Shown piece after piece: positions 1-64,000 of a DNA stretch of 64,000 bases. The stretch is from NCBI GenBank assembly GCA_902794395.1, contig CADBHB010000004.1, positions 21,604-85,603 of the forward strand, read 5' to 3'. A program made the translations under genes and the position numbers. The notes under the pieces are model-generated. The model made no database searches and had not been told where the DNA came from. It was given only the letters and a program-made list of their open reading frames with translations. This stretch comes from an uncultured Ruminococcus sp. (GTDB taxonomy: Bacteria > Bacillota > Clostridia > Oscillospirales > Acutalibacteraceae). Numbering within the stretch: position 1 is the first letter of the stretch; the number at the start of each line of letters is the position of its first letter.

Positions 1-347
1 TTTTGGGGCTTGAGGTGCCCTGCTCGCTTTCGTTTGTCAGCTTTCCCAACGCCGCCTACACCTGCGGCTCTGCGGAGGCGTATCTCAACGGCACGGCGCT
101 GCCGCTGGGGGTCGTAACCGAGACCGCCCGAGAGCTGCGCCGTGAGACCTTCGCCGACACCCAAGACCGCGCCCGACAGGTGTTTGACAACGCCCTGCTG
201 CTATACGAGGTGTTTGAACGGGGCAGGGGACGGGTGACGAAAAAGCAGGTGACGCTCAGCGAAACAGCGGAGGGCTTCACCTGCGCTTGCTCCTACGTTT
301 TTAACGAGAATATCGCCGAAAGTGTTGATTTCAGCGCCGAAGAATAG
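1..347 (+). CDS. yqfD: Sporulation protein YqfD, C-terminal part (5' truncated)
   Basis: The reading frame enters from outside the window (first full codon at base 3) and ends with TAG at 345-347. The visible part of about 114 residues resembles the C-terminal region of YqfD-family sporulation membrane proteins: an LPLGVVTE stretch, a segment in which a threonine is followed by a helix rich in Ala and Arg, and a final NENIAE motif before the stop. YqfD is needed for forespore development in Bacillus, with unknown biochemistry. The next gene, ymdB, starts 38 bp downstream on the same strand. The call rests on a short C-terminal fragment from memory of the family, so it is moderate. Confidence 0.55.
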   Translation, partial: LGLEVPCSLSFVSFPNAAYTCGSAEAYLNGTALPLGVVTETARELRRETFADTQDRARQVFDNALLLYEVFERGRGRVTKKQVTLSETAEGFTCACSYVFNENIAESVDFSAEE

Positions 348-385
348 TATAATCCATATTATCAGGTTCGGCAGGGGGAATCATT

Positions 386-1159
386 ATGCGTATATTATGT
401 ATCGGCGACGTGGTGGGCAGCGTGGGCTGCCGCTTTTTGCGCGAGAAGCTGCCCGCGCTCAAGAGGGTCAAGGGCATAGACGCGGTTATCTGCAACGGCG
501 AAAACTCCGCCGACGGCAACGGCATCACGCCCGCTTCCGCAGATTTTCTGTTCAACAGCGGAGTGAACGCGATAACTCTGGGCAACCACGCCTTTCGCCG
601 CAGGGAGATTTATGACTACCTTGAGCAAAGTCCCTTTACGGCAAGACCCGCGAACTATCCCGACGGCACTACGCCGGGCAGCGGCATAGTCGAGCTCGAC
701 ATGGGCAGAAGGGTGGTAAGCATCATCAACCTTATGGGCAATATGTTCCTCGAAAGCGGGCTGGACTGCGCCTTTGACGTTGTCGACCGCATGCTCGCCC
801 GTGCGAGCAGCAAGATCATCCTGGTGGATTTTCACGCCGAGGCTACCAGCGAAAAGCGCGCCATGGGCTACTACCTGGACGGCAGGGTAAGCGCTGTGTT
901 CGGCACCCACACCCATGTGCAGACCTCGGACGCGCAGGTGCTGCCTAAGGGCACGGGCTATATCACCGACGTAGGCATGACGGGCGTTATCCATTCGGTG
1001 CTCGGAGTAAAAACCGAAATAATAATCGAAAAATTCAAAACCAAAATGCCCGCGCGTTTTGAACAGGCAAACGGAGAGTGCAGTATGGAAGCTGTGTTGT
1101 TTGATGTTGACGACAACAGCGGAAAGTGCAAAAGTGCCGAAAGTATGCGCGTTGAATAG
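386..1159 (+). CDS. ymdB: YmdB-family metallophosphoesterase (2',3'-cyclic nucleotide phosphodiesterase)
   Basis: This 257-residue protein has the length of YmdB enzymes, cytoplasmic dinuclear-metal phosphodiesterases that hydrolyse 2',3'-cAMP and, in Bacillus, affect biofilm and motility gene expression. Metal-binding signatures are visible: GD at residues 7-8, NGEN at 37-40, GNH at 66-68, an aspartate-phenylalanine-histidine at 148-150, and GTHTHVQT at 173-180. A purine-rich ribosome site (AGGGGGAA) sits just before the ATG. It follows the sporulation gene yqfD with a short gap and may share its transcript. The family usually has GNHVW where this protein has GNHAF, a conservative difference. 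Confidence 0.9.
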   Translation: MRILCIGDVVGSVGCRFLREKLPALKRVKGIDAVICNGENSADGNGITPASADFLFNSGVNAITLGNHAFRRREIYDYLEQSPFTARPANYPDGTTPGSGIVELDMGRRVVSIINLMGNMFLESGLDCAFDVVDRMLARASSKIILVDFHAEATSEKRAMGYYLDGRVSAVFGTHTHVQTSDAQVLPKGTGYITDVGMTGVIHSVLGVKTEIIIEKFKTKMPARFEQANGECSMEAVLFDVDDNSGKCKSAESMRVE

Positions 1160-1181
1160 ACATTTTTTTACCAATAACCTA

Positions 1182-1210
1182 TTGAAAAATCATTCAAAAC
1201 CCTGTATAAT
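1182..1210 (+). promoter_or_regulatory. SigA-type promoter for fakA-like gene
   Basis: TTGAAA at 1182-1187 and a perfect TATAAT at 1205-1210 are separated by 17 bp. The site lies between ymdB and the DAK2-domain gene, about 50 bp upstream of its ATG. Confidence 0.75.
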
Positions 1211-1262
1211 AAGGAATGGTAATGTGTAATATAACACCTTGAAAGTAAAAGGACGTGCTTTT

Positions 1263-2921
1263 ATGATTAACGGAGAGATTTTAAAGAATGCGATAATTTC
1301 CGGCGCGCACAACATCAGCGTGCAGAAAAATCACATCAATGACCTCAACATCTTCCCTGTGCCGGACGGCGACACGGGTACCAATATGTCTATGACCATT
1401 ATGGCTGCTGCGAGAGCGCTGGAGGAATACGACGGCGAGACCGCAGGCGAGGTCGCTGAGATCGCCGCGAAAGCCATGCTCAGAGGCGCCAGAGGCAACT
1501 CGGGCGTAATCACCTCCATCCTGTTCAGGGGCTTTGCTCAGGGACTCAAGGATATGGAGGAGGTCAACGGCAAAAACATCGCCGCTGCGCTCGGCATCGG
1601 CGTTGACGCCGCTTACAAGGCGGTTGCCAAGCCCACCGAGGGCACGATCCTCACCGTTGCCAGAATGGCTTACGAGGCGGGCGTCGAGGCGTCCCGCGAG
1701 AACGCCGATCCCGTTTATGTCTGGCAGGCTATTGTAAACAAGGCTAACGACGCGCTCGCCATCACCCCCGAGCTGCTCCCCGTTTTGAAGAAGGCGGGCG
1801 TAGTGGACGCGGGCGGCAAGGGTCTTTGCTCTATCTTTGAGGGCATGCTTTGCTATATCAAGGACGGCGAGATCGTTGAATACGAGGAGACACAGGCGCT
1901 CACCATGGAGAGCTTTGACAGTGCCGCTGCCGAGTTCGACGACGACATCGAGTTCACCTACTGCACCGAGATCATCGTGGGCAGAGACCCCGAGTGTACG
2001 CTCGAGCCAGACGATCTCAGGAGCTTTTTACAAACCATCGGCGACTGTGTTGTCATGGTCAACGATGAGGAGATCATCAAGGTGCACGTCCACACCGAAA
2101 CGCCCAACGTGGTGCTTGAAAAGGGTCTGGGCTACGGCCAGCTGCTCGCTGTCAAGGTAGAGAACATGAAGGAGCAGCACAAGAACGCCAAAAAGAACAA
2201 CAAGAGCACCAAGAAGAAAAAGAAGAAGAAGGAAACCTTTGCCTTCGCCGAGCCCGAGGAGCCCTTCGGCTTCGTCGCCGTTGCCGCGGGCGAGGGTATG
2301 ACTACACTGTTTCACGACTTAGGCTGCACCAATGTGGTGTCGGGCGGTCAGAGCATGAACCCCAGCACCGACGACATTCTCGAGGCGGTTTTGGGCACTC
2401 CTGCAAAGACCGTATATGTGCTGCCCAACAATAAAAACATCATTTTGGCGGCTGAGCAGACCGTTCCGCTCGTCACCGACAGAAAGGTGGTCATCGTTCC
2501 CACCCGCACCATCCCGCAGGGAATGACCGCTCTGCTCAACTTCGATCCCGAGATCTCGCCCGAGAGCAACGCACAGCTTATGATGGACGCGGCTCACGGC
2601 GTCGGCACAGGTCTGGTGACCTTCGCGGCGCGCAACAGCGAGTTCGGCGGCAAGAAGATAAAAGAGGGCGACATCATCGCGCTTCGCAACGGCAAGCTTA
2701 CCATCACCGAGAAAAACGCCGTAAAGGCGCTGGTCAAGCTCGCAAAGGATATGGTCAGCCGCGACACCGCCTTTATCACCCTCATCTACGGCGAGGACGT
2801 CAGCGAAGAGGACGCCAACAAAGCCTATGAGGAGTTAAGGGATAAGTTCGGTTCACGCGCCGACATCTCGCTGGTCAAGGGTGACCAGCCTATCTACTAC
2901 TTCATCCTCAGCGTGGAATAA
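1263..2921 (+). CDS. DAK2/DegV-partner kinase domain protein (FakA/YloV family)
   Basis: The 552-residue product starts at ATG 1263, chosen because AAAGGA lies 9 nt upstream; an in-frame TTG at 1239 would precede that site. The N-terminal DAK2 kinase domain carries FPVPDGDTGTNM (residues 31-42), the nucleotide and Mg-binding signature of fatty acid kinase FakA and dihydroxyacetone kinase. A GARGNSG segment follows near residue 80. A lysine-only patch around residues 310-325 separates this from the C-terminal Fak domain. FakA phosphorylates fatty acids held by a FakB (DegV) protein for entry into phospholipid synthesis. No fakB gene is present here. It has its own promoter and terminator, so it is probably monocistronic. 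Confidence 0.85.
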   Translation: MINGEILKNAIISGAHNISVQKNHINDLNIFPVPDGDTGTNMSMTIMAAARALEEYDGETAGEVAEIAAKAMLRGARGNSGVITSILFRGFAQGLKDMEEVNGKNIAAALGIGVDAAYKAVAKPTEGTILTVARMAYEAGVEASRENADPVYVWQAIVNKANDALAITPELLPVLKKAGVVDAGGKGLCSIFEGMLCYIKDGEIVEYEETQALTMESFDSAAAEFDDDIEFTYCTEIIVGRDPECTLEPDDLRSFLQTIGDCVVMVNDEEIIKVHVHTETPNVVLEKGLGYGQLLAVKVENMKEQHKNAKKNNKSTKKKKKKKETFAFAEPEEPFGFVAVAAGEGMTTLFHDLGCTNVVSGGQSMNPSTDDILEAVLGTPAKTVYVLPNNKNIILAAEQTVPLVTDRKVVIVPTRTIPQGMTALLNFDPEISPESNAQLMMDAAHGVGTGLVTFAARNSEFGGKKIKEGDIIALRNGKLTITEKNAVKALVKLAKDMVSRDTAFITLIYGEDVSEEDANKAYEELRDKFGSRADISLVKGDQPIYYFILSVE

Positions 2922-2935
2922 AAATGACTGCTGCA

Positions 2936-2964
2936 AGGGCAGGGGCAAGCCCCCTGCTCTTTTT
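2936..2964 (+). terminator. Intrinsic terminator after fakA-like gene
   Basis: A GC-rich hairpin (GCAGGGGC pairing with GCCCCCTGC, one bulge) is followed directly by a run of T, 15 bp after the stop codon. Confidence 0.75.
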
Positions 2965-2977
2965 AGTAAACAGGCAT

Positions 2978-3065
2978 AAGGCTATACCGCGTGTGCGGAC
3001 TGCAATAGTTTTTTGCATGCTGATAAAAAAAGGCAAGGCGCGCCGAAGAAAGTGCGGCGCTGCCC
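2978..3065. repeat. Intergenic inverted-repeat element, copy A
   Basis: An 88-bp element with imperfect ends: AAGGCTATACCGCG at the left and GTGCGGCGCTGCCC at the right, whose reverse complement matches the left end loosely. Internally it holds AAGGCAAGGCGCGCCG including the palindrome GGCGCGCC. The same ends and core recur at 9731, 35495 and, with shorter interiors, at 24325 and 48568. It lies between the fakA terminator and recG, so it makes up part of the recG upstream region. Confidence 0.6.
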
Positions 3066-3116
3066 AAATCACCTGCCGACTACCTGTTATCGGCAACAGA
3101 TAACCTGCTTTATAAG

Positions 3117-5162
3117 ATGGCTTCATTATACAAAACACCTCTGACCACCCTTAGGGGAGTCGGGGAAAAACGCGCGGAGCTGTTCCGAAAGCTCGGGGTC
3201 GATTCTGTAGGAGAACTACTGAACTATTACCCCCGCGCTTACGAGGACTGGACTTCCGTTGAAAAAATTAAAAATCTTCAGGAGGGCGGCACCTACTGCA
3301 TAAAGGCGGTGCTGGGCACCTCCGTGTCCGACGCGATGATCGGCGGCGGACGCATAATCTCAAAAACCACGGTGTACGATGACACAGGTACGCTCAAGCT
3401 GGTCTGGTTCAACAACCGCTACATCAGTCAAATGCTGGCTTACGGCGCCGAATATTTCTTCTTTGGAAAAATAACCGTCGATAAATACGGAGCGCAAATG
3501 CTTGCGCCCACCTTTTCTCCGGCGTCAAAGGGCGCGGGCATACATCCCGTTTACCACACCACCGCGGGGCTGGTCAGCAAGCATATCTCCAACGCGGTGG
3601 AACAGGCGCTGCAGCTTTTGCCCGAGGAGGTCAACGACCCCATACCCGAGCCTATCCGCGAAAAGTACGGGCTTTGCGGTTTGAAGCAGGCGCTCGGCGA
3701 TGTCCATTTTCCAATGACGCGCGAGGCGCTGGACACTGCCCGCAAACGCCTTGTCACCGAGGAGCTGCTGGTGCTCAACCTGGGCATGAAAAGCCTTAGA
3801 GGGCACAGCCGCGGCGTCACCGGTGTTAAGATAAATAAAGACTTCTCCGCCGACTTTGAGCGGCTGCTGCCGTTTGAGCTTACAGGCGCCCAAAGGCGCG
3901 CAATAGCCGACTGTGTCGGTGACATGACCCGCCGAGGCGCGCCGATGAACCGTCTGGTTCAGGGCGACGTAGGCTCGGGCAAGACTGCGGTCGCCGCGTC
4001 CGTGTGCTACACGGCGGCAAAAAACGGCTTTCAGGCGGCGTTTATGGCGCCCACCGAAATTTTGGCGCGGCAGCACTTCAACACACTGTCCGCCCTTTTG
4101 GAACCCACCGGACTTAGGGTGGAGCTGCTTACCGGCTCTCTCAGGGAAAGCGAGAAAAAGCGTGTGCGAGAAGGGCTTTTGTCGGGGGAGATCGACCTCG
4201 TCATAGGCACTCATGCGCTAATCACCGACAAAACGGAGTTCCACCGGCTGGGGCTAGCCGTCACCGACGAGCAGCACCGCTTCGGAGTCGCCCAGCGCGC
4301 CGCCCTGCTCGGCAAGGGCGAAAACCCGCACCTTATGGTAATGAGCGCCACTCCGATACCCCGCACGCTGGGGCTGATAATCTTCGGCGATCTCGACATC
4401 TCCGTCATCGACGAGCTGCCGCCTTCGCGCAAACCCGTGCGCACGGTGCTGCGCGGCGCTGCCGACCGCAAGAAGATATACGCCTTCATCAAAAGCGAGA
4501 TAGCGCAGGGCAGGCAGGCGTTCATCGTCTGTCCGCTTATCGAGGAGGGCGAGACGGAGGGCTTAGCCTCCGCCGAGGAATACGCCGCCGAGCTTATGCT
4601 GCGCGACTTTTCCGACATCCCCGTAGCGGTGGTGCACGGCAAGACCAAGCCCGACGAGAAGGAGCGGCTGATGGCGGATTTCGCCGCCAACAAATACGGG
4701 CTGCTGGTGGCTACGACCGTCATCGAGGTTGGCGTGGATGTGCCGAACGCCTCGGTTATGATGATAGAAAATGCCGAGCGATTCGGGCTTTCGCAGCTCC
4801 ATCAGCTGCGCGGGCGCGTAGGCAGGGGAGAGTTTCAGTCGTACTGCATCCTTGTCAGCGACAACCGCGGCCCCGTTACAATGGAGCGGCTGCGCGTTAT
4901 GTGCAGCACCAACGACGGCTTCAAAATAGCCGACGAGGATCTGAAAATGCGAGGACCCGGCGATTTTTTCGGAGAGCGCCAGCACGGGCTGCCTCAGCTT
5001 TCCATCGCCGATTTCGCGGACTCCAAAAGCTTAGAGCTTTCCCAAAAAATCGCCGATGACATAATTTTCATATACAAAGACCTGCGCTGTGACGAACTGC
5101 GTCTGCTCAATGCAGAGGTAGAGCGGCTCTTCGCGCGCGGGGGACAGAATATACTCAATTAA
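3117..5162 (+). CDS. recG: ATP-dependent DNA helicase RecG
   Basis: The 681-residue protein is full length for RecG, the branch-migrating helicase that regresses stalled forks and processes Holliday junctions. The N-terminal wedge/OB region spans about residues 1-240. The superfamily 2 helicase core follows with Walker A GDVGSGKT at 283-290, DEQHRFG at 384-390, and a MSATPIPRTL motif III. The second RecA lobe has TTVIEVGVDVPNA and HQLRGRVGR, and a RecG-type C-terminal tail follows. The start is ATG 3117, although no convincing ribosome site precedes it; the upstream DNA is the repeat element at 2978. The next gene begins 12 bp after the stop and is probably co-transcribed. Confidence 0.97.
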   Translation: MASLYKTPLTTLRGVGEKRAELFRKLGVDSVGELLNYYPRAYEDWTSVEKIKNLQEGGTYCIKAVLGTSVSDAMIGGGRIISKTTVYDDTGTLKLVWFNNRYISQMLAYGAEYFFFGKITVDKYGAQMLAPTFSPASKGAGIHPVYHTTAGLVSKHISNAVEQALQLLPEEVNDPIPEPIREKYGLCGLKQALGDVHFPMTREALDTARKRLVTEELLVLNLGMKSLRGHSRGVTGVKINKDFSADFERLLPFELTGAQRRAIADCVGDMTRRGAPMNRLVQGDVGSGKTAVAASVCYTAAKNGFQAAFMAPTEILARQHFNTLSALLEPTGLRVELLTGSLRESEKKRVREGLLSGEIDLVIGTHALITDKTEFHRLGLAVTDEQHRFGVAQRAALLGKGENPHLMVMSATPIPRTLGLIIFGDLDISVIDELPPSRKPVRTVLRGAADRKKIYAFIKSEIAQGRQAFIVCPLIEEGETEGLASAEEYAAELMLRDFSDIPVAVVHGKTKPDEKERLMADFAANKYGLLVATTVIEVGVDVPNASVMMIENAERFGLSQLHQLRGRVGRGEFQSYCILVSDNRGPVTMERLRVMCSTNDGFKIADEDLKMRGPGDFFGERQHGLPQLSIADFADSKSLELSQKIADDIIFIYKDLRCDELRLLNAEVERLFARGGQNILN

Positions 5163-5174
5163 GGAGAAACGCCC

Positions 5175-6521
5175 ATGAAAAAAGTATTATGCATGATCTT
5201 TTCCGTCAGCCTCGCGCTGATGATCGTCCTCAGCGTTTCGCTGAGCGCAGTCGGTGCGCTTACCTTTCCCAACGACGTGAAGACCATGTCGGAGGCGATC
5301 CTTCTGGTAAGCATGGACAATAAACAGGTGGTTTATGAGAAAAACGCCGACAAGCAGATGTACCCTGCCTCCACCACCAAAATAATGACCTACATAGTCG
5401 CCTATGAAAACATTGAGGACATAGAGCACACAAGCGTGGTCATCAAGCAGTCCATCATCGACGAGCTGCGCAACACAGGCAGCTCCATGGCATTTCTTTC
5501 CGACCACATCGGCGAAAAGGTGTCGGTGACCGACCTGTTCTACAGCCTTATGGTGCCCTCCGGCAACGACGCCGCTATGGTGCTGGCGGATTATGTAGGC
5601 AACGGTGACATCCAGGCTTTCGTTGACAAAATGAACGCCAAGGCTGAGGAACTGGGCTGTGAAAACACCCATTTTGCAAATCCCGACGGACTTCACGACC
5701 CCGACCACTACACCACCGCCCGCGATCTGCAAAAGATCACCGAATACGCCCTCACGCTTCCCGATTTTGAGCTAATCGCCAACACGGTAAGCTACACCTG
5801 CAAGGGCGACGACACACCGCTTGTCACCACCAACAAGCTCATCGATCCCTCTACCGAGTATTACTATATGTACGCCAAGGGCATCAAGACCGGCACCACC
5901 GACGAGGCGGGCCGCTGTCTGGTGACCACTGCCTCCGAGGGCGGACAGACTTATATGCTCATCTTGCTGGGAGCGCCCTACAAGGAGGGCGTGCAGGAGG
6001 AGTACTACACCTTTACCGACGCGGCAGACCTGTTCCGCTGGTGTCTGGTGCAGCTAAAGCTCCAGCCCGTTAAGACCGCCGAAACCCCCATCTGCGAGGT
6101 CAAGCTGAACAACGCGATGAACAAAAAGACCATAACGCTGGTGCCCGAAAAGGATATTAACGCTATCCTTCCGGTCGATCTGGGTCCCGAAAACATCGTG
6201 GTAAAAGAAAACGTGCCAAAAGAGCTGAGCGCTCCCTTAAAGACTAATCAGGTGGTGGGCACTGCCGATGTTTATTATGTCGACTCCAAAACAGGGGAGG
6301 AGCAGCTTATCGAGAGCGTCAACCTCTGTCCGGCGGAAAGCGTAGACCGCAGCGGCGCCGTTGCCACCTTCAGCGCCATGGGCGTGATATTCAAGTCCTA
6401 CTGGTTTTTGATCGTCATCGGCGTTATCCTCGTTGTGGTGCTTATTTACATCATCGCCGCCAAGATACACCGCTACCGCAAAAAGAAAAACAGAGACGTC
6501 AAGCGCTACAGAAACTTCTAA
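5175..6521 (+). CDS. D-alanyl-D-alanine carboxypeptidase (DacF/PBP5 family)
   Basis: A 448-residue penicillin-binding protein of low molecular mass that trims the terminal D-Ala from peptidoglycan stem peptides at the outer face of the membrane. It has a signal peptide (hydrophobic residues about 5-28), the serine nucleophile motif STTK at 66-69, SGN at 129-131 and KTG at 238-240. A PBP5-like C-terminal beta domain follows. Unlike PBP5 with its amphipathic tail, this one ends in a true transmembrane helix (about residues 408-430) followed by a basic cytoplasmic tail. AAGGAG precedes the ATG. Several paralogues (DacA, DacB, DacF) share the motifs, so the exact role, vegetative or sporulation, is open. 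Confidence 0.92.
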   Translation: MKKVLCMIFSVSLALMIVLSVSLSAVGALTFPNDVKTMSEAILLVSMDNKQVVYEKNADKQMYPASTTKIMTYIVAYENIEDIEHTSVVIKQSIIDELRNTGSSMAFLSDHIGEKVSVTDLFYSLMVPSGNDAAMVLADYVGNGDIQAFVDKMNAKAEELGCENTHFANPDGLHDPDHYTTARDLQKITEYALTLPDFELIANTVSYTCKGDDTPLVTTNKLIDPSTEYYYMYAKGIKTGTTDEAGRCLVTTASEGGQTYMLILLGAPYKEGVQEEYYTFTDAADLFRWCLVQLKLQPVKTAETPICEVKLNNAMNKKTITLVPEKDINAILPVDLGPENIVVKENVPKELSAPLKTNQVVGTADVYYVDSKTGEEQLIESVNLCPAESVDRSGAVATFSAMGVIFKSYWFLIVIGVILVVVLIYIIAAKIHRYRKKKNRDVKRYRNF

Positions 6522-6566
6522 GGTCACTTGCCTCAAGGTGATTAATGATTTGTAATATTTTGTAGC

Positions 6567-6595
6567 TTGTATTATCTATTATTCTATGATATAAT
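6567..6595 (+). promoter_or_regulatory. SigA-type promoter for nrdR
   Basis: TTGTAT at 6567-6572 and TATAAT at 6590-6595 are separated by 17 bp, in an AT-rich gap, about 30 bp before the nrdR ATG. Confidence 0.65.
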
Positions 6596-6625
6596 TATTC
6601 TATAGAAAAATAGAGGTGAGTATCT

Positions 6626-7084
6626 ATGAAGTGTCCCTATTGCGGTTTTGAAGAAAGCAAGGTCATCGATTCGCGTTCCGCCGACGACGGCGAAAGGATC
6701 CGCCGCCGCAGAGAATGTCTGAAATGCGGCAAGCGTTTCACCACCCACGAGATCATCGAGACCGTGCCTATCATCGTAGTAAAGCGTGACAAATCCCGCG
6801 AGGTCTTCGACCGCAACAAGCTCACTGCGGGCATCCTGCGCGCCTGTGAAAAGCGCCCCGTGTCTCTCCAGCAGATCGAGTCCATGGTCAACACCATCGA
6901 AACCAAGATCCAGAGCGCCCTTGAGCGCGAGGTCACCACAGCCCGTATAGGCGAGCTGGCGATGGAGGAGATCAAAAAGGTGGACGAGGTATCCTATGTG
7001 CGCTTCGCTTCCGTTTACCGCCAGTTCAAGGACATCAACACCTTCCTTGACGAGCTCAACAAGCTGCTTACCGAAAAGAAATAG
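6626..7084 (+). CDS. nrdR: Transcriptional repressor NrdR
   Basis: At 152 residues this is a standard-length NrdR, the ATP/dATP-sensing repressor of ribonucleotide reductase operons. A zinc ribbon is formed by C3, C6, C31 and C34, with an arginine-rich DNA-contacting loop between. An ATP-cone domain follows from about residue 49 to 139. A GAGGTGA ribosome site precedes ATG 6626. No nrd gene lies in the window, so its targets are elsewhere. It has its own promoter. Confidence is high because the zinc-ribbon plus ATP-cone arrangement is specific to NrdR. Confidence 0.97.
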
Positions 7085-7178
7085 CTTTCGGCGCCGCTTA
7101 AGGACAATGTCAGACGGTGCCCTGTTAACGGGAAGGTTTGGGATAACTTACACTAAATATTCAAAATAATAAACATAA

Positions 7179-7221
7179 AAGCTGCCGGTGCGGTCTCACA
7201 ACGAGGTCGCGCCGGCAGCTT
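7179..7221 (-). terminator. Hairpin terminator between nrdR and rnhA
   Basis: AAGCTGCCGGTGCG and CGCGCCGGCAGCTT pair around a 15-nt loop. Read on the minus strand the stem is followed by TTTTATGTTTATTATTTT, so it most likely ends rnhA transcription. It may also stop read-through from nrdR. Confidence 0.65.
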
Positions 7222-7277
7222 GCGTCTGTATATTTTGCCGTTATTTTCCATATCATAGAGTAGGGCAGATCATTCGT

Positions 7278-7727
7278 TCACGCGGTGCCGCCCTGATATT
7301 TTTGGCTCTGCGCCACCGCCAGGCGGTCGCAGCGCTCGTTTTCGGGATGACCGGCGTGACCCTTCACCCAGTTGATCTCCACCTTGTGGATCTCGCAAAG
7401 ACTGAGCAGTTCCTCCCAAAGCTCGGGATTCAGGGCAGGCTCCTTCTTGTTGCGCATCCAGTTGTTGGCGCGCCATTTTTTTGCCCAGCCCAGCTTCAGC
7501 GCGTTGCATACATACTGCGAATCGCTGTACAGCGCTACCTCGCAGGGCTCCTTTAGCGCCTTAAGCCCGTTTATTACCGCCGAAAGCTCCATGCGGTTGT
7601 TGGTGGTGTCGGCTTCGCCGCCGGAAAGCTCTTTTTCCACGCCGTTATAGCGGAGTATCGCGCCCCAGCCGCCGGGACCAGGGTTCCCGCTGCACGCGCC
7701 GTCGGTAAACAATTCAACTCTTTTCAT
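7278..7727 (-). CDS. rnhA: Ribonuclease HI
   Basis: This 149-residue protein removes RNA from RNA-DNA hybrids. All catalytic residues of the RNase HI family are present with nearly the E. coli numbering: D9 (TDGAC), E47, D69, H124 in VKGH, and D134. GNPGPGGWG follows the first strand as in other members. The start at 7727 was chosen because AAGGAAGG lies 8 nt upstream; a longer frame to 7772 has no supporting ribosome site and adds residues before the conserved first strand. It is a lone minus-strand gene between nrdR and rnj, converging with nrdR. Confidence 0.96.
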   Translation of the reverse strand: MKRVELFTDGACSGNPGPGGWGAILRYNGVEKELSGGEADTTNNRMELSAVINGLKALKEPCEVALYSDSQYVCNALKLGWAKKWRANNWMRNKKEPALNPELWEELLSLCEIHKVEINWVKGHAGHPENERCDRLAVAQSQKYQGGTA

Positions 7728-7817
7728 ATTTGTACCTTCCTTTCGGAAACTATTCTGCCACAAACGCGGCACAAACGCAAGAGGGTTCGTGAAAATATTT
7801 ATATTTCTTTTATCATA

Positions 7818-7847
7818 TTGACATTTAGGGGGCTTTTGAGGTAAAAT
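7818..7847 (+). promoter_or_regulatory. SigA-type promoter for RNase J gene
   Basis: A perfect TTGACA at 7818-7823 is followed 18 bp later by TAAAAT at 7842-7847. The start codon lies about 75 bp downstream. Confidence 0.65.
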
Positions 7848-7923
7848 AAACTGAATATGTGTATCAGGTCAAATACACGAAATTTTGAACGGGAAAAATA
7901 ATAATATACGGAGGTTTATTTTT

Positions 7924-9720
7924 GTGAGTGCAAAAAACCAGAGAAAAAACTATAAGCTAAAACAAAACTGGTACTCGAAGAACAACAGAAAAGCAGAAAA
8001 CCGTCCCCAAAATAGCAAGCAGCCGAAAAACAAGCCGCGCGCTTCGGTAAAGGCTGTCAAGAAGCCGCCTGTCAAGGTGTCGTTTTTGGGAGGACTCAAT
8101 GAGATAGGCAAGAATATTACGGTGATCGAGTGCGAAAACGACATAGTCATCGTCGACTGCGGAATGGCGTTCCCCGACGGCGATATGTTGGGCGTGGATC
8201 TGGTCATCCCCGATTTCACCTATATCGAGCAAAATGTCGACCGTGTGCGCGGCATCGTGCTTACCCACGGACATGAGGATCACATCGGCGGACTGCCGTT
8301 TTTGCTGTCAAAGGTCAACGTGCCGCTGTTCGGCACGCCCCTTACGCTGGGTCTGGTCGAGAACAAGCTGCGTGAGCACAGCCTTATCAACAAGGCTAAG
8401 CTCAATGTCGTCAACGCGGGCAGTACCATACGCTTGGGCTGCATGGAGATAAAATTCATCCATGTAAATCATTCCATCCCCGACGCGGTGGCTTTTGCCA
8501 TCAAGACGCCGGGCGGCACCCTTGTCCATACGGGCGACTTCAAAATCGACTGTACCCCCATCAGCGGCGACACCATCGACCTTTCCAGCTTTGCAAAGGT
8601 CGGCGACGAGGGAGTGCTTGCGCTGCTGGCGGAGAGTACCAACGCCGAGCGCGCGGGCTATACGCCCACCGAGCAGATGGTGTCCGAGAGCCTAGACGGT
8701 CTGTTTAAAAAGGCGGAGCAGTACCGCATCATCATCGCCACCTTCGCCTCCAACGTCAACCGTGTTCAGCAGATAATCAACTGCGCCGAGAAGTACGGCA
8801 GAAAGGTCGCCTTCTCAGGCAGAAGCATGGTAAACTACATGGACGTTGCGGGCAAGCTGGGCTATCTGCATCTGCCGCAGAACATCCTTATAGACATAGA
8901 CGCTCTGAAAAAATATGAGCCTAATCAGGTGGTGCTCGTAACCACGGGCAGCCAGGGCGAGCCGATGAGCGCGCTGTCACGCATGGCTTATTCCGACCAC
9001 CGCAAGGTAATGGTGGGTGAGGGCGACTTCATCATCATCTCGGCAAACCCCATCCCGGGCAACGAAAAATCCGTAGGCAACATTGTCGACGAGCTTTTGA
9101 AACGCGGCTGCAAGGTGATCTACGAGTCAATGTACGAGGTACACGTTTCGGGTCACGCCTGTCAGGAGGAGCTAAAGCTTATGCACCGTCTGGTGCGGCC
9201 CAAGTACTTCATTCCGGTACACGGCGAGCAAAAGCATCTGCGCAAGCACGCTGAGCTGGCTGAGTTCCTCGGCATGAAGAAAAAGAACATCTGTATCGCC
9301 GACATAGGCAAAACTGTCGAGATCTGCGACGACCACATGAAGATCACCGGCTCGGTTCCCGCGGGCAAGGTGTTTGTTGACGGTCTGGGCGTCGGCGACG
9401 TCGGCAGCATCGTCCTGCGCGACAGAAAGCATCTGGGACAGGACGGTCTTATCATCATCGTAGCCTCTCTCGACGTCTACGACGGTCACGTTATCAGCGG
9501 TCCCGACATCGTTTCGCGCGGCTTTGTGTATGTGCGTGAGAGCGAGGGGCTGCTTGACGAGGTGCGCAAGCTCGCGCTAAGTATCCTTGAGGACTGCGCC
9601 GAAAAGAACATCCAGGAGTGGGGCGTTATCAAAAACCGTCTGCGCGAGGAGATCTCCAAGCTTATCTCACAGCGCACCCGCCGTTCGCCTATGATACTTC
9701 CCATCCTGCAGGAAGTTTGA
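7924..9720 (+). CDS. Ribonuclease J
   Basis: A 598-residue metallo-beta-lactamase/beta-CASP ribonuclease of the RNase J family, which combines 5'-3' exonuclease and endonuclease activity in RNA maturation and decay. A basic, low-complexity N-terminal tail of about 48 residues precedes the catalytic core; HGHEDH at 115-120 is the zinc motif. The beta-CASP histidine (GHACQEEL region) and the C-terminal oligomerisation domain are present. GTG 7924 was chosen because GGAGG lies about 9 nt upstream; a TTG at 7885 has no such site. RNase J1 and J2 cannot be separated by eye. The basic extension is longer than in Bacillus RNase J1. Confidence 0.95.
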   Translation: MSAKNQRKNYKLKQNWYSKNNRKAENRPQNSKQPKNKPRASVKAVKKPPVKVSFLGGLNEIGKNITVIECENDIVIVDCGMAFPDGDMLGVDLVIPDFTYIEQNVDRVRGIVLTHGHEDHIGGLPFLLSKVNVPLFGTPLTLGLVENKLREHSLINKAKLNVVNAGSTIRLGCMEIKFIHVNHSIPDAVAFAIKTPGGTLVHTGDFKIDCTPISGDTIDLSSFAKVGDEGVLALLAESTNAERAGYTPTEQMVSESLDGLFKKAEQYRIIIATFASNVNRVQQIINCAEKYGRKVAFSGRSMVNYMDVAGKLGYLHLPQNILIDIDALKKYEPNQVVLVTTGSQGEPMSALSRMAYSDHRKVMVGEGDFIIISANPIPGNEKSVGNIVDELLKRGCKVIYESMYEVHVSGHACQEELKLMHRLVRPKYFIPVHGEQKHLRKHAELAEFLGMKKKNICIADIGKTVEICDDHMKITGSVPAGKVFVDGLGVGDVGSIVLRDRKHLGQDGLIIIVASLDVYDGHVISGPDIVSRGFVYVRESEGLLDEVRKLALSILEDCAEKNIQEWGVIKNRLREEISKLISQRTRRSPMILPILQEV

Positions 9721-9730
9721 TTTGAAAGCC

Positions 9731-9814
9731 AAGGCTATACCGTATTATTTGATTATGCAAATCGCGCAGTAAGATTAAATAAGGCGCGCGCCGTGGATCG
9801 TGCGGCGTTGCCTT
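9731..9814. repeat. Intergenic inverted-repeat element, copy B
   Basis: It begins AAGGCTATACCG, as in the element at 2978, has the internal AAGGCGCGCGCCG palindromic core, and ends GTGCGGCGTTGCCTT. It fills most of the gap between the RNase J gene and gdpP. Because both neighbours are on the plus strand, it would lie in any read-through transcript, and its stem could act as an RNA processing or attenuation structure. Confidence 0.6.
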
Positions 9815-9847
9815 AAGATCATTTTCTGACTGAAAAACTGAAACACT

Positions 9848-11803
9848 ATGAAAAAACGACAATGGATGCTGACGCCGTGGTTCATCATCTTCGGCTTGGT
9901 CATGCTGCTTATGGCGACCTTTATGAGCACCTACAACACCGTGCTTTTCTACGTCGAGCTGGGTATTTCCGTGCTGGCGTTCGCGGCGGTGCTGGCTCTG
10001 TCGCTGCGTTTTCGCAGCTATATCCGAAGCATGGTCCGAAATACCGCGGAGCATATCGTCGGCATAGATTCCGAATATCTTGAAAAATATAAATATCCCA
10101 TCGCCGTAGCGGGCGAAAAGGGCGACATCGTCTGGTGCAACGCCCGCTTCAGAAAGAGCATCTGCGGCGGCAGAAGCCCCGAGGGGGACAGCATAAATGC
10201 CTATCTGCCGGGCTTTAATATCGCTGACATCACCGACAGCGAGGGCGCGGACATCGCCATAGAGGGCAAGGAGTTCACTGTTTACGCTATCTCCAATCGA
10301 GAAGGCGGAGCTGTGTGTCACTTCATCGACAACACCGACTTCAAGCAGATCGCGCGTGAGTACCACGCCAACACGCCCTGTGTGGCGCTGATAAGCTTTG
10401 ACAACGCCGAGGACTTCTTCACCGATTCCGACGAGAGCTACTCCAACGTAGCCATTTCGGTAGAGGCGAATCTTCAGGGCTGGGCGATCGACTACAACGC
10501 CCTGTTCAAGCGGCTCGGAAACAACCGCTATATGATAGTTTTCCGCGACTGCGATGTTGAAAAGATGATCGCGCAAAAATTCCCCGTCCTCAAAAACGTC
10601 CGTTCCATTTCCTCAAACCGCCACATCGCCACCATCTCCGTTGGACTTTGCCGCGGCGCCAAGCTGGTTAAGGACAGCGAAATGAACGCCCGCAAGGCGT
10701 TGGAAATGGCGCTGGGCAGAGGCGGCGACCAGGTCGCCGTCATACGCGACGGCAGCTATGAGTTCTTCGGAGGCACCGCCGCGGCGACCGAAAAGGTAAG
10801 CAAGGTGCGTATGCGCGTCATCGCCAACGCCATCAGCCGCGCGGTCGCCGACGCCGACAAGGTGTACATAATGGGACACCGCTTTTCCGACCTCGACTGC
10901 GTGGGCGCGGCTATAGGTCTGCAGTGCATCATGGAGAAATCCTTCAAGCGCTACAGCAAGGTCGTGATAAACCGCGACACCTCAATGGCGCTGCGGCTCA
11001 TAGAATACGCCGACGAGCGCCTCGACGGGCACATCTTCATCAGCCCCGAGGAAGCGATGCGCGGCGTGACCGCCAAGACCCTGCTGATAATCGCGGACAC
11101 CCATCTCAAGACCTCTCTCGAAAGTCCTGAGCTGTATGATAAGTGTAAAAAGGTGGTCGTTATCGACCATCATCGCCGCGCGGTCAACTACATCAACAAC
11201 GCGCTTGTTTTCTGCCACGAGCCCTCGGCTTCCTCCGCCAGCGAAATGTGCGCGGAGATAATCAGCTATCTCGACGACAAGCCGCTGGGCTACATACAGG
11301 CGGACGCTATGCTTGCGGGCATCATGCTCGACACCAAAAACTTTGTGCTTAAAACAGGTGTGCGCACCTTTGAGGCGGCGGCTTATCTCCGCAAAAAGGG
11401 CGCGAACACCCTGACCGTAAAGGAGATGTTCTCGGGCAGCATCGAGACCTACCGCGAAAAGGTGGACATCGTCTGCCGCAGCACCGTATACAAGGGCTGC
11501 GCTATCTCCTCGTCCGAGAAAACCGACGCCGATATGCGGCTTGCCGCGGCACAGGCGGCGGATGAAATGCTCACGCTCTCGGGCGTTGCGGCGTCTTTCG
11601 TGGTGTTTCCGGACAAGGAGCGCATCAACATTTCCGCGCGCAGCTACGGCAGGATAAACGTTCAGGTCATTATGGAGCAAATGGGCGGCGGCGGCCATCA
11701 GACGATGGCGGCTACGCAGCTTTACAATACCACCATGCCGGAGGCGCTTTTGCAGCTGAAGGCGGCGATCGACGCCGCGCTCAGCGAGGACGAGGCCCCC
11801 TAG
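9848..11803 (+). CDS. gdpP: Cyclic-di-AMP phosphodiesterase GdpP (DHH-DHHA1)
   Basis: This 651-residue membrane protein has the GdpP layout: two N-terminal transmembrane helices (about 10-55), a PAS-like segment, a degenerate GGDEF domain (about 170-300) and a DHH/DHHA1 phosphodiesterase (about 335-645). GdpP converts c-di-AMP to pApA. The metal-binding residues are visible in GHRFSDLD (D348, D350) and in IDHH (D440-H442), with a GGGGHQ motif near 620. The GGDEF signature is replaced by a non-cyclase sequence, as in known GdpP. No good ribosome site precedes ATG 9848. It is followed 18 bp later by rplI, a common pairing in Firmicutes. The matching synthase, cdaA, lies at 22111. Confidence 0.94.
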   Translation: MKKRQWMLTPWFIIFGLVMLLMATFMSTYNTVLFYVELGISVLAFAAVLALSLRFRSYIRSMVRNTAEHIVGIDSEYLEKYKYPIAVAGEKGDIVWCNARFRKSICGGRSPEGDSINAYLPGFNIADITDSEGADIAIEGKEFTVYAISNREGGAVCHFIDNTDFKQIAREYHANTPCVALISFDNAEDFFTDSDESYSNVAISVEANLQGWAIDYNALFKRLGNNRYMIVFRDCDVEKMIAQKFPVLKNVRSISSNRHIATISVGLCRGAKLVKDSEMNARKALEMALGRGGDQVAVIRDGSYEFFGGTAAATEKVSKVRMRVIANAISRAVADADKVYIMGHRFSDLDCVGAAIGLQCIMEKSFKRYSKVVINRDTSMALRLIEYADERLDGHIFISPEEAMRGVTAKTLLIIADTHLKTSLESPELYDKCKKVVVIDHHRRAVNYINNALVFCHEPSASSASEMCAEIISYLDDKPLGYIQADAMLAGIMLDTKNFVLKTGVRTFEAAAYLRKKGANTLTVKEMFSGSIETYREKVDIVCRSTVYKGCAISSSEKTDADMRLAAAQAADEMLTLSGVAASFVVFPDKERINISARSYGRINVQVIMEQMGGGGHQTMAATQLYNTTMPEALLQLKAAIDAALSEDEAP

Positions 11804-11821
11804 GCAGGAAAGGAAATCAAA

Positions 11822-12268
11822 ATGAAGGTAATTTTATTACAGGATATCAAATCTCTCGGCAAAAGGGGAGAGCTGGTAGAGGCGTCCGACGGCTACGCGC
11901 GCAACTATCTTCTGCCCAAAAAGATGGCTAAGGAAGCTAACGCTCAGGCGATGAACGAGTATAAGAACGCCGAGAACGCCAAGCAATACAAGATCGCAAC
12001 CGAAAAAGCGCAGGCTGAGGGCTACAAAAAGCAGCTCGAGGGCAAGGTCTTTGAAATGAAGGCGCGCGCCGGTCAGGGCGGAAAGCTCTTTGGCAGCATC
12101 ACCTCCAAGCAGATCGCGGAGGAGATCAAGCACCGCTACAACATCCCCGTCGATAAGCGCAAGGTTGTGCTGGAGCGCGACATCAAGGAATTCGGTACCT
12201 ACAAGGCTGAGGTCAAGCTATACACCGGCATTTCCGCCAAGATCGACGTCAAGGTAACCGAACTGTAA
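11822..12268 (+). CDS. rplI: 50S ribosomal protein L9
   Basis: The 148-residue protein matches L9 in full. The N-terminal domain starts MKVILLQDIKSLGKRGE and contains the DGYARNYLLPK signature. A long connecting helix follows (about 42-75), then the C-terminal rRNA-binding domain with GKLFGSIT. L9 binds 23S rRNA near the L1 stalk base and influences frame maintenance. AGGAAAGGAAAT lies upstream of the ATG. It sits between gdpP and dnaB, the order seen in many Firmicutes. Confidence 0.98.
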   Translation: MKVILLQDIKSLGKRGELVEASDGYARNYLLPKKMAKEANAQAMNEYKNAENAKQYKIATEKAQAEGYKKQLEGKVFEMKARAGQGGKLFGSITSKQIAEEIKHRYNIPVDKRKVVLERDIKEFGTYKAEVKLYTGISAKIDVKVTEL

Positions 12269-12318
12269 TACAGACGCCGCAAGACCCGTATCGGGAATAA
12301 AACACTGACCACTGAACT

Positions 12319-13692
12319 ATGGCTGAAAATACTTTTACAAGCGATTACAATCCCGCCAACCTGCCCTACAGCGCCGAAGCGGAGCAGGCGGTACTGGGTG
12401 CGATCATCATTGATAACTCGATGTTCGACCCCGTGCTAGACTATGTAAAAACCGCCGACTACTTCTACATTTCCCTGCACAGGCAAATTTTTTCCGCGAT
12501 GCAGGAAATGATGAATTTCGGACAGGCGATTGACTTTGTAACGCTGCTCAACAAATTAAAACAGAATAGCGGCTTTGACGAAACAACAGGCAAGACTTAT
12601 CTGGTCGACCTCATCGACAACTGCCCCGCGCCCTCAAACGCCGCGTCCTATGCGCAGATCGTAGCCGACCGGTACAAGCTGCGCCGTCTTATCACCGCCT
12701 CGCGCGAAATAATCGACGACGCAACCGCGGGCGAGGACGAACCTTCGGTGCTGCTCGACTCAGCCGAACAGCGCATCTTCGACATCCGCAGCGGCAGCGA
12801 AAAGGGCGGTCTGGAACGGCTTAGCTCCGTGCTGCTGCAAACCTTTGAAAGGCTCGACTCGCTCAACCGCGACGCCGACGAAAGCGTGCGTCCGGTTTCA
12901 ACGGGCATCAGCGACCTGGACCGCGTCATCACGGGACTCAACCGCAGCGACCTCATCATACTCGCCGCCCGTCCCGGTATGGGCAAGACCAGCTTTGCGC
13001 TCAACATCGCGCGCAACGTCGCCTGTCAAAGCAAAAAATCGGTGGCGTTTTTCTCGCTGGAAATGTCAAAGGAGCAGCTCGCCAGCCGTCTGCTCTCCTC
13101 CGAAGCGCTCGTCGGCGGCACCAAGCTGCGCACGGGCAAGCTTAGCGACGAGGAGTGGCAGCGCCTTGTGCCCGCGAGCGACATCTTAAAAAACGCCAAC
13201 CTATATATAGACGACACCCCCGGTATCACCATCACGGAAATGAAGTCGCGCCTGCGCCGACTGCGCGAGATCGACCTGGTAGTGGTGGATTACCTGCAGC
13301 TTATGTCCAGCACGCGCCGCATCGAGAGCCGCGTTAACGAGATCTCCGAGATCACCCGCAGCCTTAAGATCATGGCTAAGGAGCTAAACGTCCCGGTCAT
13401 CACGCTTTCCCAGCTGTCGCGTGCCTCAGAGCAGCGACCCGATCACCGGCCGCAGCTCTCCGACCTTAGAGATTCCGGCTCTATCGAGCAGGACGCGGAC
13501 ATAGTGCTGTTTCTGTACCGCGAGGGCTACTACGACAAAAACAACGACGATGACGCCGCCGCGCCCGCGGTCGACGTCAATTCCGGCGAGTGCATAGTCG
13601 CCAAGAACCGCCACGGCGAGATGAACACCGTCAAGCTGCACTGGCAGGGCGAGTTTATGCGCTTCACCGATGTGGAGACACGTTATGATTGA
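12319..13692 (+). CDS. dnaB: Replicative DNA helicase DnaB
   Basis: A 457-residue hexameric helicase that unwinds DNA ahead of the replication fork (called DnaC in Bacillus). The N-terminal DnaB domain begins NPANLPYSAEAEQAVLG, and the RecA-like C-terminal domain carries Walker A ARPGMGKTS near residue 216, Walker B VVVDYLQLM, and a DLRDSGSIEQDAD segment. There is no intein: the Walker A and downstream motifs are continuous. The start ATG 12319 has only a weak ribosome site. Its last codons overlap the start of tilS by 8 nt, so the two are translationally coupled. Confidence 0.98.
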   Translation: MAENTFTSDYNPANLPYSAEAEQAVLGAIIIDNSMFDPVLDYVKTADYFYISLHRQIFSAMQEMMNFGQAIDFVTLLNKLKQNSGFDETTGKTYLVDLIDNCPAPSNAASYAQIVADRYKLRRLITASREIIDDATAGEDEPSVLLDSAEQRIFDIRSGSEKGGLERLSSVLLQTFERLDSLNRDADESVRPVSTGISDLDRVITGLNRSDLIILAARPGMGKTSFALNIARNVACQSKKSVAFFSLEMSKEQLASRLLSSEALVGGTKLRTGKLSDEEWQRLVPASDILKNANLYIDDTPGITITEMKSRLRRLREIDLVVVDYLQLMSSTRRIESRVNEISEITRSLKIMAKELNVPVITLSQLSRASEQRPDHRPQLSDLRDSGSIEQDADIVLFLYREGYYDKNNDDDAAAPAVDVNSGECIVAKNRHGEMNTVKLHWQGEFMRFTDVETRYD

Positions 13693-14977
13693 CGCGGTGC
13701 GGCAGACGATAGAACGCTATCAACTGCTGCAAAGCGGCGACAGGGTGATAGTCGCGCTTTCGGGCGGAGCGGATTCCACCGCGCTGCTCTATATTCTTTA
13801 TTCTATAAAAGAAACATATGATTTGACTTTATATGCCGCTCACCTCAACCACCTTATCCGAGGCGAGGAGGCGACGCGCGATGAGCATTTCTGCAAAATT
13901 CTTTGTGAGAATTATAACATCCCGCTGTTCACACGGCGCTCCGACGTCCCCGCGCTTGCAGCCCAACGCGGCGTCAGCGAGGAGCTGTGCGGCAGACAGG
14001 AGCGATACCGCTTTTTTGAGGAGCTTTCACGCGAGTACGGCGCTAAGGTCGCTACTGCGCACACCGCGAGCGACAACGCCGAAACGCTGTTGTTCCACCT
14101 GGCGCGAGGCACCTCTGTCAAGGGCGCCGCGGGCATTCCGCCCAAGCGAGGGGTGTATATCCGCCCGCTTATCGCCTGCACGCGCGATCAGATAGAGCGC
14201 TGCTGCGCCGACAACGCGCTGGACTTTGTCACGGACAGCACCAATCTCAGCGATGATTACACCCGCAACAAGCTGCGCCACCGCGTTATCCCCGTCTTAA
14301 AGGAGCTGAATCCCGGGCTGGAGGATGCGGTCACCCGCTTTTGTGAGAGCGCGGCGCTCACAAACGACTACCTTCACCGTCAGGCGCTCGTTCTTTTAGA
14401 CGAGGCGCGAAGCGAATACGGTTACCGCGCGCAACCGCTGCTTAAGGCGCACAAGGCGCTGCTTTACACCGCGCTTGAGCTGCTCTGCCAAAGCGAAGCG
14501 GGCTTTGCCGCCGAGACGCGGCATATCGCGCTGCTGGAATCTGTATTAAAGCAGGGCGGCGCGGTCGATTTGGGCGCGTATACGGCAGTCTGCAAGCAGA
14601 AGCTTCTGCGGTTTGTATTAAAAAACCAGGAAAAAAACAATTTGGAAATTCCCTTTGACGGCGAAATTTCCTTTCGCTATCGGGATAAACTAATAGCGGC
14701 GCGCGCTGATGTTTCTGACGCAGGGTCAAGCAAGCTCGTGTTCCGCACCATGCGCGGCAAAGACCGCTTCACCTTCATAAAGCGCGGTATCACCAAGCCG
14801 CTGCGCAAGGCATTTAACGAACAAAAGATCCCCGCCGAGCAAAGAGGCTCGCTGCTGCTGCTGTGCTGCGGCGAAACCGTGCTCTGGTGCGAGGCGCTGG
14901 GTTATTCCAAGCAGGGCGAGGCGCTGCAAAAAACCGCGGGTTTGGAAATAGAATCAGCCCCTGCGGAACAGACTTGA
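13685..14977 (+). CDS. tilS: tRNA(Ile)-lysidine synthase TilS
   Basis: A 430-residue ATP-pyrophosphatase that converts C34 of the CAU-anticodon tRNA(Ile) to lysidine. The PP-loop SGGADS is at residues 26-31. The N-terminal catalytic domain (about 1-215) is followed by the substrate-binding and C-terminal TilS domains. ATG 13685, inside the dnaB stop region and preceded by GGAG, is preferred over an upstream in-frame start at 13670 that lies wholly within dnaB. The order tilS-hpt-ftsH is classic for Firmicutes. Confidence 0.95.
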   Translation: MIDAVRQTIERYQLLQSGDRVIVALSGGADSTALLYILYSIKETYDLTLYAAHLNHLIRGEEATRDEHFCKILCENYNIPLFTRRSDVPALAAQRGVSEELCGRQERYRFFEELSREYGAKVATAHTASDNAETLLFHLARGTSVKGAAGIPPKRGVYIRPLIACTRDQIERCCADNALDFVTDSTNLSDDYTRNKLRHRVIPVLKELNPGLEDAVTRFCESAALTNDYLHRQALVLLDEARSEYGYRAQPLLKAHKALLYTALELLCQSEAGFAAETRHIALLESVLKQGGAVDLGAYTAVCKQKLLRFVLKNQEKNNLEIPFDGEISFRYRDKLIAARADVSDAGSSKLVFRTMRGKDRFTFIKRGITKPLRKAFNEQKIPAEQRGSLLLLCCGETVLWCEALGYSKQGEALQKTAGLEIESAPAEQT

Positions 14978-15018
14978 CGCTTAATATACTTTTATTATTG
15001 AAAAAAGGGGAGTAAAAG

Positions 15019-15555
15019 ATGCATAAGGACGTTGAAAGCATCCTGATTTCACAGGAAAAACTTGAAAGTATTGTGAAGTCGCTTGCAAAACAGATCGAAA
15101 AAGACTATAATGGCAAGGAATTCATCTTAGTGGGACTTCTCAAGGGCAGCATCGTCTTTATGGCGGAGCTGATGACGAGGATCGACCTCGACTTTGACAT
15201 CGACTTCATGGTGGCGTCCTCCTACGGCGGCGGCACCGAGAGCTCGGGCAAGGTGAAGATCGTAAAAGACCTCAGCATCGATCCCACGGGCAAGGACATC
15301 CTTATCGTGGAGGATATAGTCGACTCGGGCAACACCCTCAACTTCGTCGTCAACCATCTGGTTACCAACGGCGCGCGCGAGGTAAAGGTCGTCACCCTCT
15401 GTGACAAGCCCAGCCGCCGCAAGGTGCCCTTTGTGCCCGACTACTGCGGCGCCGAGATACCCGACGAGTTCATCGTCGGCTACGGTCTCGATTACGATGA
15501 AAAATACCGCAATTTGCCCTACATAGGCATTTTAAAGCGTTCGGTATATGAATAG
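15019..15555 (+). CDS. hpt: Hypoxanthine phosphoribosyltransferase
   Basis: A 178-residue type I phosphoribosyltransferase that salvages hypoxanthine, and often guanine, to IMP and GMP using PRPP. The PRPP loop EDIVDSGNT is at residues 98-106, and the GGGTESSGKV flexible loop (about 70-79) precedes it. AAGGGGAG lies before ATG 15019. It sits between tilS and ftsH, where Hpt is known in Bacillus to interact functionally with TilS. The product complements the de novo purine cluster at 54-60.6 kb. Confidence 0.96.
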   Translation: MHKDVESILISQEKLESIVKSLAKQIEKDYNGKEFILVGLLKGSIVFMAELMTRIDLDFDIDFMVASSYGGGTESSGKVKIVKDLSIDPTGKDILIVEDIVDSGNTLNFVVNHLVTNGAREVKVVTLCDKPSRRKVPFVPDYCGAEIPDEFIVGYGLDYDEKYRNLPYIGILKRSVYE

Positions 15556-15630
15556 TAAGCGGACGGCGCGGATAGCTTTTGAGCAAAAGCGGGGCATCCG
15601 TGACCTAACGCGAAACAAGGAGTGATTCCC

Positions 15631-17580
<1,950 letters not shown>

Positions 17581-17597
17581 TGAGCCGATGTGCTTTT

Positions 17598-17626
17598 AGG
17601 CGTCCCTTCGGGGGCGCCTTTATTTT
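17598..17626 (+). terminator. Intrinsic terminator after ftsH
   Basis: AGGCGTCCC and GGGGCGCCT pair around a TTCG-type loop and are followed by TTATTTT, 18 bp after the ftsH stop. Confidence 0.8.
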
Positions 17627-17652
17627 CCTGCGAACATCTTTTCGAAATGCTC

Positions 17653-17681
17653 TTGTCAATTAAAAAAGTTTATGTTATACT
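17653..17681 (+). promoter_or_regulatory. SigA-type promoter for uvrA
   Basis: TTGTCA at 17653-17658 and TATACT at 17676-17681 have a 17-bp spacer, about 42 bp before the uvrA ATG. I see no obvious LexA box (GAAC-N4-GTTC in Firmicutes) overlapping it. Confidence 0.65.
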
Positions 17682-17722
17682 ATTTTGAGTCAGAATTAAC
17701 TTAACCAGAAACAAGGGATATT

Positions 17723-20542
17723 ATGGCAAGTGATAAAATCATAGTCAGGGGCGCCAAGGAGCACAACCTGAAAAACATAAGCGTAGAGATACCGCGCAAT
17801 AAGCTGGTGGTCATAACGGGGCTAAGCGGCTCGGGCAAGAGCTCGCTCGCCTTCGACACCATCTACGCCGAGGGGCAGCGCCGCTATGTGGAGAGCCTTT
17901 CCAGCTACGCCCGGATGTTCCTGGGTCAGATGGACAAGCCCAACGTGGAGAGCATAGAGGGGCTTTCGCCCGCGATCTCAATAGATCAAAAGACGACCTC
18001 TAAGAATCCGCGTTCCACAGTCGGCACCGTAACCGAGATCTACGACTACCTGCGCCTGCTTTACGCGCGCATCGGCGTGCCGCACTGCACCGTCTGCGGC
18101 AGAGAGATACGCCAGCAGACCGTCGATCAGATCGTAGACAAGATCCTCTCCTACGAAGAGGGCAGCAAGCTGCAGCTGCTCGCACCCGTGGTGCGCGGTC
18201 GCAAGGGCGAGCATCAAAAGGTGCTCGATTCCGCCCGCAAGTCGGGTTTTGCCCGTGTGCGCGTGGACGGGATAATCTATGACCTGTCCGAGAAAATACC
18301 GATAGAGAAAAACAAAAAGCACGATATAGAAGTAGTGGTCGACCGCCTTGTTATCAAGCCCGGCATCTCCTCGCGCCTGTCCGACAGCATCGAAACCGCC
18401 TCAAAGCTCAGCGGCGGGCTGGTTATGGTCAGCTTTGTCGGCGGCAAGGACGTTACCTTCTCGCAAAAGTACGCCTGCCCCGAGCACGGCGTTAGCATAG
18501 AAGACCTCAGCCCCAGGATGTTTTCCTTCAACAATCCCTTCGGCGCCTGCCCTAAGTGCACGGGTCTGGGCGTGTTCCTCAAAATAGACGAGGACAAGAT
18601 CCTTCCCGACCGTGAAAAAAGCATCGCGGACGGCGGCATCAAGGGCAGCGGCTGGGCTATGGAGGGCAGCCAGATCGCCGCGATGTATATGGAGGCGCTG
18701 GCGCGCCGCTACAAGTTTTCCCTCACAGAACCCATCAAAAACATCCCCGAGGATGTTATCCAAAAGATACTCTACGGCACAGGCGGCGAAAAGCTTACGA
18801 TACACCGCCGTTCAGCCTACGGCAGCGGCACCTATGAGCGTGAATTCGAGGGCGTGATAACCAACCTCGACCGACGCTATCACGAGTCAGGCTCCAACTG
18901 GGTCAAGGACGAGATACGCTCATATATGACAGAGATACCCTGCGACGCCTGCCACGGCGAGCGCCTGTCGCGCGAAAGCCTCGCGGTCACCGTCGGCGGC
19001 ATCAATATCTCAGACTTTTGCAAGATGAGCGTGGTAGACGCGCTCGATTTTCTGCAAAATCTGGAGCTAAACGAAAAGGAGACTCTTATCGGCAGGGAGA
19101 TACTCAAGGAGATCGGCGAACGGCTCAACTTCCTCAAGAGCGTAGGGCTGGGCTATCTGACCCTTTCTCGCTCCTCGGGAACGCTCTCGGGCGGCGAGAG
19201 CCAGCGTATCCGCCTCGCCACGCAGATAGGCAGCTCGCTGATGGGCGTGCTGTACATCCTCGACGAGCCGAGCATCGGGCTGCACCAGCGCGACAACGAA
19301 AAGCTGCTGGGCACCCTGAAGCGCCTGCGCGATCTGGGCAATACCGTGATAGTCGTAGAGCACGACGAGGAGACGATGTACGCCGCCGACCACATCGTTG
19401 ATGTTGGCCCGGGAGCGGGCATCCACGGGGGAGAAATAGTCTGCGCGGGCGATGTTGAGGCGGTCAAGGCATGCGAGGCTTCGGTCACCGGGCAGTACCT
19501 CAGCGGCAAGCGCGCGGTGCCTGTGCCCGAAAAGCGGCGCAAGGGCAACGGAAAGTTCCTCGAGATCCGCGGCGCCCGCGAAAACAACCTCAAGAACATC
19601 AATGTAAAGATCCCGCTGGGCGAGTTCGTCTGTGTAACGGGCGTCTCCGGCTCGGGCAAAAGCTCGCTTATCAACGAGGTGCTCTACAAAACCCTCGCCC
19701 GCGAGCTCAACCGCGCCAAGACCGTCTCCGGCAAACACAAGGAGATACTCGGGCTTGAACACCTCGACAAGGTCATCGAGATCGACCAAAGCCCCATCGG
19801 ACGCACCCCGCGCTCCAATCCCGCCACCTACACGGGCGTTTTCAACGATATTCGCGCGCTTTTCGCGGAGACGCAGGACGCAAAAATGCGCGGCTACGGA
19901 CAGGGGCGATTCTCCTTCAATGTAAAGGGCGGCAGGTGCGAGGCGTGCCAGGGCGACGGCATCATCAAGATAGAAATGCATTTCCTCTCCGACGTATATG
20001 TGCCCTGCGAGGTCTGCAAGGGCAAGCGCTACAACCGCGAGACGCTGGAGGTAAAATACAAGGGCAGGTCTATCAACGACGTGCTCGAAATGAGCGTTGA
20101 GGAGGGCATGGAGTTTTTTGCGAACATCCCCAAGATACACCGCAAGCTAAAGACCCTGTTCGACGTCGGACTGGGCTATATCAAGCTGGGTCAGCCCGCC
20201 ACCACGCTTTCGGGAGGCGAGGCGCAGCGGGTGAAGCTCGCCACCGAGCTAAGCAAGCGCAGCACCGGCAAGACGATATATATTTTGGACGAGCCCACCA
20301 CGGGACTGCATATCGCCGACGTTCACCGCCTGGTCGATGTGCTGCAGCTCCTTGTGGAGGGCGGCAACACGGTGGTGGTCATCGAGCACAACCTCGACCT
20401 CATCAAAACCGCCGACCACATAATCGACCTCGGACCCGAGGGCGGCGACATGGGCGGAACCATCGTCGTTCAGGGCACTCCCGAGCAGGTCGCGCGCAGC
20501 AAAAGATCCTTCACGGGTCAGTATTTGAAGCCGCTGCTGTGA
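17723..20542 (+). CDS. uvrA: Excinuclease ABC subunit UvrA
   Basis: A 939-residue full-length UvrA, the damage-recognition ATPase of nucleotide excision repair. It has two ABC modules: Walker A GLSGSGKS at 33-40 and GVSGSGKSS near 640, each with an LSGGE signature. Cysteine pairs for zinc modules are visible (CTVC near 117, CPEHG and CPKC near 255-280, CDAC near 410, and CEAC with CEVC near 740-765). The usual start [19 protein letters not shown] is conserved. It has its own promoter and terminator. No uvrB or uvrC lies in the window. Confidence 0.98.
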
Positions 20543-20575
20543 GCACGCTGCGGCAGATGAAAACAACCTTTCTTC

Positions 20576-20602
20576 AAAAAGCGCCTTCGGGCGCTTTTCT
20601 CT
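20576..20602 (+). terminator. Intrinsic terminator after uvrA
   Basis: AAAAAGCGCC TTCG GGCGCTTTT is a textbook TTCG-capped hairpin with a T tract, 34 bp past the uvrA stop. Confidence 0.85.
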
Positions 20603-20669
20603 ATGTCCAAACCGCCTTTTCCCTCATACTATGCAGTGTAGGAATAGAATGAAACTATGAGGTGAAATC

Positions 20670-20894
20670 ATGCAGAATATCATAACCTTTGCGTCTATGA
20701 CAGCGGCTATGCGCGCGCGTGAGCTGCTGCGCAGGAACCGTATACCCGCCCGAATGACCCGCACGCCCGCTAAATACCGCCGAGGCTCCTGCGGCTACAG
20801 TCTGGTGCTTGAAAGGGACGCCGATGCCGCCCTAAAGCTGCTGCGGCAGTCCGATATACGGTACAGGGGCGTTTTCGCCGATGATGACCGTTGA
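20670..20894 (+). CDS. DUF3343 domain small protein
   Basis: A 74-residue basic protein resembling DUF3343, a family predicted to be small sulfur- or selenium-carrier-like proteins found beside selenium metabolism and cysteine desulfurase genes. The visible pattern is an N-terminal strand (NIITFAS), an Ala/Arg-rich helix, a GSCGYSLVL strand with one cysteine, and a C-terminal helix. GAGGTGAAATC precedes the ATG. Its stop TGA overlaps the TTG start of the following PLP gene, so the two are coupled and probably work together. The family's function is unproven. Confidence 0.7.
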   Translation: MQNIITFASMTAAMRARELLRRNRIPARMTRTPAKYRRGSCGYSLVLERDADAALKLLRQSDIRYRGVFADDDR

Positions 20895-22030
20895 TCTACT
20901 TCGACAACGGCGCCACCACCTTTCCCAAGCCTCTTTCGGTGAGGAGAGCGGTAGCCTACGCCATGCAGAACGCAGGCGCCAATCCGGGGCGCAGCGGACA
21001 CAGTCTGTCACTCAGGGCGTCACAGCTCATATATGACTGCCGCGAGAACGCCGCGAGGTTGCTGGGCGTGCCCTCGCCCGAAAACATCATCTTTACACTA
21101 AACTGCACCACGGCGCTAAACACCGTGATCCACGGAGTGTTGAAAAAAGGAGATCACGCGGTCATTTCCTCCCTGGAGCACAACGCGGTGCTGCGTCCGC
21201 TTGAAGCCATGAAGCAGCAGGGCGTAAGCTACTCGATAGCTAAGGTCGTATGCGGCGACGATGAGGCGACGCTGGAAAGCTTTCGCCGCGCCATCCGCGG
21301 CAACACCAAGCTGGTGATATGCACGGGCGCTTCCAATGTTTTCGGCGTGCGCCTGCCCGTAGAGCGGCTGGCGGCGCTCTGCCGCATATACAACATCCTC
21401 TTTTGTGTGGACGCCGCGCAGATGGCGGGTTGTGTGCCCATAGATATGCTTGACAGCGGCATCGACTTCCTCTGCTGCGCCGGTCACAAGGGGCTGTACG
21501 GCCCGATGGGTACGGGCATACTCGCCGTCAACACAGACGTGCTGCCGCAAAGCCTTATACAGGGCGGCACTGGCAGCATGTCCGCAAGCCCGCTGCAGCC
21601 CGAGGAGCTGCCCGACCGCTTTGAGAGCGGCACCCCGAACCTACCCGGCATAGCGGGGCTGAACGCCGGAATCAAATTCGTCCTGAGCAGGGGAGAGGAC
21701 GCGATCTTCCGCGAGGAAACGCGAAAGGCTCGGCTGCTGTACGACGGGCTAAAGCGCAACAAAAACATCACGCTCTACACCGAGCGCCCCGACCCCGCGG
21801 CGCAGGTGCCGGTCATATCCTTCAATGTGCGCGGCCACGACAGCGAGGAAACAGCGGCGGCTCTCAACGACAAATTCGGCATCGCCGTGCGTTCGGGGCT
21901 GCACTGCGCGCCGCTGGCGCACCGTCATTTCGGCACCGAAGACACGGGCACCGTGCGCGCGGTCATATCTGTATTTACAACTCCTGCGCAAATAACGTAT
22001 TTTTTAGCCTCTCTGGATAAAATTTTTTAA
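20891..22030 (+). CDS. Class V aminotransferase / cysteine desulfurase-like protein
   Basis: A 379-residue PLP enzyme of the SufS/CsdA-type fold that probably mobilises sulfur or selenium from cysteine or selenocysteine. It begins IYFDNGATTFPKP, as group II desulfurases do. The PLP lysine is K200 in the GHKGLYGP context, and a candidate catalytic cysteine is C339 in RSGLHCAP. The only start joining the conserved N-terminus is TTG 20891, which overlaps the upstream stop (TTGA). No iscU or sufBCD genes are near, so a role in Fe-S assembly is not supported by context. Pairing with DUF3343 suggests a dedicated chalcogen-transfer pair. Confidence 0.85.
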   Translation: MIYFDNGATTFPKPLSVRRAVAYAMQNAGANPGRSGHSLSLRASQLIYDCRENAARLLGVPSPENIIFTLNCTTALNTVIHGVLKKGDHAVISSLEHNAVLRPLEAMKQQGVSYSIAKVVCGDDEATLESFRRAIRGNTKLVICTGASNVFGVRLPVERLAALCRIYNILFCVDAAQMAGCVPIDMLDSGIDFLCCAGHKGLYGPMGTGILAVNTDVLPQSLIQGGTGSMSASPLQPEELPDRFESGTPNLPGIAGLNAGIKFVLSRGEDAIFREETRKARLLYDGLKRNKNITLYTERPDPAAQVPVISFNVRGHDSEETAAALNDKFGIAVRSGLHCAPLAHRHFGTEDTGTVRAVISVFTTPAQITYFLASLDKIF

Positions 22031-22047
22031 ACTTATTTCCAAAAAGG

Positions 22048-22077
22048 TTGCAATCAAGGTAACAAATGTGTTAAAAT
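22048..22077 (+). promoter_or_regulatory. SigA-type promoter for cdaA-cdaR
   Basis: TTGCAA at 22048-22053 and TAAAAT at 22072-22077 are spaced by 18 bp, about 33 bp before the cdaA start. Confidence 0.6.
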
Positions 22078-22110
22078 AGATAAGTAAATCTAACAGAGGG
22101 GAGGATGTAT

Positions 22111-22974
22111 ATGGATATATTCAATAATCTTTGGTCCATCATAAAAACGATCCAGTTCAGAGATATAATCGATATCCTCGCCATTTCGCTCATCGTGTTC
22201 GGGCTGCTGCGCCTGATACGCGAGACCCGCGCGGCTCAGCTCTTAAAGGGTCTTATGCTGCTGCTGGCGGTCTACATTCTCTCGTCTATTTTCAATCTGG
22301 TAATGCTTTCCACCCTGTTGCGAGCCTTCTTCGAGGCGTCGGTCGTCATTATAACGGTCATCTTTCAGCCCGAGATACGCAAGGCGCTGGAGCAGGTGGG
22401 TAAGAACAAAAACTGGCGAAAGTATTTCAAGGCGTTTTCCAAAACCGGCAGGACCGACGACTGGGAAAAGGCGGTGCGCAAATCCATTGTAGACGCCGCC
22501 GATACCGCCATGCTGTTCTCGCGCTCGCGCACAGGCGCGCTGCTGGTTTTTGAGCGCGAGATAATGCTGTCGGACATCGCCGCTACCGGTACCATAGTAG
22601 ACGCCGAAACCTCGGTGGCGCTGTTCGGTAATATTTTCTTCAACAAAGCGCCGCTCCACGACGGCGCCAGCATCCTCCGTGACGGCAAGCTCTACGCGGC
22701 GGGATGTATCCTTCCGCTGACAGGCAACAAGAATGTAGACATCAACCTGGGCACCCGCCACAGAGCCGCGCTGGGCATCAGCGAGCAGAGCGACGCGGTG
22801 GTGCTGGTGGTCAGCGAGGAAACAGGCGTTATCTCGCTTGCTACGGCGGGTGAGCTTACCCGCGACTACAACCGCGATTCTCTTATCAAAAAGCTCAACG
22901 CGCTTCTTCTGGACGAAATAGAAGAGGAAGAGAGCAAATACCGCAAGTTCCGAAAAGGGAGGAAGAAAGAATGA
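22111..22974 (+). CDS. cdaA: Diadenylate cyclase CdaA
   Basis: A 287-residue membrane enzyme making c-di-AMP from two ATP. Three N-terminal transmembrane helices (about 15-85) precede a DisA_N domain with the catalytic DGA motif at 184-186 and RHR at 216-218. The start ATG 22111 was chosen because GGGGAGG lies 7-8 nt upstream; the earlier ATG at 22105 directly abuts that site. The stop overlaps the cdaR start by 4 nt (ATGA). In many Firmicutes glmM completes the operon, but here none follows. The degradative partner gdpP is 10 kb upstream. Confidence 0.96.
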   Translation: MDIFNNLWSIIKTIQFRDIIDILAISLIVFGLLRLIRETRAAQLLKGLMLLLAVYILSSIFNLVMLSTLLRAFFEASVVIITVIFQPEIRKALEQVGKNKNWRKYFKAFSKTGRTDDWEKAVRKSIVDAADTAMLFSRSRTGALLVFEREIMLSDIAATGTIVDAETSVALFGNIFFNKAPLHDGASILRDGKLYAAGCILPLTGNKNVDINLGTRHRAALGISEQSDAVVLVVSEETGVISLATAGELTRDYNRDSLIKKLNALLLDEIEEEESKYRKFRKGRKKE

Positions 22975-24227
22975 AAAAGAAGTCCCTTTTCAGCCGCCTT
23001 ATGCAAAAAAACTATATGCTGTTTTTGTTTGCGGTGCTTGTGTCGCTCATAATCTGGATCTATATGAGCTTTTCTTCTCCGAATACCACCACCACCTTCA
23101 CCCTCAGCAACGTCCCCATCAAGATAGAATTGTCGGAGGACGCGCGAAGTCAGGGCTTGCAGGTGTTTACCGCCGATACGCCTAAGGCGTCGGTAACGCT
23201 GTCGGGCAACCGCACGGTGCTGGGGCTTGTAAGTGAAAACGACCTCACCGTTACTGCGGCGACCGGCTCCATCGATTCGGTCGGATCCTTCACGCTTCCC
23301 GTTACCGCCAACAAGCGTTCGTCGCTCGGCAACTTTTCGGTGTCGAGTTGCTCGCCTTCCTCTGTAAACGTCAATGTTGACTATTACAAGGAGCGCGAAA
23401 TGCCCATTCAGGAAAACATCGATGTCAACGTAGAGGACGGCTACAACGGCGCCGTAACGCTGCCCTACAGCACCATCACCGTTTCCGGACCGCAGACCGA
23501 GGTGCTCAGCATCGACAAGGCGGTAGCTCAGGCTAAGATACCCAATAAGCTCAGCGAATCCAAGGAGGTCGAAGCTAAGGTTGTGCTGCTCGACGAAAAC
23601 GGAAACGCTATTGACTCCAAGCTTATCCATCTCAGCTATGATTCGATAAAGGCCACGGTGACCGTGCTGCCTGAGAAAAAGGTATCGGTTGAGCCCGTGT
23701 TCGTCAACAAGCCCGATGGCCTTGAAATCACCGACAGTATGCTGAATGTCACGCCGTCCGAGATGATGCTGGCTGGTCCCGAGAGCGCGCTTGAGGAGAT
23801 AGACTCCGTCAAGCTCGAGTCAATCGATTTTTCCAAGCTTAAAAACGAGAAGTACAATTTTGACAAGCTGGGCATAAAGTTCCCCGAAAACTGCAAGAAT
23901 ATCAGCAACGATACCACGGCTGACGTTTCGCTCGACCTCAGCGGTCTGTCCACCAAGGTGTTCACGGTGGATAAGTTCGTTGTTGAGGGCTTGCCTAACA
24001 ACTACTCCTGTGTCGTCACCTCCAAGAGCGTAGATGTGACGGTGGTGGGAACAAAGGCGGAGATCGAAAAGCTGACTGCCTCGCAGATCACAGCGGTCAT
24101 CGACACCTCAGAGCTGTCCGGCAAGACAGGCTCGGTCGAAATGCCCGTTACCTTCCGCTTCAGCGGCGTCAGCACCTGCTGGGCGTGCGGCAGCTACCAG
24201 GTCAATGTAACTATCTCTCAAAAATAA
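22971..24227 (+). CDS. cdaR: CdaA regulatory protein CdaR (YbbR-like)
   Basis: A 418-residue protein with one N-terminal transmembrane helix (about 13-33) and a long extracytoplasmic part built of repeated YbbR-like beta domains, each about 80-90 residues. Sequences such as TVTVSGP-type strands and V-x-V-x-P segments recur at intervals. CdaR modulates CdaA activity at the membrane. The gene starts at ATG 22971 inside the cdaA stop, so expression is coupled. A single cysteine pair near the C-terminus (CWAC) is unusual for an exported beta-repeat protein and might form a disulfide. Confidence 0.9.
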   Translation: MKKKSLFSRLMQKNYMLFLFAVLVSLIIWIYMSFSSPNTTTTFTLSNVPIKIELSEDARSQGLQVFTADTPKASVTLSGNRTVLGLVSENDLTVTAATGSIDSVGSFTLPVTANKRSSLGNFSVSSCSPSSVNVNVDYYKEREMPIQENIDVNVEDGYNGAVTLPYSTITVSGPQTEVLSIDKAVAQAKIPNKLSESKEVEAKVVLLDENGNAIDSKLIHLSYDSIKATVTVLPEKKVSVEPVFVNKPDGLEITDSMLNVTPSEMMLAGPESALEEIDSVKLESIDFSKLKNEKYNFDKLGIKFPENCKNISNDTTADVSLDLSGLSTKVFTVDKFVVEGLPNNYSCVVTSKSVDVTVVGTKAEIEKLTASQITAVIDTSELSGKTGSVEMPVTFRFSGVSTCWACGSYQVNVTISQK

Positions 24228-24232
24228 TACTG

Positions 24233-24264
24233 CAGGGTTGAACATTGTTCAGCCCTGTTTTTTT
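24233..24264 (+). terminator. Intrinsic terminator after cdaR
   Basis: CAGGGTTGAAC and GTTCAGCCCTG pair with an ATT loop and are followed by a run of T. Confidence 0.8.
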
Positions 24265-24324
24265 GGAATAAAATGATGTTATAGAATTATATAGTGTGTA
24301 AGAACATTCTCTGCAAAAAAATAA

Positions 24325-24396
24325 AGACAACACCGCACTGCCTGCGTTGTACGATTTCTATTATCGTTTTGTCAGGCAAATATTGCGGTATTGTCT
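24325..24396. repeat. Intergenic inverted-repeat element, copy E
   Basis: A 72-bp element bounded by AGACAACACCGCA and its near-perfect inverse TGCGGTATTGTCT. Inside are CTGCCTG and CAGGCA, a second nested inverted repeat. The ends match those of the copies at 48568 and the right ends of copies at 9731 and 35495. It lies between two converging transcription units (cdaR plus strand, GT39-like gene minus strand) and could act as a bidirectional terminator. Confidence 0.6.
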
Positions 24397-24422
24397 AAAC
24401 TAAAAAAGAGAGCGCTTTTGCG

Positions 24423-26039
24423 TTATTTTCTGCTCGGTTCTGTAAACCGATTTACTCCGAAACCCAGCGCCATCGCCAAAATGGGGATGATCGGGATGCA
24501 AAAGCGGATGTTTTCAGAGCAAACGTAGGGGTACCGGAAGCAAAAGCCGTAGTAAGATATGAGGGTTGTCAGAAAAACGACGGTGAAAAAAACCTTGGTC
24601 CTGAAATCGGGACCCATCTTCTTTTGACACAGCATCCAAACCAGACAAACCACGCTGATGACCGCCAGCACAGCGGCGGCGATTACAAAGACGGTCGCCA
24701 TTTCGTTGAAGTCCCACGGCTTGTGATACTCGTCGAATATCGAGGTTTTTAACAGAGCGATCAACGGATTGTATTCATTGTAGGGCGCCCCGTACATCGT
24801 GAACGCCTCAAAAGGATAGTTGAACTGCGACGCGCCGAAGTCAAACAAGCGCTTCGCCGTGGGGATCGCCTTGAGAGACATCTGCTGCATATGCGGGTCG
24901 GGGACATAGGTAAACGGGATGTGGAAGGTGACGAAGTTGCGTATGCCCCACCACAGTCCGAGCGGTGCGCAGACAGCGCCGAACGCGGCAAACTGACCGA
25001 TGAAGGGCAGCGGCTTTTTGATGTTCTGAATGAACACCCACAAAAAGACTATCGCGATCGCGGGCGCCACCATCCACGCGGACAGCTTCGCCATCATACC
25101 GAAGCCGACGCTCAGCGCGATCGGCAATATATACAGCAGTGTGGGGTGCTGCACCCATTTAAGTGTCCACAGAATAGCCAACAGTGACAGGAAGGAAGCC
25201 AGCATGTCGTTGTTGTAGGCTCCGCTCCAAATAATGAAGGTGGGGTAGAAGCAGGCTATCGACATGGCGACGATAAGCCCCTTGCCCTCAAGCTTGACGA
25301 GCTTGAATATGCGGTAGCAGACAACCATTGTCAGCGAGGAATACAGCATTGGCAGGATCTGGATCGCCTCCTGCGCCTCCTTCAGTTCTACGCCGAACGA
25401 GGTAAAGATATGCAGCAGCGCCGCCATCAGCATATGATGCAGCGGAGGATGATAGTACTGCCAGCGCGTGGTAACATTGAAATCGGGCATCTTTAGCCCG
25501 TTGTTATACCAGTACATGATATAACTTTCGTGTCCGGCGGTACTCGCAAAACTGCCGGCGTCGTGCTGCATTTCAGTGCTGCTGTAGCGCAATACGTAGC
25601 AGTAGCGCACTACCACGCCCAGCAAAATCATCAACAGCACCACGCGGTCGGTGTTCAGTGCATTTTCACGGTGCAGCGCCAACCCCAGAATGACAAGCCC
25701 CACCAACACGGGAACAAACATCACCTTGCCGTGCGCGGTGTTTTCATTGACCATGACGGAAAACAGCACGCTGAGCACCACCGGCGAGAAAATCAGCAGC
25801 AAATTGATCTTCACGTCTTGGCTCGGCTTGCCGAAAACCACCAGCGCCAGCGCGGCAAGGATCCAGATAACGGACTCCGTCACGATGCCTGCGGGCGTGA
25901 TCTGCTGCAGCTGCGCCATACCAAACGGCAGAAGCAGCGCGCAGACTGTGGCGACAAACAAAAACGGATGGGCAATTAACGCGTCAAACAAGCGGTCGAT
26001 CGGACGCTTGGGCGCTTTTTTTTTCTTGGTTTTATTCAT
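24423..26039 (-). CDS. GT39/ArnT-like membrane glycosyltransferase
   Basis: A 538-residue polytopic membrane protein with about 10-12 hydrophobic segments and a basic N-terminal tail ([13 protein letters not shown]). The first large extracytoplasmic loop has acidic and histidine residues (EMQHDAGSF), as in the polyprenol-phosphate-sugar-dependent glycosyltransferases of the PMT/ArnT superfamily. It would transfer a sugar from a lipid carrier to a surface acceptor. The start at 26039 overlaps the upstream stop by 4 nt (ATGA) and has GAGGAAAA upstream. It is the last gene of a four-gene minus-strand operon with a UGM/amine-oxidase-like enzyme, GtrA and an epimerase. Substrate is unknown. Confidence 0.7.
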
Positions 26040-27589
26040 GACTTGTTTTCCTCGTGGTATTCTTTCTCGGTGTTTACGTTCCAAATATTGTCCTTTTTGG
26101 TTTCGCCCGCGAGAATATTCTTGACCGCCTCAAAGGAGGTGCACATACTGTGGTCGATATTGTTGTAGCGGTGCTGACCGTTTCTGCCGACGCAGAACAG
26201 GTTTTCAATGGTATCGAGATACGCGCGCAGCTCGTCCATATGTTCATAGGTGTCGAAGTAGGCGGGATAAGCCTTTTTGACGCGCTCAACATGGAAGTCG
26301 AGCACCTCGTCCTCGCTGCCTATCAGCCCCATCTTCACCATCTCGGAAACGCCCATCCTGCCGAAGGCGTCGTCGGTCATCGACCACATCTCGTCGCCCT
26401 CGTTGCAGAAGTACTCCAGACCCATCCAGACGGTGCCCTCCGGTTTTTCCACCATATAGGGCGACCAGTTGTTATAAATCTGAAAACGTCCCATCTTGAC
26501 GCTCTTGTCGTGCACATACACCCAGTTATCGGGAACGATGTCACCGAGCGTTTTTGTTTTTGTTTCGTTTTTCAGGTTGAGGTGCGGGATAAGCACACCC
26601 ACGGTCATGTAGTCGCGGTACGGAAGTCCCGAGGCGATGTCAAGGTATTTTTTCGGCACGTCGTTCATGCCCTCCGCCAGATCCTTGACCGGCATGGAGG
26701 AGATGATATAATCTCCCTCCACGGTGACGCGCTTGCCGTCCTTTTCATAAACCAGCCCCGTAAGGCGGTTGCCGTCCTTGATGAGGTTTACGACCTTTGC
26801 GTTTTTGATGATCGTACCGCCCATCTTTTCCACATCGGCGGCGGTCAGATCCCACAGCTGTCCGGGTCCGAGCTTAGGGTATGCGAATTCCTCGATAAGC
26901 GAGGTTTCAACCTTGCGGTTCTTCTTGCGGAACAGCTTGCCGAAGATGTCGCCGAGCACCGCCTTTATCGACAGACCCTTGACGCGCTGAGCGCCCCATT
27001 CGGGTGAGATCTCCGAAGGATGTCTGCCCCAGAGGTTCTCGGTGTAGTTCTCAAAGAACATCGAATACAGTTTTTTGCCGAAGCGGTTGATGTAAAAGTC
27101 CTCCAGCGACTTTTCCTCGCGCTTGTGGAACACGGTTTTCAGATAGCTGAAGCCTACCACGATTGTAGTGCCCAGCCCCATGTTTTTTATGGTCGCGAAT
27201 TTAAGCGACACGGGATAATCGAAAAATTTAGCATTGAAGAAAATGCGCGACAAGCGGTTCCTGCGCAGCATGACGCGGTCGGTCTTTTCGGGGTCGGGGC
27301 CGTTTTCCGAAACGGTGGAGGTGCGTCCTAGCACTACGTCGTCATACGGCATGGCGCCCTGTGTGGGCAGCATCTTCTCCCACCATTCGTTTACCTCGGG
27401 CACCTTGGAAAAGAAGCGGTGACCGCCCATATCCATACGGTTACCCTTATAATTGACCGTGCGGGAAATGCCGCCGAAGCAGTCGCTCTCCTCAAACACG
27501 GTTACCTTGTAGTCCTCGCTTTTATCCAACAGCTCATAGGCGGCGGTCAATCCCGCGGGGCCCGCGCCGATAATCAATACGTTTTTCAC
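26036..27589 (-). CDS. FAD-dependent oxidoreductase (amine oxidase / UDP-galactopyranose mutase-like)
   Basis: A 517-residue flavoprotein with an N-terminal dinucleotide-binding fold, GAGPAG at about residues 8-13, followed by an FGGISRT and MGGHRFFSK region. These resemble protoporphyrinogen-oxidase-like and galactopyranose-mutase-like enzymes found in polysaccharide loci. The start is GTG 27589, with AGGAG 9 nt upstream; a TTG at 27598 directly abuts that site. It lies between gtrA and the GT39-like gene, so it probably acts on a nucleotide sugar or polyprenol-linked sugar. Its coding DNA is GC-rich, unlike the two genes just upstream in the same operon. Confidence 0.8.
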
Positions 27590-27601
27590 TGAAAACAACT
27601 C

Positions 27602-28066
27602 CTATTTTTTATAGATAAATATTCTTCTTGCCGCATAATTCCATATCAGGACAAGGAAAGTGGATACCGCCCATACGATCATGTAATGAATGCCAAGCTG
27701 AATATTGAAGATCCAGAGCAATCCTTCTTTTATCAAAAGACCGATCGCGCTAATGATAAATACGACAATGAATTCTCCCGTGATGCCCATGGACTTTTTG
27801 CCGGATCGAAAAACAAATGATCTTGACAGCAGAAAATTCGCTATGGTTCCCACAACAAAAGCGATAGCCTGCGACAGAAAAACAAGCATGGGTTTTTCAT
27901 CCGAAAAAACAAAGTGCTGTAAAACCCACAGAGCCAGTCCTTCCGCCACCGTCGCCAGACCGCCGACAAAACAATACCGAAAAAATTGGATCATATTGTT
28001 TTCTGTCGGTTCATAAAAGAGCTTTTTGAATTGAAACGTACAAATCAGCTTTATCAATTCTTTCAT
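27602..28066 (-). CDS. GtrA-family membrane protein
   Basis: A 154-residue protein with four predicted transmembrane helices and the GtrA start pattern QFFRYCFVGGLATVAEGLALW. GtrA proteins are thought to help polyprenol-phosphate-linked sugars cross the membrane, or to partner a GtrB transferase. The gene is clearly more AT-rich than most neighbours. A GtrB-like GT2 gene exists at 43557-44513 but in another operon. Helper function is inferred from the family and context. Confidence 0.88.
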   Translation of the reverse strand: MKELIKLICTFQFKKLFYEPTENNMIQFFRYCFVGGLATVAEGLALWVLQHFVFSDEKPMLVFLSQAIAFVVGTIANFLLSRSFVFRSGKKSMGITGEFIVVFIISAIGLLIKEGLLWIFNIQLGIHYMIVWAVSTFLVLIWNYAARRIFIYKK

Positions 28067-28081
28067 ATTTAACTCCGTTCA

Positions 28082-29128
28082 TCAGGAAAAGAACTTCAGC
28101 ACTCTGATCGCTAAGCCCATATCCGCCTCTCTGTTATGTGCGGAAACCTCGTCCTCGTTTCTGTTTTTGATTTCCTCTTTGTTTTTATGGAAATACTCAT
28201 AAGATTTCAGCAGCATTTCCTCATTGGTGAGCGTCGGTTCCCAGCCCAGCTTTGTTTTTATCTTGGTCGTATCGAAAACAAAGGTGGAAGAAATCATATT
28301 ATACTGATACACGCCTAAAGGCGAAATGCCTAAATGATAACAGAGCTTCATCATGGTTTTGGCAAAGCCCGCAGGGAAATGAGCCAGTTTTGACGTTGAT
28401 TCGGAATGATCGACAACGTATTGATAGGTATAATTGAACGATTTGACGTCATCGGAACCGATGTTGAAAACATCGCTTCCCTCATAATCCAGCGCCAATT
28501 CACAAGCGCGCGCCAAATCCTTTGCGTAAATAAACTGGTATCTGTTTTCTCCGTTGCCGACCAGCCACAGCTTTTTGTTGTCATCAACGAATTCATACAG
28601 AATCGCCAGCAAGCCCAGACGTCCCTCATCCATGATAGTCGGGCATCTGAATATGACCGCGTTGACTTTATCCGGTTGAGCCAGGAGGATTTTTTCGCCC
28701 TCCCATTTTGACTTACCGTAAATCTCTACCGGTGCGGGCTCCTCTTCTTCGGTCACGGGTTCGTCAAAGTTCCTTCCCCACAAGCAATTGCTCGAAGTGA
28801 AAATGATTTTACGAACATCATGCTTAATACAGGCATCCATGATATTCTGTGTTCCGTCGACATTGGAAGTCCATAATTCCTTCATCATCTTTTTTTCATG
28901 TGCGAGCATAGCCGCAAAATGAAACACAGCTTCAAAGGGGTATTTATCGAAAAGCATTTCCAGCATTTCAACATCCCTTATATCCCCTTGATAGGAATCG
29001 AGGTTTTCATGTGTATACTCGCTCTTCACTAAGTCGATATTGACGCATTTGATCCCTTTTTCCGTCAAATATTTGCACATGATCTGACCGAAAAAACCTG
29101 ATCCGCCGGTAATTAATACTGTTTTCAT
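28082..29128 (-). CDS. NAD-dependent epimerase/dehydratase (extended SDR)
   Basis: A 348-residue extended short-chain dehydrogenase acting on a nucleotide sugar. The Rossmann GGSGFFG is at 8-14, the catalytic Ser lies in TSSN (111-114), and the Y137-x3-K141 pair is in YGKSK. It heads the minus-strand surface-glycan operon; AAAGGA lies about 11 nt before ATG 29128. The exact sugar chemistry (4-epimerase versus other) cannot be read from motifs. Like gtrA it is AT-richer than the window average, hinting at a different origin from the two following genes. Confidence 0.88.
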   Translation of the reverse strand: MKTVLITGGSGFFGQIMCKYLTEKGIKCVNIDLVKSEYTHENLDSYQGDIRDVEMLEMLFDKYPFEAVFHFAAMLAHEKKMMKELWTSNVDGTQNIMDACIKHDVRKIIFTSSNCLWGRNFDEPVTEEEEPAPVEIYGKSKWEGEKILLAQPDKVNAVIFRCPTIMDEGRLGLLAILYEFVDDNKKLWLVGNGENRYQFIYAKDLARACELALDYEGSDVFNIGSDDVKSFNYTYQYVVDHSESTSKLAHFPAGFAKTMMKLCYHLGISPLGVYQYNMISSTFVFDTTKIKTKLGWEPTLTNEEMLLKSYEYFHKNKEEIKNRNEDEVSAHNREADMGLAIRVLKFFS

Positions 29129-29163
29129 TTATGGTATCATTCCTTTTTTTCATAATCTTATAT

Positions 29164-29192
29164 ATTATAACACCATTTCGCAAAAAACACAA
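29164..29192 (-). promoter_or_regulatory. SigA-type promoter for epimerase-gtrA-FAD-GT39 operon
   Basis: On the minus strand TTGTGT (29192-29187) and TATAAT (29169-29164) are 17 bp apart, about 35 bp upstream of the epimerase ATG. Confidence 0.6.
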
Positions 29193-29199
29193 CCTCTAA

Positions 29200-29240
29200 A
29201 AAACAAAACCGCGGCAGCTTCAACAAAAGACCTGCCGCGG
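29200..29240 (-). terminator. Intrinsic terminator after rodA/ftsW gene
   Basis: On the minus strand CCGCGGCAG and CTGCCGCGG pair perfectly and are followed by TTTTGTTTTTT, 21 bp after the stop of the 29261-30430 gene. Confidence 0.85.
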
Positions 29241-29260
29241 TCAAGAAGATGCATGGATAA

Positions 29261-30430
29261 TCAAAGTCGTATACGGCTTTGGCTGCCCCGGCGTATCTTC
29301 GCCGTTTCCATGTCGTCCATATTATGTCCTCTCACGCTCTGTACCAGCCCCAGACACACCAGAGTGCTCAGCGCCGAGGTGCCGCCCGAGCTGAAGAAGG
29401 GCAGAGTGATGCCGATTACGGGGAAGAAGCCCAGCACCATGCCTATGTTGATGATGGTCTGCGACGCCAGCGAGGCAAATACGCCCGCGCAGATAAGCTT
29501 TCCGCTGTTTTCGGTGGCGTTTGAGGCGTTGAGCATGACCTTGATAACTATGCCGAAGAGAATAACTATAAGCAGCATGCAGCCGATAAAGCCCAGCTCC
29601 TCGCCGGCTACGGTCATAATAAAATCGTTTTCCTGCTCGGGCACGATGCCGAATTCCACTCTCGACCCGTGGTAAAGACCGTTGCCGCGCAGACCGCCGC
29701 TCGCTAGCGATACCTTGCCCTGGTACTGCTGCCAGCCGTAGTTGGTCATAGCGTTGCCGTCCAGGTCAAACAGCGCCAAAAAGCGGTTGCGGTGCTCGCT
29801 GTTCATCACAAAATTCCAAATGATGGGTATGCCCACCGTGAGCAAGCCGCCCAGTATTGCGAAATAGCGCAGCTGTACGCCCGCTGTAAAGCACATTATC
29901 AAAAACATCAGCGCGAAAATAAGCACGGTGCCGTCGTCGCCCTGCAAATGGATGACGACCATAGGCAGCAGCGCGTGACCCAGCAGAGTCAGTACTCCCG
30001 GCGGGGTGTGCAGAAGCTCCTTTTCGATCAAAAATGAAAGGTGCTTTGAAAAAGTGATGATGAAGCAGATCTTGATAAACTCCGAGGGCTGAAAGGTGTA
30101 GCCTCCGGGGAGCGCTATCCAGGCGGTGTCGTCGGTGCCGCTCACCTTGATGCCGAAGGCGAACACCAGTCCCGCCAAAATAACGCCTGTCAACAGGGCG
30201 ATGTACCATTTTTTAATTATGAACCGATAGTCGGCGAAGGTTATCACCAGTGCCGCCGCCATGCCGACGATAACCGCCGTGAGCTGCGGGCGCAGATAGT
30301 TGTAATCGCCCGCGCGCTGCATGCTTGAGATCAGCAGCAGACTGTATACGATGGCGGATATGGTCAGCAGCCACAGCACTACATCGGTTTTTCTAAAAAA
30401 GTCCGAAAAGGACCGTGAAAACTTTTCCAC
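29261..30430 (-). CDS. RodA/FtsW/SpoVE-family peptidoglycan polymerase
   Basis: A 389-residue SEDS-family membrane protein with about ten transmembrane helices that polymerises lipid II during elongation, division or spore cortex synthesis. Visible family motifs include YLRPQ near the second helix, the GYTFQPSE(F) segment, SGGLRGNGLYHGSR and a C-terminal PFFSSGGTS. The length and the ALPGGYTFQPSE-type sequence fit RodA best, but SpoVE and FtsW are hard to exclude. GTG 30430 is preceded by GAGGAG. No partner PBP2 gene lies alongside. It has a promoter divergent from fhs. Confidence 0.88.
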   Translation of the reverse strand: MEKFSRSFSDFFRKTDVVLWLLTISAIVYSLLLISSMQRAGDYNYLRPQLTAVIVGMAAALVITFADYRFIIKKWYIALLTGVILAGLVFAFGIKVSGTDDTAWIALPGGYTFQPSEFIKICFIITFSKHLSFLIEKELLHTPPGVLTLLGHALLPMVVIHLQGDDGTVLIFALMFLIMCFTAGVQLRYFAILGGLLTVGIPIIWNFVMNSEHRNRFLALFDLDGNAMTNYGWQQYQGKVSLASGGLRGNGLYHGSRVEFGIVPEQENDFIMTVAGEELGFIGCMLLIVILFGIVIKVMLNASNATENSGKLICAGVFASLASQTIINIGMVLGFFPVIGITLPFFSSGGTSALSTLVCLGLVQSVRGHNMDDMETAKIRRGSQSRIRL

Positions 30431-30469
30431 AGCGTTTCTCCTCGATTTTCATAAAACATACATATCTAT

Positions 30470-30498
30470 ATTATAGTAAATTCGGCGGATAATATCAA
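30470..30498 (-). promoter_or_regulatory. SigA-type promoter for rodA/ftsW gene
   Basis: On the minus strand TTGATA (30498-30493) and TATAAT (30475-30470) are spaced by 17 bp. Confidence 0.65.
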
Positions 30499-30536
30499 GC
30501 TATTTTTTGAAAATAGAATAATACTCACCACATCCT

Positions 30537-30546
30537 TTGTTATAAT
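30537..30546 (+). promoter_or_regulatory. Extended -10 promoter for fhs
   Basis: TGTTATAAT is a consensus extended -10 element ending at 30546, 35 bp before the fhs ATG. No good -35 hexamer is present at 16-18 bp, which is consistent with an extended -10 promoter. Confidence 0.5.
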
Positions 30547-30581
30547 AGGATAAATATAAAATAACGCGGAGGTGCGCATTT

Positions 30582-32249
30582 ATGTTATCAGACATTGAAA
30601 TCGCTCAGCAGGCTTCCCTGCTTCCCATCAAGGAGGTCGCGGCTCAGATCGGCATAGCTGAGGACGAGCTTGAGTTTTACGGAAAATACAAGGCAAAGCT
30701 CTCGGACGAGCTTAGTCAGCGGGTACAGAACGATCCCGACGGCAAGCTTATCCTGGTGACCGCCATCAATCCTACGCCCGCGGGCGAGGGCAAAACCACC
30801 ACTACGGCGGGTCTGGGTCAGGCTATGGCGAAAATCGGCAAAAAGGCTGTAATCGCGCTTAGAGAGCCGTCGCTGGGTCCCGTTTTCGGCATCAAGGGCG
30901 GCGCTGCCGGCGGCGGCTACGCTCAGGTGCTTCCCATGGAGGACATCAACCTGCACTTTACGGGCGACATGCACGCCATAACATCCGCCAACAACCTTTG
31001 CTGCGCCATGCTCGATAACCACATCCAGCAGGGTAACGCCCTCGGCATCGACCAGCGCCGCATCCTCATCAAGCGCTGCCTGGATATGAACGACCGCGCC
31101 CTGCGCAATATCGTCGTAGGCTTGGGCGGCAAGGTAAACGGCGTCCCGCGTGAGGATCACTTCATCATCACCGTAGCCTCCGAGGTCATGGCTATCCTTT
31201 GCCTTGCGGCGGACATCGACGACCTCAAGCGCCGCCTGGGCAATATCCTCGTCGCCTACAACTACGCGGGCGAGCCCGTATACGCGCGTGACTTGCAGGC
31301 GGACGGCGCTATGACCGCGCTGCTGAAGGACGCTATAAAGCCCAACCTCGTACAGACACTCGAGGGCACCCCCGCGATAATGCACGGCGGTCCCTTTGCA
31401 AATATCGCGCACGGCTGCAACAGCGTGCGCGCCACAAAGCTCGCGCTCAAGCTTGCCGATTACTGCATAACCGAGGCGGGCTTCGGCTCCGACCTGGGCG
31501 CCGAGAAATTCCTCGACATCAAATGCCGCTTTGCGGGCTTAAAGCCCTCGGCTATCGTGCTGGTGGCTACCTGCCGCGCGCTAAAATACAACGGCGGCGT
31601 GCCCAAGGCTGAGGTCTCGGCCGAAAATCTCGAGGCGCTCAAGAAGGGCATCGTAAACCTCGGCGTACACATCGAGAACATGCGCAAATACGGCGTGCCC
31701 GTGGTGGTCGCCATCAATCAGTTCGGCACCGACTCCGAAGCCGAGCTAAGCTTCATCGAACAATACTGCATCGAAAACGGCGCGGACTTCGCCCTGTCCA
31801 ATGTGTTCGGCAAGGGCGGCGACGGCGGCGTAGAGCTGGCGCGCAAGGTCGTTGAGGCGTGCGAAAAGCCCTCCGACTTCAAGCCCGTATACGACATCGA
31901 GCTTACCGTAAAGGAGAAGATCGAGGCGGTGGCAAAGACTATCTACGGCGCCTCCAAGGTCAATTACACCACAGCCGCCGAGAAGGCGATAGCCGAGGTG
32001 CGCAAGCTGGGCGCGGACAAGCTGCCTGTCTGCATCGCAAAGACGCAGTATTCGCTGTCCGACGATCCCGCGCTGCTCGGCGCGCCCAAGGGCTTTGAGA
32101 TAACCGTGCGCAACGTTTCGCTCTCAAACGGCGCGGGCTTCACCGTCGTCTACACCGGCGATATTATGACCATGCCCGGACTGCCCAAGGCTCCCGCGGC
32201 GCACAATATCGACGTCAACAGCGACGGCAAGATAACGGGACTGTTTTGA
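30582..32249 (+). CDS. fhs: Formate--tetrahydrofolate ligase
   Basis: A 555-residue enzyme that makes 10-formyl-THF from formate, ATP and THF, feeding purine synthesis and C1 metabolism. The P-loop [11 protein letters not shown] spans residues 64-74, and [19 protein letters not shown] follows as in characterised enzymes. GCGGAGG precedes the ATG. It starts a four-gene unit with tsaE (1-nt gap), tsaB and rpiB (4-nt overlaps). Such a mix of purine C1 supply, tRNA modification and pentose metabolism is probably a shared-expression unit rather than a pathway. Confidence 0.97.
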
Positions 32250-32250
32250 T

Positions 32251-32676
32251 ATGATACGGTTTGTTTCCAACAGCGCCGAGGACACCGAAGCCCTCGGCGA
32301 GCGCCTGGCGCTTACCCTGCGCGGCACAGAGGTCATAGCTCTGTTCGGCGGTCTGGGTATGGGCAAAACCGCCTTTACCCGCGGGCTTGCCCGCGGACTG
32401 GGCGTGGATGAGGGCGTGTCAAGCCCCACCTTCGCGCTGGTGAATGAGTACCGCGGAAAATACCCGATCTTTCACTTCGATATGTACCGGGTGCAGAGCT
32501 GGGATGACCTTTATTCCACCGGCTTTTTCGACTATCTCGACAACGGCGTGCTGGTTATTGAGTGGAGCGAGAACATAGAGGGCGCTTTGCCCGAAAACTA
32601 TATCCGCATCACTGTCAGCAGGGGACAAGAGGAAAATCAGAGAATTTTTGAGATAGAAGGTGTGGACGCGATATGA
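32251..32676 (+). CDS. tsaE: tRNA t6A synthesis ATPase TsaE
   Basis: A 141-residue P-loop ATPase that activates the TsaB-TsaD-TsaE complex making N6-threonylcarbamoyladenosine at A37 of ANN-decoding tRNAs. Walker A GGLGMGKT is at residues 33-40; SSPTFALVNEY and FHFDMYR are typical TsaE signatures. It starts one base after the fhs stop and overlaps tsaB by 4 nt. TsaD and TsaC are not in the window. Confidence 0.96.
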   Translation: MIRFVSNSAEDTEALGERLALTLRGTEVIALFGGLGMGKTAFTRGLARGLGVDEGVSSPTFALVNEYRGKYPIFHFDMYRVQSWDDLYSTGFFDYLDNGVLVIEWSENIEGALPENYIRITVSRGQEENQRIFEIEGVDAI

Positions 32677-33380
32677 CCATCTTAGCGCTCGATACCTCCG
32701 CTAAGGCAGCCTCGGTCTGTCTGGCGCGGGAGGATAAGATAATAGGCGAGTTTTTCATCAACACCGCACTCACGCACAGCCAGACACTGATACCCATGGC
32801 GGAGCAGCTCTGCAAAAACGCGGGCGTGCCGCTCGACGAGATCGACGCGGTGGCGGTCAACGCGGGACCCGGCTCCTTTACCGGCGTGCGCATAGGTGTT
32901 GCCGCGGCAAAGGGTCTGGCGTTTGAGCGGGATCTGCCCTGCGTGTCGGTTTCCACGCTTGAAAGCATGGCGTATAACTTTTTGGGCGCCGACTGCCTGG
33001 TATGCGCCGTGATGGACGCGCGCTGCGCGCAGGTGTACAACGCAGTGTTCCGCGTAACCGGCGAAAGGGTAGAGCGGCTCTGCGAGGACCGCGCAATAGC
33101 GCTTACGGACCTGAAGCTCGAGCTGGAGCAGTACGTCGAGCAGACGGTGCTGGTAGGCGACGGCGCTGAGATCAGCTTCAAATTCCTCGAAAATTCGCTC
33201 TCTAACGTGTTTTTAGCGCCGGTCAACAGACGGAGCCAAACGGCGGCTTCCGTCGCTCTGGCGGCGTTTAAGCAAATAAAACAAGCACATACGCTCACTC
33301 CCGCCGAGCTGATGCCGGTTTATCTCAGGCTTCCGCAGGCGCAGAGGGAGTTAAGATCAAAAATGGGGGAGAAGAAATGA
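32673..33380 (+). CDS. tsaB: tRNA t6A synthesis protein TsaB
   Basis: A 235-residue ASKHA-fold protein that dimerises with TsaD for t6A modification. It begins MTILALDTSAKAASVCL and contains the conserved NAGPGSFTGVRIG segment (about residues 65-78) and a MDARCAQVY stretch. The start lies in the tsaE stop (ATGA), as is usual. The normal Gram-positive neighbour rimI is absent; rpiB takes its place. Confidence 0.95.
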   Translation: MTILALDTSAKAASVCLAREDKIIGEFFINTALTHSQTLIPMAEQLCKNAGVPLDEIDAVAVNAGPGSFTGVRIGVAAAKGLAFERDLPCVSVSTLESMAYNFLGADCLVCAVMDARCAQVYNAVFRVTGERVERLCEDRAIALTDLKLELEQYVEQTVLVGDGAEISFKFLENSLSNVFLAPVNRRSQTAASVALAAFKQIKQAHTLTPAELMPVYLRLPQAQRELRSKMGEKK

Positions 33381-33826
33381 TAGCACTGGGATGCGATCAC
33401 GGCGGCTTCAATCTAATGGTCGCCATCAAAAAATATCTGGACGAAAAGGGCATAGCCTACAAGGACTTCGGCACCGACAGCGAAGCCAGCGTGGATTATC
33501 CCGTATACGCCTACAAGGTGGCAAAGGCTGTTACAGAGGGCGGCTGTGAGTTGGGTATCCTCTGCTGCGGCACGGGAATAGGCATTTCAATGGCGGCAAA
33601 CAAGGTCAAGGGCGTGCGCGCCGCGGTGGTCAACAACGAGTTCGGCGCCGAAATGACCCGCCGTCACAACCACGCCAACATCCTCTGCATGGGCGGCAGA
33701 GTCATCACCGAGGAGCAGGCGGTAAGGTTTACCGACATCTTCCTCAACACGCCCGAAGAGGGCGACCGGCACGACAAGCGCGTGGCGATGATAACCGCGA
33801 TAGAGGACGGCACATTTGAAGGCTGA
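33377..33826 (+). CDS. rpiB: Ribose-5-phosphate isomerase B
   Basis: A 149-residue LacAB/RpiB-family isomerase interconverting ribose-5-phosphate and ribulose-5-phosphate. The family residues are visible: GCDHGG at 5-10, the catalytic cysteine in CCGTGIGIS (C64), and TRRHNHAN for phosphate binding. LacA/LacB galactose-6-phosphate isomerase subunits share the fold, but no lac genes are near. It overlaps tsaB by 4 nt and is the last gene before a terminator. Confidence 0.93.
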   Translation: MIALGCDHGGFNLMVAIKKYLDEKGIAYKDFGTDSEASVDYPVYAYKVAKAVTEGGCELGILCCGTGIGISMAANKVKGVRAAVVNNEFGAEMTRRHNHANILCMGGRVITEEQAVRFTDIFLNTPEEGDRHDKRVAMITAIEDGTFEG

Positions 33827-33832
33827 CACTGA

Positions 33833-33865
33833 AACGCACCGTGAAAAGCGGTGCGTTCTTTTTGT
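33833..33865 (+). terminator. Intrinsic terminator after rpiB
   Basis: AACGCACCG and CGGTGCGTT pair around TGAAAAG and are followed by CTTTTT. Confidence 0.85.
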
Positions 33866-34126
33866 TTTGCGCTGTAATAATTTTGTAATCATTTGTAGTA
33901 AATTCGTCAAAAACACGCCGTTTTTAACATAATCAACATTTATTAACAAATTTTATCGAGTTTTCAACACAATCAACAGGCTTCCACATGGTTGAAAATT
34001 ATGTAAAAATAACTTAAAAAATAATTCTATGACAACAAATAGTACTGCAATATATACAACAAAATTCAAATTTGTAACGACTTTCTTCAAAAAATTTCAT
34101 TTTTTTAAATTTATTTACAAAAACAC
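33866..34126. other. AT-rich gap with repeated TTTTHAACA-type motifs
   Basis: No gene is apparent here. Two 18-bp direct repeats differ at two positions: TTTTTAACATAATCAACA at 33921 and TTTTCAACACAATCAACA at 33961. A related TTATTAACA lies between them at 33940, and an inverted GTTGAAAA at 33991-33998. The starts 33921, 33940 and 33961 are about two helical turns apart. This resembles a protein-binding array, either for the Xre regulator just downstream or a DnaA-like factor. Confidence 0.35.
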
Positions 34127-34155
34127 TTGCTTTTTTTCTTATAAAGTATTATAAT
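34127..34155 (+). promoter_or_regulatory. SigA-type promoter for Xre regulator gene
   Basis: TTGCTT at 34127-34132 and TATAAT at 34150-34155 have a 17-bp spacer. The leader to the ATG is about 100 nt and very AT-rich, with recurring AAGAATTTT-type runs. Confidence 0.7.
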
Positions 34156-34261
34156 AACATCATAATGTTCTTGAAGAATTTTGATAAAGAATTTTTCTGG
34201 AGAATTTTTTTATGGAATTTTTTAAAAGAATTCTAAAAAGAAGATATGGAGAGAGTAAGAA

Positions 34262-34510
34262 ATGAGATTACGTAAGCAGGAATTGGGAGACAGAAATCTG
34301 GTAGGCAATCGTGTGGAGCTTGTCAGGAAGCAGAAGGGCATGAAACAAAAGGAACTGCTGGCTCAGCTTCAGGTCAACGGAGTTGACATGAACGCGTCCG
34401 GTCTTTCCAAGCTTGAAGGTCAGATCCGTTTCGTAACCGATGTTGAACTGGTGGCGCTTGCCGATATCCTCGAGGTCTCGGTCGACTACCTGTTGGGCAG
34501 AGAGAAATAA
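34262..34510 (+). CDS. Xre-family helix-turn-helix regulator
   Basis: An 82-residue protein that is almost entirely one HTH_XRE domain: a helix with NRVELVRKQKGMKQKELLA, a recognition segment NASGLSKLEGQ, and the typical end ALADILEVSVDYLLG. GGAGAGAG lies before ATG 34262. It is flanked by a repeat-rich upstream region and several hairpins downstream, and lies 280 bp before the isolated ~640-nt transcription unit. Control of that unit or of its own promoter is plausible but inferred only from proximity. Small solo Xre proteins also occur in phage remnants and conjugative elements. Confidence 0.88.
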   Translation: MRLRKQELGDRNLVGNRVELVRKQKGMKQKELLAQLQVNGVDMNASGLSKLEGQIRFVTDVELVALADILEVSVDYLLGREK

Positions 34511-34554
34511 AGCTTAGCCGTTCTTCCTCCAAAAGATGTAATGCTTTTGGTTTT

Positions 34555-34582
34555 GAGAGCCGTTTATCGGCTCTCTTTTCTT
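34555..34582 (+). terminator. Intrinsic terminator after Xre gene
   Basis: GAGAGCCG and CGGCTCTC pair around TTTAT and are followed by TTTTCTTTT, 45 bp after the stop. Confidence 0.8.
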
Positions 34583-34624
34583 TTGCCCCGATCCATCAGG
34601 GGTTTTCCGCAACTTTTAGAAAAA

Positions 34625-34709
34625 CCCTGAAGGCTTTTTGACCTTCAGGGCATTTGATTTATGTTATTTTGCGTTGGATTACAAAAAAAGAGAGGTGCTT
34701 TTGACCTCT
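34625..34709. other. Two further perfect hairpins in the Xre-ncRNA gap
   Basis: CCCTGAAGG and CCTTCAGGG (34625-34650) form a 9-bp perfect stem; AGAGGT and ACCTCT (34691-34709) form a 6-bp perfect stem. Their loops are alike (CTTTTTGA and GCTTTTG). No gene lies between them. They may be redundant terminators shielding the promoter at 34793, or operators. The rest of 34710-34792 is AT-rich with nothing recognised. Confidence 0.45.
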
Positions 34710-34792
34710 AACATCTATTATTATATCACAACACAACAGGGTTTTCAAGGGCTTTTTGTAAAATAAAATTTAAAATAATTTTATAAAAAGTG

Positions 34793-34820
34793 TTGACATT
34801 GTGAAATAATATGGTATAAT
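34793..34820 (+). promoter_or_regulatory. Near-consensus promoter of the isolated RNA/peptide unit
   Basis: Perfect TTGACA (34793-34798) and perfect TATAAT (34815-34820) have a 16-bp spacer in AT-rich DNA. It is the closest match to the SigA consensus in the window, so strong transcription starting near 34827 is expected. Confidence 0.8.
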
Positions 34821-34870
34821 ATAGACAAAGAAAAACAAAAACAAACGGAAACGTAAAGGAGGTCTTTAAT

Positions 34871-34978
34871 ATGAAGATGAAGGTTTTCCAAATCCGACTG
34901 ATTAAAGATTTCATTCGGAGCTTACCGCCCAATGTGGAAGCCCAAAGCTTTTGGGCACAGGGAAGCGAAGCTTGCTAA
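34871..34978 (+). CDS. 35-residue peptide ORF in the isolated transcription unit
   Basis: AAAGGAGGT at 34855-34863, a full match to the anti-Shine-Dalgarno, precedes ATG 34871 by 7 nt, and the frame runs 35 codons to TAA at 34976. The peptide starts MKMKVFQIRLIKDFIRSLPP: a basic, amphipathic N-terminal half without a classical signal peptide. The C-terminal half is polar and ends in a lone cysteine (QGSEAC). I know no family. A perfect 7-bp hairpin (34940-34956) lies inside the coding part. It could be a real small protein, a signalling or toxin-like peptide, or a translated leader whose ribosome remodels the RNA behind it. Confidence 0.5.
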   Translation: MKMKVFQIRLIKDFIRSLPPNVEAQSFWAQGSEAC

Positions 34979-35238
34979 GCAGAATAGGCTGATTATTTCA
35001 TTGTTAAAAAAACAAATATTATTTAAACGAATCACGACCTGTATTCGCTGCCGAGGAATCACCACACTTCCTTAAAATCTCTTTCTGATTATTTTACATA
35101 TAGATTCCTGGGACTTAGTAAGCGGTTGTTTCGGTGCCGCCCGAAGGTATTTGGGGGCAATTGATAATTTTACAATTTAATATTTTTACTTTTGAATTTC
35201 AGGATCTTTCCTAATCTACAGAATAGGAGATTAGTCCC

Positions 35239-35259
35239 ATGAGAAGGTTTAGCTTTTAA
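35239..35259 (+). other. Mini-ORF with ribosome site (6 codons)
   Basis: AGGAG at 35225-35229 is followed 9 nt later by ATG 35239; the frame encodes MRRFSF and stops at TAA. A parallel mini-ORF MYKVRTL (35345-35368) has GGGAGG with 9 nt spacing. Both share the arrangement GGAG...TCCCATG...AAGG. They may be true mini-ORFs or a repeated RNA hairpin that only looks like an initiation site. Confidence 0.3.
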
Positions 35260-35426
35260 CAGACATCCTAACGAAACCGGAGAAGGTCCAATGTAATACT
35301 TAATTTTAAACGGTTCATTATTCTGATAAGGGAGGACAATTCCCATGTACAAGGTAAGGACACTTTAGATTTCAACAACAAAAAATTGGAGTGAGTCCCA
35401 AGAACAGTTTAAATTCAAAGTAACTT

Positions 35427-35460
35427 GAAAGCCGAGATGATGCGCACATCTCGGCTTTTC
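35427..35460 (+). terminator. Intrinsic terminator of the isolated RNA unit
   Basis: GAAAGCCGAGATG pairs with CATCTCGGCTTTTC (one mismatch near the base) around ATGCGCA, followed by T-rich sequence (TATTTCTGTTTTTCGTTTTTT). Confidence 0.88.
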
Positions 35461-35494
35461 TATTTCTGTTTTTCGTTTTTTGCAATATCTCATA

Positions 35495-35528
35495 AAGGCA
35501 AGGCGCGCCGTGTTGTGCGGTGTTGCCT
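35495..35528. repeat. Intergenic inverted-repeat element, copy C (short form)
   Basis: AAGGCAAGGCGCGCCG followed by TGTTGTGCGGTGTTGCCT. The core AAGGCAAGGCGCGCCG is identical to that in the copy at 2978, and the right end matches the copies at 9731 and 48568. The left terminal part (AAGGCTATACCG) seems absent, so this is a half-element. It lies just after the isolated RNA's terminator. Confidence 0.55.
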
Positions 35529-35535
35529 ATAGAAG

Positions 35536-35564
35536 ACAGGGTCGGCTCAATAAGCCGACCCTGT
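35536..35564. terminator. Strong hairpin between the isolated RNA and pgm
   Basis: ACAGGGTCGGCT and AGCCGACCCTGT pair perfectly (12 bp) around CAATA. It is 21 bp downstream of the minus-strand phosphohexomutase stop. A T-rich tail is stronger on the plus strand (TTTAATT) than on the minus, so it may serve both directions. Confidence 0.6.
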
Positions 35565-35584
35565 TTAATTGAGTCTGTTTGTAT

Positions 35585-37303
35585 TTAGATACCCAAGATC
35601 TCCTTTGATGAGGCTACCAGTCCCTCGCAAATCTTGAGCGCATCGTCCTTGTCCTTGCCGACCGCTGTGATATACAGCTTTATCTTCGGCTCGGTGCCGC
35701 TGGGACGGATTATCACCGCGTTGTCATTTTCCAAATGCAGGGCGATGACATTGGAGGTGGGGAGGGTGAGGTCTACAGTGCTTCCGGTGACAAGGTCGGT
35801 CTCCTTCTTAAGCTGATAGTCGCTGACCTTCACTACCTTGCAGCCGTTTACCGCAGCGGGGATATTCTCTCTTACCTTGGTCATCATCGCAGCCATCTTC
35901 TGCATGCCCTCAGCGCCCTCAAACTCAAAGGCGAAGGTGCGGTTGAGATAGTAGCCGAATTCCTCATACAGACCGTCGATGACCTGTGCCAGCGACTTGC
36001 CCTCTTTCTTGTAGTAAGCCGCCATTTCGGCTACCAGCATAGAGGCGACTACCGCGTCCTTATCTCTGACATAGGTGCCCGCCAAATAGCCGTAGCTTTC
36101 CTCAAAGCCGAAGAGATAGCGGTTCTCCTCGCCTTTTTGTTCGAGGTTGAGGATGACCTCTCCGATGTATTTAAAGCCTGTAAGCACGTTTTTCAGCTCG
36201 CAGCCGTATTTCTCGCAGAGCTTGTTGATAAGCTTGGTGGTGACGATGGTCTTTACCACAACGGGCTGCTCGGGCAGCTTGCCTGCCGCCTTTTTGCAGG
36301 AGAGGATGTAGTTTGTTAGCATTACGCCGTCCTCGTTGCCCGTGATAAGGCGGTAGCTGCCGTCGTAGTCCTTAACGGCTATACCCACTCTGTCGGCGTC
36401 GGGGTCGGTGGCGAGCAGCAGATCGGGCTGCACCTTTTCGCACAGCTCCAGACCCTTTTGCAGCGCTTCCTTTATCTCGGGGTTGGGGTAGGGGCAGGTG
36501 GTGAAGTTACCGTCGGGCAGCTCCTGCTCTTTGACGATCTCAACATCTTCCACGCCTATAGTCTTGAGCACGCGCCTTACCAGCTTGTTGCCGCAGCCGT
36601 TGAGCGGGGTGTAGACGACCTTGAGTCCCGCGCCCTTGCAGATTCCGGGATTGACCTGCTGCTCGAGCACCTTTTCAAGGTAGGTGTCATACACGCTGTC
36701 GTCAATATACTCTATCATGCCCGAAGCGATCGCCTCGTCAAAATCGGCGAGCTTTACGTCGTTGAACATATCGAGCTTTTGTATCTCGTCATATACCGCG
36801 GTGGCGGCGGCGTCGGTCATCTGGCAGCCGTCCTCGCCGTATGCCTTGTAGCCGTTGTATTTTGCGGGGTTGTGGCTGGCTGTAACCATGATGCCCGCCT
36901 GACACTTGAAGTAGCGCACCAGATAAGAGAGCACGGGAGTAGGCTCCAGCTCCTTGGTGATGTACACCTTGATGCCGTTTGCCGCCAGTACTCTTGCGGC
37001 TTCCACCATGAACAGATCAGCTTTTATGCGGCTGTCGTGCGAGATAGCCACAGCGCCCTTGCCGTACTTGTTGAGCACGTAGTTTGCCAGACCCTGTGTA
37101 GCCTGACGCACCACATAGATGTTCATTCTGTTTGTGCCGGCGCCGATAACGCCGCGCAGACCTGCCGTGCCGAATTTCAGCGCGGTATAAAACCGGTCGT
37201 AAATCTCATTGTCTTTGCCGTTGATGTCCTTAAGTTCAGTCACCAAATCCTTATCGTCCTTGGCGTTTTTACACCAGCTGTCATAGAGTTTTCTGTAATC
37301 CAT
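35585..37303 (-). CDS. Phosphoglucomutase/phosphomannomutase (alpha-D-phosphohexomutase)
   Basis: A 572-residue phospho-sugar mutase of the PgcA-like long type that interconverts hexose 1- and 6-phosphates for cell-wall and glycan precursors. The phosphoserine loop TASHNPAKYNGYK places the catalytic serine at S143. The metal loop ATDPDADRVG and the sugar-binding FEESYGYL motif follow, and RPSGTEPKIK near the C-terminus binds phosphate. ATG 37303 was chosen for its AGGGGGAA ribosome site; a longer frame to 37387 adds an unconserved hydrophobic stretch. It is monocistronic and converges with the isolated RNA unit. Confidence 0.95.
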   Translation of the reverse strand: MDYRKLYDSWCKNAKDDKDLVTELKDINGKDNEIYDRFYTALKFGTAGLRGVIGAGTNRMNIYVVRQATQGLANYVLNKYGKGAVAISHDSRIKADLFMVEAARVLAANGIKVYITKELEPTPVLSYLVRYFKCQAGIMVTASHNPAKYNGYKAYGEDGCQMTDAAATAVYDEIQKLDMFNDVKLADFDEAIASGMIEYIDDSVYDTYLEKVLEQQVNPGICKGAGLKVVYTPLNGCGNKLVRRVLKTIGVEDVEIVKEQELPDGNFTTCPYPNPEIKEALQKGLELCEKVQPDLLLATDPDADRVGIAVKDYDGSYRLITGNEDGVMLTNYILSCKKAAGKLPEQPVVVKTIVTTKLINKLCEKYGCELKNVLTGFKYIGEVILNLEQKGEENRYLFGFEESYGYLAGTYVRDKDAVVASMLVAEMAAYYKKEGKSLAQVIDGLYEEFGYYLNRTFAFEFEGAEGMQKMAAMMTKVRENIPAAVNGCKVVKVSDYQLKKETDLVTGSTVDLTLPTSNVIALHLENDNAVIIRPSGTEPKIKLYITAVGKDKDDALKICEGLVASSKEILGI

Positions 37304-37489
37304 AAATTGATTCCCCCTATAGCAAATTTGTACAAACAATTGATAATAAATACAGGCTTCGCGCAAAAAATACGCATACCTATACATCTATTACTATACC
37401 ATAAAACAGCGAAAATTACAAGTTTCTTAAAGACTTATCTTTTGCGGTTTTGCCACTTCTTTTTATGAAAACTTGCCAATCGCCGAAAA

Positions 37490-37516
37490 AAAGCGGCGCG
37501 CCGTAACAGCGTGCCG
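37490..37516 (-). terminator. Intrinsic terminator of the dlt-like operon
   Basis: On the minus strand GCGGCACGC and GCGCGCCGC pair (with mismatch) and are followed by TTTTTTTC, just after the last gene of the operon. Confidence 0.65.
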
Positions 37517-37522
37517 CAGCAG

Positions 37523-38650
37523 TCAGTATTTTTTTATCATGGCGAGGGTGGCGGTGTCCTCCTCAATGCTCATCCGCTTGTGCTGTACCTCCATAAGATC
37601 AAGGCAATAGCGGCGCAGCTGATTAAAGCCGGTTGCGGCTTCTTCCCATCTTTCCTTTACCTTGCCGCTCAGCGGCTTGCCCTTTACGCCGTACTTGTTT
37701 TGCAGCAGCGTGCAGAGGTAGTCGGTCAGCTTGTCGGTACCGTAGATGTTCAGATGGTCGATGTCGTAGAAGTCGGTGGAGGGTTCAATGCCCACAGCCT
37801 TATAATCCTTCTCCAAATTGATGAAGTCATAGCCGTAGCTTTCAATTATCTCGGCGGCGGCGTTGGTGCGTTTGGAGCGGGTGAAGGTGTCGCTGATGAT
37901 ATAGTGAGGCGTGCGCATGAACGCGACGTTCAGGTCGTTCTCTTTGCAGTATGTCAGCAGCTCACGCAGCTTTTCCTCAAAGCCCGGATTCAGCGCCGTT
38001 TTTTTATCCGATGGCTCTACAAAGGCGAAGTCTTTTTCCAGGCCGCCCGTTACCGTGTGATAGCCCTTGAGCACCGAATTATGGTGGAAGGTCATTTGCA
38101 GCTTCGACACCATACGTCGCGCCTGCTCGGGCAGATTGCTCCAAAGGCTGTGGTACTTTATGATGGGCATGTAGTACTCTATCTGCATATCGGCGGGGAT
38201 GAATTTGCTGATAAAGTTTATTTTGTTCTTTCCCAGCGGTATGTTGTCCACCAGCTTGCGCACGTTGACGTTGTCCTGGTTCTTTTCAAAGTTGCCGTAA
38301 AGATATGAGTTGATCTCTATAAGTATCATCTGCGGCTTTTGGGTGCGCACTATTTCCTTAAGAGCCAGCATCATGCCGTCGGCGGTGATGGACTCGGTGG
38401 CGTAGGGATAGCTTGTAAAACCGTATTTGTCATAAGCCATTCCCGAGGAGAAGCCCGTGTATACTTCGCTGGCGCCCAAAAGCACCACGTCGAGCGAGTC
38501 TTCCTTTTCGTAGTAATAGCCGTCAAGATGTATGGTGTTCTGATCTAAGTTGCGCAGGTAAAAGTCCTGTAAAAAGCCGACGGTAAGGATGATCGCCAGA
38601 AAAAAGCAACTGAGCTTAGCCGTGCGCGTCAGATATAGTTTTTTCTTCAT
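37523..38650 (-). CDS. DltD-like / SGNH-type surface acyl-transfer protein
   Basis: A 375-residue protein with one N-terminal transmembrane helix (about 11-30) and an extracytoplasmic domain. A VVLLGASEVYTGF motif near 55-67 provides a candidate catalytic Ser, and DHLNIYG near the C-terminus provides the Asp/His pair, as in DltD and AlgX-like SGNH hydrolases. In dlt systems this protein moves the acyl group to the polymer outside the cell. It is the last gene of the operon, 14 bp after the MBOAT gene. It is not a close textbook DltD, so the transferred group is uncertain. Confidence 0.78.
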   Translation of the reverse strand: MKKKLYLTRTAKLSCFFLAIILTVGFLQDFYLRNLDQNTIHLDGYYYEKEDSLDVVLLGASEVYTGFSSGMAYDKYGFTSYPYATESITADGMMLALKEIVRTQKPQMILIEINSYLYGNFEKNQDNVNVRKLVDNIPLGKNKINFISKFIPADMQIEYYMPIIKYHSLWSNLPEQARRMVSKLQMTFHHNSVLKGYHTVTGGLEKDFAFVEPSDKKTALNPGFEEKLRELLTYCKENDLNVAFMRTPHYIISDTFTRSKRTNAAAEIIESYGYDFINLEKDYKAVGIEPSTDFYDIDHLNIYGTDKLTDYLCTLLQNKYGVKGKPLSGKVKERWEEAATGFNQLRRYCLDLMEVQHKRMSIEEDTATLAMIKKY

Positions 38651-38664
38651 AATGCTTACCTCGC

Positions 38665-40338
38665 TTAGAATCCGCCGTATACAAAGTCCGCGATATTACA
38701 GCCGGAGCCGTAAACACCGAAGACTATAACGGACATAACGCCGATGTACAACAGCGCGGCGCGCAGGAAAAACGGTTTTTTATCGAGCATGGTGCGGATG
38801 TCGGTATCGGGGTGCTTTTCCTGTATAAGGCTTGTGATCCAGATGGTAAGAGTGCCCAGAGCGATCAGCAGACAGTCGCTGCCGTATAAATTCAGCGTTG
38901 AGAACTGAGCGAAGAATCCCGAGAAGCTCTGCGCGGTAAAGAACTTTCCTATGGTCACGAACGCCTGCTGCATGTCGGGGGCTACGTCAAACACATAGCC
39001 CACCAGCACCACGATAAAGGTTCTGACCATCTGAAACAGGCGGAAGCCGAAGCTCTCGCGCTTTAGGTGCAGCTTGTCGGTCCAGCTGTCAAACAGCGGC
39101 TGCATCAAAATACTCAGCATGATTATGCCGCCGTTCCACACGCCGAACATCACATATTTCCAGTTTGCGCCGTGCCACACGCCGACCACCAAAAAGACGA
39201 CCAGCGAGGCGAAGCTTGTGGGCAATACCTTTGCGATATGCGCGCCCGCGGAGGTTTTTCCGAAGCGGGAGTTCTTCATTTTCTTGCTTGCGGTCAAAAA
39301 TACATTTGACATGGCGATGGGGTAGAAGATGTAGTTCTTCATCCACGCGCCCAGCGAAATATGCCATCTGCGCCAGTATTCGTTGATGGATTTTGAGAAG
39401 TACGGGCGCTTGAAGTTGTCGATCATATCTATGCCGAAGATCTGCGCGACGCCGCGTGAAATATCGATGCCGCCCGAGAAATCGGCGTACAGCTGCACAG
39501 CGTACAGCAGGATGATGAACGTAAGCGTGGTGCCGTTGTAGGAGCTGTAGGTCGAGACAGCGTCGCTAAAGGTTATCTCGCCTCCGATCGGCGGGCTGAC
39601 GGCGTTTATCGCCGCCACGGCTCGGTCGGCTATGATAAGCTTCTTCATAAAGCCCCATAAAACCAGCTCCATGCCGTGCTTTACGCGGGTGAAGTCAAAT
39701 TCGTGCGGCTCATAAAGCTGCACCGCCAGCTGGTCGTAAATGCTTATGGGTCCCTGTACTATCTGCGGGAAGAAGGACACAAACAGCAGCAGCTTGAGCG
39801 GGTTTTTCTGAGCGGGAGTCTTTTCGCGGTACACATCGACTATGTAACCCATCGACTGGAAGGTGTAGAAGGAAATACCCAGCGGCAAAAACAGCTTTAG
39901 CGTCGGCGCGGAAAATCCTATGCCGAACACGCCCAGCATATCGTTCAGGCTGCCTGAGAAGAAGTTGTAGTACTTCAAAAACGCCAGTATGCCGAAGTTC
40001 ATTACCAGCGCCAGGGTCATTATCCATCTTTTCCGTATCTTGATACGGTTTTTATAGGCTTTCTTCCTGTCTCGGTCCCATTCCTTCTTTTTCGCCTTCA
40101 ACAGCGCTTTTGAGGCGGTGGAGACCTTTTCTATCCACAGCGCTATCAAATATGTGCTCAGCGAGGTGAACAGAATGAATGCCGCGTAAACATATCCCGC
40201 TACGGCATAGAAGAATACGCTTGCCGCCAGCAGTACCGTCCACTTGTATTTTTTAGCCGGAAAGCAAAAATACACAAGCATGGTCGCCAGTACGAACAGG
40301 ATGAAGTTCAGCGAGGTGTAAGAGATTTTAAATATCAA
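38665..40338 (-). CDS. MBOAT-family O-acyltransferase (DltB-like)
   Basis: A 557-residue polytopic membrane protein of the MBOAT family. The active-site histidine is H389 in VVGVWHGANWK, and the second conserved region WRRWHISLGAWMKNYIFYP is at 322-340. A basic cytoplasmic loop of lysines and arginines lies at about residues 80-105. DltB and AlgI-type proteins use such a fold to pass an acyl group from a carrier across the membrane to the exterior. The gene sits between the PLP decarboxylase and the DltD-like gene, in line with receiving an ACP-bound aminoacyl group. The length is greater than typical DltB and nearer AlgI-like members. Confidence 0.9.
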   Translation of the reverse strand: MIFKISYTSLNFILFVLATMLVYFCFPAKKYKWTVLLAASVFFYAVAGYVYAAFILFTSLSTYLIALWIEKVSTASKALLKAKKKEWDRDRKKAYKNRIKIRKRWIMTLALVMNFGILAFLKYYNFFSGSLNDMLGVFGIGFSAPTLKLFLPLGISFYTFQSMGYIVDVYREKTPAQKNPLKLLLFVSFFPQIVQGPISIYDQLAVQLYEPHEFDFTRVKHGMELVLWGFMKKLIIADRAVAAINAVSPPIGGEITFSDAVSTYSSYNGTTLTFIILLYAVQLYADFSGGIDISRGVAQIFGIDMIDNFKRPYFSKSINEYWRRWHISLGAWMKNYIFYPIAMSNVFLTASKKMKNSRFGKTSAGAHIAKVLPTSFASLVVFLVVGVWHGANWKYVMFGVWNGGIIMLSILMQPLFDSWTDKLHLKRESFGFRLFQMVRTFIVVLVGYVFDVAPDMQQAFVTIGKFFTAQSFSGFFAQFSTLNLYGSDCLLIALGTLTIWITSLIQEKHPDTDIRTMLDKKPFFLRAALLYIGVMSVIVFGVYGSGCNIADFVYGGF

Positions 40339-40392
40339 AGTAGCATCGCCGCTTTCGTGGTTGGATTCGTAGATACGGACTTGTTTTGCCGC

Positions 40393-41580
40393 TTATACCG
40401 CGGGCGTGTTGAACACATCCGAATACAGCATCTCGCGGATGACCGTCAGTCCGTCGCGCTCGGAATACACCGAAACGGCGGGCATTTCACGGCTGAGAAA
40501 CACCGCCATGCCCTCGGTGACGGAATAGGCGCCTGTCCGGCAGAACACCAGGGTGTCGCCGACAGAGAGGGAGTCGAACTCCGCTCCGCGAGCCAGCACG
40601 TCCGCAGTGGTGCAAAGGCTGCCGCAGAGCGTCCATGCCTTTTTGCCGCCGTCGCTGCCGTCGTGCTTTATATGGATGATCTTCGGGATCTGCATACCCT
40701 GAAGCTGTCCGTCATATTTTAGCTGGTTAAGTCCGCCGTCCACTATGGCGTAGTTTACGTCGTAATTGGTTTTGGCGTCGATGACCTTCGTAAGATAATA
40801 GCCGCAGGGCGCCGCGAAAAATCTGCCCATCTCCACCGTTAGCTCGGTTTTGTCGGCAAGGGCGCGTATCGCCTCGGAAACGGAAGCCAAACGCTCCTCC
40901 TCAAGGGTATCGGCGTCGTCGGAAAAGTAATCGACGGCAAGTCCGGTGCCGTATTCCACGCGCTCAAGCGTGAAGCCCAGCTCCGCCTTGACGCGGTCGA
41001 GCAGCTCGCCTATGTAGCTCAGCTCGCGCTCGATAGGCTTTGCTTTTTTCTTTTGGGTGCCCGTGAAATAGTGGATGCCCACGATCTCAATGCCCTTATA
41101 GTCATCGCGGCGGGCGATGATGTCCAGCACGTCCTGCTCCGCCATTCCGAACTGACTGCCGCCCTTGACGTCGGTAACGCGCAGCAAAACGGGGTAGACG
41201 ATGCCGTTGGCAAGCGCCTCGTCGTTGATAAGCTGCATATGCAGGCGGCTTTCTGCGGTAAAGGTGCCTACGCCGTCGGCGGCTGCGCGGCTGACATCCT
41301 TTTGCGTCTTGTTGACGCCCGAAAAGATTATCTTTTTCATGTCCACGCCCGTCTTTTCACAGACGGTCAGCTCGCCCGGGCTGCACACCTCTATCTTGTC
41401 AAAGACAGCGGGAAGTCTGCCCAAGAGAAAGGGATTTGCCTTTATTGAAAAGCAAAGCCCTGTTTTTTCTCCGAAATAATCCCGCACCAGCGCCGCCCGC
41501 TTCTCAAACTCGTCCATATCGAAGATGTAGGAGGGAGTGGGAAGCTGCGCCGCAAGCGCTTTTATTGTTTTAGTATCCAT
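40393..41580 (-). CDS. PLP fold-type III amino acid decarboxylase (LysA/DAP-decarboxylase-like)
   Basis: A 395-residue alanine-racemase-fold PLP enzyme. The PLP lysine is K47 in CFSIKANP; GGSQFG, HYFTG and a C-terminal LCGSLCTTADVL with a GAY motif match the group IV decarboxylases (diaminopimelate, ornithine/arginine, carboxynorspermidine). ATG 41580 begins 2 nt after the ACP stop and uses AGGA in the ACP tail. Standard dlt operons lack such a gene. It may make or alter the amino group donor used by the adenylation protein. Which amino acid it decarboxylates cannot be read from the sequence. True LysA is less likely in this context. Confidence 0.82.
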   Translation of the reverse strand: MDTKTIKALAAQLPTPSYIFDMDEFEKRAALVRDYFGEKTGLCFSIKANPFLLGRLPAVFDKIEVCSPGELTVCEKTGVDMKKIIFSGVNKTQKDVSRAAADGVGTFTAESRLHMQLINDEALANGIVYPVLLRVTDVKGGSQFGMAEQDVLDIIARRDDYKGIEIVGIHYFTGTQKKKAKPIERELSYIGELLDRVKAELGFTLERVEYGTGLAVDYFSDDADTLEEERLASVSEAIRALADKTELTVEMGRFFAAPCGYYLTKVIDAKTNYDVNYAIVDGGLNQLKYDGQLQGMQIPKIIHIKHDGSDGGKKAWTLCGSLCTTADVLARGAEFDSLSVGDTLVFCRTGAYSVTEGMAVFLSREMPAVSVYSERDGLTVIREMLYSDVFNTPAV

Positions 41581-41582
41581 GC

Positions 41583-41810
41583 TTATTCGTCCTGAAGCTG
41601 CTCGATCAGCGCCCACATAGCCTTGGCGGAGTTGAAGTTTTCGGGTACAAGGTTGTTGGGCTTGATCTCGATGTCGAATGCGTCGTTTAGCTCGCCTACC
41701 AGCGCCACGATATCAAAGGAATCGAGCACGCCGTCGGTTATCAGCGCGGTTTCGTCGGCAAAGTCTACGTCGGGTCTGAGTTCTTCCAAAATCTGCATTA
41801 ATTCATCCAT
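41583..41810 (-). CDS. Acyl/peptidyl carrier protein (DltC-like)
   Basis: A 75-residue acidic carrier protein with the phosphopantetheine attachment serine S31 in GVLDSFDIV. The four-helix ACP pattern is clear, and DSFDIV, rather than DSLA, is characteristic of DltC and NRPS-type carriers. GGAGAAAC lies upstream of the start. It lies 17 nt after the adenylation gene and 2 nt before the decarboxylase gene, so the three are tightly coupled. The loaded amino acid would be set by the preceding adenylation protein. Confidence 0.9.
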   Translation of the reverse strand: MDELMQILEELRPDVDFADETALITDGVLDSFDIVALVGELNDAFDIEIKPNNLVPENFNSAKAMWALIEQLQDE

Positions 41811-41827
41811 GTTGTTTCTCCTTTACA

Positions 41828-43333
41828 TCATTTAAAGTAGTTTTTTAATGTCTGCATATCGGTTTTGCCGTTGGGAAGCGCAGGCAGCGCGTCCAGCTGC
41901 ACAAGCTTTCGCGGCACCATAAAGGCGGGCATGTTTTTGCGGAAGTAGAGGACTATATCCTTTGAGGTCGCCTCTCCGGTATAGAAAAGGTATAGGGTGG
42001 CTTTCTCCTTGTTGTAGAGAGCGCAGCAGTCGATGACTCCCGCGACCTTCTTCGCGGTCTCCTCGATCTCACCCAGCTCGATGCGGTGTCCCAGATGCTT
42101 TATCTGCCTGTCCTTTCTTCCGTGGAAAAGCAGGTCGCCGTTCGGCGCAAAGCTGCCCAGGTCGCCTGTTTTGTATATAAGCTCGCGGTAGTTTTGGTTG
42201 AGCGGGTTTTGCATAAAGCTTTTAGCGGTCTGCTCGGGGTTGCCGTAATAGCCCAGCGCGAGTACCGGACCGCTTACGCAGATCTCGCCTGTCTCGCCCT
42301 CGGGGGTGGCGGTGTTGTCGTCGTTAAGCAGCATAACGCGGTAGTTGTCGTAGGGCTTGCCTATGGGCAGCACCGTGTCGTCGTCCACGCGCTCACTCAC
42401 CACGTAATAGGTGCAGGAGGCGGTAGCCTCGGTGGGACCGTACTGGTTGACATACAGCACGTCGGGCAGGTGCTCCTGCCAGATCTTCAGGTATTTGCAG
42501 GGCATTACCGAGCCCGAGAAGCAGAGCTTTTTAAGGTGCTCGGGCTTGCCTACGTCAAAGGCGCCCAGCTTTGCGGGCAGCTCAACTCCCGCTACGCTCC
42601 AGCACAGCGCGGTTATCTTCTCGCGGTTTAGCGTCTCAAACAGTGTAGTAGGAACGGCAAACTCATTTTTGGGGATGATGTAGGTCGACGCGCCGAAGCT
42701 CAGCGGCAGATAGATGTCCCTGACCGCCGCGATATAATCGAGCGGGCTCTGATTGCCGAACACATCGCTGTCGTCTACCGACAGCACCTTGCCCACCGCG
42801 TCGATGTAGCACATCAGCGACAGGTGAGAGGTGATAACGCCCTTGGGCACGCCTGTGGAGCCCGAGGTAAAGATGACATATAGGGGAGAGGTACAGCAGA
42901 GCGTGTCGGCACGCTGCCTTAGCAGCTCCTCGTCTGCTTCGGTCTCGGCTATATCCTCAAGCACCAGCAGCTCGCCGTCGAAGTCAAGCGCGCGCGCGGT
43001 CTCAAGGTGCGCCCTGTCCACCAGCATATAGTCGGCTTTTATGACGCCTAATATCTGATTCAGCCTCGCCGCGGGCATATCGCCGTCCATGGGCGCGTAA
43101 AAGCAGCCCGCGCGCACCGCGCCCACAAAGCAGGCGGGGGTAAGCACGTGTCTGCCCGACATAACGGCTACGGGCGAGCCTGCGGGGACGAGCTTCGCCA
43201 AAAAGCTGCCGATAGCCTTGGTCATCGCGTCAAATCCCGCAAAGGTGATCTGACTGTTTTCGTCCTTGAAAAGCACCTTGTCGGGGTATTGCGCGCAGGT
43301 GCGGTCTATACGGTTTAAAATTGAAGTTTCCAT
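41828..43333 (-). CDS. Amino acid adenylation protein (DltA-like)
   Basis: A 501-residue member of the adenylate-forming enzymes. Core motifs are visible: TSGSTGVPKG at 156-165, YGPTEAT near 295, the YKTGDLG region near 390, and a final PNGKTD lysine. Size and single-domain layout match DltA, which activates D-alanine and loads it on DltC. The operon has a decarboxylase in place of the usual dlt gene set, so the substrate may differ from D-Ala. AGGA precedes ATG 43333. It is the first gene of the operon. Confidence 0.88.
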   Translation of the reverse strand: METSILNRIDRTCAQYPDKVLFKDENSQITFAGFDAMTKAIGSFLAKLVPAGSPVAVMSGRHVLTPACFVGAVRAGCFYAPMDGDMPAARLNQILGVIKADYMLVDRAHLETARALDFDGELLVLEDIAETEADEELLRQRADTLCCTSPLYVIFTSGSTGVPKGVITSHLSLMCYIDAVGKVLSVDDSDVFGNQSPLDYIAAVRDIYLPLSFGASTYIIPKNEFAVPTTLFETLNREKITALCWSVAGVELPAKLGAFDVGKPEHLKKLCFSGSVMPCKYLKIWQEHLPDVLYVNQYGPTEATASCTYYVVSERVDDDTVLPIGKPYDNYRVMLLNDDNTATPEGETGEICVSGPVLALGYYGNPEQTAKSFMQNPLNQNYRELIYKTGDLGSFAPNGDLLFHGRKDRQIKHLGHRIELGEIEETAKKVAGVIDCCALYNKEKATLYLFYTGEATSKDIVLYFRKNMPAFMVPRKLVQLDALPALPNGKTDMQTLKNYFK

Positions 43334-43387
43334 ACGGTTTCCTTCTGTCCTATACAGTTACTTATTATGGCTTATATTCACCTAATA

Positions 43388-43415
43388 ATTATAATGAAAA
43401 ACGGCATAAAGTCAA
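43388..43415 (-). promoter_or_regulatory. SigA-type promoter of the dlt-like operon
   Basis: On the minus strand TTGACT (43415-43410) and TATAAT (43393-43388) are 16 bp apart, about 55 bp before the ATG. Confidence 0.65.
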
Positions 43416-43510
43416 CAAAAACAGGGAAAAATGAAAACAATTCCACACTTTGGAGGATATGCAAAAAAATTAAGAAAAATTTTGTCGCAATTGCCGAAAC
43501 AATGGGACGA

Positions 43511-43543
43511 AAAAACGGAGCAGACCCGGTCGAGTCTGCCCCG
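43511..43543 (-). terminator. Intrinsic terminator after GtrB-like gene
   Basis: On the minus strand GGGGCAGAC and GTCTGCTCC pair and are followed by GTTTTTTCG, just past the glycosyltransferase stop. Confidence 0.8.
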
Positions 43544-43556
43544 ATAAAAGCTAATA

Positions 43557-44513
43557 TCAATAGCTGCCGTCGTCGCCGAGGTACTCCTCAACGATAAATC
43601 TCGGACGGCGTTTGGTTTCCATGTAGATCTTTCCGATGTATTCGCCGATTATGCCTATCGCCAGCAGCTGCAAGCCTCCCAGCGCCCAGATCGAGCACAG
43701 GGTACTCGCCCAGCCGCTGACCGCCGCGCCGACAAAAAAGCTTATCAGCGAATAAATTATCATAGCCAGGCTTATAATGAAGATGAACAGTCCCAGCCAG
43801 GTTATCATGCGGATGGGCTTAATGCTCAGAGAGGTAACGCCCTCCCACGCCAGAGCCAGCATTTTTTTCAGGGGGTATTTGCTTTCGCCCGCCAGACGCT
43901 CGGCGCGCTCATATTTGACTATGGCGGTCTTGAAGCCTATCATCGGCACCATGCCGCGCAGGAAAATATTGGTTTCGTGGTACAGCGAAAACGCCTCGAG
44001 CGCGCGTCTGCTCATCAGGCGGAAGTCGGCGTGGTTGAAGATCACCTTGGCGCCCATGCGGTTGAGTATCTTGTAAAACGCCTCGGCGGTAAAACGCTTG
44101 AAGAAGGTGTCCGTTTGGCGCTTGGAGCGCACGCCGTACACCACGTCGCAGCCCTGCTCGTACTTCTTTACCATCTCGTCAAAGACGTTTATGTCGTCCT
44201 GAAGGTCGGCGTCGATGGAAATGACCGCGTCGGCTTTGTCCTTGAGCGTCATCAAACCCGCCAGCAGCGCGTTTTGATGCCCTCTGTTGCGGCTGAGCTT
44301 TATGCCCTCGAATACCGGGTTCTGCCCGTGAAGGTCCTCGATGATCGCCCAGGTGTTGTCCTTTGAGCCGTCGTCTATAAAGACGATCTTGCTGTCGGGG
44401 GAGATCTTGTTTTCCGTCATCAAATCATAGTATTTGTTCAAAAGTTTTTCCGCGGAATCCCACAGCACGTCCTCCTCGTTGTAGCAGGGGATAGCGAGAT
44501 ATAGCTTTGTCAT
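43557..44513 (-). CDS. GtrB-type family 2 glycosyltransferase (polyprenol-phosphate sugar synthase)
   Basis: A 318-residue GT2 enzyme with the N-terminal catalytic domain (IPCYNEED, FIDDGSKDNTW, SIDADLQDD metal-binding DxD, and a GVRSKRQTDTF stretch) and two C-terminal transmembrane helices (about 230-285), the build of GtrB/DPM-like enzymes that attach sugar to undecaprenyl phosphate. ATG 44513 has GGAAGG upstream; a longer frame to 44528 begins before that. It would supply lipid-linked sugar for a GT39-like transferase such as the one at 24423, with GtrA at 27602 as helper. Confidence 0.92.
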   Translation of the reverse strand: MTKLYLAIPCYNEEDVLWDSAEKLLNKYYDLMTENKISPDSKIVFIDDGSKDNTWAIIEDLHGQNPVFEGIKLSRNRGHQNALLAGLMTLKDKADAVISIDADLQDDINVFDEMVKKYEQGCDVVYGVRSKRQTDTFFKRFTAEAFYKILNRMGAKVIFNHADFRLMSRRALEAFSLYHETNIFLRGMVPMIGFKTAIVKYERAERLAGESKYPLKKMLALAWEGVTSLSIKPIRMITWLGLFIFIISLAMIIYSLISFFVGAAVSGWASTLCSIWALGGLQLLAIGIIGEYIGKIYMETKRRPRFIVEEYLGDDGSY

Positions 44514-44551
44514 GCCTACACCTTCCAAAATAATTCTTTTTGCACATTATT

Positions 44552-44580
44552 ATAATAATACCGACGGTAAAAAAAGTCAA
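44552..44580 (-). promoter_or_regulatory. SigA-type promoter for GtrB-like gene
   Basis: On the minus strand TTGACT (44580-44575) and TATTAT (44557-44552) are 17 bp apart. Confidence 0.55.
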
Positions 44581-44653
44581 GGTAATACTCATAACAATCT
44601 GATAATCCCGCTTGAAAAAATTGTAATATTTTTTGTAAAATTCAAAAAATCCC

Positions 44654-44682
44654 TTGTAAACACACCCCTTTTGTATTATAAT
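44654..44682 (+). promoter_or_regulatory. SigA-type promoter for pfkA
   Basis: TTGTAA at 44654-44659 and TATAAT at 44677-44682 are 17 bp apart. Confidence 0.7.
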
Positions 44683-44746
44683 TGAATGGTAAATATTACA
44701 GTGGTGATTATTCCGCTGATAACGAAATATGTTCGGAGGTTTGATT

Positions 44747-45715
44747 ATGGAACAGAAATCAATTGCGGTATTGACCAGCGGCGGCGACGCGCCGGGTATG
44801 AACGCTGCCGTAAGAGCGGTAGTGCGTTCGGGTATCAATAGAGGAATGAGAGTTTTCGGCGTGTACCGCGGCTATAACGGCTTGCTTAACGGTGACATCG
44901 CGGAGATGAATCTCCGTTCCGTGTCCGACATCATCGGAAACGGCGGCACCATGCTTTACACCGCCAGAAGCGAGGAGTTCAAAAAGAAAGAGGCGCAGGA
45001 GCGCGCGGCTGAGTTTTGCCGCAAAACGGGCATCAGCGGCGTGGTCGTTATCGGCGGCGACGGTTCCTTCCGCGGCGCCAGAGCGCTTACCGCGGCGGGC
45101 ATCAACTGCATAGGCGTGCCCGGCACCATCGACAACGACATCGCCTGCTCGGAGTACACCGTCGGCTTTGACACCGCCATGAACACCGCGCTGGAAATGG
45201 TAGACCGCATACGCGACACGGCGCAGTCCCACGACCGCTGTTCCATCGTAGAGGTCATGGGCAGACGCTGCGGCGACATCGCTTTGCAGACCGGTATCGC
45301 CACGGGCGCTACCGCCATCCTCGTCCCCGAGGTCAAGTACAACATCGAGCGCGACGTCATCACCAGGATCATCAACACCCAAAAGACAGGCAAAAAGCAC
45401 TTTGTTATCGTGGTAGCCGAGGGCGTCGGCGGCGTAAATGATCTGGCAAAATACATCGAGCAGCGCCTGGGCATCGAGGCAAGAGCTACCATCCTCGGTC
45501 ACGTTCAGCGCGGCGGTTCACCCACCCTGCGCGACAGAGTAGTGGCTAGCCAGATGGGCTATGAGGCTGTTTCGCTGCTGAATCAGGGAATCGGCAACCG
45601 TGTCGTGGTAATGCGCGACGGCAAGATCACCCATCTCGACATAAACGAGGCGCTGGAAATGGAGCGCGTGTTCGATCAAAGGCTATACAAGATCGCGATG
45701 TCCATTTCCATTTAA
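44747..45715 (+). CDS. pfkA: ATP-dependent 6-phosphofructokinase
   Basis: A 322-residue group I bacterial PfkA, phosphorylating fructose-6-phosphate in glycolysis. SGGDAPGMN lies at residues 11-19, GGDGS at 103-107, and the catalytic aspartate is D129 in PGTIDND. The GGDGS glycine following the Asp supports ATP rather than PPi as donor. ATG 44747 is preferred over 44729 because CGGAGGT lies 8 nt before it. A hairpin GCGGGCG/CGCCCGC at 45736-45758 follows the stop. Confidence 0.97.
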   Translation: MEQKSIAVLTSGGDAPGMNAAVRAVVRSGINRGMRVFGVYRGYNGLLNGDIAEMNLRSVSDIIGNGGTMLYTARSEEFKKKEAQERAAEFCRKTGISGVVVIGGDGSFRGARALTAAGINCIGVPGTIDNDIACSEYTVGFDTAMNTALEMVDRIRDTAQSHDRCSIVEVMGRRCGDIALQTGIATGATAILVPEVKYNIERDVITRIINTQKTGKKHFVIVVAEGVGGVNDLAKYIEQRLGIEARATILGHVQRGGSPTLRDRVVASQMGYEAVSLLNQGIGNRVVVMRDGKITHLDINEALEMERVFDQRLYKIAMSISI

Positions 45716-45735
45716 TACATCACAACAACTATCCT

Positions 45736-45764
45736 GCGGGCGGACAAGGTTCGCCCGCCTTTCG
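45736..45764 (+). terminator. Terminator-like hairpin after pfkA
   Basis: GCGGGCG and CGCCCGC form a perfect 7-bp stem; the following T tract is short (CTTTCG), so efficiency is uncertain. Confidence 0.55.
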
Positions 45765-45820
45765 TATCAGGCGTTTTACCGCGCGCGCGGCGGTATATTT
45801 CTTGAAAGGAATAATAACAA

Positions 45821-47329
45821 ATGCTTTCAAAATTGCGTAAACTATCAAAGGATATTATCCTTTATTCCGTGTTGGTCGCGGATTATGAGCGGCTTGACTT
45901 CAAAAACGACGCGCTGGCGGGCGTAAGGGCAAACTTCTTCAACGCCAAGTGTGCGCCGCAGTCGGAAAAAACCGACATCACCATCGACGGCAAGACCCAT
46001 TATCTCGCGTATACTCTCAAGAAAAAGGAGCCTCTTTCGTGGAAGATCAGCTACGCCAACCAACCTGTTCAGACGGTCAAGCGCTCGGTTGACGGCAGCT
46101 ACTGCGTGTTGAGCTACGGCGACAACGGCATCGTGTTCAAGCGGCAGTACTTTGACAGCGGTCACCTTTGGCTGCGCACCGAGTACTATCACCGCAGGCT
46201 CGAAAACTCCATCGCCGCGGTGGTCTATCCGCGTATGGCAGAGGGACTGCTGGTGCTTAGGCTGCAGCGCTTTTCACAGTCGGGCATAACCTCGCAGGAC
46301 CTTTATCCCTCTCTAAAAATGCCCAAAAAGCCCTGTGCCGCGCTCATCTATTCCAATTCCGGCATGATATGGTACGACGCGTCCTTCAAGCCCTCGGACT
46401 TCGACGAGGATGACGGCGAACAGCCCGAAGGCGGCTTTCACTTCACAAGGGAAGCGTTCATTTCAGGCACCAGCCGCGATCTTCTTGACCTGCGCAAAGC
46501 GCCCTATCTCGGCGAGGAGGATATTTCCGTCGCAGAGGCAGAGCCCGAGCCGGAGCCCGAAGCGCAGGAGCCTGTGCCGTATTCCGCCTATGACCGTATC
46601 GAGAGCATTTTGTTTGAGGCGCACAAAACCAATAAGAGCATTTTCGGGGAGCTTGCGAACGAGCCTATGAAGGACGATGAGCCAGAGCAAGCAGACTCGC
46701 CCGTAACCAAGGAATACCCCGCGGAGGACGAAGCTTCGGGCTTGGATGATACACCCGTAACAAAGGAATATGCTTCGGACGGGGAAGCTCCCGCTGAGGA
46801 AACAGCGGCGGAGCAAGAGCTGTCGGCGGACAGCGACGATGCCGTAGCGGTGAAAGCCGAAACCGAGCCTGAGCCGGATTCGCTTATTCCGACTAAAAAC
46901 GGCTCCTACTCCTACTACGGCGCGCTGGACGAACAGCAGCACCGCACCGGCAGGGGACGCACCGTAACGCCCGAGGGGCTTACCGCCTATGACGGCGAAT
47001 ACAGCGACGACAAGCGCCACGGCTTCGGCGTGTGCTACTATAAAGACGGCAGCCCCAACTATATCGGCGACTGGGAGCGCGGCGACCGCAGCGGCAGGGG
47101 CGTAGGGTTCCGCCGCAGCGACGGCACACTTCACGTGGGCAAATGGAATGAAAACAAGCCCGACGGCTTCGGCGCGCGGTTTGACAAGGACGGCAATTTC
47201 CTCGACGTGTGCACCTATGTGGGCGGCGCGCGCAACGGCAAAAGCGTCTCCTTTGACGAGGACGGCAACGTGGTCGTCCGCCTGTGGAAGGACGGCGAGC
47301 TTATGAGCGAAAAGATCCTTTCTGATTAG
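45821..47329 (+). CDS. MORN-repeat protein with acidic linker, function unknown
   Basis: A 502-residue protein of unknown role. An N-terminal domain of about 230 residues has no recognised family. Then comes an acidic low-complexity linker (about 240-355) with a duplicated VTKEY unit at about 299 and 317. A C-terminal set of MORN-type repeats follows (about 365-490) with YDGEYSDDKRHGFG, IGDWERGDRSGRG and GKWNENKPDGFG units. There is no signal peptide or transmembrane segment. TTGAAAGGA lies before ATG 45821. It lies 8 bp upstream of an mscS gene and may form a unit with it. MORN repeats often bind lipids or proteins at membranes, which would fit, but this is inference. Confidence 0.75.
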   Translation: MLSKLRKLSKDIILYSVLVADYERLDFKNDALAGVRANFFNAKCAPQSEKTDITIDGKTHYLAYTLKKKEPLSWKISYANQPVQTVKRSVDGSYCVLSYGDNGIVFKRQYFDSGHLWLRTEYYHRRLENSIAAVVYPRMAEGLLVLRLQRFSQSGITSQDLYPSLKMPKKPCAALIYSNSGMIWYDASFKPSDFDEDDGEQPEGGFHFTREAFISGTSRDLLDLRKAPYLGEEDISVAEAEPEPEPEAQEPVPYSAYDRIESILFEAHKTNKSIFGELANEPMKDDEPEQADSPVTKEYPAEDEASGLDDTPVTKEYASDGEAPAEETAAEQELSADSDDAVAVKAETEPEPDSLIPTKNGSYSYYGALDEQQHRTGRGRTVTPEGLTAYDGEYSDDKRHGFGVCYYKDGSPNYIGDWERGDRSGRGVGFRRSDGTLHVGKWNENKPDGFGARFDKDGNFLDVCTYVGGARNGKSVSFDEDGNVVVRLWKDGELMSEKILSD

Positions 47330-47337
47330 GAGGTCAT

Positions 47338-48129
47338 ATGGAAGAAATTAAAAACGGGCTTTGGAGTTTTGCCAACGGCTTTCTGGTATTTGCCGTCGTT
47401 CTCATCCTCGGCGTGCTGGCGGTAAGGCTGCTGCTTATCCCGATAAAAAAGCTCTTCTTAAAACCTAAGATCGACCATACGGCAAAGACCTTTCTCTTTT
47501 CCATCGTGCGCGTTATCCTCTACAGCGTGGTGGTCATTACGGCGCTGGGTACTGCCCACGTGGACATTACCTCGCTGATAACGGCACTGGGCGCCGCGGC
47601 TCTTACCGCGGGACTCGCCTTTCAGGATACCCTCAAAAACTTTGTCAGCGGCATGATAATCCTATTTAACAAGCCTATTTCGGCGGGCGACCTTATCGAG
47701 ATAGACATGTTTGAGGGCTATGTGGACAGCATACGCATCTTCTATACGCAGATCCACACCTTTGATAACCGCATAGTCCAGATACCCAATTCCAGACTGA
47801 CCTCAGGCACTGTGGTCAACTGCTCGTCGGCGGGCACGCGCAGAGTGGACATCCGTTTCTCCGTCAGCTACAACGACAACCTCACCAAGGCGAAAAGCGT
47901 TATCTATGATGTTATCTCTCAGATACCGCAGGCGCTCGACGAGCCGGAGGCAAGGGTGGCTGTGAACAAGCACCTGGACAGCGGCGTAGAGCTTTTGACC
48001 ATGGTGTGGGTCAGGCAGGAGGACTACTATGATGTGAAGTGGCAGCTTACCGAGATGGTGAAGAACGCCTTTGAGGAAAACGGCATAACCATTCCTTATC
48101 CGCATGTGGAGATCGTCGAAAAGCATTGA
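47338..48129 (+). CDS. Small-conductance mechanosensitive channel (MscS family)
   Basis: A 263-residue MscS-type channel with three transmembrane helices (about 10-33, 55-75, 85-115). The pore helix carries the alternating Gly/Ala pattern SLITALGAAALTAGLAFQDT, and the beta domain starts with NFVSGMII. It releases solutes during osmotic downshift. AGGAGGT ends 3 nt before ATG 47338, an unusually short spacing. It follows the MORN protein by 8 bp. Confidence 0.93.
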   Translation: MEEIKNGLWSFANGFLVFAVVLILGVLAVRLLLIPIKKLFLKPKIDHTAKTFLFSIVRVILYSVVVITALGTAHVDITSLITALGAAALTAGLAFQDTLKNFVSGMIILFNKPISAGDLIEIDMFEGYVDSIRIFYTQIHTFDNRIVQIPNSRLTSGTVVNCSSAGTRRVDIRFSVSYNDNLTKAKSVIYDVISQIPQALDEPEARVAVNKHLDSGVELLTMVWVRQEDYYDVKWQLTEMVKNAFEENGITIPYPHVEIVEKH

Positions 48130-48166
48130 GCAGATTTTTGCATAAACAAAAAAATAAAGCACATAA

Positions 48167-48197
48167 TAATGGCGTCGTTAATACGGCGCCATTTTTG
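48167..48197 (+). terminator. Intrinsic terminator after mscS
   Basis: AATGGCGTCG and CGGCGCCATT pair around TTAATA and are followed by TTTT. Confidence 0.8.
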
Positions 48198-48217
48198 ATT
48201 GACAGAGGATGAAGACA

Positions 48218-48547
48218 TTGAAAAAGATAATTACCATTTGTATGGCGGCATTGATGCTGTCCGCCTGCGCGGGCTGCAAAAAAACCGCTGATAAAGCGGC
48301 GTCCAAAACCGATTCCGCCGTTTCTTCCGTGAAATCGGGCGCGAAGAGTACTGTGGATGACATCCGCGAGGGCGCTACCGACGCGGCGTCGGCGGTGGTG
48401 AGCCACGCGGACGATATGTTTGAAAACGGGCAGATCTCCGACGGTGACGGCATCATCGGAAACGAGGATGAAGAAACCGAGCCGAGCAGCGAACCCGGTG
48501 ACATCACCGAGGCGGAAGATGAAACATTCATGGACGGTATCATGTAA
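48218..48547 (+). CDS. Small acidic lipoprotein, function unknown
   Basis: About 109 residues with a lipoprotein signal peptide: MKKIITICMAALMLSAC with the lipobox LSAC and a following AGCKK. The mature part is Ser/Ala/Asp-rich, with an (A/S)-K-x-x-S segment rich in short repeats (TDSAVSSVKSGAKSTV) that may form an amphipathic helix, and a strongly acidic tail. The TTG at 48218, spaced 9 nt from GAGG, is preferred to the ATG at 48209 that directly abuts that site. I cannot assign a function. It is followed by inverted-repeat copy D. Confidence 0.6.
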   Translation: MKKIITICMAALMLSACAGCKKTADKAASKTDSAVSSVKSGAKSTVDDIREGATDAASAVVSHADDMFENGQISDGDGIIGNEDEETEPSSEPGDITEAEDETFMDGIM

Positions 48548-48567
48548 TACCGGCTTCAAAAAAAGCT

Positions 48568-48621
48568 TAAGGCAATACCGCATGGTTACGGCGTGTGCCT
48601 ATGCCGTGCGGTGTTGCCTTA
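48568..48621. repeat. Intergenic inverted-repeat element, copy D
   Basis: The ends TAAGGCAATACCGCA and TGCGGTGTTGCCTTA are nearly perfect inverse repeats (one mismatch) with a 24-nt interior that itself has TACGGC/GCCGTG complementarity. The whole 54 bp can fold into one hairpin. It lies between the converging lipoprotein and sigE genes, 4 bp from the sigE stop, where it may work as a bidirectional terminator. Confidence 0.65.
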
Positions 48622-48624
48622 TGT

Positions 48625-49323
48625 TTATCCCGCCTTTTCAAGCTCTGTTTTTAGGTGGCGGATTATCTTTTTTTCTAATCTGGAAATATAAGACTGGGAG
48701 ATGCCCAGCATATCAGCCACCTGCTTTTGCGTGTGGTCCTTTCCGCCGCGCAGCCCGAAGCGCAGCTCCATTATCTGCCGCTCGCGCGGACACAGCTTTT
48801 CCACCTCGCACAGCAGCATCCTTCGTTCCGCGTCCAGCTCCAGGCTGCTGCTTATCTCCTCGGCGTCGCTGCCGAGGATGTCGCACAGAAGCAGCTCGTT
48901 GCCGTCCCAGTCGGTGTTCAGCGGTTCGTCGATCGAGATCTCGTTTTTCAACTGCGAGGATTTGCGCAGGAACATCAGTATCTCGTTTTCGATACAGCGC
49001 GAGGCGTAGGTGGCAAGCTTAATGTTCTTCTCGGGCGAAAAGGTGTTTACCGCCTTTATCAGCCCGATGGTGCCTATAGAGATAAGGTCCTCGGTGCCCG
49101 CTCCCGGTGACTCGAATTTCTTTGCTATGTACACCACCAGCCTCAGGTTGTGGACTATCAGCGGCTCGCGCGCGCACTCGTCGCCCTTTCTTATCCTCTC
49201 CATCACCGCAGCTTCCTCCGCTTTGCTCAGCGGGGGAGGAAGGGTGTCGCTGCCGTTTATGTAAAAGGCGGCGTTGTCCGTGAACCACAGCTTCAAACGT
49301 AGCAAAATACCTATCATTTTCAT
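48625..49323 (-). CDS. sigE: Sporulation sigma factor SigE (mother-cell)
   Basis: A 232-residue sigma-70-type factor with region 2 ([30 protein letters not shown]) and a C-terminal region 4 helix-turn-helix ([23 protein letters not shown]). Its short hydrophobic N-terminus (about 1-22) before LPPPLS resembles the SigE pro-sequence removed by SpoIIGA. SigK and SigG share the fold, but placement 4 bp after spoIIGA identifies it as SigE, controlling early mother-cell genes. The start is ATG 49323. Confidence 0.95.
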
Positions 49324-49327
49324 AACC

Positions 49328-50128
49328 TCACAATTCTTTTGTAATGGAGAACGGGACTATTGCCTTTACATCGCCCTTCAGCACACCGTCGCACAGTCCG
49401 ATATACAGCTTGCCGCCCGTGGCTTTGCCGTCGATTTCCACGCTTTCGGGGCGTATGCCCTGCAACACGCCTTCGCCGCCCAGACTTTGAAAGGGTATTA
49501 TTCTGTATTGGAAATTTGAGGCAGCCGTCGGCATCAGCAGGCTGCGCTCAGCCACAATGACGTCCGCGCCCGAAAACGGCTCTTTTACGCTGCAGCCGGT
49601 GTCGATCATCGCGCGAAAAAGATACTCCCTTCCGTTCACCGTCGTCTTTACCGTGCACAGCGGTTTGCCTACGGCGCCGTCCGCCAAAAAGCGGAACAGC
49701 TTCATCAGATAATAGCAGACAAGTGTGAATAGGATAAGCAAAATCGGGGAAATATTAAAGTAGACGACGTCGTTGTATACCTCCATTCCTTTGGGGCGAA
49801 AAGTGCTGCAGATAAAAAACATTATTCCGCAAAAGAAAAAAGATTCGGCAAAAAACACCGCTGTCCGCCTCAAAAAGCTTTTGACGTCCGTTTTGCCGAA
49901 GGCTGTCGCGACCAACAGCGCGGCTCCGGCGGCGTCTGACAGCAGATTCAGCCAAACGGGCAGCCGCGGCAGCAGCGCGGCAAGGCTCAAAGCTCCGCCC
50001 AGGACACTCGCTGCCAAAAGCCTCGGCAGGCTCACCCTCAGGCGAAGCAGCCGCGCGGCGCCCAGCAACAGCAAAAAGTCAATAAAGACATTCACCGCGC
50101 ATAAAATATCCACATACACCGTTCTCAT
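49328..50128 (-). CDS. spoIIGA: Sigma-E processing peptidase SpoIIGA
   Basis: A 266-residue membrane aspartic protease that cleaves pro-SigE at the sporulation septum. Five hydrophobic segments lie in the first 145 residues, followed by a cytoplasmic domain with the active-site DTG at 176-178 ([14 protein letters not shown]). Start ATG 50128 begins the conserved MRTVYVD; a GTG at 50137 is a possible alternative. It is paired with sigE in one minus-strand operon. No sporulation-specific promoter was identified with confidence upstream. Confidence 0.93.
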
Positions 50129-50201
50129 ATTTATCACCCGTTCTATTATTGCATAGAATGAGAGTAAACAATGTCACATTATGGACAGGAGGAAAAATAT
50201 T

Positions 50202-50288
50202 ATGGTGGCAGGCATAATTATCGGCACCTTCATCGGCGGCTTTATCGGAGTAGGACTAATGTGCTTGCTGTATTACAGCAGAAGCTAA
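50202..50288 (+). CDS. DUF3789 28-residue membrane miniprotein
   Basis: A 28-residue ORF with a perfect AGGAGG (50188-50193) 8 nt before its ATG. The product is nearly one transmembrane helix, starting MVAGIIIGTFIGGFIGVGLM, then CLLYY and a short basic end. The glycine-rich GTFIGGFIG pattern and the Met-Cys-Leu end match DUF3789, a family of very short Firmicutes membrane proteins of unknown function. It is divergent from spoIIGA and convergent with the NSS transporter gene. Confidence 0.7.
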   Translation: MVAGIIIGTFIGGFIGVGLMCLLYYSRS

Positions 50289-50311
50289 CTTTTAAGGGGA
50301 TAATAAGAAAA

Positions 50312-50349
50312 AGGCAGGCTCAAAGCCGTAAAAGGTTTTGAGCCTGCCT
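50312..50349. terminator. Bidirectional-type terminator between DUF3789 gene and NSS gene
   Basis: AGGCAGGCTCAAA and TTTGAGCCTGCCT pair perfectly (13 bp). On the minus strand a TTTTTCTTATT tail follows; it therefore mainly ends the NSS transporter transcript and may also stop the small plus-strand gene. Confidence 0.8.
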
Positions 50350-50397
50350 GCTTGTCATATCAGGGATGATGACGCCTGTTGATGATTGAGCTGACTT

Positions 50398-51936
50398 TTA
50401 GTTGTCTTTCCAAACCACTTCGTCCTCTGTAAGACCTTTCTTTTTCTGATTGGCGATGAAGATCTTTGCGATGAAGCCGCTGAGGAACACCAGCGCGGAA
50501 ACCGCCCAGCCTGCCGCTATCTGCGCCCAGATGGGATAGTTGGGGTCGTAGGTGCCGTGCTTTGTGTAGAACAGGTCTACCATGTTCCAAACGAACAGAC
50601 CAGCCAAAAGCACGGGGGCTATGAACTTGATAGAAGCCGCGAACCACCAGAAGGGAGTTCTGAAGTTCTTGGCGTTCTTGTTGACCTCGTCAAGTATCTT
50701 TCTGAGGTTGAAGGTCCAGCCGATCGCCACGCACTCCAGGATTCCTACAAGGATAAGGTTGACGCTGTTTGCCCAGTGGTCTACGATGTCCAGCCACGCC
50801 AGACCCGCCTGAGAAACGAAAAGGATCGAAATTATGCCCGCGATAGCGCAGACAGAGATAGTCACAGTCTTGGGCTTGAGGTGGAACTTGTCGGATACAG
50901 CCGCCGAAATACCCTCAACTATGGAGAACGCGGAGTCGATGGCAAGGGTTATGAGCATCAAATAGAATATCGCGCCGAATACCGCGTTGAACCAGCCGAT
51001 ATTTGTCAGGTTGACTATCGCCTGCGGATAGACGATGAAGGCTGTGCCGATACCGCTGTCGGTGATCTTGTCGAGCATACCGGTGCCGCCCATGGTGGAG
51101 AACATAACGATGCCCGAAAGCACGCTGATCGCCATGTCGGAGAAGGCGATTATCATAGCGTCCGCCGCGATGTCCGCGTCGTCGCCGAGGTAGGAGCCGT
51201 AGGCGAACATAATAGCCATCATAATAGACAGGCTGTAGAACACCTGACCGATGGCGTCTACCCACAGGGTGGGATCCTTGAACGCCTCAAGCTTGGGGAT
51301 GAAAAGGATCTTGATACCCTCAATGGCATCGGGCATGGTGCAGCCCTTTATCGCCATTATAAGAAGAAGCAAAACAGGGGCGAAAACGGTGAATTTTACC
51401 ACCTTGCCCACTGAGTTGGCGCCGTTGCGGATGCAGAAGAAAATCAGACCCCAGGCGATAAGCAGGCACACCAGCACCTGTCCGGGGATAAGGGTGCCGT
51501 CAATTGCGCCCGTGGTGTGGGTCAGCTTGAAGAACAGGGCGGACGCTTCATCGGAAGCGGTCTTTTTGCCTGTCATGCCCGCGAACTGCCATGAGTTGAC
51601 GAACATCAAAATAACCCACGCGAATACCACCGCGTAGTAGCAGACGATGACAAATGCGTTTGAGGTAGCCGCCCAGCCGACAGGCTCCCATTTTTTACCG
51701 ATGCCGCGCATCGACTCTATAGCGCCCTTGCGCAGCTTTCTTGAGATGGCTATTTCCATCATCAGCAGCGGTATGCCCATCGCCAGCATGGCGAACAGAT
51801 ACACCACCAGAAATGTGCCGCCGCCGTGTTTTGCCGCCAAGCCCGGGAAGCGCCAGGCGTTGCCCAAGCCTACCGCCGAGCCTATAGCGGCGAGGATGAA
51901 TGTGAAGCGCGAGCTCCACTGACCTCTTTTTTCCAT
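50398..51936 (-). CDS. Sodium-dependent neurotransmitter:sodium symporter (NSS family)
   Basis: A 512-residue LeuT-fold transporter with about 12 transmembrane helices. The NSS signature is at the N-terminus: GQWSSRFTFILAAIGSAVGL and GNAWRFPGLAAKHGGGTF. NSS proteins import amino acids or related substrates with sodium; the substrate is not predictable here. A GGAGAG ribosome site precedes ATG 51936. It is monocistronic with its own promoter and terminator. Confidence 0.95.
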   Translation of the reverse strand: MEKRGQWSSRFTFILAAIGSAVGLGNAWRFPGLAAKHGGGTFLVVYLFAMLAMGIPLLMMEIAISRKLRKGAIESMRGIGKKWEPVGWAATSNAFVIVCYYAVVFAWVILMFVNSWQFAGMTGKKTASDEASALFFKLTHTTGAIDGTLIPGQVLVCLLIAWGLIFFCIRNGANSVGKVVKFTVFAPVLLLLIMAIKGCTMPDAIEGIKILFIPKLEAFKDPTLWVDAIGQVFYSLSIMMAIMFAYGSYLGDDADIAADAMIIAFSDMAISVLSGIVMFSTMGGTGMLDKITDSGIGTAFIVYPQAIVNLTNIGWFNAVFGAIFYLMLITLAIDSAFSIVEGISAAVSDKFHLKPKTVTISVCAIAGIISILFVSQAGLAWLDIVDHWANSVNLILVGILECVAIGWTFNLRKILDEVNKNAKNFRTPFWWFAASIKFIAPVLLAGLFVWNMVDLFYTKHGTYDPNYPIWAQIAAGWAVSALVFLSGFIAKIFIANQKKKGLTEDEVVWKDN

Positions 51937-51994
51937 ATAATCTCTCCTATTTTTTATTGTATCGAGCTTTATTTCTCAATACCCTTAAACAATA

Positions 51995-52022
51995 ATTATA
52001 CATCATTTTCAAAAAATATCAA
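51995..52022 (-). promoter_or_regulatory. SigA-type promoter for NSS transporter gene
   Basis: On the minus strand TTGATA (52022-52017) and TATAAT (52000-51995) are 16 bp apart. Confidence 0.6.
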
Positions 52023-52126
52023 TAAAAAAACAGGATAAATTACACAAAAGATAAAAAAAGACGAAAATTAGCTTCAAATCAGAGTTTAACTATGGTTCAG
52101 CGCCAAAAAAACAGGTCGCACTCAGG

Positions 52127-52156
52127 TTGACAAAACCGCTCCCGATGATATATAGT
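52127..52156 (+). promoter_or_regulatory. SigA-type promoter for galactanase gene
   Basis: A perfect TTGACA (52127-52132) and TATAGT (52151-52156) are 18 bp apart, about 100 bp before the start. The leader between contains ACACCGCATAATTAAGGTGTGCGG, a possible small inverted repeat. The remaining part of the 320-bp gap (51937-52257) holds the divergent NSS promoter and no gene. Confidence 0.6.
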
Positions 52157-52257
52157 TATTATATAAAACACCGCATAATTAAGGTGTGCGGATAAAAAAG
52201 GCTTGTTGTCCGACACGGCTACGGGCTTCACTGTCAATACTGAAAGAGGGGATAAAT

Positions 52258-53784
52258 ATGAAGCTTCACGGTATCATTTCGGCAGTTTGCGCGGCGGCGC
52301 TTCTTGCCTGTTCCGCTGTGTTCCCGGGGGCGGCTAACGCCACCGCGCCCTACAAGGACAGCATAGAGGTGGAAAAGATAGAGTTTCAGCGCGAAGATTT
52401 CATCAGGGGCATGGATGTGTCCTCGGTGATCTCGCTTGAGAACGCGGGCGTGACCTTCAAGACCGAAACGGGCGAGACCGGGGATATTTTCAAAATCCTC
52501 TCCGACAGCGGCGTCAACTACATCCGCGTGCGCGTCTGGAACGACCCCTACGACAGCAGCGGCAACGGCTACGGAGGCGGCAACAGCGACCTTGACAAGG
52601 CAAAACAGATAGGCAGGCGAGCCGCGCAAAACGGCATGAAGCTGCTTGTCGATTTTCATTACTCCGACTTCTGGGCAGACCCCTCAAAGCAAAAGGAGCC
52701 AAAGGCGTGGGCGGGTATTTCGGCGGCGCAGAAGCGCACAAGGCTCTATAACTACACGCTTAATTCTTTACAAGAATTAAGAACAGCGGGCGCCGACATA
52801 GGCATGGTGCAGATAGGCAACGAGACCACCTCAGGCATAGCGGGCGCATACACCAACAGCGAAAGGGCGGCGCTCTACAAAAAAGGAGCCGAGGCGGTGC
52901 GCGCCTTTGACAGCAGCGTAAAGGTCGCGCTGCACTTCACCGATCCGCAAAACACCTCTACTATGCAGTGGTTTGCCGACTATCTCGCTCAGTACAACGT
53001 CGATTACGACGTGTTCGCCACTTCCTACTACCCCTGCTGGCACGGCAGCCTAAGCAATCTTACCGCGGTGCTCAACTACGTCGCCGACACCTACGGCAAG
53101 GAGACCATGGTCGCCGAGACCTCATACCCCTACACGCTTGAGGACACCGACGGTCACGGCAACACCATCAGCTACTGGAACAATAATTCCGGCGACAATA
53201 TGCTCTGGGATTTCACGCCGCAGGGACAGGCGGACGAGGTGCGCGCGGTTATGAACGCAGTCAATAACGTCCACCGCGGCAAGGGGCTAGGCGTGTTCTA
53301 CTGGGAGGGCGCGTGGATAACCGTAGGGGACATCACGGGAAAAAGCGGCTCGGCATACACCGCGCAGTGGAACAGCAACCACCTTCTCTGGGAGCAGTAC
53401 GGCTGCGGCTGGGCTTCCTCTTATTCGGCGGATTACGATCCCGACGACGCCGGACAGTACTACGGCGGCAGCGCCGTGGACAATCAGGCTTTCTTTGACG
53501 CGCAGGGAAGGGCGCTGCCCTCGCTGCGGGTGTTCCGTAACGTGTGCGCGGGTTCGGTTACAGACACGGTGCTTACGGGCGACGCCGACCGCGACGGCAG
53601 GGTGTGCGTGAACGACATCACCGCAATTCAGCGGCTGCTGGCGGAGGTAGAGCCGCTCTCGCCTCAGGGACTTTTGGCGGCTGACGCAGACCGCGACGGC
53701 ACGGTGACCGTGTTTGATATTACCGCTATACAGCGTTTTCTGACGGAATATGACGATCCCTACTCCATAAATGCATACTATTGA
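52258..53784 (+). CDS. Secreted GH53 endo-beta-1,4-galactanase with dockerin
   Basis: A 508-residue exported glycoside hydrolase of family 53 that cleaves beta-1,4-galactan side chains of pectin. After a signal peptide (about 1-29, ending AANA-TA) the catalytic barrel starts FIRGMDVSSV. The acid/base is E189 in QIGNET and the nucleophile E287 in VAETSYPY. A type I-like dockerin occupies about 442-505 with two calcium-binding loops (DADRDG near 442 and 479) and DITAIQRLL/DITAIQRFL helices. GAGGGG lies before ATG 52258. The dockerin implies attachment to a cohesin scaffold on a cellulosome-like complex; no cohesin is encoded here. It is monocistronic. Confidence 0.95.
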   Translation: MKLHGIISAVCAAALLACSAVFPGAANATAPYKDSIEVEKIEFQREDFIRGMDVSSVISLENAGVTFKTETGETGDIFKILSDSGVNYIRVRVWNDPYDSSGNGYGGGNSDLDKAKQIGRRAAQNGMKLLVDFHYSDFWADPSKQKEPKAWAGISAAQKRTRLYNYTLNSLQELRTAGADIGMVQIGNETTSGIAGAYTNSERAALYKKGAEAVRAFDSSVKVALHFTDPQNTSTMQWFADYLAQYNVDYDVFATSYYPCWHGSLSNLTAVLNYVADTYGKETMVAETSYPYTLEDTDGHGNTISYWNNNSGDNMLWDFTPQGQADEVRAVMNAVNNVHRGKGLGVFYWEGAWITVGDITGKSGSAYTAQWNSNHLLWEQYGCGWASSYSADYDPDDAGQYYGGSAVDNQAFFDAQGRALPSLRVFRNVCAGSVTDTVLTGDADRDGRVCVNDITAIQRLLAEVEPLSPQGLLAADADRDGTVTVFDITAIQRFLTEYDDPYSINAYY

Positions 53785-53791
53785 CGAAAAC

Positions 53792-53818
53792 GGGGGCAGC
53801 CGCGCGGGCTGTCCCCTT
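53792..53818 (+). terminator. Terminator-like hairpin after galactanase gene
   Basis: GGGGGCAGCC and GGGCTGTCCCC form a GC-rich stem soon after the stop; the T tract is weak (TTACAGTTT). Confidence 0.5.
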
Positions 53819-53985
53819 ACAGTTTCACTAAAAATCCCCGTCTGTCCGCGGCATTTCTGTTTTATCCTGCAAAATTTGATTTTAATTCTTCTGCGGTAAA
53901 AAAATTTGACATTCTATATTATAATATAAACTGTATTTGTATTTTTATCATTACCCTGAAAAGGGAATTTTATGGAGGAATCACC

Positions 53986-54696
53986 ATGGAAAAGAAAGAG
54001 CTTATGTACGAAGGAAAAGCCAAAAAGGTCTATTCCACCGAGGACCCCGCGTATTGCGTAGTTTCCTATAAGGATGACGCCACCGCGTTCAACGGCGAGA
54101 AGAAGGGCACCATTGTCGGAAAAGGCGTTGTAAACAACCGCATGTCCAACTTCATGTTCCGTCTCCTCGAGGAAAAGGGCGTTCCCACCGATTACGTGGA
54201 GGAGCTCAACGACCGCGACACCGTGCTTAAAAGAGTAGAGATCGTACCGCTTGAGGTCATTGTAAGAAACAAGGCGGCAGGCTCTTTCTCAAAGCGCTTC
54301 GGCGTTCCCGAGGGCACACAGTTTACCGTGCCCACGCTTGAGTACTGCCTCAAGGATGACGCTCTGGGCGATCCCATGATCAACGACAGCCAGATCATCG
54401 CCATCGGCGCAGCCACCAAGGAGGAGCTTGACACTATTGCAAAGTACACCATGAAGATCAACGAGGTAATGGTAGAGTTCTTCAAGCAGTGCAACGTCGA
54501 TCTCATCGACTTCAAGATCGAGTTCGGCAGACTGCCCGACGGCACCATCATCCTCGCGGACGAGATCTCTCCCGACACCTGCCGCTTCTGGGATATGGAC
54601 ACCCAGGAGAAGCTCGACAAGGATCGCTTCCGCCGTGATATGGGCGGCGTTGAGGAGGCTTATGCCGAGATGATGAAGCGCGTGGGCCTGAACTGA
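53986..54696 (+). CDS. purC: Phosphoribosylaminoimidazole-succinocarboxamide synthase
   Basis: A 236-residue SAICAR synthetase joining CAIR and aspartate with ATP. Signatures are YEGKAKKVY (ATP loop, residues 8-16), SYKDDATAFNG, RNKAAGSF and FKIEFGR plus LADEISPDTCRFWD. GGAGGAA lies before ATG 53986. It starts the purine cluster purC-purF-purB-purA-guaA. A TTGACA at 53906 lies upstream but no well-spaced -10 was found with it. No PurR box or purine riboswitch was recognised. Confidence 0.97.
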   Translation: MEKKELMYEGKAKKVYSTEDPAYCVVSYKDDATAFNGEKKGTIVGKGVVNNRMSNFMFRLLEEKGVPTDYVEELNDRDTVLKRVEIVPLEVIVRNKAAGSFSKRFGVPEGTQFTVPTLEYCLKDDALGDPMINDSQIIAIGAATKEELDTIAKYTMKINEVMVEFFKQCNVDLIDFKIEFGRLPDGTIILADEISPDTCRFWDMDTQEKLDKDRFRRDMGGVEEAYAEMMKRVGLN

Positions 54697-54748
54697 TATA
54701 ATCAAACGGAAACGACCAAAAGAGATTTATGCTTCGGATGGTGAAATT

Positions 54749-56233
54749 TTGAGTAATTCTTTCGATCGGTATTTTAAGGAAGAACTGCATGAAGAATGCG
54801 GCGTTTTCGGCGTGTTCAGCGACGGCACACTCAGCCCTGCCTACGCCTGCTACAACGGGCTTCTCGCCCTGCAGCACAGGGGACAGGAAAGCTGCGGCAT
54901 CGCTGTGTCCGACGACGGCGTCGTGGATTATCATAAAAACATGGGACTCGTCAGCGAGGTGTTCAACAACTCTATCCTCGACTCGCTGCAGGGTCAAATG
55001 GGGATCTCTCACGTTCGATACTCAACAGCAGGCGGCTCTGTGCTGGAAAACGCGCAGCCGCTTGTTATGCGTTATGTCAAGGGCACCATCGCCGTCGCTC
55101 ACAACGGCAACCTGACCAACGCGGTTGAGGTACGCCGCGAGCTGGAGCAGCGGGGCGCCATCTTTCAGACGACAATCGACTCTGAAGTCATCTGTTATTT
55201 GATAGCCCGCGCCAGACTCACCTGTCACAAGGTAGAGGAAGCGGTTATCGAAACGATGAAAAGGATTAAAGGCGCGTATTCGCTGCTGGTGATGTCGCCG
55301 CGCAAGATCATAGCCGCGCGCGACCCCCACGGCTTTAGGCCGCTCTGTCTGGGCAGGTACAACAACTCCGTCGTCGTCGCCAGCGAAAGTGCGGCGCTCG
55401 ACGCCTGCGGCGCGGAATTTGTCCGCGACGTTATGCCCGGCGAGATCATCGTCATCGACGGTGAGGGAGAGGAAGGCTACCACAGCATACGCCCGGACTT
55501 CGGCGACAAAAAGCACGCGGTGTGCATTTTCGAGCACATCTATTTTGCGCGCAGCGACTCTATGATAGACGGCGTAAGCGTGTATGAAGCGCGCAAGCAG
55601 GCGGGCAGGATACTCGCCCGCACCTACCCCGTAGAGGCTGATATGGTCATCGGCGTGCCCGAGTCGGGTATAGACGCCGCCATAGGCTACGCCGAGGAAT
55701 CGGGGATACCCTATGAAAAAGCTATCGTTAAAAATTCATATATCGGGCGCACCTTCATCAAGCCCTCGCAAAAGGAGCGAATGAAGAGCGTGCGCATCAA
55801 GCTCAACCCCATCGCCGACCGCGTGCGCGGCAAGCGCGTCGTGATGATAGACGACAGCATAGTGCGCGGCACCACCGTTGACCGCATAGTTACCATGCTG
55901 CGCGACGCCGGCGCCAAGGAAGTGCATATGCGAATCAGCTCGCCGCCGTTTATGTGGCCCTGCTACTACGGCACCGACATCCCCTCGCGCGGAGAGCTTA
56001 TCGCCGTAAACCACAGCATAGAGGAGATTACCCGCCTGAGCGGCGCGGACTCGCTGGGCTATCTGCCTGTTGAGTCCCTGCACGAGATGATAGGCTACGC
56101 GCCGATGGGCTTCTGTCAGGGCTGCTTCACGGGTGAATATCCGGCAGAGACCACCAAGCTCACCCTTGAGGGCAAGGAGCGCGGCGGCATGGATTACAGC
56201 GGCAAGGACAAGTGCCAGGGCAGCGACAATTAA
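54749..56233 (+). CDS. purF: Amidophosphoribosyltransferase
   Basis: A 494-residue enzyme for the first step of de novo purine synthesis (PRPP plus glutamine). The N-terminal nucleophile Cys17 lies after a short propeptide (HEECGVFG), which identifies the Bacillus-type processed enzyme. The PRPP loop VVMIDDSIVRGTT is near residue 365. Cysteines at KHAVCIFEH, MWPCYYG and GFCQGCFTG could bind the 4Fe-4S cluster of this class. The start is TTG 54749, with GGTGAAA upstream. It lies between purC and purB. Confidence 0.96.
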   Translation: MSNSFDRYFKEELHEECGVFGVFSDGTLSPAYACYNGLLALQHRGQESCGIAVSDDGVVDYHKNMGLVSEVFNNSILDSLQGQMGISHVRYSTAGGSVLENAQPLVMRYVKGTIAVAHNGNLTNAVEVRRELEQRGAIFQTTIDSEVICYLIARARLTCHKVEEAVIETMKRIKGAYSLLVMSPRKIIAARDPHGFRPLCLGRYNNSVVVASESAALDACGAEFVRDVMPGEIIVIDGEGEEGYHSIRPDFGDKKHAVCIFEHIYFARSDSMIDGVSVYEARKQAGRILARTYPVEADMVIGVPESGIDAAIGYAEESGIPYEKAIVKNSYIGRTFIKPSQKERMKSVRIKLNPIADRVRGKRVVMIDDSIVRGTTVDRIVTMLRDAGAKEVHMRISSPPFMWPCYYGTDIPSRGELIAVNHSIEEITRLSGADSLGYLPVESLHEMIGYAPMGFCQGCFTGEYPAETTKLTLEGKERGGMDYSGKDKCQGSDN

Positions 56234-56270
56234 TGCGTTATAAGCGTAAATAACAGAGAGGAATGGCTTT

Positions 56271-57707
56271 ATGGTAAAAGACACCTACGAATCCCCCTTA
56301 TCCGCCCGCTATGCGAGCAAGGAAATGAAATACATCTTTTCGCCCGACAAGAAGTTCAGAACCTGGAGAAAGCTCTGGATCGCTCTTGCCGAGGCGGAAA
56401 TGGAGCTGGGTCTGCCGGTCACGCAGGAGCAGATAGACGAGCTGAAAGCCCACGCCGACGACATCAACTACGAGGTCGCGGTAGAGCGTGAAAAGCTGGT
56501 GCGCCACGACGTTATGAGCCACGTGTACGCCTACGGCGTGCAGTGCCCCAACGCCAAGGGCATTATCCACCTCGGCGCCACCTCTTGCTATGTGGGCGAC
56601 AATACCGACATCATCATTATGACCGAGGGTCTGCGCCTTGTCCGCGACAAGCTGATAACGGTCATCCGCAATCTCGCGAAATTCGCGGACGATTACAAGG
56701 CTCTGCCCACACTCGCGTTCACCCACTTCCAGCCCGCGCAGCCCACCACCGTAGGCAAGCGCGCCACCTTGTGGCTGCAGGAGCTGCTGATGGATTTGGA
56801 GGACGTTGAGTATCAGCTTAGCAAGGCAAAGCTGCTCGGCTCCAAGGGCACCACCGGCACACAGGCGAGCTTCCTTGAGCTGTTTGACGGCGACCACGAA
56901 AAGTGCAAGGCGCTTGATCGCAAGATCGCCGAAAAAATGGGCTATCAGGCTTGCTTCCCCGTGTCGGGACAGACCTATTCCCGCAAGCTCGATTCCCAGT
57001 TCCTCAATGTGCTGGCGGGCATAGCGCAGTCGGCGGCTAAGTTCTCAAACGACATCCGCCTGCTGCAGCACCTCAAGGAGGTAGAGGAGCCCTTCGAGAA
57101 GAACCAGATCGGTTCCTCCGCTATGGCGTACAAGCGCAATCCCATGAGAAGCGAGCGCATCGGTTCTCTGTCCAGATACGTGATGGTGGACGTGCTCAAC
57201 GGCTATTTCACCACCGCTACCCAGTGGTTCGAGCGCACCCTCGACGACTCCGCCAACAAGCGTCTCAGCGTTCCCGAGGCGTTCCTCGCCGTGGACGGCA
57301 TCCTCTCTCTCTACGCGAACGTCGCCGACGGTCTGGTGGTATATCCCAAGGTCATCGAGCAGCGCCTGAGAAAGGAGCTGCCCTTCATGGCGACCGAGAA
57401 TATAATGATGGACGCCGTAAAGAATCGCGGCGCAGACCGCCAGCAGCTTCACGAGCGCATCCGCGTGCACTCGATGGCGGCTTCCAGGGTCATCAAGGAG
57501 GAGGGCGGCGAAAACGACCTTCTTCAGAGGATCGCGGCGGACGACGCCTTCGGCGTGACTCTTGAGGAGCTTGAAAAGATACTCAGACCCGAAAAATACA
57601 CCGGCAGAGCCAAGGAGCAGACCGAGGACTTCCTTGCGGAGTGCGTGGCTCCGGTGCTGGAAAAGTACAAGGATATTGCGTCCGACAAACCGGAGATCAC
57701 CGTTTAA
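56271..57707 (+). CDS. purB: Adenylosuccinate lyase
   Basis: A 478-residue fumarase-superfamily lyase acting twice in purine synthesis: SAICAR to AICAR, and adenylosuccinate to AMP. The superfamily signature GSSAMAYKRNPMRSE contains the catalytic serine (near residue 283), and HLGATSCYVGDN and THFQPAQP hold active-site histidines. AGAGGAA precedes ATG 56271. It is followed within 45 bp by purA. Confidence 0.97.
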   Translation: MVKDTYESPLSARYASKEMKYIFSPDKKFRTWRKLWIALAEAEMELGLPVTQEQIDELKAHADDINYEVAVEREKLVRHDVMSHVYAYGVQCPNAKGIIHLGATSCYVGDNTDIIIMTEGLRLVRDKLITVIRNLAKFADDYKALPTLAFTHFQPAQPTTVGKRATLWLQELLMDLEDVEYQLSKAKLLGSKGTTGTQASFLELFDGDHEKCKALDRKIAEKMGYQACFPVSGQTYSRKLDSQFLNVLAGIAQSAAKFSNDIRLLQHLKEVEEPFEKNQIGSSAMAYKRNPMRSERIGSLSRYVMVDVLNGYFTTATQWFERTLDDSANKRLSVPEAFLAVDGILSLYANVADGLVVYPKVIEQRLRKELPFMATENIMMDAVKNRGADRQQLHERIRVHSMAASRVIKEEGGENDLLQRIAADDAFGVTLEELEKILRPEKYTGRAKEQTEDFLAECVAPVLEKYKDIASDKPEITV

Positions 57708-57752
57708 TGCAGAATGACTGCAAAAGAGTTTACATACAAAAGGAGAAAAACC

Positions 57753-59030
57753 ATGGTAAAAGCAATCGTAGGCGCCAATTGGGGCGATGAGGGCAAGGGA
57801 AAGATAACCGACGTCCTCGCTAACGACAGCGATATGGTCATCCGCTTTCAGGGCGGCGCCAACGCGGGTCACACGATCATCAACGACTACGGCAAATTCG
57901 CGCTGCATCAGCTGCCCTCGGGTGTGTTCCATCAGAACATCACCAACATAATCGGCAACGGCGTGGCGTTTTCCGTTGAAAACTTCGTCAAGGAGATGCA
58001 GGAGCTTAAAGACCGCGGCGTGCCCGAGCCAAACATCATCATCTCAGACCGCGCGCAGATCGTAATGCCATACCATGTCGCGTTCGACTGCTATGAGGAG
58101 GAGCGTCTCGGTAAAAATTCCTTCGGCTCCACCAAAAGCGGCATCGCGCCCTTCTATTCCGACAAGTATTCCAAGATCGGCTTCCAGATCAACGAGCTAT
58201 ACGACGATCCCGATTCCCTTAAGGCGAAGATCCATCACGCGCTCGAAATAAAGAACGCCACCTTAAAGAATCTCTACAACAAGCCCGCCATCACCGAGGA
58301 AGAGGTATTTGACAAGCTGATGGAGTACAAGGAGCAGCTTGCTCCCTATGTGGGCGACGCCTTCATGGTGGTGCACAACGCGCTCAAGGAGGGCAAGACC
58401 ATCCTGCTGGAGGGTCAGCTCGGCTCTCTCAAGGACACCGACTTCGGCATCTATCCCATGGTCACCTCCTCCAACACCATCGCGGGCTACGGCGCCGTGG
58501 GCGCGGGAATCCCGCCCTATGAGATCAAGGAGATAGTCACCGTTGTCAAGGCGTATTCCAGCGCCGTGGGCGCGGGCGAGTTCGTTTCGGAGATCTTCGG
58601 CGACGAGGCTGACGAGCTGCGCAGACGCGGCGGCGACGGCGGCGAGTTCGGCGCGACCACCGGCAGACCCAGACGCATGGGCTGGCTGGATCTGGTGGCG
58701 ACCCGCTACGGCTGCATGGTGCAGGGCGCTACGCAGGTAGCCTTTACCGTGCTCGACGTGCTGGGCTATCTCGACGAGATCCCCGTCTGTGTGGGCTATG
58801 AGCTGGACGGCGAAGTCATAGACTATTTCCCCTCCACAACCAAGCTCAAGAGATGCAAGCCCATTTTAAAGAAGCTCCCCGGCTGGAAGTGCTCTATCAA
58901 GGGCATCAAAAACTATGACGAGCTGCCCGAGGCTTGCCGCAACTACATCGAGTTTGCCGAAAAGGAGATCGGCGTGCCTATCAAGATGGTATCCAACGGT
59001 CCCTCGAGAAGCGATATAATTTATAGATGA
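57753..59030 (+). CDS. purA: Adenylosuccinate synthetase
   Basis: A 425-residue GTP-dependent enzyme converting IMP and aspartate to adenylosuccinate. It starts MVKAIVGANWGDEGKGK, with the P-loop in GANWGDEGKG (about 7-16) and GGANAGHTI (about 34-42) containing the catalytic histidine. TTGRPRRMGW is the IMP/aspartate-binding segment. ATG 57753 has AAAAGGAG upstream; an in-frame start at 57714 is 39 bp earlier and weaker. Confidence 0.98.
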   Translation: MVKAIVGANWGDEGKGKITDVLANDSDMVIRFQGGANAGHTIINDYGKFALHQLPSGVFHQNITNIIGNGVAFSVENFVKEMQELKDRGVPEPNIIISDRAQIVMPYHVAFDCYEEERLGKNSFGSTKSGIAPFYSDKYSKIGFQINELYDDPDSLKAKIHHALEIKNATLKNLYNKPAITEEEVFDKLMEYKEQLAPYVGDAFMVVHNALKEGKTILLEGQLGSLKDTDFGIYPMVTSSNTIAGYGAVGAGIPPYEIKEIVTVVKAYSSAVGAGEFVSEIFGDEADELRRRGGDGGEFGATTGRPRRMGWLDLVATRYGCMVQGATQVAFTVLDVLGYLDEIPVCVGYELDGEVIDYFPSTTKLKRCKPILKKLPGWKCSIKGIKNYDELPEACRNYIEFAEKEIGVPIKMVSNGPSRSDIIYR

Positions 59031-59035
59031 TCTTT

Positions 59036-59076
59036 CAGGGGCGCACCTGTTTGTGCGCCCTGTCATTCTTTTTGAA
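59036..59076 (+). terminator. Terminator-like hairpin between purA and guaA
   Basis: CAGGGGCGCAC and GTGCGCCCTG pair around CTGTTT, followed by TCATTCTTTTT. It may separate the AMP branch from the GMP branch of the cluster or only attenuate. Confidence 0.7.
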
Positions 59077-59090
59077 AAAGGGGTATTGCT

Positions 59091-60632
59091 ATGAAGGAAA
59101 CGGTTATCGTACTGGACTTCGGCGGTCAGTATAACCAGTTGATCGCCCGTCGTGTGCGCGAGTGTAATGTGTACTGCGAGATATTGCCCTACACGGTCAA
59201 GCCGGAAAAGATAAGGGAAATAGCCCCCAAGGGTATAATTTTCACGGGCGGTCCCAACAGCGTATACGACCCGGCTTCTCCGCATTATCCGCCGGAGATC
59301 TTCGAGCTAGGCATACCCATTTTAGGCATATGCTACGGCTGCCAGCTTATGGCGTATTCCCTCGGCGGAAACGTCATTTCGGCAACGGATAATTCCGTCA
59401 GCGAGTACGGCAAGGCCGAAACCGACTACAACAACGATTGTGTGATTTTTAAAAGCTTGCCCGGTCACGGTGTTTCATGGATGAGCCACCGCGACTACAT
59501 CGACCGCGTGCCCGACGGGTTCCGCGTCACAGCCACGACGGCTAACTGTCCCGTGGCGGCGATGGCTAACGACGAAAAAAAGCTCTACGGCGTGCAGTTC
59601 CACCCCGAGGTGAACCACACCGAGGGCGGCAGAGAAATGCTGAGAAGCTTCCTCTTTGACGTCTGCGGCTGCAAGGGCGAGTGGAAAATGGACAGCTTCA
59701 TCGAGGACACCGTAGCGCAGATAAAGGCGCAGGTGGGCGACAGGGGCGTGGTGCTCGGTCTTTCGGGCGGCGTCGATTCCTCCGTCGCGGCGGCGCTGCT
59801 CAGCCGCGCGGTCGGCAGGCAGCTCACCTGTGTGTTTGTCGATCAGGGTCTGATGCGTAAAAACGAGGGCGACTTTGTTGAAAACACCTTCACAAAGCTC
59901 TTTGACATGAACTTCGTGCGCATCAACTGTCAGGAGGAGTTCCTCTCCAAGCTAAAGGGCGTTTGCGACCCCGAGGAAAAGCGCAATATCATCGGCACCG
60001 AGTTTTACAACGTGTTCTGGAACAAGATCCGCGACAGCTACGGCAGCGGCTTCTTCGCGCAGGGCACCATCTACCCCGACCGCATCGAGAGCGGCAAGGG
60101 CGACGCGGCGAAAATAAAGACCCACCACAATCAGGTGGGCGTGCCTAAGGACATCAAATTCGAGGGCATAATCGAGCCGCTGAAGGATCTCTTCAAGGAC
60201 GAGGTGCGCGCGGTGGGCGAAAAGCTCGGACTCCCGCGTGAGCTTGTCTGGCGGCAGCCCTTCCCGGGTCCGGGTCTCGGCGTGCGCGTCATCGGCGAGA
60301 TCACCGCGGAGCGCGTCAAAACCTTGCAGGAGGCAGACGCTATCCTCCGCGACGAAATGGAAAAATGCGGCTACGCCAAGGAGCTAAGCCAGTTTTTTGT
60401 GGTGCTGCCCGGCGTCAAGACCGTCGGCGTGATGGGCGACGCCCGCACCTACGACGAGCTGGTCGCCATCCGCGCCGTGACCACCGACGACTTTATGACC
60501 GCCGACTGGGCGAAGATCCCGTATGATATCCTCGGCAGGCTCTCAAACCGCATCATCAACGAGTGTGAGCACGTAAACCGCGTGGTGTACGACATCACCT
60601 CAAAGCCGCCCGGAACGGTGGAATGGGAATAA
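59091..60632 (+). CDS. guaA: GMP synthase (glutamine-hydrolysing), full length
   Basis: A 513-residue two-domain enzyme: class I glutamine amidotransferase (about 1-195) with nucleophile C81 in GICYGCQ and the HPE triad in QFHPEVNHTEGG, then the ATP-pyrophosphatase with LSGGVDSS (near 225) and the C-terminal dimerisation domain with PFPGPGLGVR. It converts XMP to GMP. AAAGGGG lies before ATG 59091. A second, glutaminase-less copy is at 62327, and the two share very similar C-terminal ends (GTVEWE/GTIEWE). Confidence 0.97.
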   Translation: MKETVIVLDFGGQYNQLIARRVRECNVYCEILPYTVKPEKIREIAPKGIIFTGGPNSVYDPASPHYPPEIFELGIPILGICYGCQLMAYSLGGNVISATDNSVSEYGKAETDYNNDCVIFKSLPGHGVSWMSHRDYIDRVPDGFRVTATTANCPVAAMANDEKKLYGVQFHPEVNHTEGGREMLRSFLFDVCGCKGEWKMDSFIEDTVAQIKAQVGDRGVVLGLSGGVDSSVAAALLSRAVGRQLTCVFVDQGLMRKNEGDFVENTFTKLFDMNFVRINCQEEFLSKLKGVCDPEEKRNIIGTEFYNVFWNKIRDSYGSGFFAQGTIYPDRIESGKGDAAKIKTHHNQVGVPKDIKFEGIIEPLKDLFKDEVRAVGEKLGLPRELVWRQPFPGPGLGVRVIGEITAERVKTLQEADAILRDEMEKCGYAKELSQFFVVLPGVKTVGVMGDARTYDELVAIRAVTTDDFMTADWAKIPYDILGRLSNRIINECEHVNRVVYDITSKPPGTVEWE

Positions 60633-60659
60633 TATTCTAATATCGAATAATAAATCAAG

Positions 60660-60698
60660 CCGTCAAGCGGGATATTCTCCGCTTGGCGGCGTTTTCTA
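60660..60698 (+). terminator. Intrinsic terminator after guaA
   Basis: GCCGTCAAGCGG and CCGCTTGGCGGC pair around GATATTCT with a GTTTTCTATT tail. Confidence 0.8.
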
Positions 60699-60841
60699 TT
60701 GCTAAACTTTCGGTTTTGTGTTAATATATATTCGGATGAAAACGCTATAATGCCGATGCGTTACCCTCAGCGACCGCATTGCTTTTGTCCCCGGAGAGGG
60801 ACTTTAATAACTACTACTCTGTCATAAAAGGAGAGAGCTTC

Positions 60842-61633
60842 GTGATCGATGAAAGAATTACAGATCTGACGTTACCGTATCTTAAGGGCAAACGGCTTGT
60901 GCGTGTGTTTGTGCCCGCCCACGAGAAAGGGGAAAAGCTTCCCGTAATATATATGTCCGACGGTCAAAGCCTGTTTGAGGAAGAAAAATGTCCCTTTGGC
61001 TGCTGGCATGTCCGCGAAGCTGTAAGAGATGCGCTTGCAACAACAGGCAGGTCCGCTGTTGTAGTAGGCATATACAACGACAATGACCGTGAAAGAGTAT
61101 GCGATCTTACGCCCGCCGAAATAGGAAAGCTGCAATATCCCAATCTTTTCATCAAGATCATGGCGAAACTGCTTGCGGGACCTCGCGCAGAAAAGTTTGA
61201 CGACTTCATCATAAGCTCGGTGATACCCTGTGTGGAGCAGAGATTTCCCGTAAAGACGGGCAGGGAAAACACCGCCTTCTGCGGCAGCTCGTCGGGCGGA
61301 ACGTTTTCTTTCTTTACCGCGCTGAGCCATCCGGATATTTTCGGCTTCGCGGGAGTGTTCTCGCCGGCATTCATAATGTTCAAGCCTGAGGACCTTGAAA
61401 AATGGGTTAGGTCAAAGCTCGTCGGCGAAATGCCCTTCCTGAGTATGTACATGGGCAAGGGCGACGACAAGGAAAAAGAGCTTTATCCCGGCTTTGAGGC
61501 ATGCTGTGATATACTTGAGCGCTGCTATCCCGACGGACAGTACAAGAAAACGGTTAATAACAGCGCTGATCACAACGAGGCGGCATGGGAACCGATGTTC
61601 CGCGATCTGCTCGATAAAATGCTCAAAGATTAA
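60842..61633 (+). CDS. Alpha/beta-hydrolase, putative esterase (esterase D / enterochelin esterase-like)
   Basis: A 263-residue alpha/beta hydrolase. The nucleophile elbow GSSSGG is at 148-153 with candidate serine S150, and a C-terminal SADHNEAAW provides the histidine. The YMSDGQSLF and FVPAHEKG segments match the putative esterase family (PF00756). GTG 60842 was chosen because AAAGGAGA lies about 8 nt upstream; a TTG at 60779 has no such site. There is no signal peptide, so it is cytoplasmic. It is followed 12 bp later by a DUF6440-like gene in the same direction. Substrate unknown. Confidence 0.8.
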   Translation: MIDERITDLTLPYLKGKRLVRVFVPAHEKGEKLPVIYMSDGQSLFEEEKCPFGCWHVREAVRDALATTGRSAVVVGIYNDNDRERVCDLTPAEIGKLQYPNLFIKIMAKLLAGPRAEKFDDFIISSVIPCVEQRFPVKTGRENTAFCGSSSGGTFSFFTALSHPDIFGFAGVFSPAFIMFKPEDLEKWVRSKLVGEMPFLSMYMGKGDDKEKELYPGFEACCDILERCYPDGQYKKTVNNSADHNEAAWEPMFRDLLDKMLKD

Positions 61634-61645
61634 AGGAGGAGCATT

Positions 61646-61837
61646 ATGGCGAAAAAGGAACAAAGATTTAAAGTAACCTTTAAGGACGGCTCTCAGTTAT
61701 CCGAAGAAGGTGTTAGACAAATACTTGTAGATATGGAAACAGGAGTAAACTATTTGGTTTGGAAATCGGGATACGGAGCCGGCATAACGCCCTTGTTGGA
61801 TGCCGACGGAAAAGTTGTTTTGACCAAACCCGATTGA
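61646..61837 (+). CDS. DUF6440-like small protein
   Basis: A 63-residue protein with an AAAGGAGGAG ribosome site before ATG 61646. The layout matches DUF6440 small proteins: an N-terminal basic strand, ILVDMETGVNYLVW, then GAGITPLLDADGKVV. Function of the family is unknown. It may share a transcript with the esterase gene 12 bp upstream. Composition is slightly lower in GC than the surrounding purine genes. Confidence 0.7.
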   Translation: MAKKEQRFKVTFKDGSQLSEEGVRQILVDMETGVNYLVWKSGYGAGITPLLDADGKVVLTKPD

Positions 61838-61868
61838 TATGATACTATAGTTATCGGAATACGGAAAA

Positions 61869-61901
61869 AATCACCCTTCGCCGTAAAAAGCGAAGGGTGT
61901 T
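61869..61901. terminator. Convergent terminator between DUF6440-like and zinc-ribbon genes
   Basis: CACCCTTCGC and GCGAAGGGTG pair perfectly around CGTAAAAA. The minus-strand tail ATTTTTTCC fits best with the minus-strand gene; the plus side has only TTCGG. Confidence 0.75.
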
Positions 61902-61911
61902 CGGTTTGGGT

Positions 61912-62178
61912 TTATTTCTTCCAATACTTCAACTGTGACAGATAGCCGTCGTACATCGCGCGGCGCTCCTCGTCGGGCAGATTGTCGGGGTTGGGCATGT
62001 GACCGAGGATGAAGTCGAGCAGCGCATCCTTTGAGGTGTAGGTGAAATTGCCGTCGGCATAGCACCATTTGCAGTATTCATTGTTCAAGCTGCCGTCCGG
62101 CTCGCGGCTGATGAGGTCATCCTCGCTGAGCGGCATTCCGCAGCATTGGCAGATGGGGATTTGGTTGGTAGAATCCAT
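61912..62178 (-). CDS. Putative zinc-ribbon protein
   Basis: An 88-residue protein with two cysteine pairs, CQCC near residue 10 and CKWC near residue 36, matching the putative zinc-ribbon family (PF12674). The C-terminal half is helical and ends in SQLKYWKK. AGGAGC lies upstream of ATG 62178. In other genomes such proteins sit beside transcriptional regulators; here it stands alone, converging with the DUF6440-like gene. Function unknown. Confidence 0.72.
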   Translation of the reverse strand: MDSTNQIPICQCCGMPLSEDDLISREPDGSLNNEYCKWCYADGNFTYTSKDALLDFILGHMPNPDNLPDEERRAMYDGYLSQLKYWKK

Positions 62179-62267
62179 GATAAAAGCTCCTTTCGCTTTA
62201 GGCTGCTTTAATTATATCAAACCGAAGGGCGTTTGACAATAACTTGCCGAAGGATAGAAAATAAAAC

Positions 62268-62296
62268 TTGATTTTCGACGTCAAATATCATATAAT
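62268..62296 (+). promoter_or_regulatory. SigA-type promoter for second GMP synthase gene
   Basis: TTGATT at 62268-62273 and TATAAT at 62291-62296 are 17 bp apart. Confidence 0.7.
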
Positions 62297-62326
62297 AGAG
62301 TATCAAAACATAGGAGGAGTATTGTT

Positions 62327-63307
62327 ATGAGTGAGAATGTACGTCCCGAAACCATGGAGAGGATAACGACAGAGGCGCTTGCCAACGCCTTTATCGACGA
62401 GCAGATCGCCGCTTTGCAGGCGCAGATCGGCGATAAAAAGGTGCTGCTGGCGCTGTCAGGCGGCGTTGACAGCTCGGTCGTCGCGGCGCTGCTTATCAAG
62501 GCTATCGGTCAAAACCTCGTTTGTGTACACGTCAACCACGGCTTGCTTAGAAAGGGAGAGCCCGAGCAGGTTATCGAGGTGTTCCGCAACCAGATGAACG
62601 CAAACCTCGTCTATGTGGACGCGGTAGACCGTTTTCTGGACAAGCTGGCAGGCGTTGCCGAGCCTGAGAAAAAGAGAAAGATCATCGGCGCGGAGTTTAT
62701 CCGCGTGTTTGAGGAAGAGGCGAGAAAGCAGGATGGCATCGAGTTCCTCGCGCAGGGCACCATCTATCCCGACATCCTCGAGAGCGACGGCGTAAAGGCG
62801 CACCACAATGTGGGCGGACTTCCCGAGGACTTGCAGTTTGAGCTGGTAGAGCCGCTGAAATTCCTCTTTAAGGACGAGGTCAGAGTAGTCGGCAAGGCGC
62901 TGGGTCTGCCCGACGGCATGGTTTACCGTCAGCCCTTCCCGGGTCCCGGACTCGGTGTGCGCTGCTTAGGCGCCATCACCCGCGACAGACTGGAAGCGGT
63001 AAGAGAATCCGACGCTATCCTCCGCGAGGAATTTGCCAAGAACGGCCTTGAGGGCAAGGTTTGGCAGTACTTTACCGCCGTGCCCGATTTCAAGAGCGTA
63101 GGCGTCAAGGACGGCAAGCGCACCTTTGCGTTCCCCGTCATCATCCGCGCGGTCAACACCAAGGACGCCATGACCGCCACCGTGGAAAACGTTCCCTTCG
63201 AGCTGCTGCAGCACATCACACAGCGCATAACCTCAGAGGTGGAGAACGTAAACCGCGTGCTCTATGACCTGACTCCCAAGCCCTCGGGCACTATTGAGTG
63301 GGAATAA
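62327..63307 (+). CDS. Stand-alone GMP synthase ATP-pyrophosphatase subunit (GuaAb-like)
   Basis: A 326-residue protein equal to the C-terminal ATPPase plus dimerisation domains of GMP synthase: LSGGVDSSVVAA near residue 44, GTIYPDILES, PFPGPGLGVR and the end GTIEWE. The N-terminal glutamine amidotransferase domain is missing entirely, yet the gene has its own promoter, an AGGAGGAG ribosome site and a proper ATG, so it is not a truncated relic. Archaea use such a subunit with a separate glutaminase; no GATase gene is adjacent here. It may use free ammonia or borrow a glutaminase. The 3' end seems to be the attachment site of a mobile element. Confidence 0.9.
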   Translation: MSENVRPETMERITTEALANAFIDEQIAALQAQIGDKKVLLALSGGVDSSVVAALLIKAIGQNLVCVHVNHGLLRKGEPEQVIEVFRNQMNANLVYVDAVDRFLDKLAGVAEPEKKRKIIGAEFIRVFEEEARKQDGIEFLAQGTIYPDILESDGVKAHHNVGGLPEDLQFELVEPLKFLFKDEVRVVGKALGLPDGMVYRQPFPGPGLGVRCLGAITRDRLEAVRESDAILREEFAKNGLEGKVWQYFTAVPDFKSVGVKDGKRTFAFPVIIRAVNTKDAMTATVENVPFELLQHITQRITSEVENVNRVLYDLTPKPSGTIEWE

Positions 63308-63408
63308 TCCCCAAATCGTCAAAAAGCGCTTAAACAAGCGGTTTTTGCCGTGTGATTGCCCTCGTTGGCAACAGAATGGCAACATTATTTGAATTATTGT
63401 AAAAATAT

Positions 63409-63446
63409 AGAGCTATCAGATTTCCTGTAAGTCTGATAGCTCTTAT
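63409..63446. terminator. Hairpin terminator near element edge
   Basis: AGAGCTATCAGA and TCTGATAGCTCT form a perfect 12-bp stem around TTTCCTGTAAG. The plus strand continues TATTATTTTG and the minus strand ATATTTTTAC, so it may act both ways between the guaA-like gene and the convergent small gene. Confidence 0.7.
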
Positions 63447-63461
63447 TATTTTGTTTTGCTT

Positions 63462-63851
63462 TTAGTCTTTATTGAGTTTGTCTTTGAATGCTTCTGCCAT
63501 AGCTTCACTCAATTCTTGTGAAGGAGCTTTGGCATAATCGACATTACTGTATTTCGGATAGTTATAACGCCACTTGTCGTAATCGTCCTTGCTGATTTCG
63601 CCCTTGCGGTATTTTTCACGCTCCGCACACCAAACGTGAAGCTCGTCCAAAAGATTTCGTGCTTCTCTGCTGTTGAACGGATCAACACGCATAAGGATCT
63701 CTCCGTCTCTTTTCTCAATCGTCAGCCCGTAAATATCCTCTAAGGTAAATAAAGTGTGCATAAGACCTATATAGGAATCAATATCAGGTACGCTTAAAGC
63801 ATCAGGAGATATGCCGAATACCTCTGCAAGTTTATTTGTTAAATCAGCCAC
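63462..63851 (-). CDS. Mobile-element-associated protein of unknown function
   Basis: A 129-residue acidic protein, starting at GTG 63851 with no clear ribosome site. It has no signal or transmembrane segment and looks helical. The segment EREKYRKGEISKDDYDKWRYNYP (about residues 75-97) and a KAPSQELSEA tail are of a kind I associate with small proteins in conjugative elements of gut Clostridia. That is recall, not a search. It is divergent from the excisionase-like gene 41 bp away. Codon use is AT-richer than in the adjoining guaA-like gene. Confidence 0.55.
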   Translation of the reverse strand: MADLTNKLAEVFGISPDALSVPDIDSYIGLMHTLFTLEDIYGLTIEKRDGEILMRVDPFNSREARNLLDELHVWCAEREKYRKGEISKDDYDKWRYNYPKYSNVDYAKAPSQELSEAMAEAFKDKLNKD

Positions 63852-63892
63852 TAAATAACAAAAATATTATTTTTCAGAAAGGGGGAGTTTGA

Positions 63893-64000
63893 ATGGACGG
63901 CACAAGCTTTATGAGTGTTGATGAGGTAGCTCAGACACTGGGGGTTTCTAAATCCTACGCCTATAAAATCGTACATCAGCTTAACGCTGAACTTAAGGCA
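63893..64000 (+). CDS. Excisionase-like helix-turn-helix protein (3' truncated)
   Basis: The ATG at 63893, after a GGGGGAG ribosome site, opens a frame that runs out of the window after 36 codons. The visible start, MDGTSFMSVDEVAQTLGVSK followed by SYAYKIVHQLN, is a MerR/excisionase-type winged helix-turn-helix as in Xis proteins and helix-turn-helix_17 domains. Such genes sit near the integrase of integrative elements, which supports the element edge at 63308. A chromosomal regulator remains possible because the rest is not visible. Confidence 0.65.
   Translation, partial: MDGTSFMSVDEVAQTLGVSKSYAYKIVHQLNAELKA

What the first reader, a model, noticed from the sequence alone, without database searches (positions are those of the whole stretch)
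34793..35464. Isolated, strongly promoted ~640-nt transcript with little coding capacity
A consensus SigA promoter (TTGACA-N16-TATAAT) and a strong terminator enclose about 640 nt with only a 35-codon ORF at the start. The remaining 450 nt is full of complementary segments: AGGAATC/GATTCCT, TGGGACT/AGTCCCA (two alternative partners), CTAATCT/AGATTAG, and a GCCCAAA/TTTGGGC hairpin inside the ORF. The next gene is on the opposite strand, so the region cannot be a leader or attenuator for it. This fits a large structured non-coding RNA, possibly of the ornate-RNA kind, or a dual-function RNA with a peptide.
Basis: partly seen in the sequence, partly recalled or inferred. Interest (0 to 1): 0.8.

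Follow-up and report, generated by a model that had tools for sequence, protein, structure and literature searches.

The report
Stand-alone RNA carrying tandem micro-genes
A bacterial genus carries a stand-alone RNA that makes no normal protein but offers ribosomes one conserved short peptide gene followed by a row of tiny start-then-stop genes, so it looks built to catch and hold ribosomes rather than to be a plain non-coding RNA.

Summary
In detail: a consensus promoter (34793-34820) and an intrinsic terminator (35427-35459) bound a transcript unit of about 635 nt that matches no Rfam family. Relatives show what a single sequence could not. ORF1 (20-35 aa) ends in a conserved RSLPPN motif with an in-frame Shine-Dalgarno (GGAG) 10 nt before the Asn codon. 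It is followed by a train of micro-ORFs, each with its own Shine-Dalgarno, an AUG, usually 0-6 further codons, and a stop, mostly 50-60 nt apart. In the window they are MRRFSF*, M* and MYKVRTL*. Stops within seven codons are in frame in 75 of 79 dereplicated micro-ORFs (38 and 26 in the other frames) and in 64 of 66 from 20 further loci (33 and 24). The middle (34941-35155) is a covarying fold. ORF1 occurs in 81 of 161 genomes of the genus and convincingly in no other genus sampled in the order. Gene context varies and is often convergent, so it is not a leader. Best reading: a ribosome-engaging ('parking') RNA. Whether it titrates ribosomes in trans or only protects itself is undecided. No expression data were available.

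The parts
34793..34820 (+). Promoter TTGACA-N16-TATAAT with TG before the -10; transcription start inferred near 34827
   Evidence: 12/12; nearly invariant in 19 relatives
34856..34863 (+). Shine-Dalgarno AAAGGAGG of ORF1
34871..34978 (+). ORF1, 35 codons, MKMKVFQIRLIKDFIRSLPPNVEAQSFWAQGSEAC; conserved core IKDFIRSLPPN
   Evidence: 60 loci with RS(L/F)PP; dN/dS about 0.06
34917..34920 (+). Internal Shine-Dalgarno GGAG within the Arg-Ser codons of RSLPPN, 10 nt before the Asn codon 34931-34933
   Evidence: Arg codon always xGG and Ser codon always AGY in 47 dereplicated loci; GGAG in 20 of 20 further loci; kept in L217 where Ser is replaced
34940..34956 (+). Hairpin starting 7 nt after the Asn codon; its 5' arm also pairs at long range (helix 1 of the domain)
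   Evidence: stem of 4 bp or more in 32 of 43 dereplicated loci, shuffles mean 13.0 max 22
34941..35155 (+). Structured domain (six helices, A4 columns 114-338); overlaps the end of ORF1
   Evidence: 91.9% of cells paired; 24 pairs changed on both sides against 9.4 in shuffles
35226..35259 (+). Micro-ORF module a: GGAG 35226-35229, ATG 35239, MRRFSF, stop TAA 35257-35259
   Evidence: frame test
35279..35296 (+). Micro-ORF module b: GGAG 35279-35282, ATG 35291 directly followed by TAA (start-stop)
   Evidence: the start codon is GTG in L099 and L100
35331..35368 (+). Micro-ORF module c: GGAGG 35331-35335, ATG 35345, MYKVRTL, stop TAG 35366-35368
   Evidence: relatives MYTLRTL TAA, MYTVRTL TAG, MYKVRTL TGA, MYT TAA
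35388..35402 (+). Fifth module: GGAG 35388-35391 with AAG (35400-35402) where the others have ATG; no start codon
   Evidence: kept in the 11 aligned relatives
35427..35459 (+). Intrinsic terminator
   Evidence: different stems at the same place in relatives

Best explanation
This is an independently transcribed RNA gene whose conserved working parts are places that load ribosomes and hold them. Ribosomes initiate strongly on ORF1. They are expected to slow at its RSL-Pro-Pro-Asn end, where three signals coincide: a Pro-Pro pair, an internal Shine-Dalgarno at initiation-like spacing from the Asn codon, and a hairpin whose base lies at +16 from the first Pro codon. Further ribosomes initiate at each downstream micro-ORF and terminate after usually one to seven codons. 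The sites are mostly 50-60 nt apart, so each can hold its own ribosome. The RNA would thus act as a ribosome-parking array. My preferred function is that it titrates initiating ribosomes (or initiator tRNA, release or recycling capacity) and so reports or buffers translation state. Supported by comparative sequence data: the unit, conservation of ORF1 and of its internal GGAG, in-frame stops, spacing, terminator, covarying domain. Inferred: actual transcription, ribosome occupancy, pausing, and any effect in trans.
For: One discrete unit with a conserved promoter and terminator (50 of 60 loci). 173 micro-ORF starts in 59 of 60 loci (the exception is cut by a contig end), 58 of 60 with two or more. 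Stop within 7 codons: 162 of 173 in frame, 88 in +1, 55 in +2; dereplicated 75 of 79 against 38 and 26; composition shuffles mean 36.6, maximum 49 of 79. 20 further loci: 64 of 66 against 33 and 24. Stops differ in kind and place (MICL TAA or TAG, MICLF TGA; MRS TAA, MR TGA) and ATG becomes GTG in two loci. Spacing 50-59 nt in 73 of 114 intervals and in 33 of 46 further ones. The RSLPPN block has dN/dS about 0.06 yet keeps GGAG through codon choice. A hairpin follows the Asn codon in 32 of 43 dereplicated loci. In 15 of 50 loci the terminator stem starts 16-18 nt after the A of the last AUG. Similar SD-to-AUG contexts in this genome often start ordinary genes: of 20 loci retrieved for the pattern, 3 are these micro-ORFs and 10 open frames of 80 aa or more.
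Against: No expression or ribosome data. The module definition (CC before ATG, GG upstream, ATG itself) was chosen after seeing the alignment, so conservation of ATG and of the Shine-Dalgarno is built into those counts; only the stop, frame and spacing tests are free of it. The loci are related, so counts are not independent; the 20 further loci are from the same genus. 11 of 173 modules lack a stop within 7 codons. ATGs outside modules in these AT-rich regions also have an in-frame stop within 7 codons in 149 of 296 cases (counted there from the ATG itself). The fifth module in the window's group keeps its Shine-Dalgarno but has AAG, not ATG, which translation alone does not explain. 11 of 43 loci show no 4-bp hairpin after Asn. 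Half the genus (80 of 161 genomes) shows no ORF1 match. Nothing tests an effect in trans.
Confidence: 0.45

Rival explanations
1. The functional part is the structured domain (or base pairing with targets). The micro-ORFs only keep ribosomes on an AU-rich, otherwise untranslated RNA and protect it in cis from RNases or Rho.
For: The domain covaries strongly in the window's group. Known bacterial minigenes act in cis on stability, for example axe-txe (abstract of PMC8708949) and the six-codon LEE4 minigene that shields an AU-rich leader from RNase E (introduction of PMC8708949).
Against: In subfamily 2 the transcript is only about 330 nt in several loci and lacks the long domain, while ORF1 and the micro-ORFs remain. 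The micro-ORF number is expanded in some loci (up to 7), which looks like selection on the sites themselves.
Confidence: 0.27
2. A dual-function RNA whose real product is the ORF1 peptide (a small regulatory or membrane peptide), in the manner of RNAIII; the micro-ORFs are secondary.
For: ORF1 has a strong Shine-Dalgarno and protein-level conservation.
Against: The constant part is the C-terminal RSLPPN placed at or near the stop, with the N-terminal half variable, as in a peptide read by the ribosome. Micro-ORF stops are also under selection. No Pfam match.
Confidence: 0.12
3. A minigene RNA that works by peptidyl-tRNA drop-off, tying up particular tRNAs (AGA-Arg in many second codons).
For: Second codons AGA and TAC/TAT are frequent in subfamily 1. 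Drop-off minigenes are a known phenomenon (recalled).
Against: The second codon is not constant: Phe, Ile, Cys, Glu or an immediate stop also occur. Thirty of 173 modules are bare start-stop, with no second tRNA at all.
Confidence: 0.08
4. A 5' leader or attenuator for the downstream gene.
For: In subfamily 2 some loci precede a trkA-like gene on the same strand (label from reading the sequence). Of 49 loci with a downstream ORF of 100 aa or more, 18 are on the same strand.
Against: 31 of those 49 are convergent, the window included, and downstream ORFs fall in 23 BLAST clusters, some of which may be fragments or spurious ORFs. A terminator ends the unit.
Confidence: 0.04
5. A sponge for an RNA-binding protein that recognises Shine-Dalgarno regions, such as CsrA.
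For: Multiple GGA-containing sites with a weak small hairpin (141 of 173 modules have GGA; 22 of 74 with 4 bp or more against a shuffle mean of 11). The ATG-less fifth module also fits a protein site.
Against: CsrA is over its cut-off in 0 of 10 genomes of the genus, 8 of which carry the RNA (one sub-threshold match, in G068, which lacks the RNA). 18 of 79 dereplicated modules lack GGA. In-frame stops are unexplained.
Confidence: 0.04

Closest known systems
Bacterial minigenes (axe-txe two-codon mini-ORF; EHEC LEE1 and LEE4 minigenes; B. subtilis ycbK mini-ORFs) - PMC8708949, abstract and introduction seen
   Same: Very short ORFs (two to six codons) with their own or a shared ribosome-binding site; occupancy can protect RNA or alter downstream translation
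   Different: There a minigene sits in the leader of a protein gene and acts on it in cis; here several stand in tandem on an RNA with no protein cistron after them
RAPP-like (R-x-P-P) translation arrest peptides such as ApdA and ApdP - PMC12992588, abstract and passages seen
   Same: Short ORF, an Arg-...-Pro-Pro motif near the C-terminus
   Different: Here R-S-L-P-P-N, one residue longer between Arg and Pro-Pro; no downstream localisation gene; arrest not shown
Start-stop (AUGUAA) stalling element of plant NIP5;1 - PMC11915504, listing and start of abstract only
   Same: AUG directly followed by UAA, proposed to hold a ribosome
   Different: Eukaryotic 5' untranslated region acting on its own mRNA; here Shine-Dalgarno-driven, bacterial and free-standing
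OLE, ROOL, GOLLD and raiA-motif RNAs - PMC12286853 and PMC11706538, listing only
   Same: Long structured bacterial RNA from its own unit
   Different: No Rfam match; here the 3' half and, in subfamily 2, most of the RNA is a micro-ORF array
Dual-function RNAs such as RNAIII (recalled, no call)
   Same: About 500 nt with a small peptide ORF
   Different: ORF1 is first and its conserved end is RSLPPN; tandem micro-ORFs have no counterpart that I know of

Membership tests
Ornate large RNAs (OLE, ROOL, GOLLD) and raiA motif | Match to the Rfam covariance model at its gathering score | tested here: not met
   0 matches of 4227 families in the whole window; none of these families among the 15 sub-threshold matches up to E 10 in 34500-35700
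6S RNA | Match to RF00013 | tested here: not met
   The genome's 6S RNA lies elsewhere (contig C5, 91.1 bits); no match here
Minigene | Start codon with Shine-Dalgarno and an in-frame stop after one to a few codons | tested here: met
Minigene | Located in the leader of a protein gene that it regulates in cis | tested here: not met
   Terminator before the next gene; nearest downstream ORF convergent in 31 of 49 loci
Arrest peptide, RAPP-like | R-A/G/S/P-P-P type core near the C-terminus | tested here: inconclusive
   Pro-Pro and Arg are fixed but two residues (Ser-Leu/Phe) separate them
Arrest peptide, RAPP-like | Ribosome stalling | not testable with these tools
   needs toeprinting
CsrA-sponge RNA (CsrB/RsmZ type) | CsrA encoded in the genome | tested here: not met
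   0 of 10 genomes over the cut-off
Leader or attenuator | Co-directional downstream gene conserved with the element | tested here: not met
   18 same strand, 31 convergent, 11 of 60 loci without an ORF of 100 aa or more in the stretch

The most novel reading that the evidence does not exclude
A new class of free-standing RNA, the micro-ORF array RNA: a ribosome sponge or translation-state sensor that acts in trans. Tandem Shine-Dalgarno/start-stop sites, preceded by a Pro-Pro-Asn pausing ORF, hold several ribosomes at once and so compete with mRNAs for initiation; the number of sites sets the dose, as binding-site number does in protein-sponge RNAs.
Probability: 0.3. Interest if true: 0.92.

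Novelty: categorically new. Interest (0 to 1): 0.78.

Why it matters
Annotation pipelines call such a stretch empty: the ORFs are one to seven codons long and the RNA has no Rfam family. If the array is occupied as the sequences predict, it would be a natural RNA whose substrate is the ribosome itself rather than a metabolite, a protein or another RNA. It would make a testable case for competition for ribosomes as a regulatory device, and would show that minigenes, so far described (in what I saw) as cis elements in leaders, can be the whole content of a gene. The comparative signature (Shine-Dalgarno, AUG, early in-frame stop, ribosome-scale spacing, terminator) can be searched for elsewhere.

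Tried and rejected
tRNA or tmRNA: none in the window. Presence outside the genus: with the ORF1 profile, 3 of 4 in-genus genomes among 394 of the order had strong matches (E 3.2e-8 or better). The other 20 genomes at E 0.05 or less were weak (best 8.2e-4); I inspected only that best one and it shows no such unit. The DNA search gave two short weak matches in other genera of the order, not followed up.

Led nowhere: the pattern had a wrong gap (50-80; the window has 49), so it missed the window itself and spent the one genome-contig scan on 11 hits that I judged irrelevant from pattern and titles without inspecting them. The corrected pattern hit one viral contig, read, where it has no such unit. 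Small hairpin over each Shine-Dalgarno: only moderately supported (22 of 74 with 4 bp or more, shuffle mean 11, 2 of 2000; 61 of 74 with 3 bp or more, mean 54, 36 of 2000); many modules lack it.

Papers: nine searches. No free-standing micro-ORF array was seen in the listed results, which are the top 3 to 15 of each search; that is not proof of absence. One search found no relevant paper naming RSLPPN.

Rows dropped: the second G070 place (contig end) was not fetched; L117 (G487) was left out of the 60-locus analyses because the script picked a wrong place, and was later read as L217; L069's reported terminator was discarded as false; near-identical loci were removed for the dereplicated counts. 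Two of the 22 further loci (L209, L217) escaped the script and were read by eye. Both carry ORF1-like and micro-ORF sequences; L209's ORF1 Shine-Dalgarno is GGGGG; L217 has RRLPPN and seems to lack the -10 and the ORF1 Shine-Dalgarno.

Full report
What was given and what is there. The finding is a transcript unit at 34793-35464. The promoter is a perfect TTGACA-N16-TATAAT (34793-34820) and the unit ends in a 13-pair terminator (35427-35459). A 35-codon ORF lies at 34871-34978. No Rfam family matches the window, and only chance-level matches appear up to E 10 in 34500-35700. The 636-nt strand folds better than 20 of 20 shuffles (z -3.39). Upstream lie rpiB and an 82-aa ORF with weak helix-turn-helix matches under Pfam's cut-off; downstream is a convergent phosphoglucomutase gene.

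Relatives. A DNA search of 148 related genomes found matches at E 0.001 or less in 27, 25 of them in the own genus including the window's genome. A sequence-only model of promoter plus ORF1 (R1) gave 62 strong places (E below 1e-7) in 60 of 120 genomes of the genus; weaker matches, present in all 120 at E 1 or less, were taken as noise. The ORF1 peptide profile (A3) then matched 81 of all 161 held genomes of the genus, and 42 of 81 high-quality ones. Among 394 genomes sampled across the order it matched strongly only in the genus: 3 of 4 in-genus genomes, and none of 390 others at better than 8.2e-4. So the element is genus-restricted as far as searched, near single-copy (G065 has two), and missing or undetected in half the species.

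ORF1. 61 loci were retrieved and oriented. In 60 of them (L117 excluded, where the script chose a wrong place) there is a 20-35-codon ORF with a Shine-Dalgarno, containing RS(L/F)PP; one, L094, is cut by the contig end. In 47 dereplicated sequences Arg, Ser, Pro, Pro and Asn are invariant and Leu is Phe in 6. Third codon positions vary freely (mean entropy 1.26 bits against 0.28 and 0.14 for positions one and two in the last seven codons), and a rough dN/dS over the last nine codons is 0.06. Yet the Arg codon is always CGG (44) or AGG (3) and the Ser codon always AGC (28) or AGT (19), which keeps the string GGAG. In L217, where Ser has become Arg, GGAG is still there. GGAG therefore lies 10 nt before the Asn codon, the same spacing as a start codon would have. 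In many loci the stop follows Asn at once or after one residue. A hairpin starts about 7 nt after Asn: a stem of 4 bp or more in 32 of 43 dereplicated loci, against a shuffle mean of 13.0 and maximum of 22. From the first Pro codon this is +16, about where the leading edge of a ribosome with that codon in the P site would be (the +16 toeprint rule is recalled, not from a call).

The micro-ORF train. After ORF1 come ATGs that have CC-N directly before them and a Shine-Dalgarno-like GG upstream: 173 in 59 of 60 loci, the exception being L094; 58 of 60 have two or more, and the maximum is seven. They encode peptides such as M, MF, MI, MR, MRS, MYI, MICL, MRRFSF and MYKVRTL. In the window: MRRFSF (ATG 35239), a bare ATG-TAA (35291) and MYKVRTL (35345). 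A stop falls in frame within seven codons in 162 of 173, against 88 and 55 in the +1 and +2 frames; after dereplication 75 of 79 against 38 and 26, and 36.6 on average (maximum 49 of 79) when the downstream bases are shuffled. Within two codons it is 29, 1 and 1 of 79. Relatives reach the stop by different routes: MICL with TAA or TAG, MICLF with TGA, MRS TAA, MR TGA, MYT TAA against MYTVRTL TAG, and two loci use GTG for ATG. ATGs of the same regions outside modules have an in-frame stop within seven codons in 149 of 296 (counted from the ATG itself), so AT-richness alone gives about half.

A second look on 22 further loci. Twenty-two loci not used before were fetched. The script recognised 20: GGAG in ORF1 in 20 of 20, a terminator in 17 of 20, and 66 modules with an in-frame stop within seven codons in 64, against 33 and 24 in the other frames. 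The two misses were read by eye and also carry ORF1-like and micro-ORF sequences. These are the same genus, so this is replication, not independent evolution.

Geometry. Successive micro-ORF starts are 50-59 nt apart in 73 of 114 intervals, and 44-67 in 96 of 114; in the further set 33 of 46 are 50-59. In 15 of 50 loci with a scored terminator the stem starts 16-18 nt after the A of the last AUG; in the others it is further away. In the window's group a fifth module keeps the Shine-Dalgarno and the spacing but has AAG in place of ATG, which I cannot explain by translation alone. Similar Shine-Dalgarno-to-AUG contexts occur 27 times in the own genome (8 for the reversed pattern), three of them here. 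Of the 20 retrieved, 10 open frames of 80 aa or more and another looks like EF-Tu cut by a contig end (recalled from its letters). The context is thus like that of ordinary gene starts.

Structure. In the window's group (11 sequences, A4) the region 34941-35155 folds into six helices: 91.9% of cells paired; 24 of 55 pairs with changes on both sides, against 9.4 +/- 2.0 in shuffles and 5-8 when slid. The structure was predicted from the same alignment, which favours it. Subfamily 2 (A5) has shorter RNAs, about 330 nt in several loci, without this long domain, so the common core of the family is promoter, ORF1, hairpin, micro-ORFs and terminator.

Context. Of 60 loci, 49 have a downstream ORF of 100 aa or more in the fetched stretch: 31 convergent and 18 on the same strand, in 23 BLAST clusters (some may be fragments or spurious). 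Upstream ORFs fall in 26 clusters. In the window's group the neighbours are conserved (HTH ORF upstream in 16 loci, pgm downstream in 17). The unit is thus kept while neighbours change.

Mechanism. Supported by comparative data: a free-standing transcription unit, a translated ORF1, micro-ORFs with selected stops, spacing, terminator, and a covarying domain in one subfamily. Inferred: ribosomes sit at the end of ORF1 and on each micro-ORF. I think the most likely use is to hold ribosomes, either to titrate initiation capacity or to report it (0.45 for the parking reading as a whole, 0.3 for a trans-acting sponge). The main rival is protection of the RNA itself, as known minigenes do in cis (PMC8708949, abstract and introduction). 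The Pro-Pro end resembles RAPP-like arrest peptides only in part (PMC12992588, abstract and passages). CsrA-type sponging is disfavoured because CsrA is not over its cut-off in any of 10 genomes of the genus.

Novelty. In nine literature searches I saw no free-standing tandem minigene RNA (top listings only), and Rfam has none. The building blocks are known; a gene made only of them, with no protein cistron, is not known to me. I therefore rate it categorically new, conditional on expression.

Noticed in passing
34748-34720 (minus strand): A second strong promoter-like site (TTGAAA-N17-TATAAT, 11/12, TG before the -10) points away from the RNA and runs straight into terminator-like hairpins at 34709-34691 and 34651-34624, so it would make only a very short RNA.
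   Followed up: no
34262-34510: 82-aa ORF with weak helix-turn-helix matches below Pfam's cut-off, lying upstream of the RNA on the same strand in 16 of the related loci.
   Followed up: partly
L083 (G029), 450-818 nt after the -10: The last micro-ORF (MYR) is repeated as three near-identical units of about 100 nt up to the contig end, as if the array grows by tandem duplication.
   Followed up: no
L113 (G005) and L209 (G540): Expanded arrays of two-codon ORFs (MC, MR, MR, MF, MI) with GAGGT-type Shine-Dalgarno sequences.
   Followed up: partly
L217 (G487): A locus where the -10 and the ORF1 Shine-Dalgarno seem missing and Ser is replaced in RSLPPN, yet GGAG and downstream micro-ORFs remain; possibly a decaying copy.
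   Followed up: no
35540-35565: A further GC-rich hairpin (GGTCGGCT...AGCCGACC) between the RNA's terminator and the convergent pgm gene, likely pgm's own terminator (read by eye).
   Followed up: no
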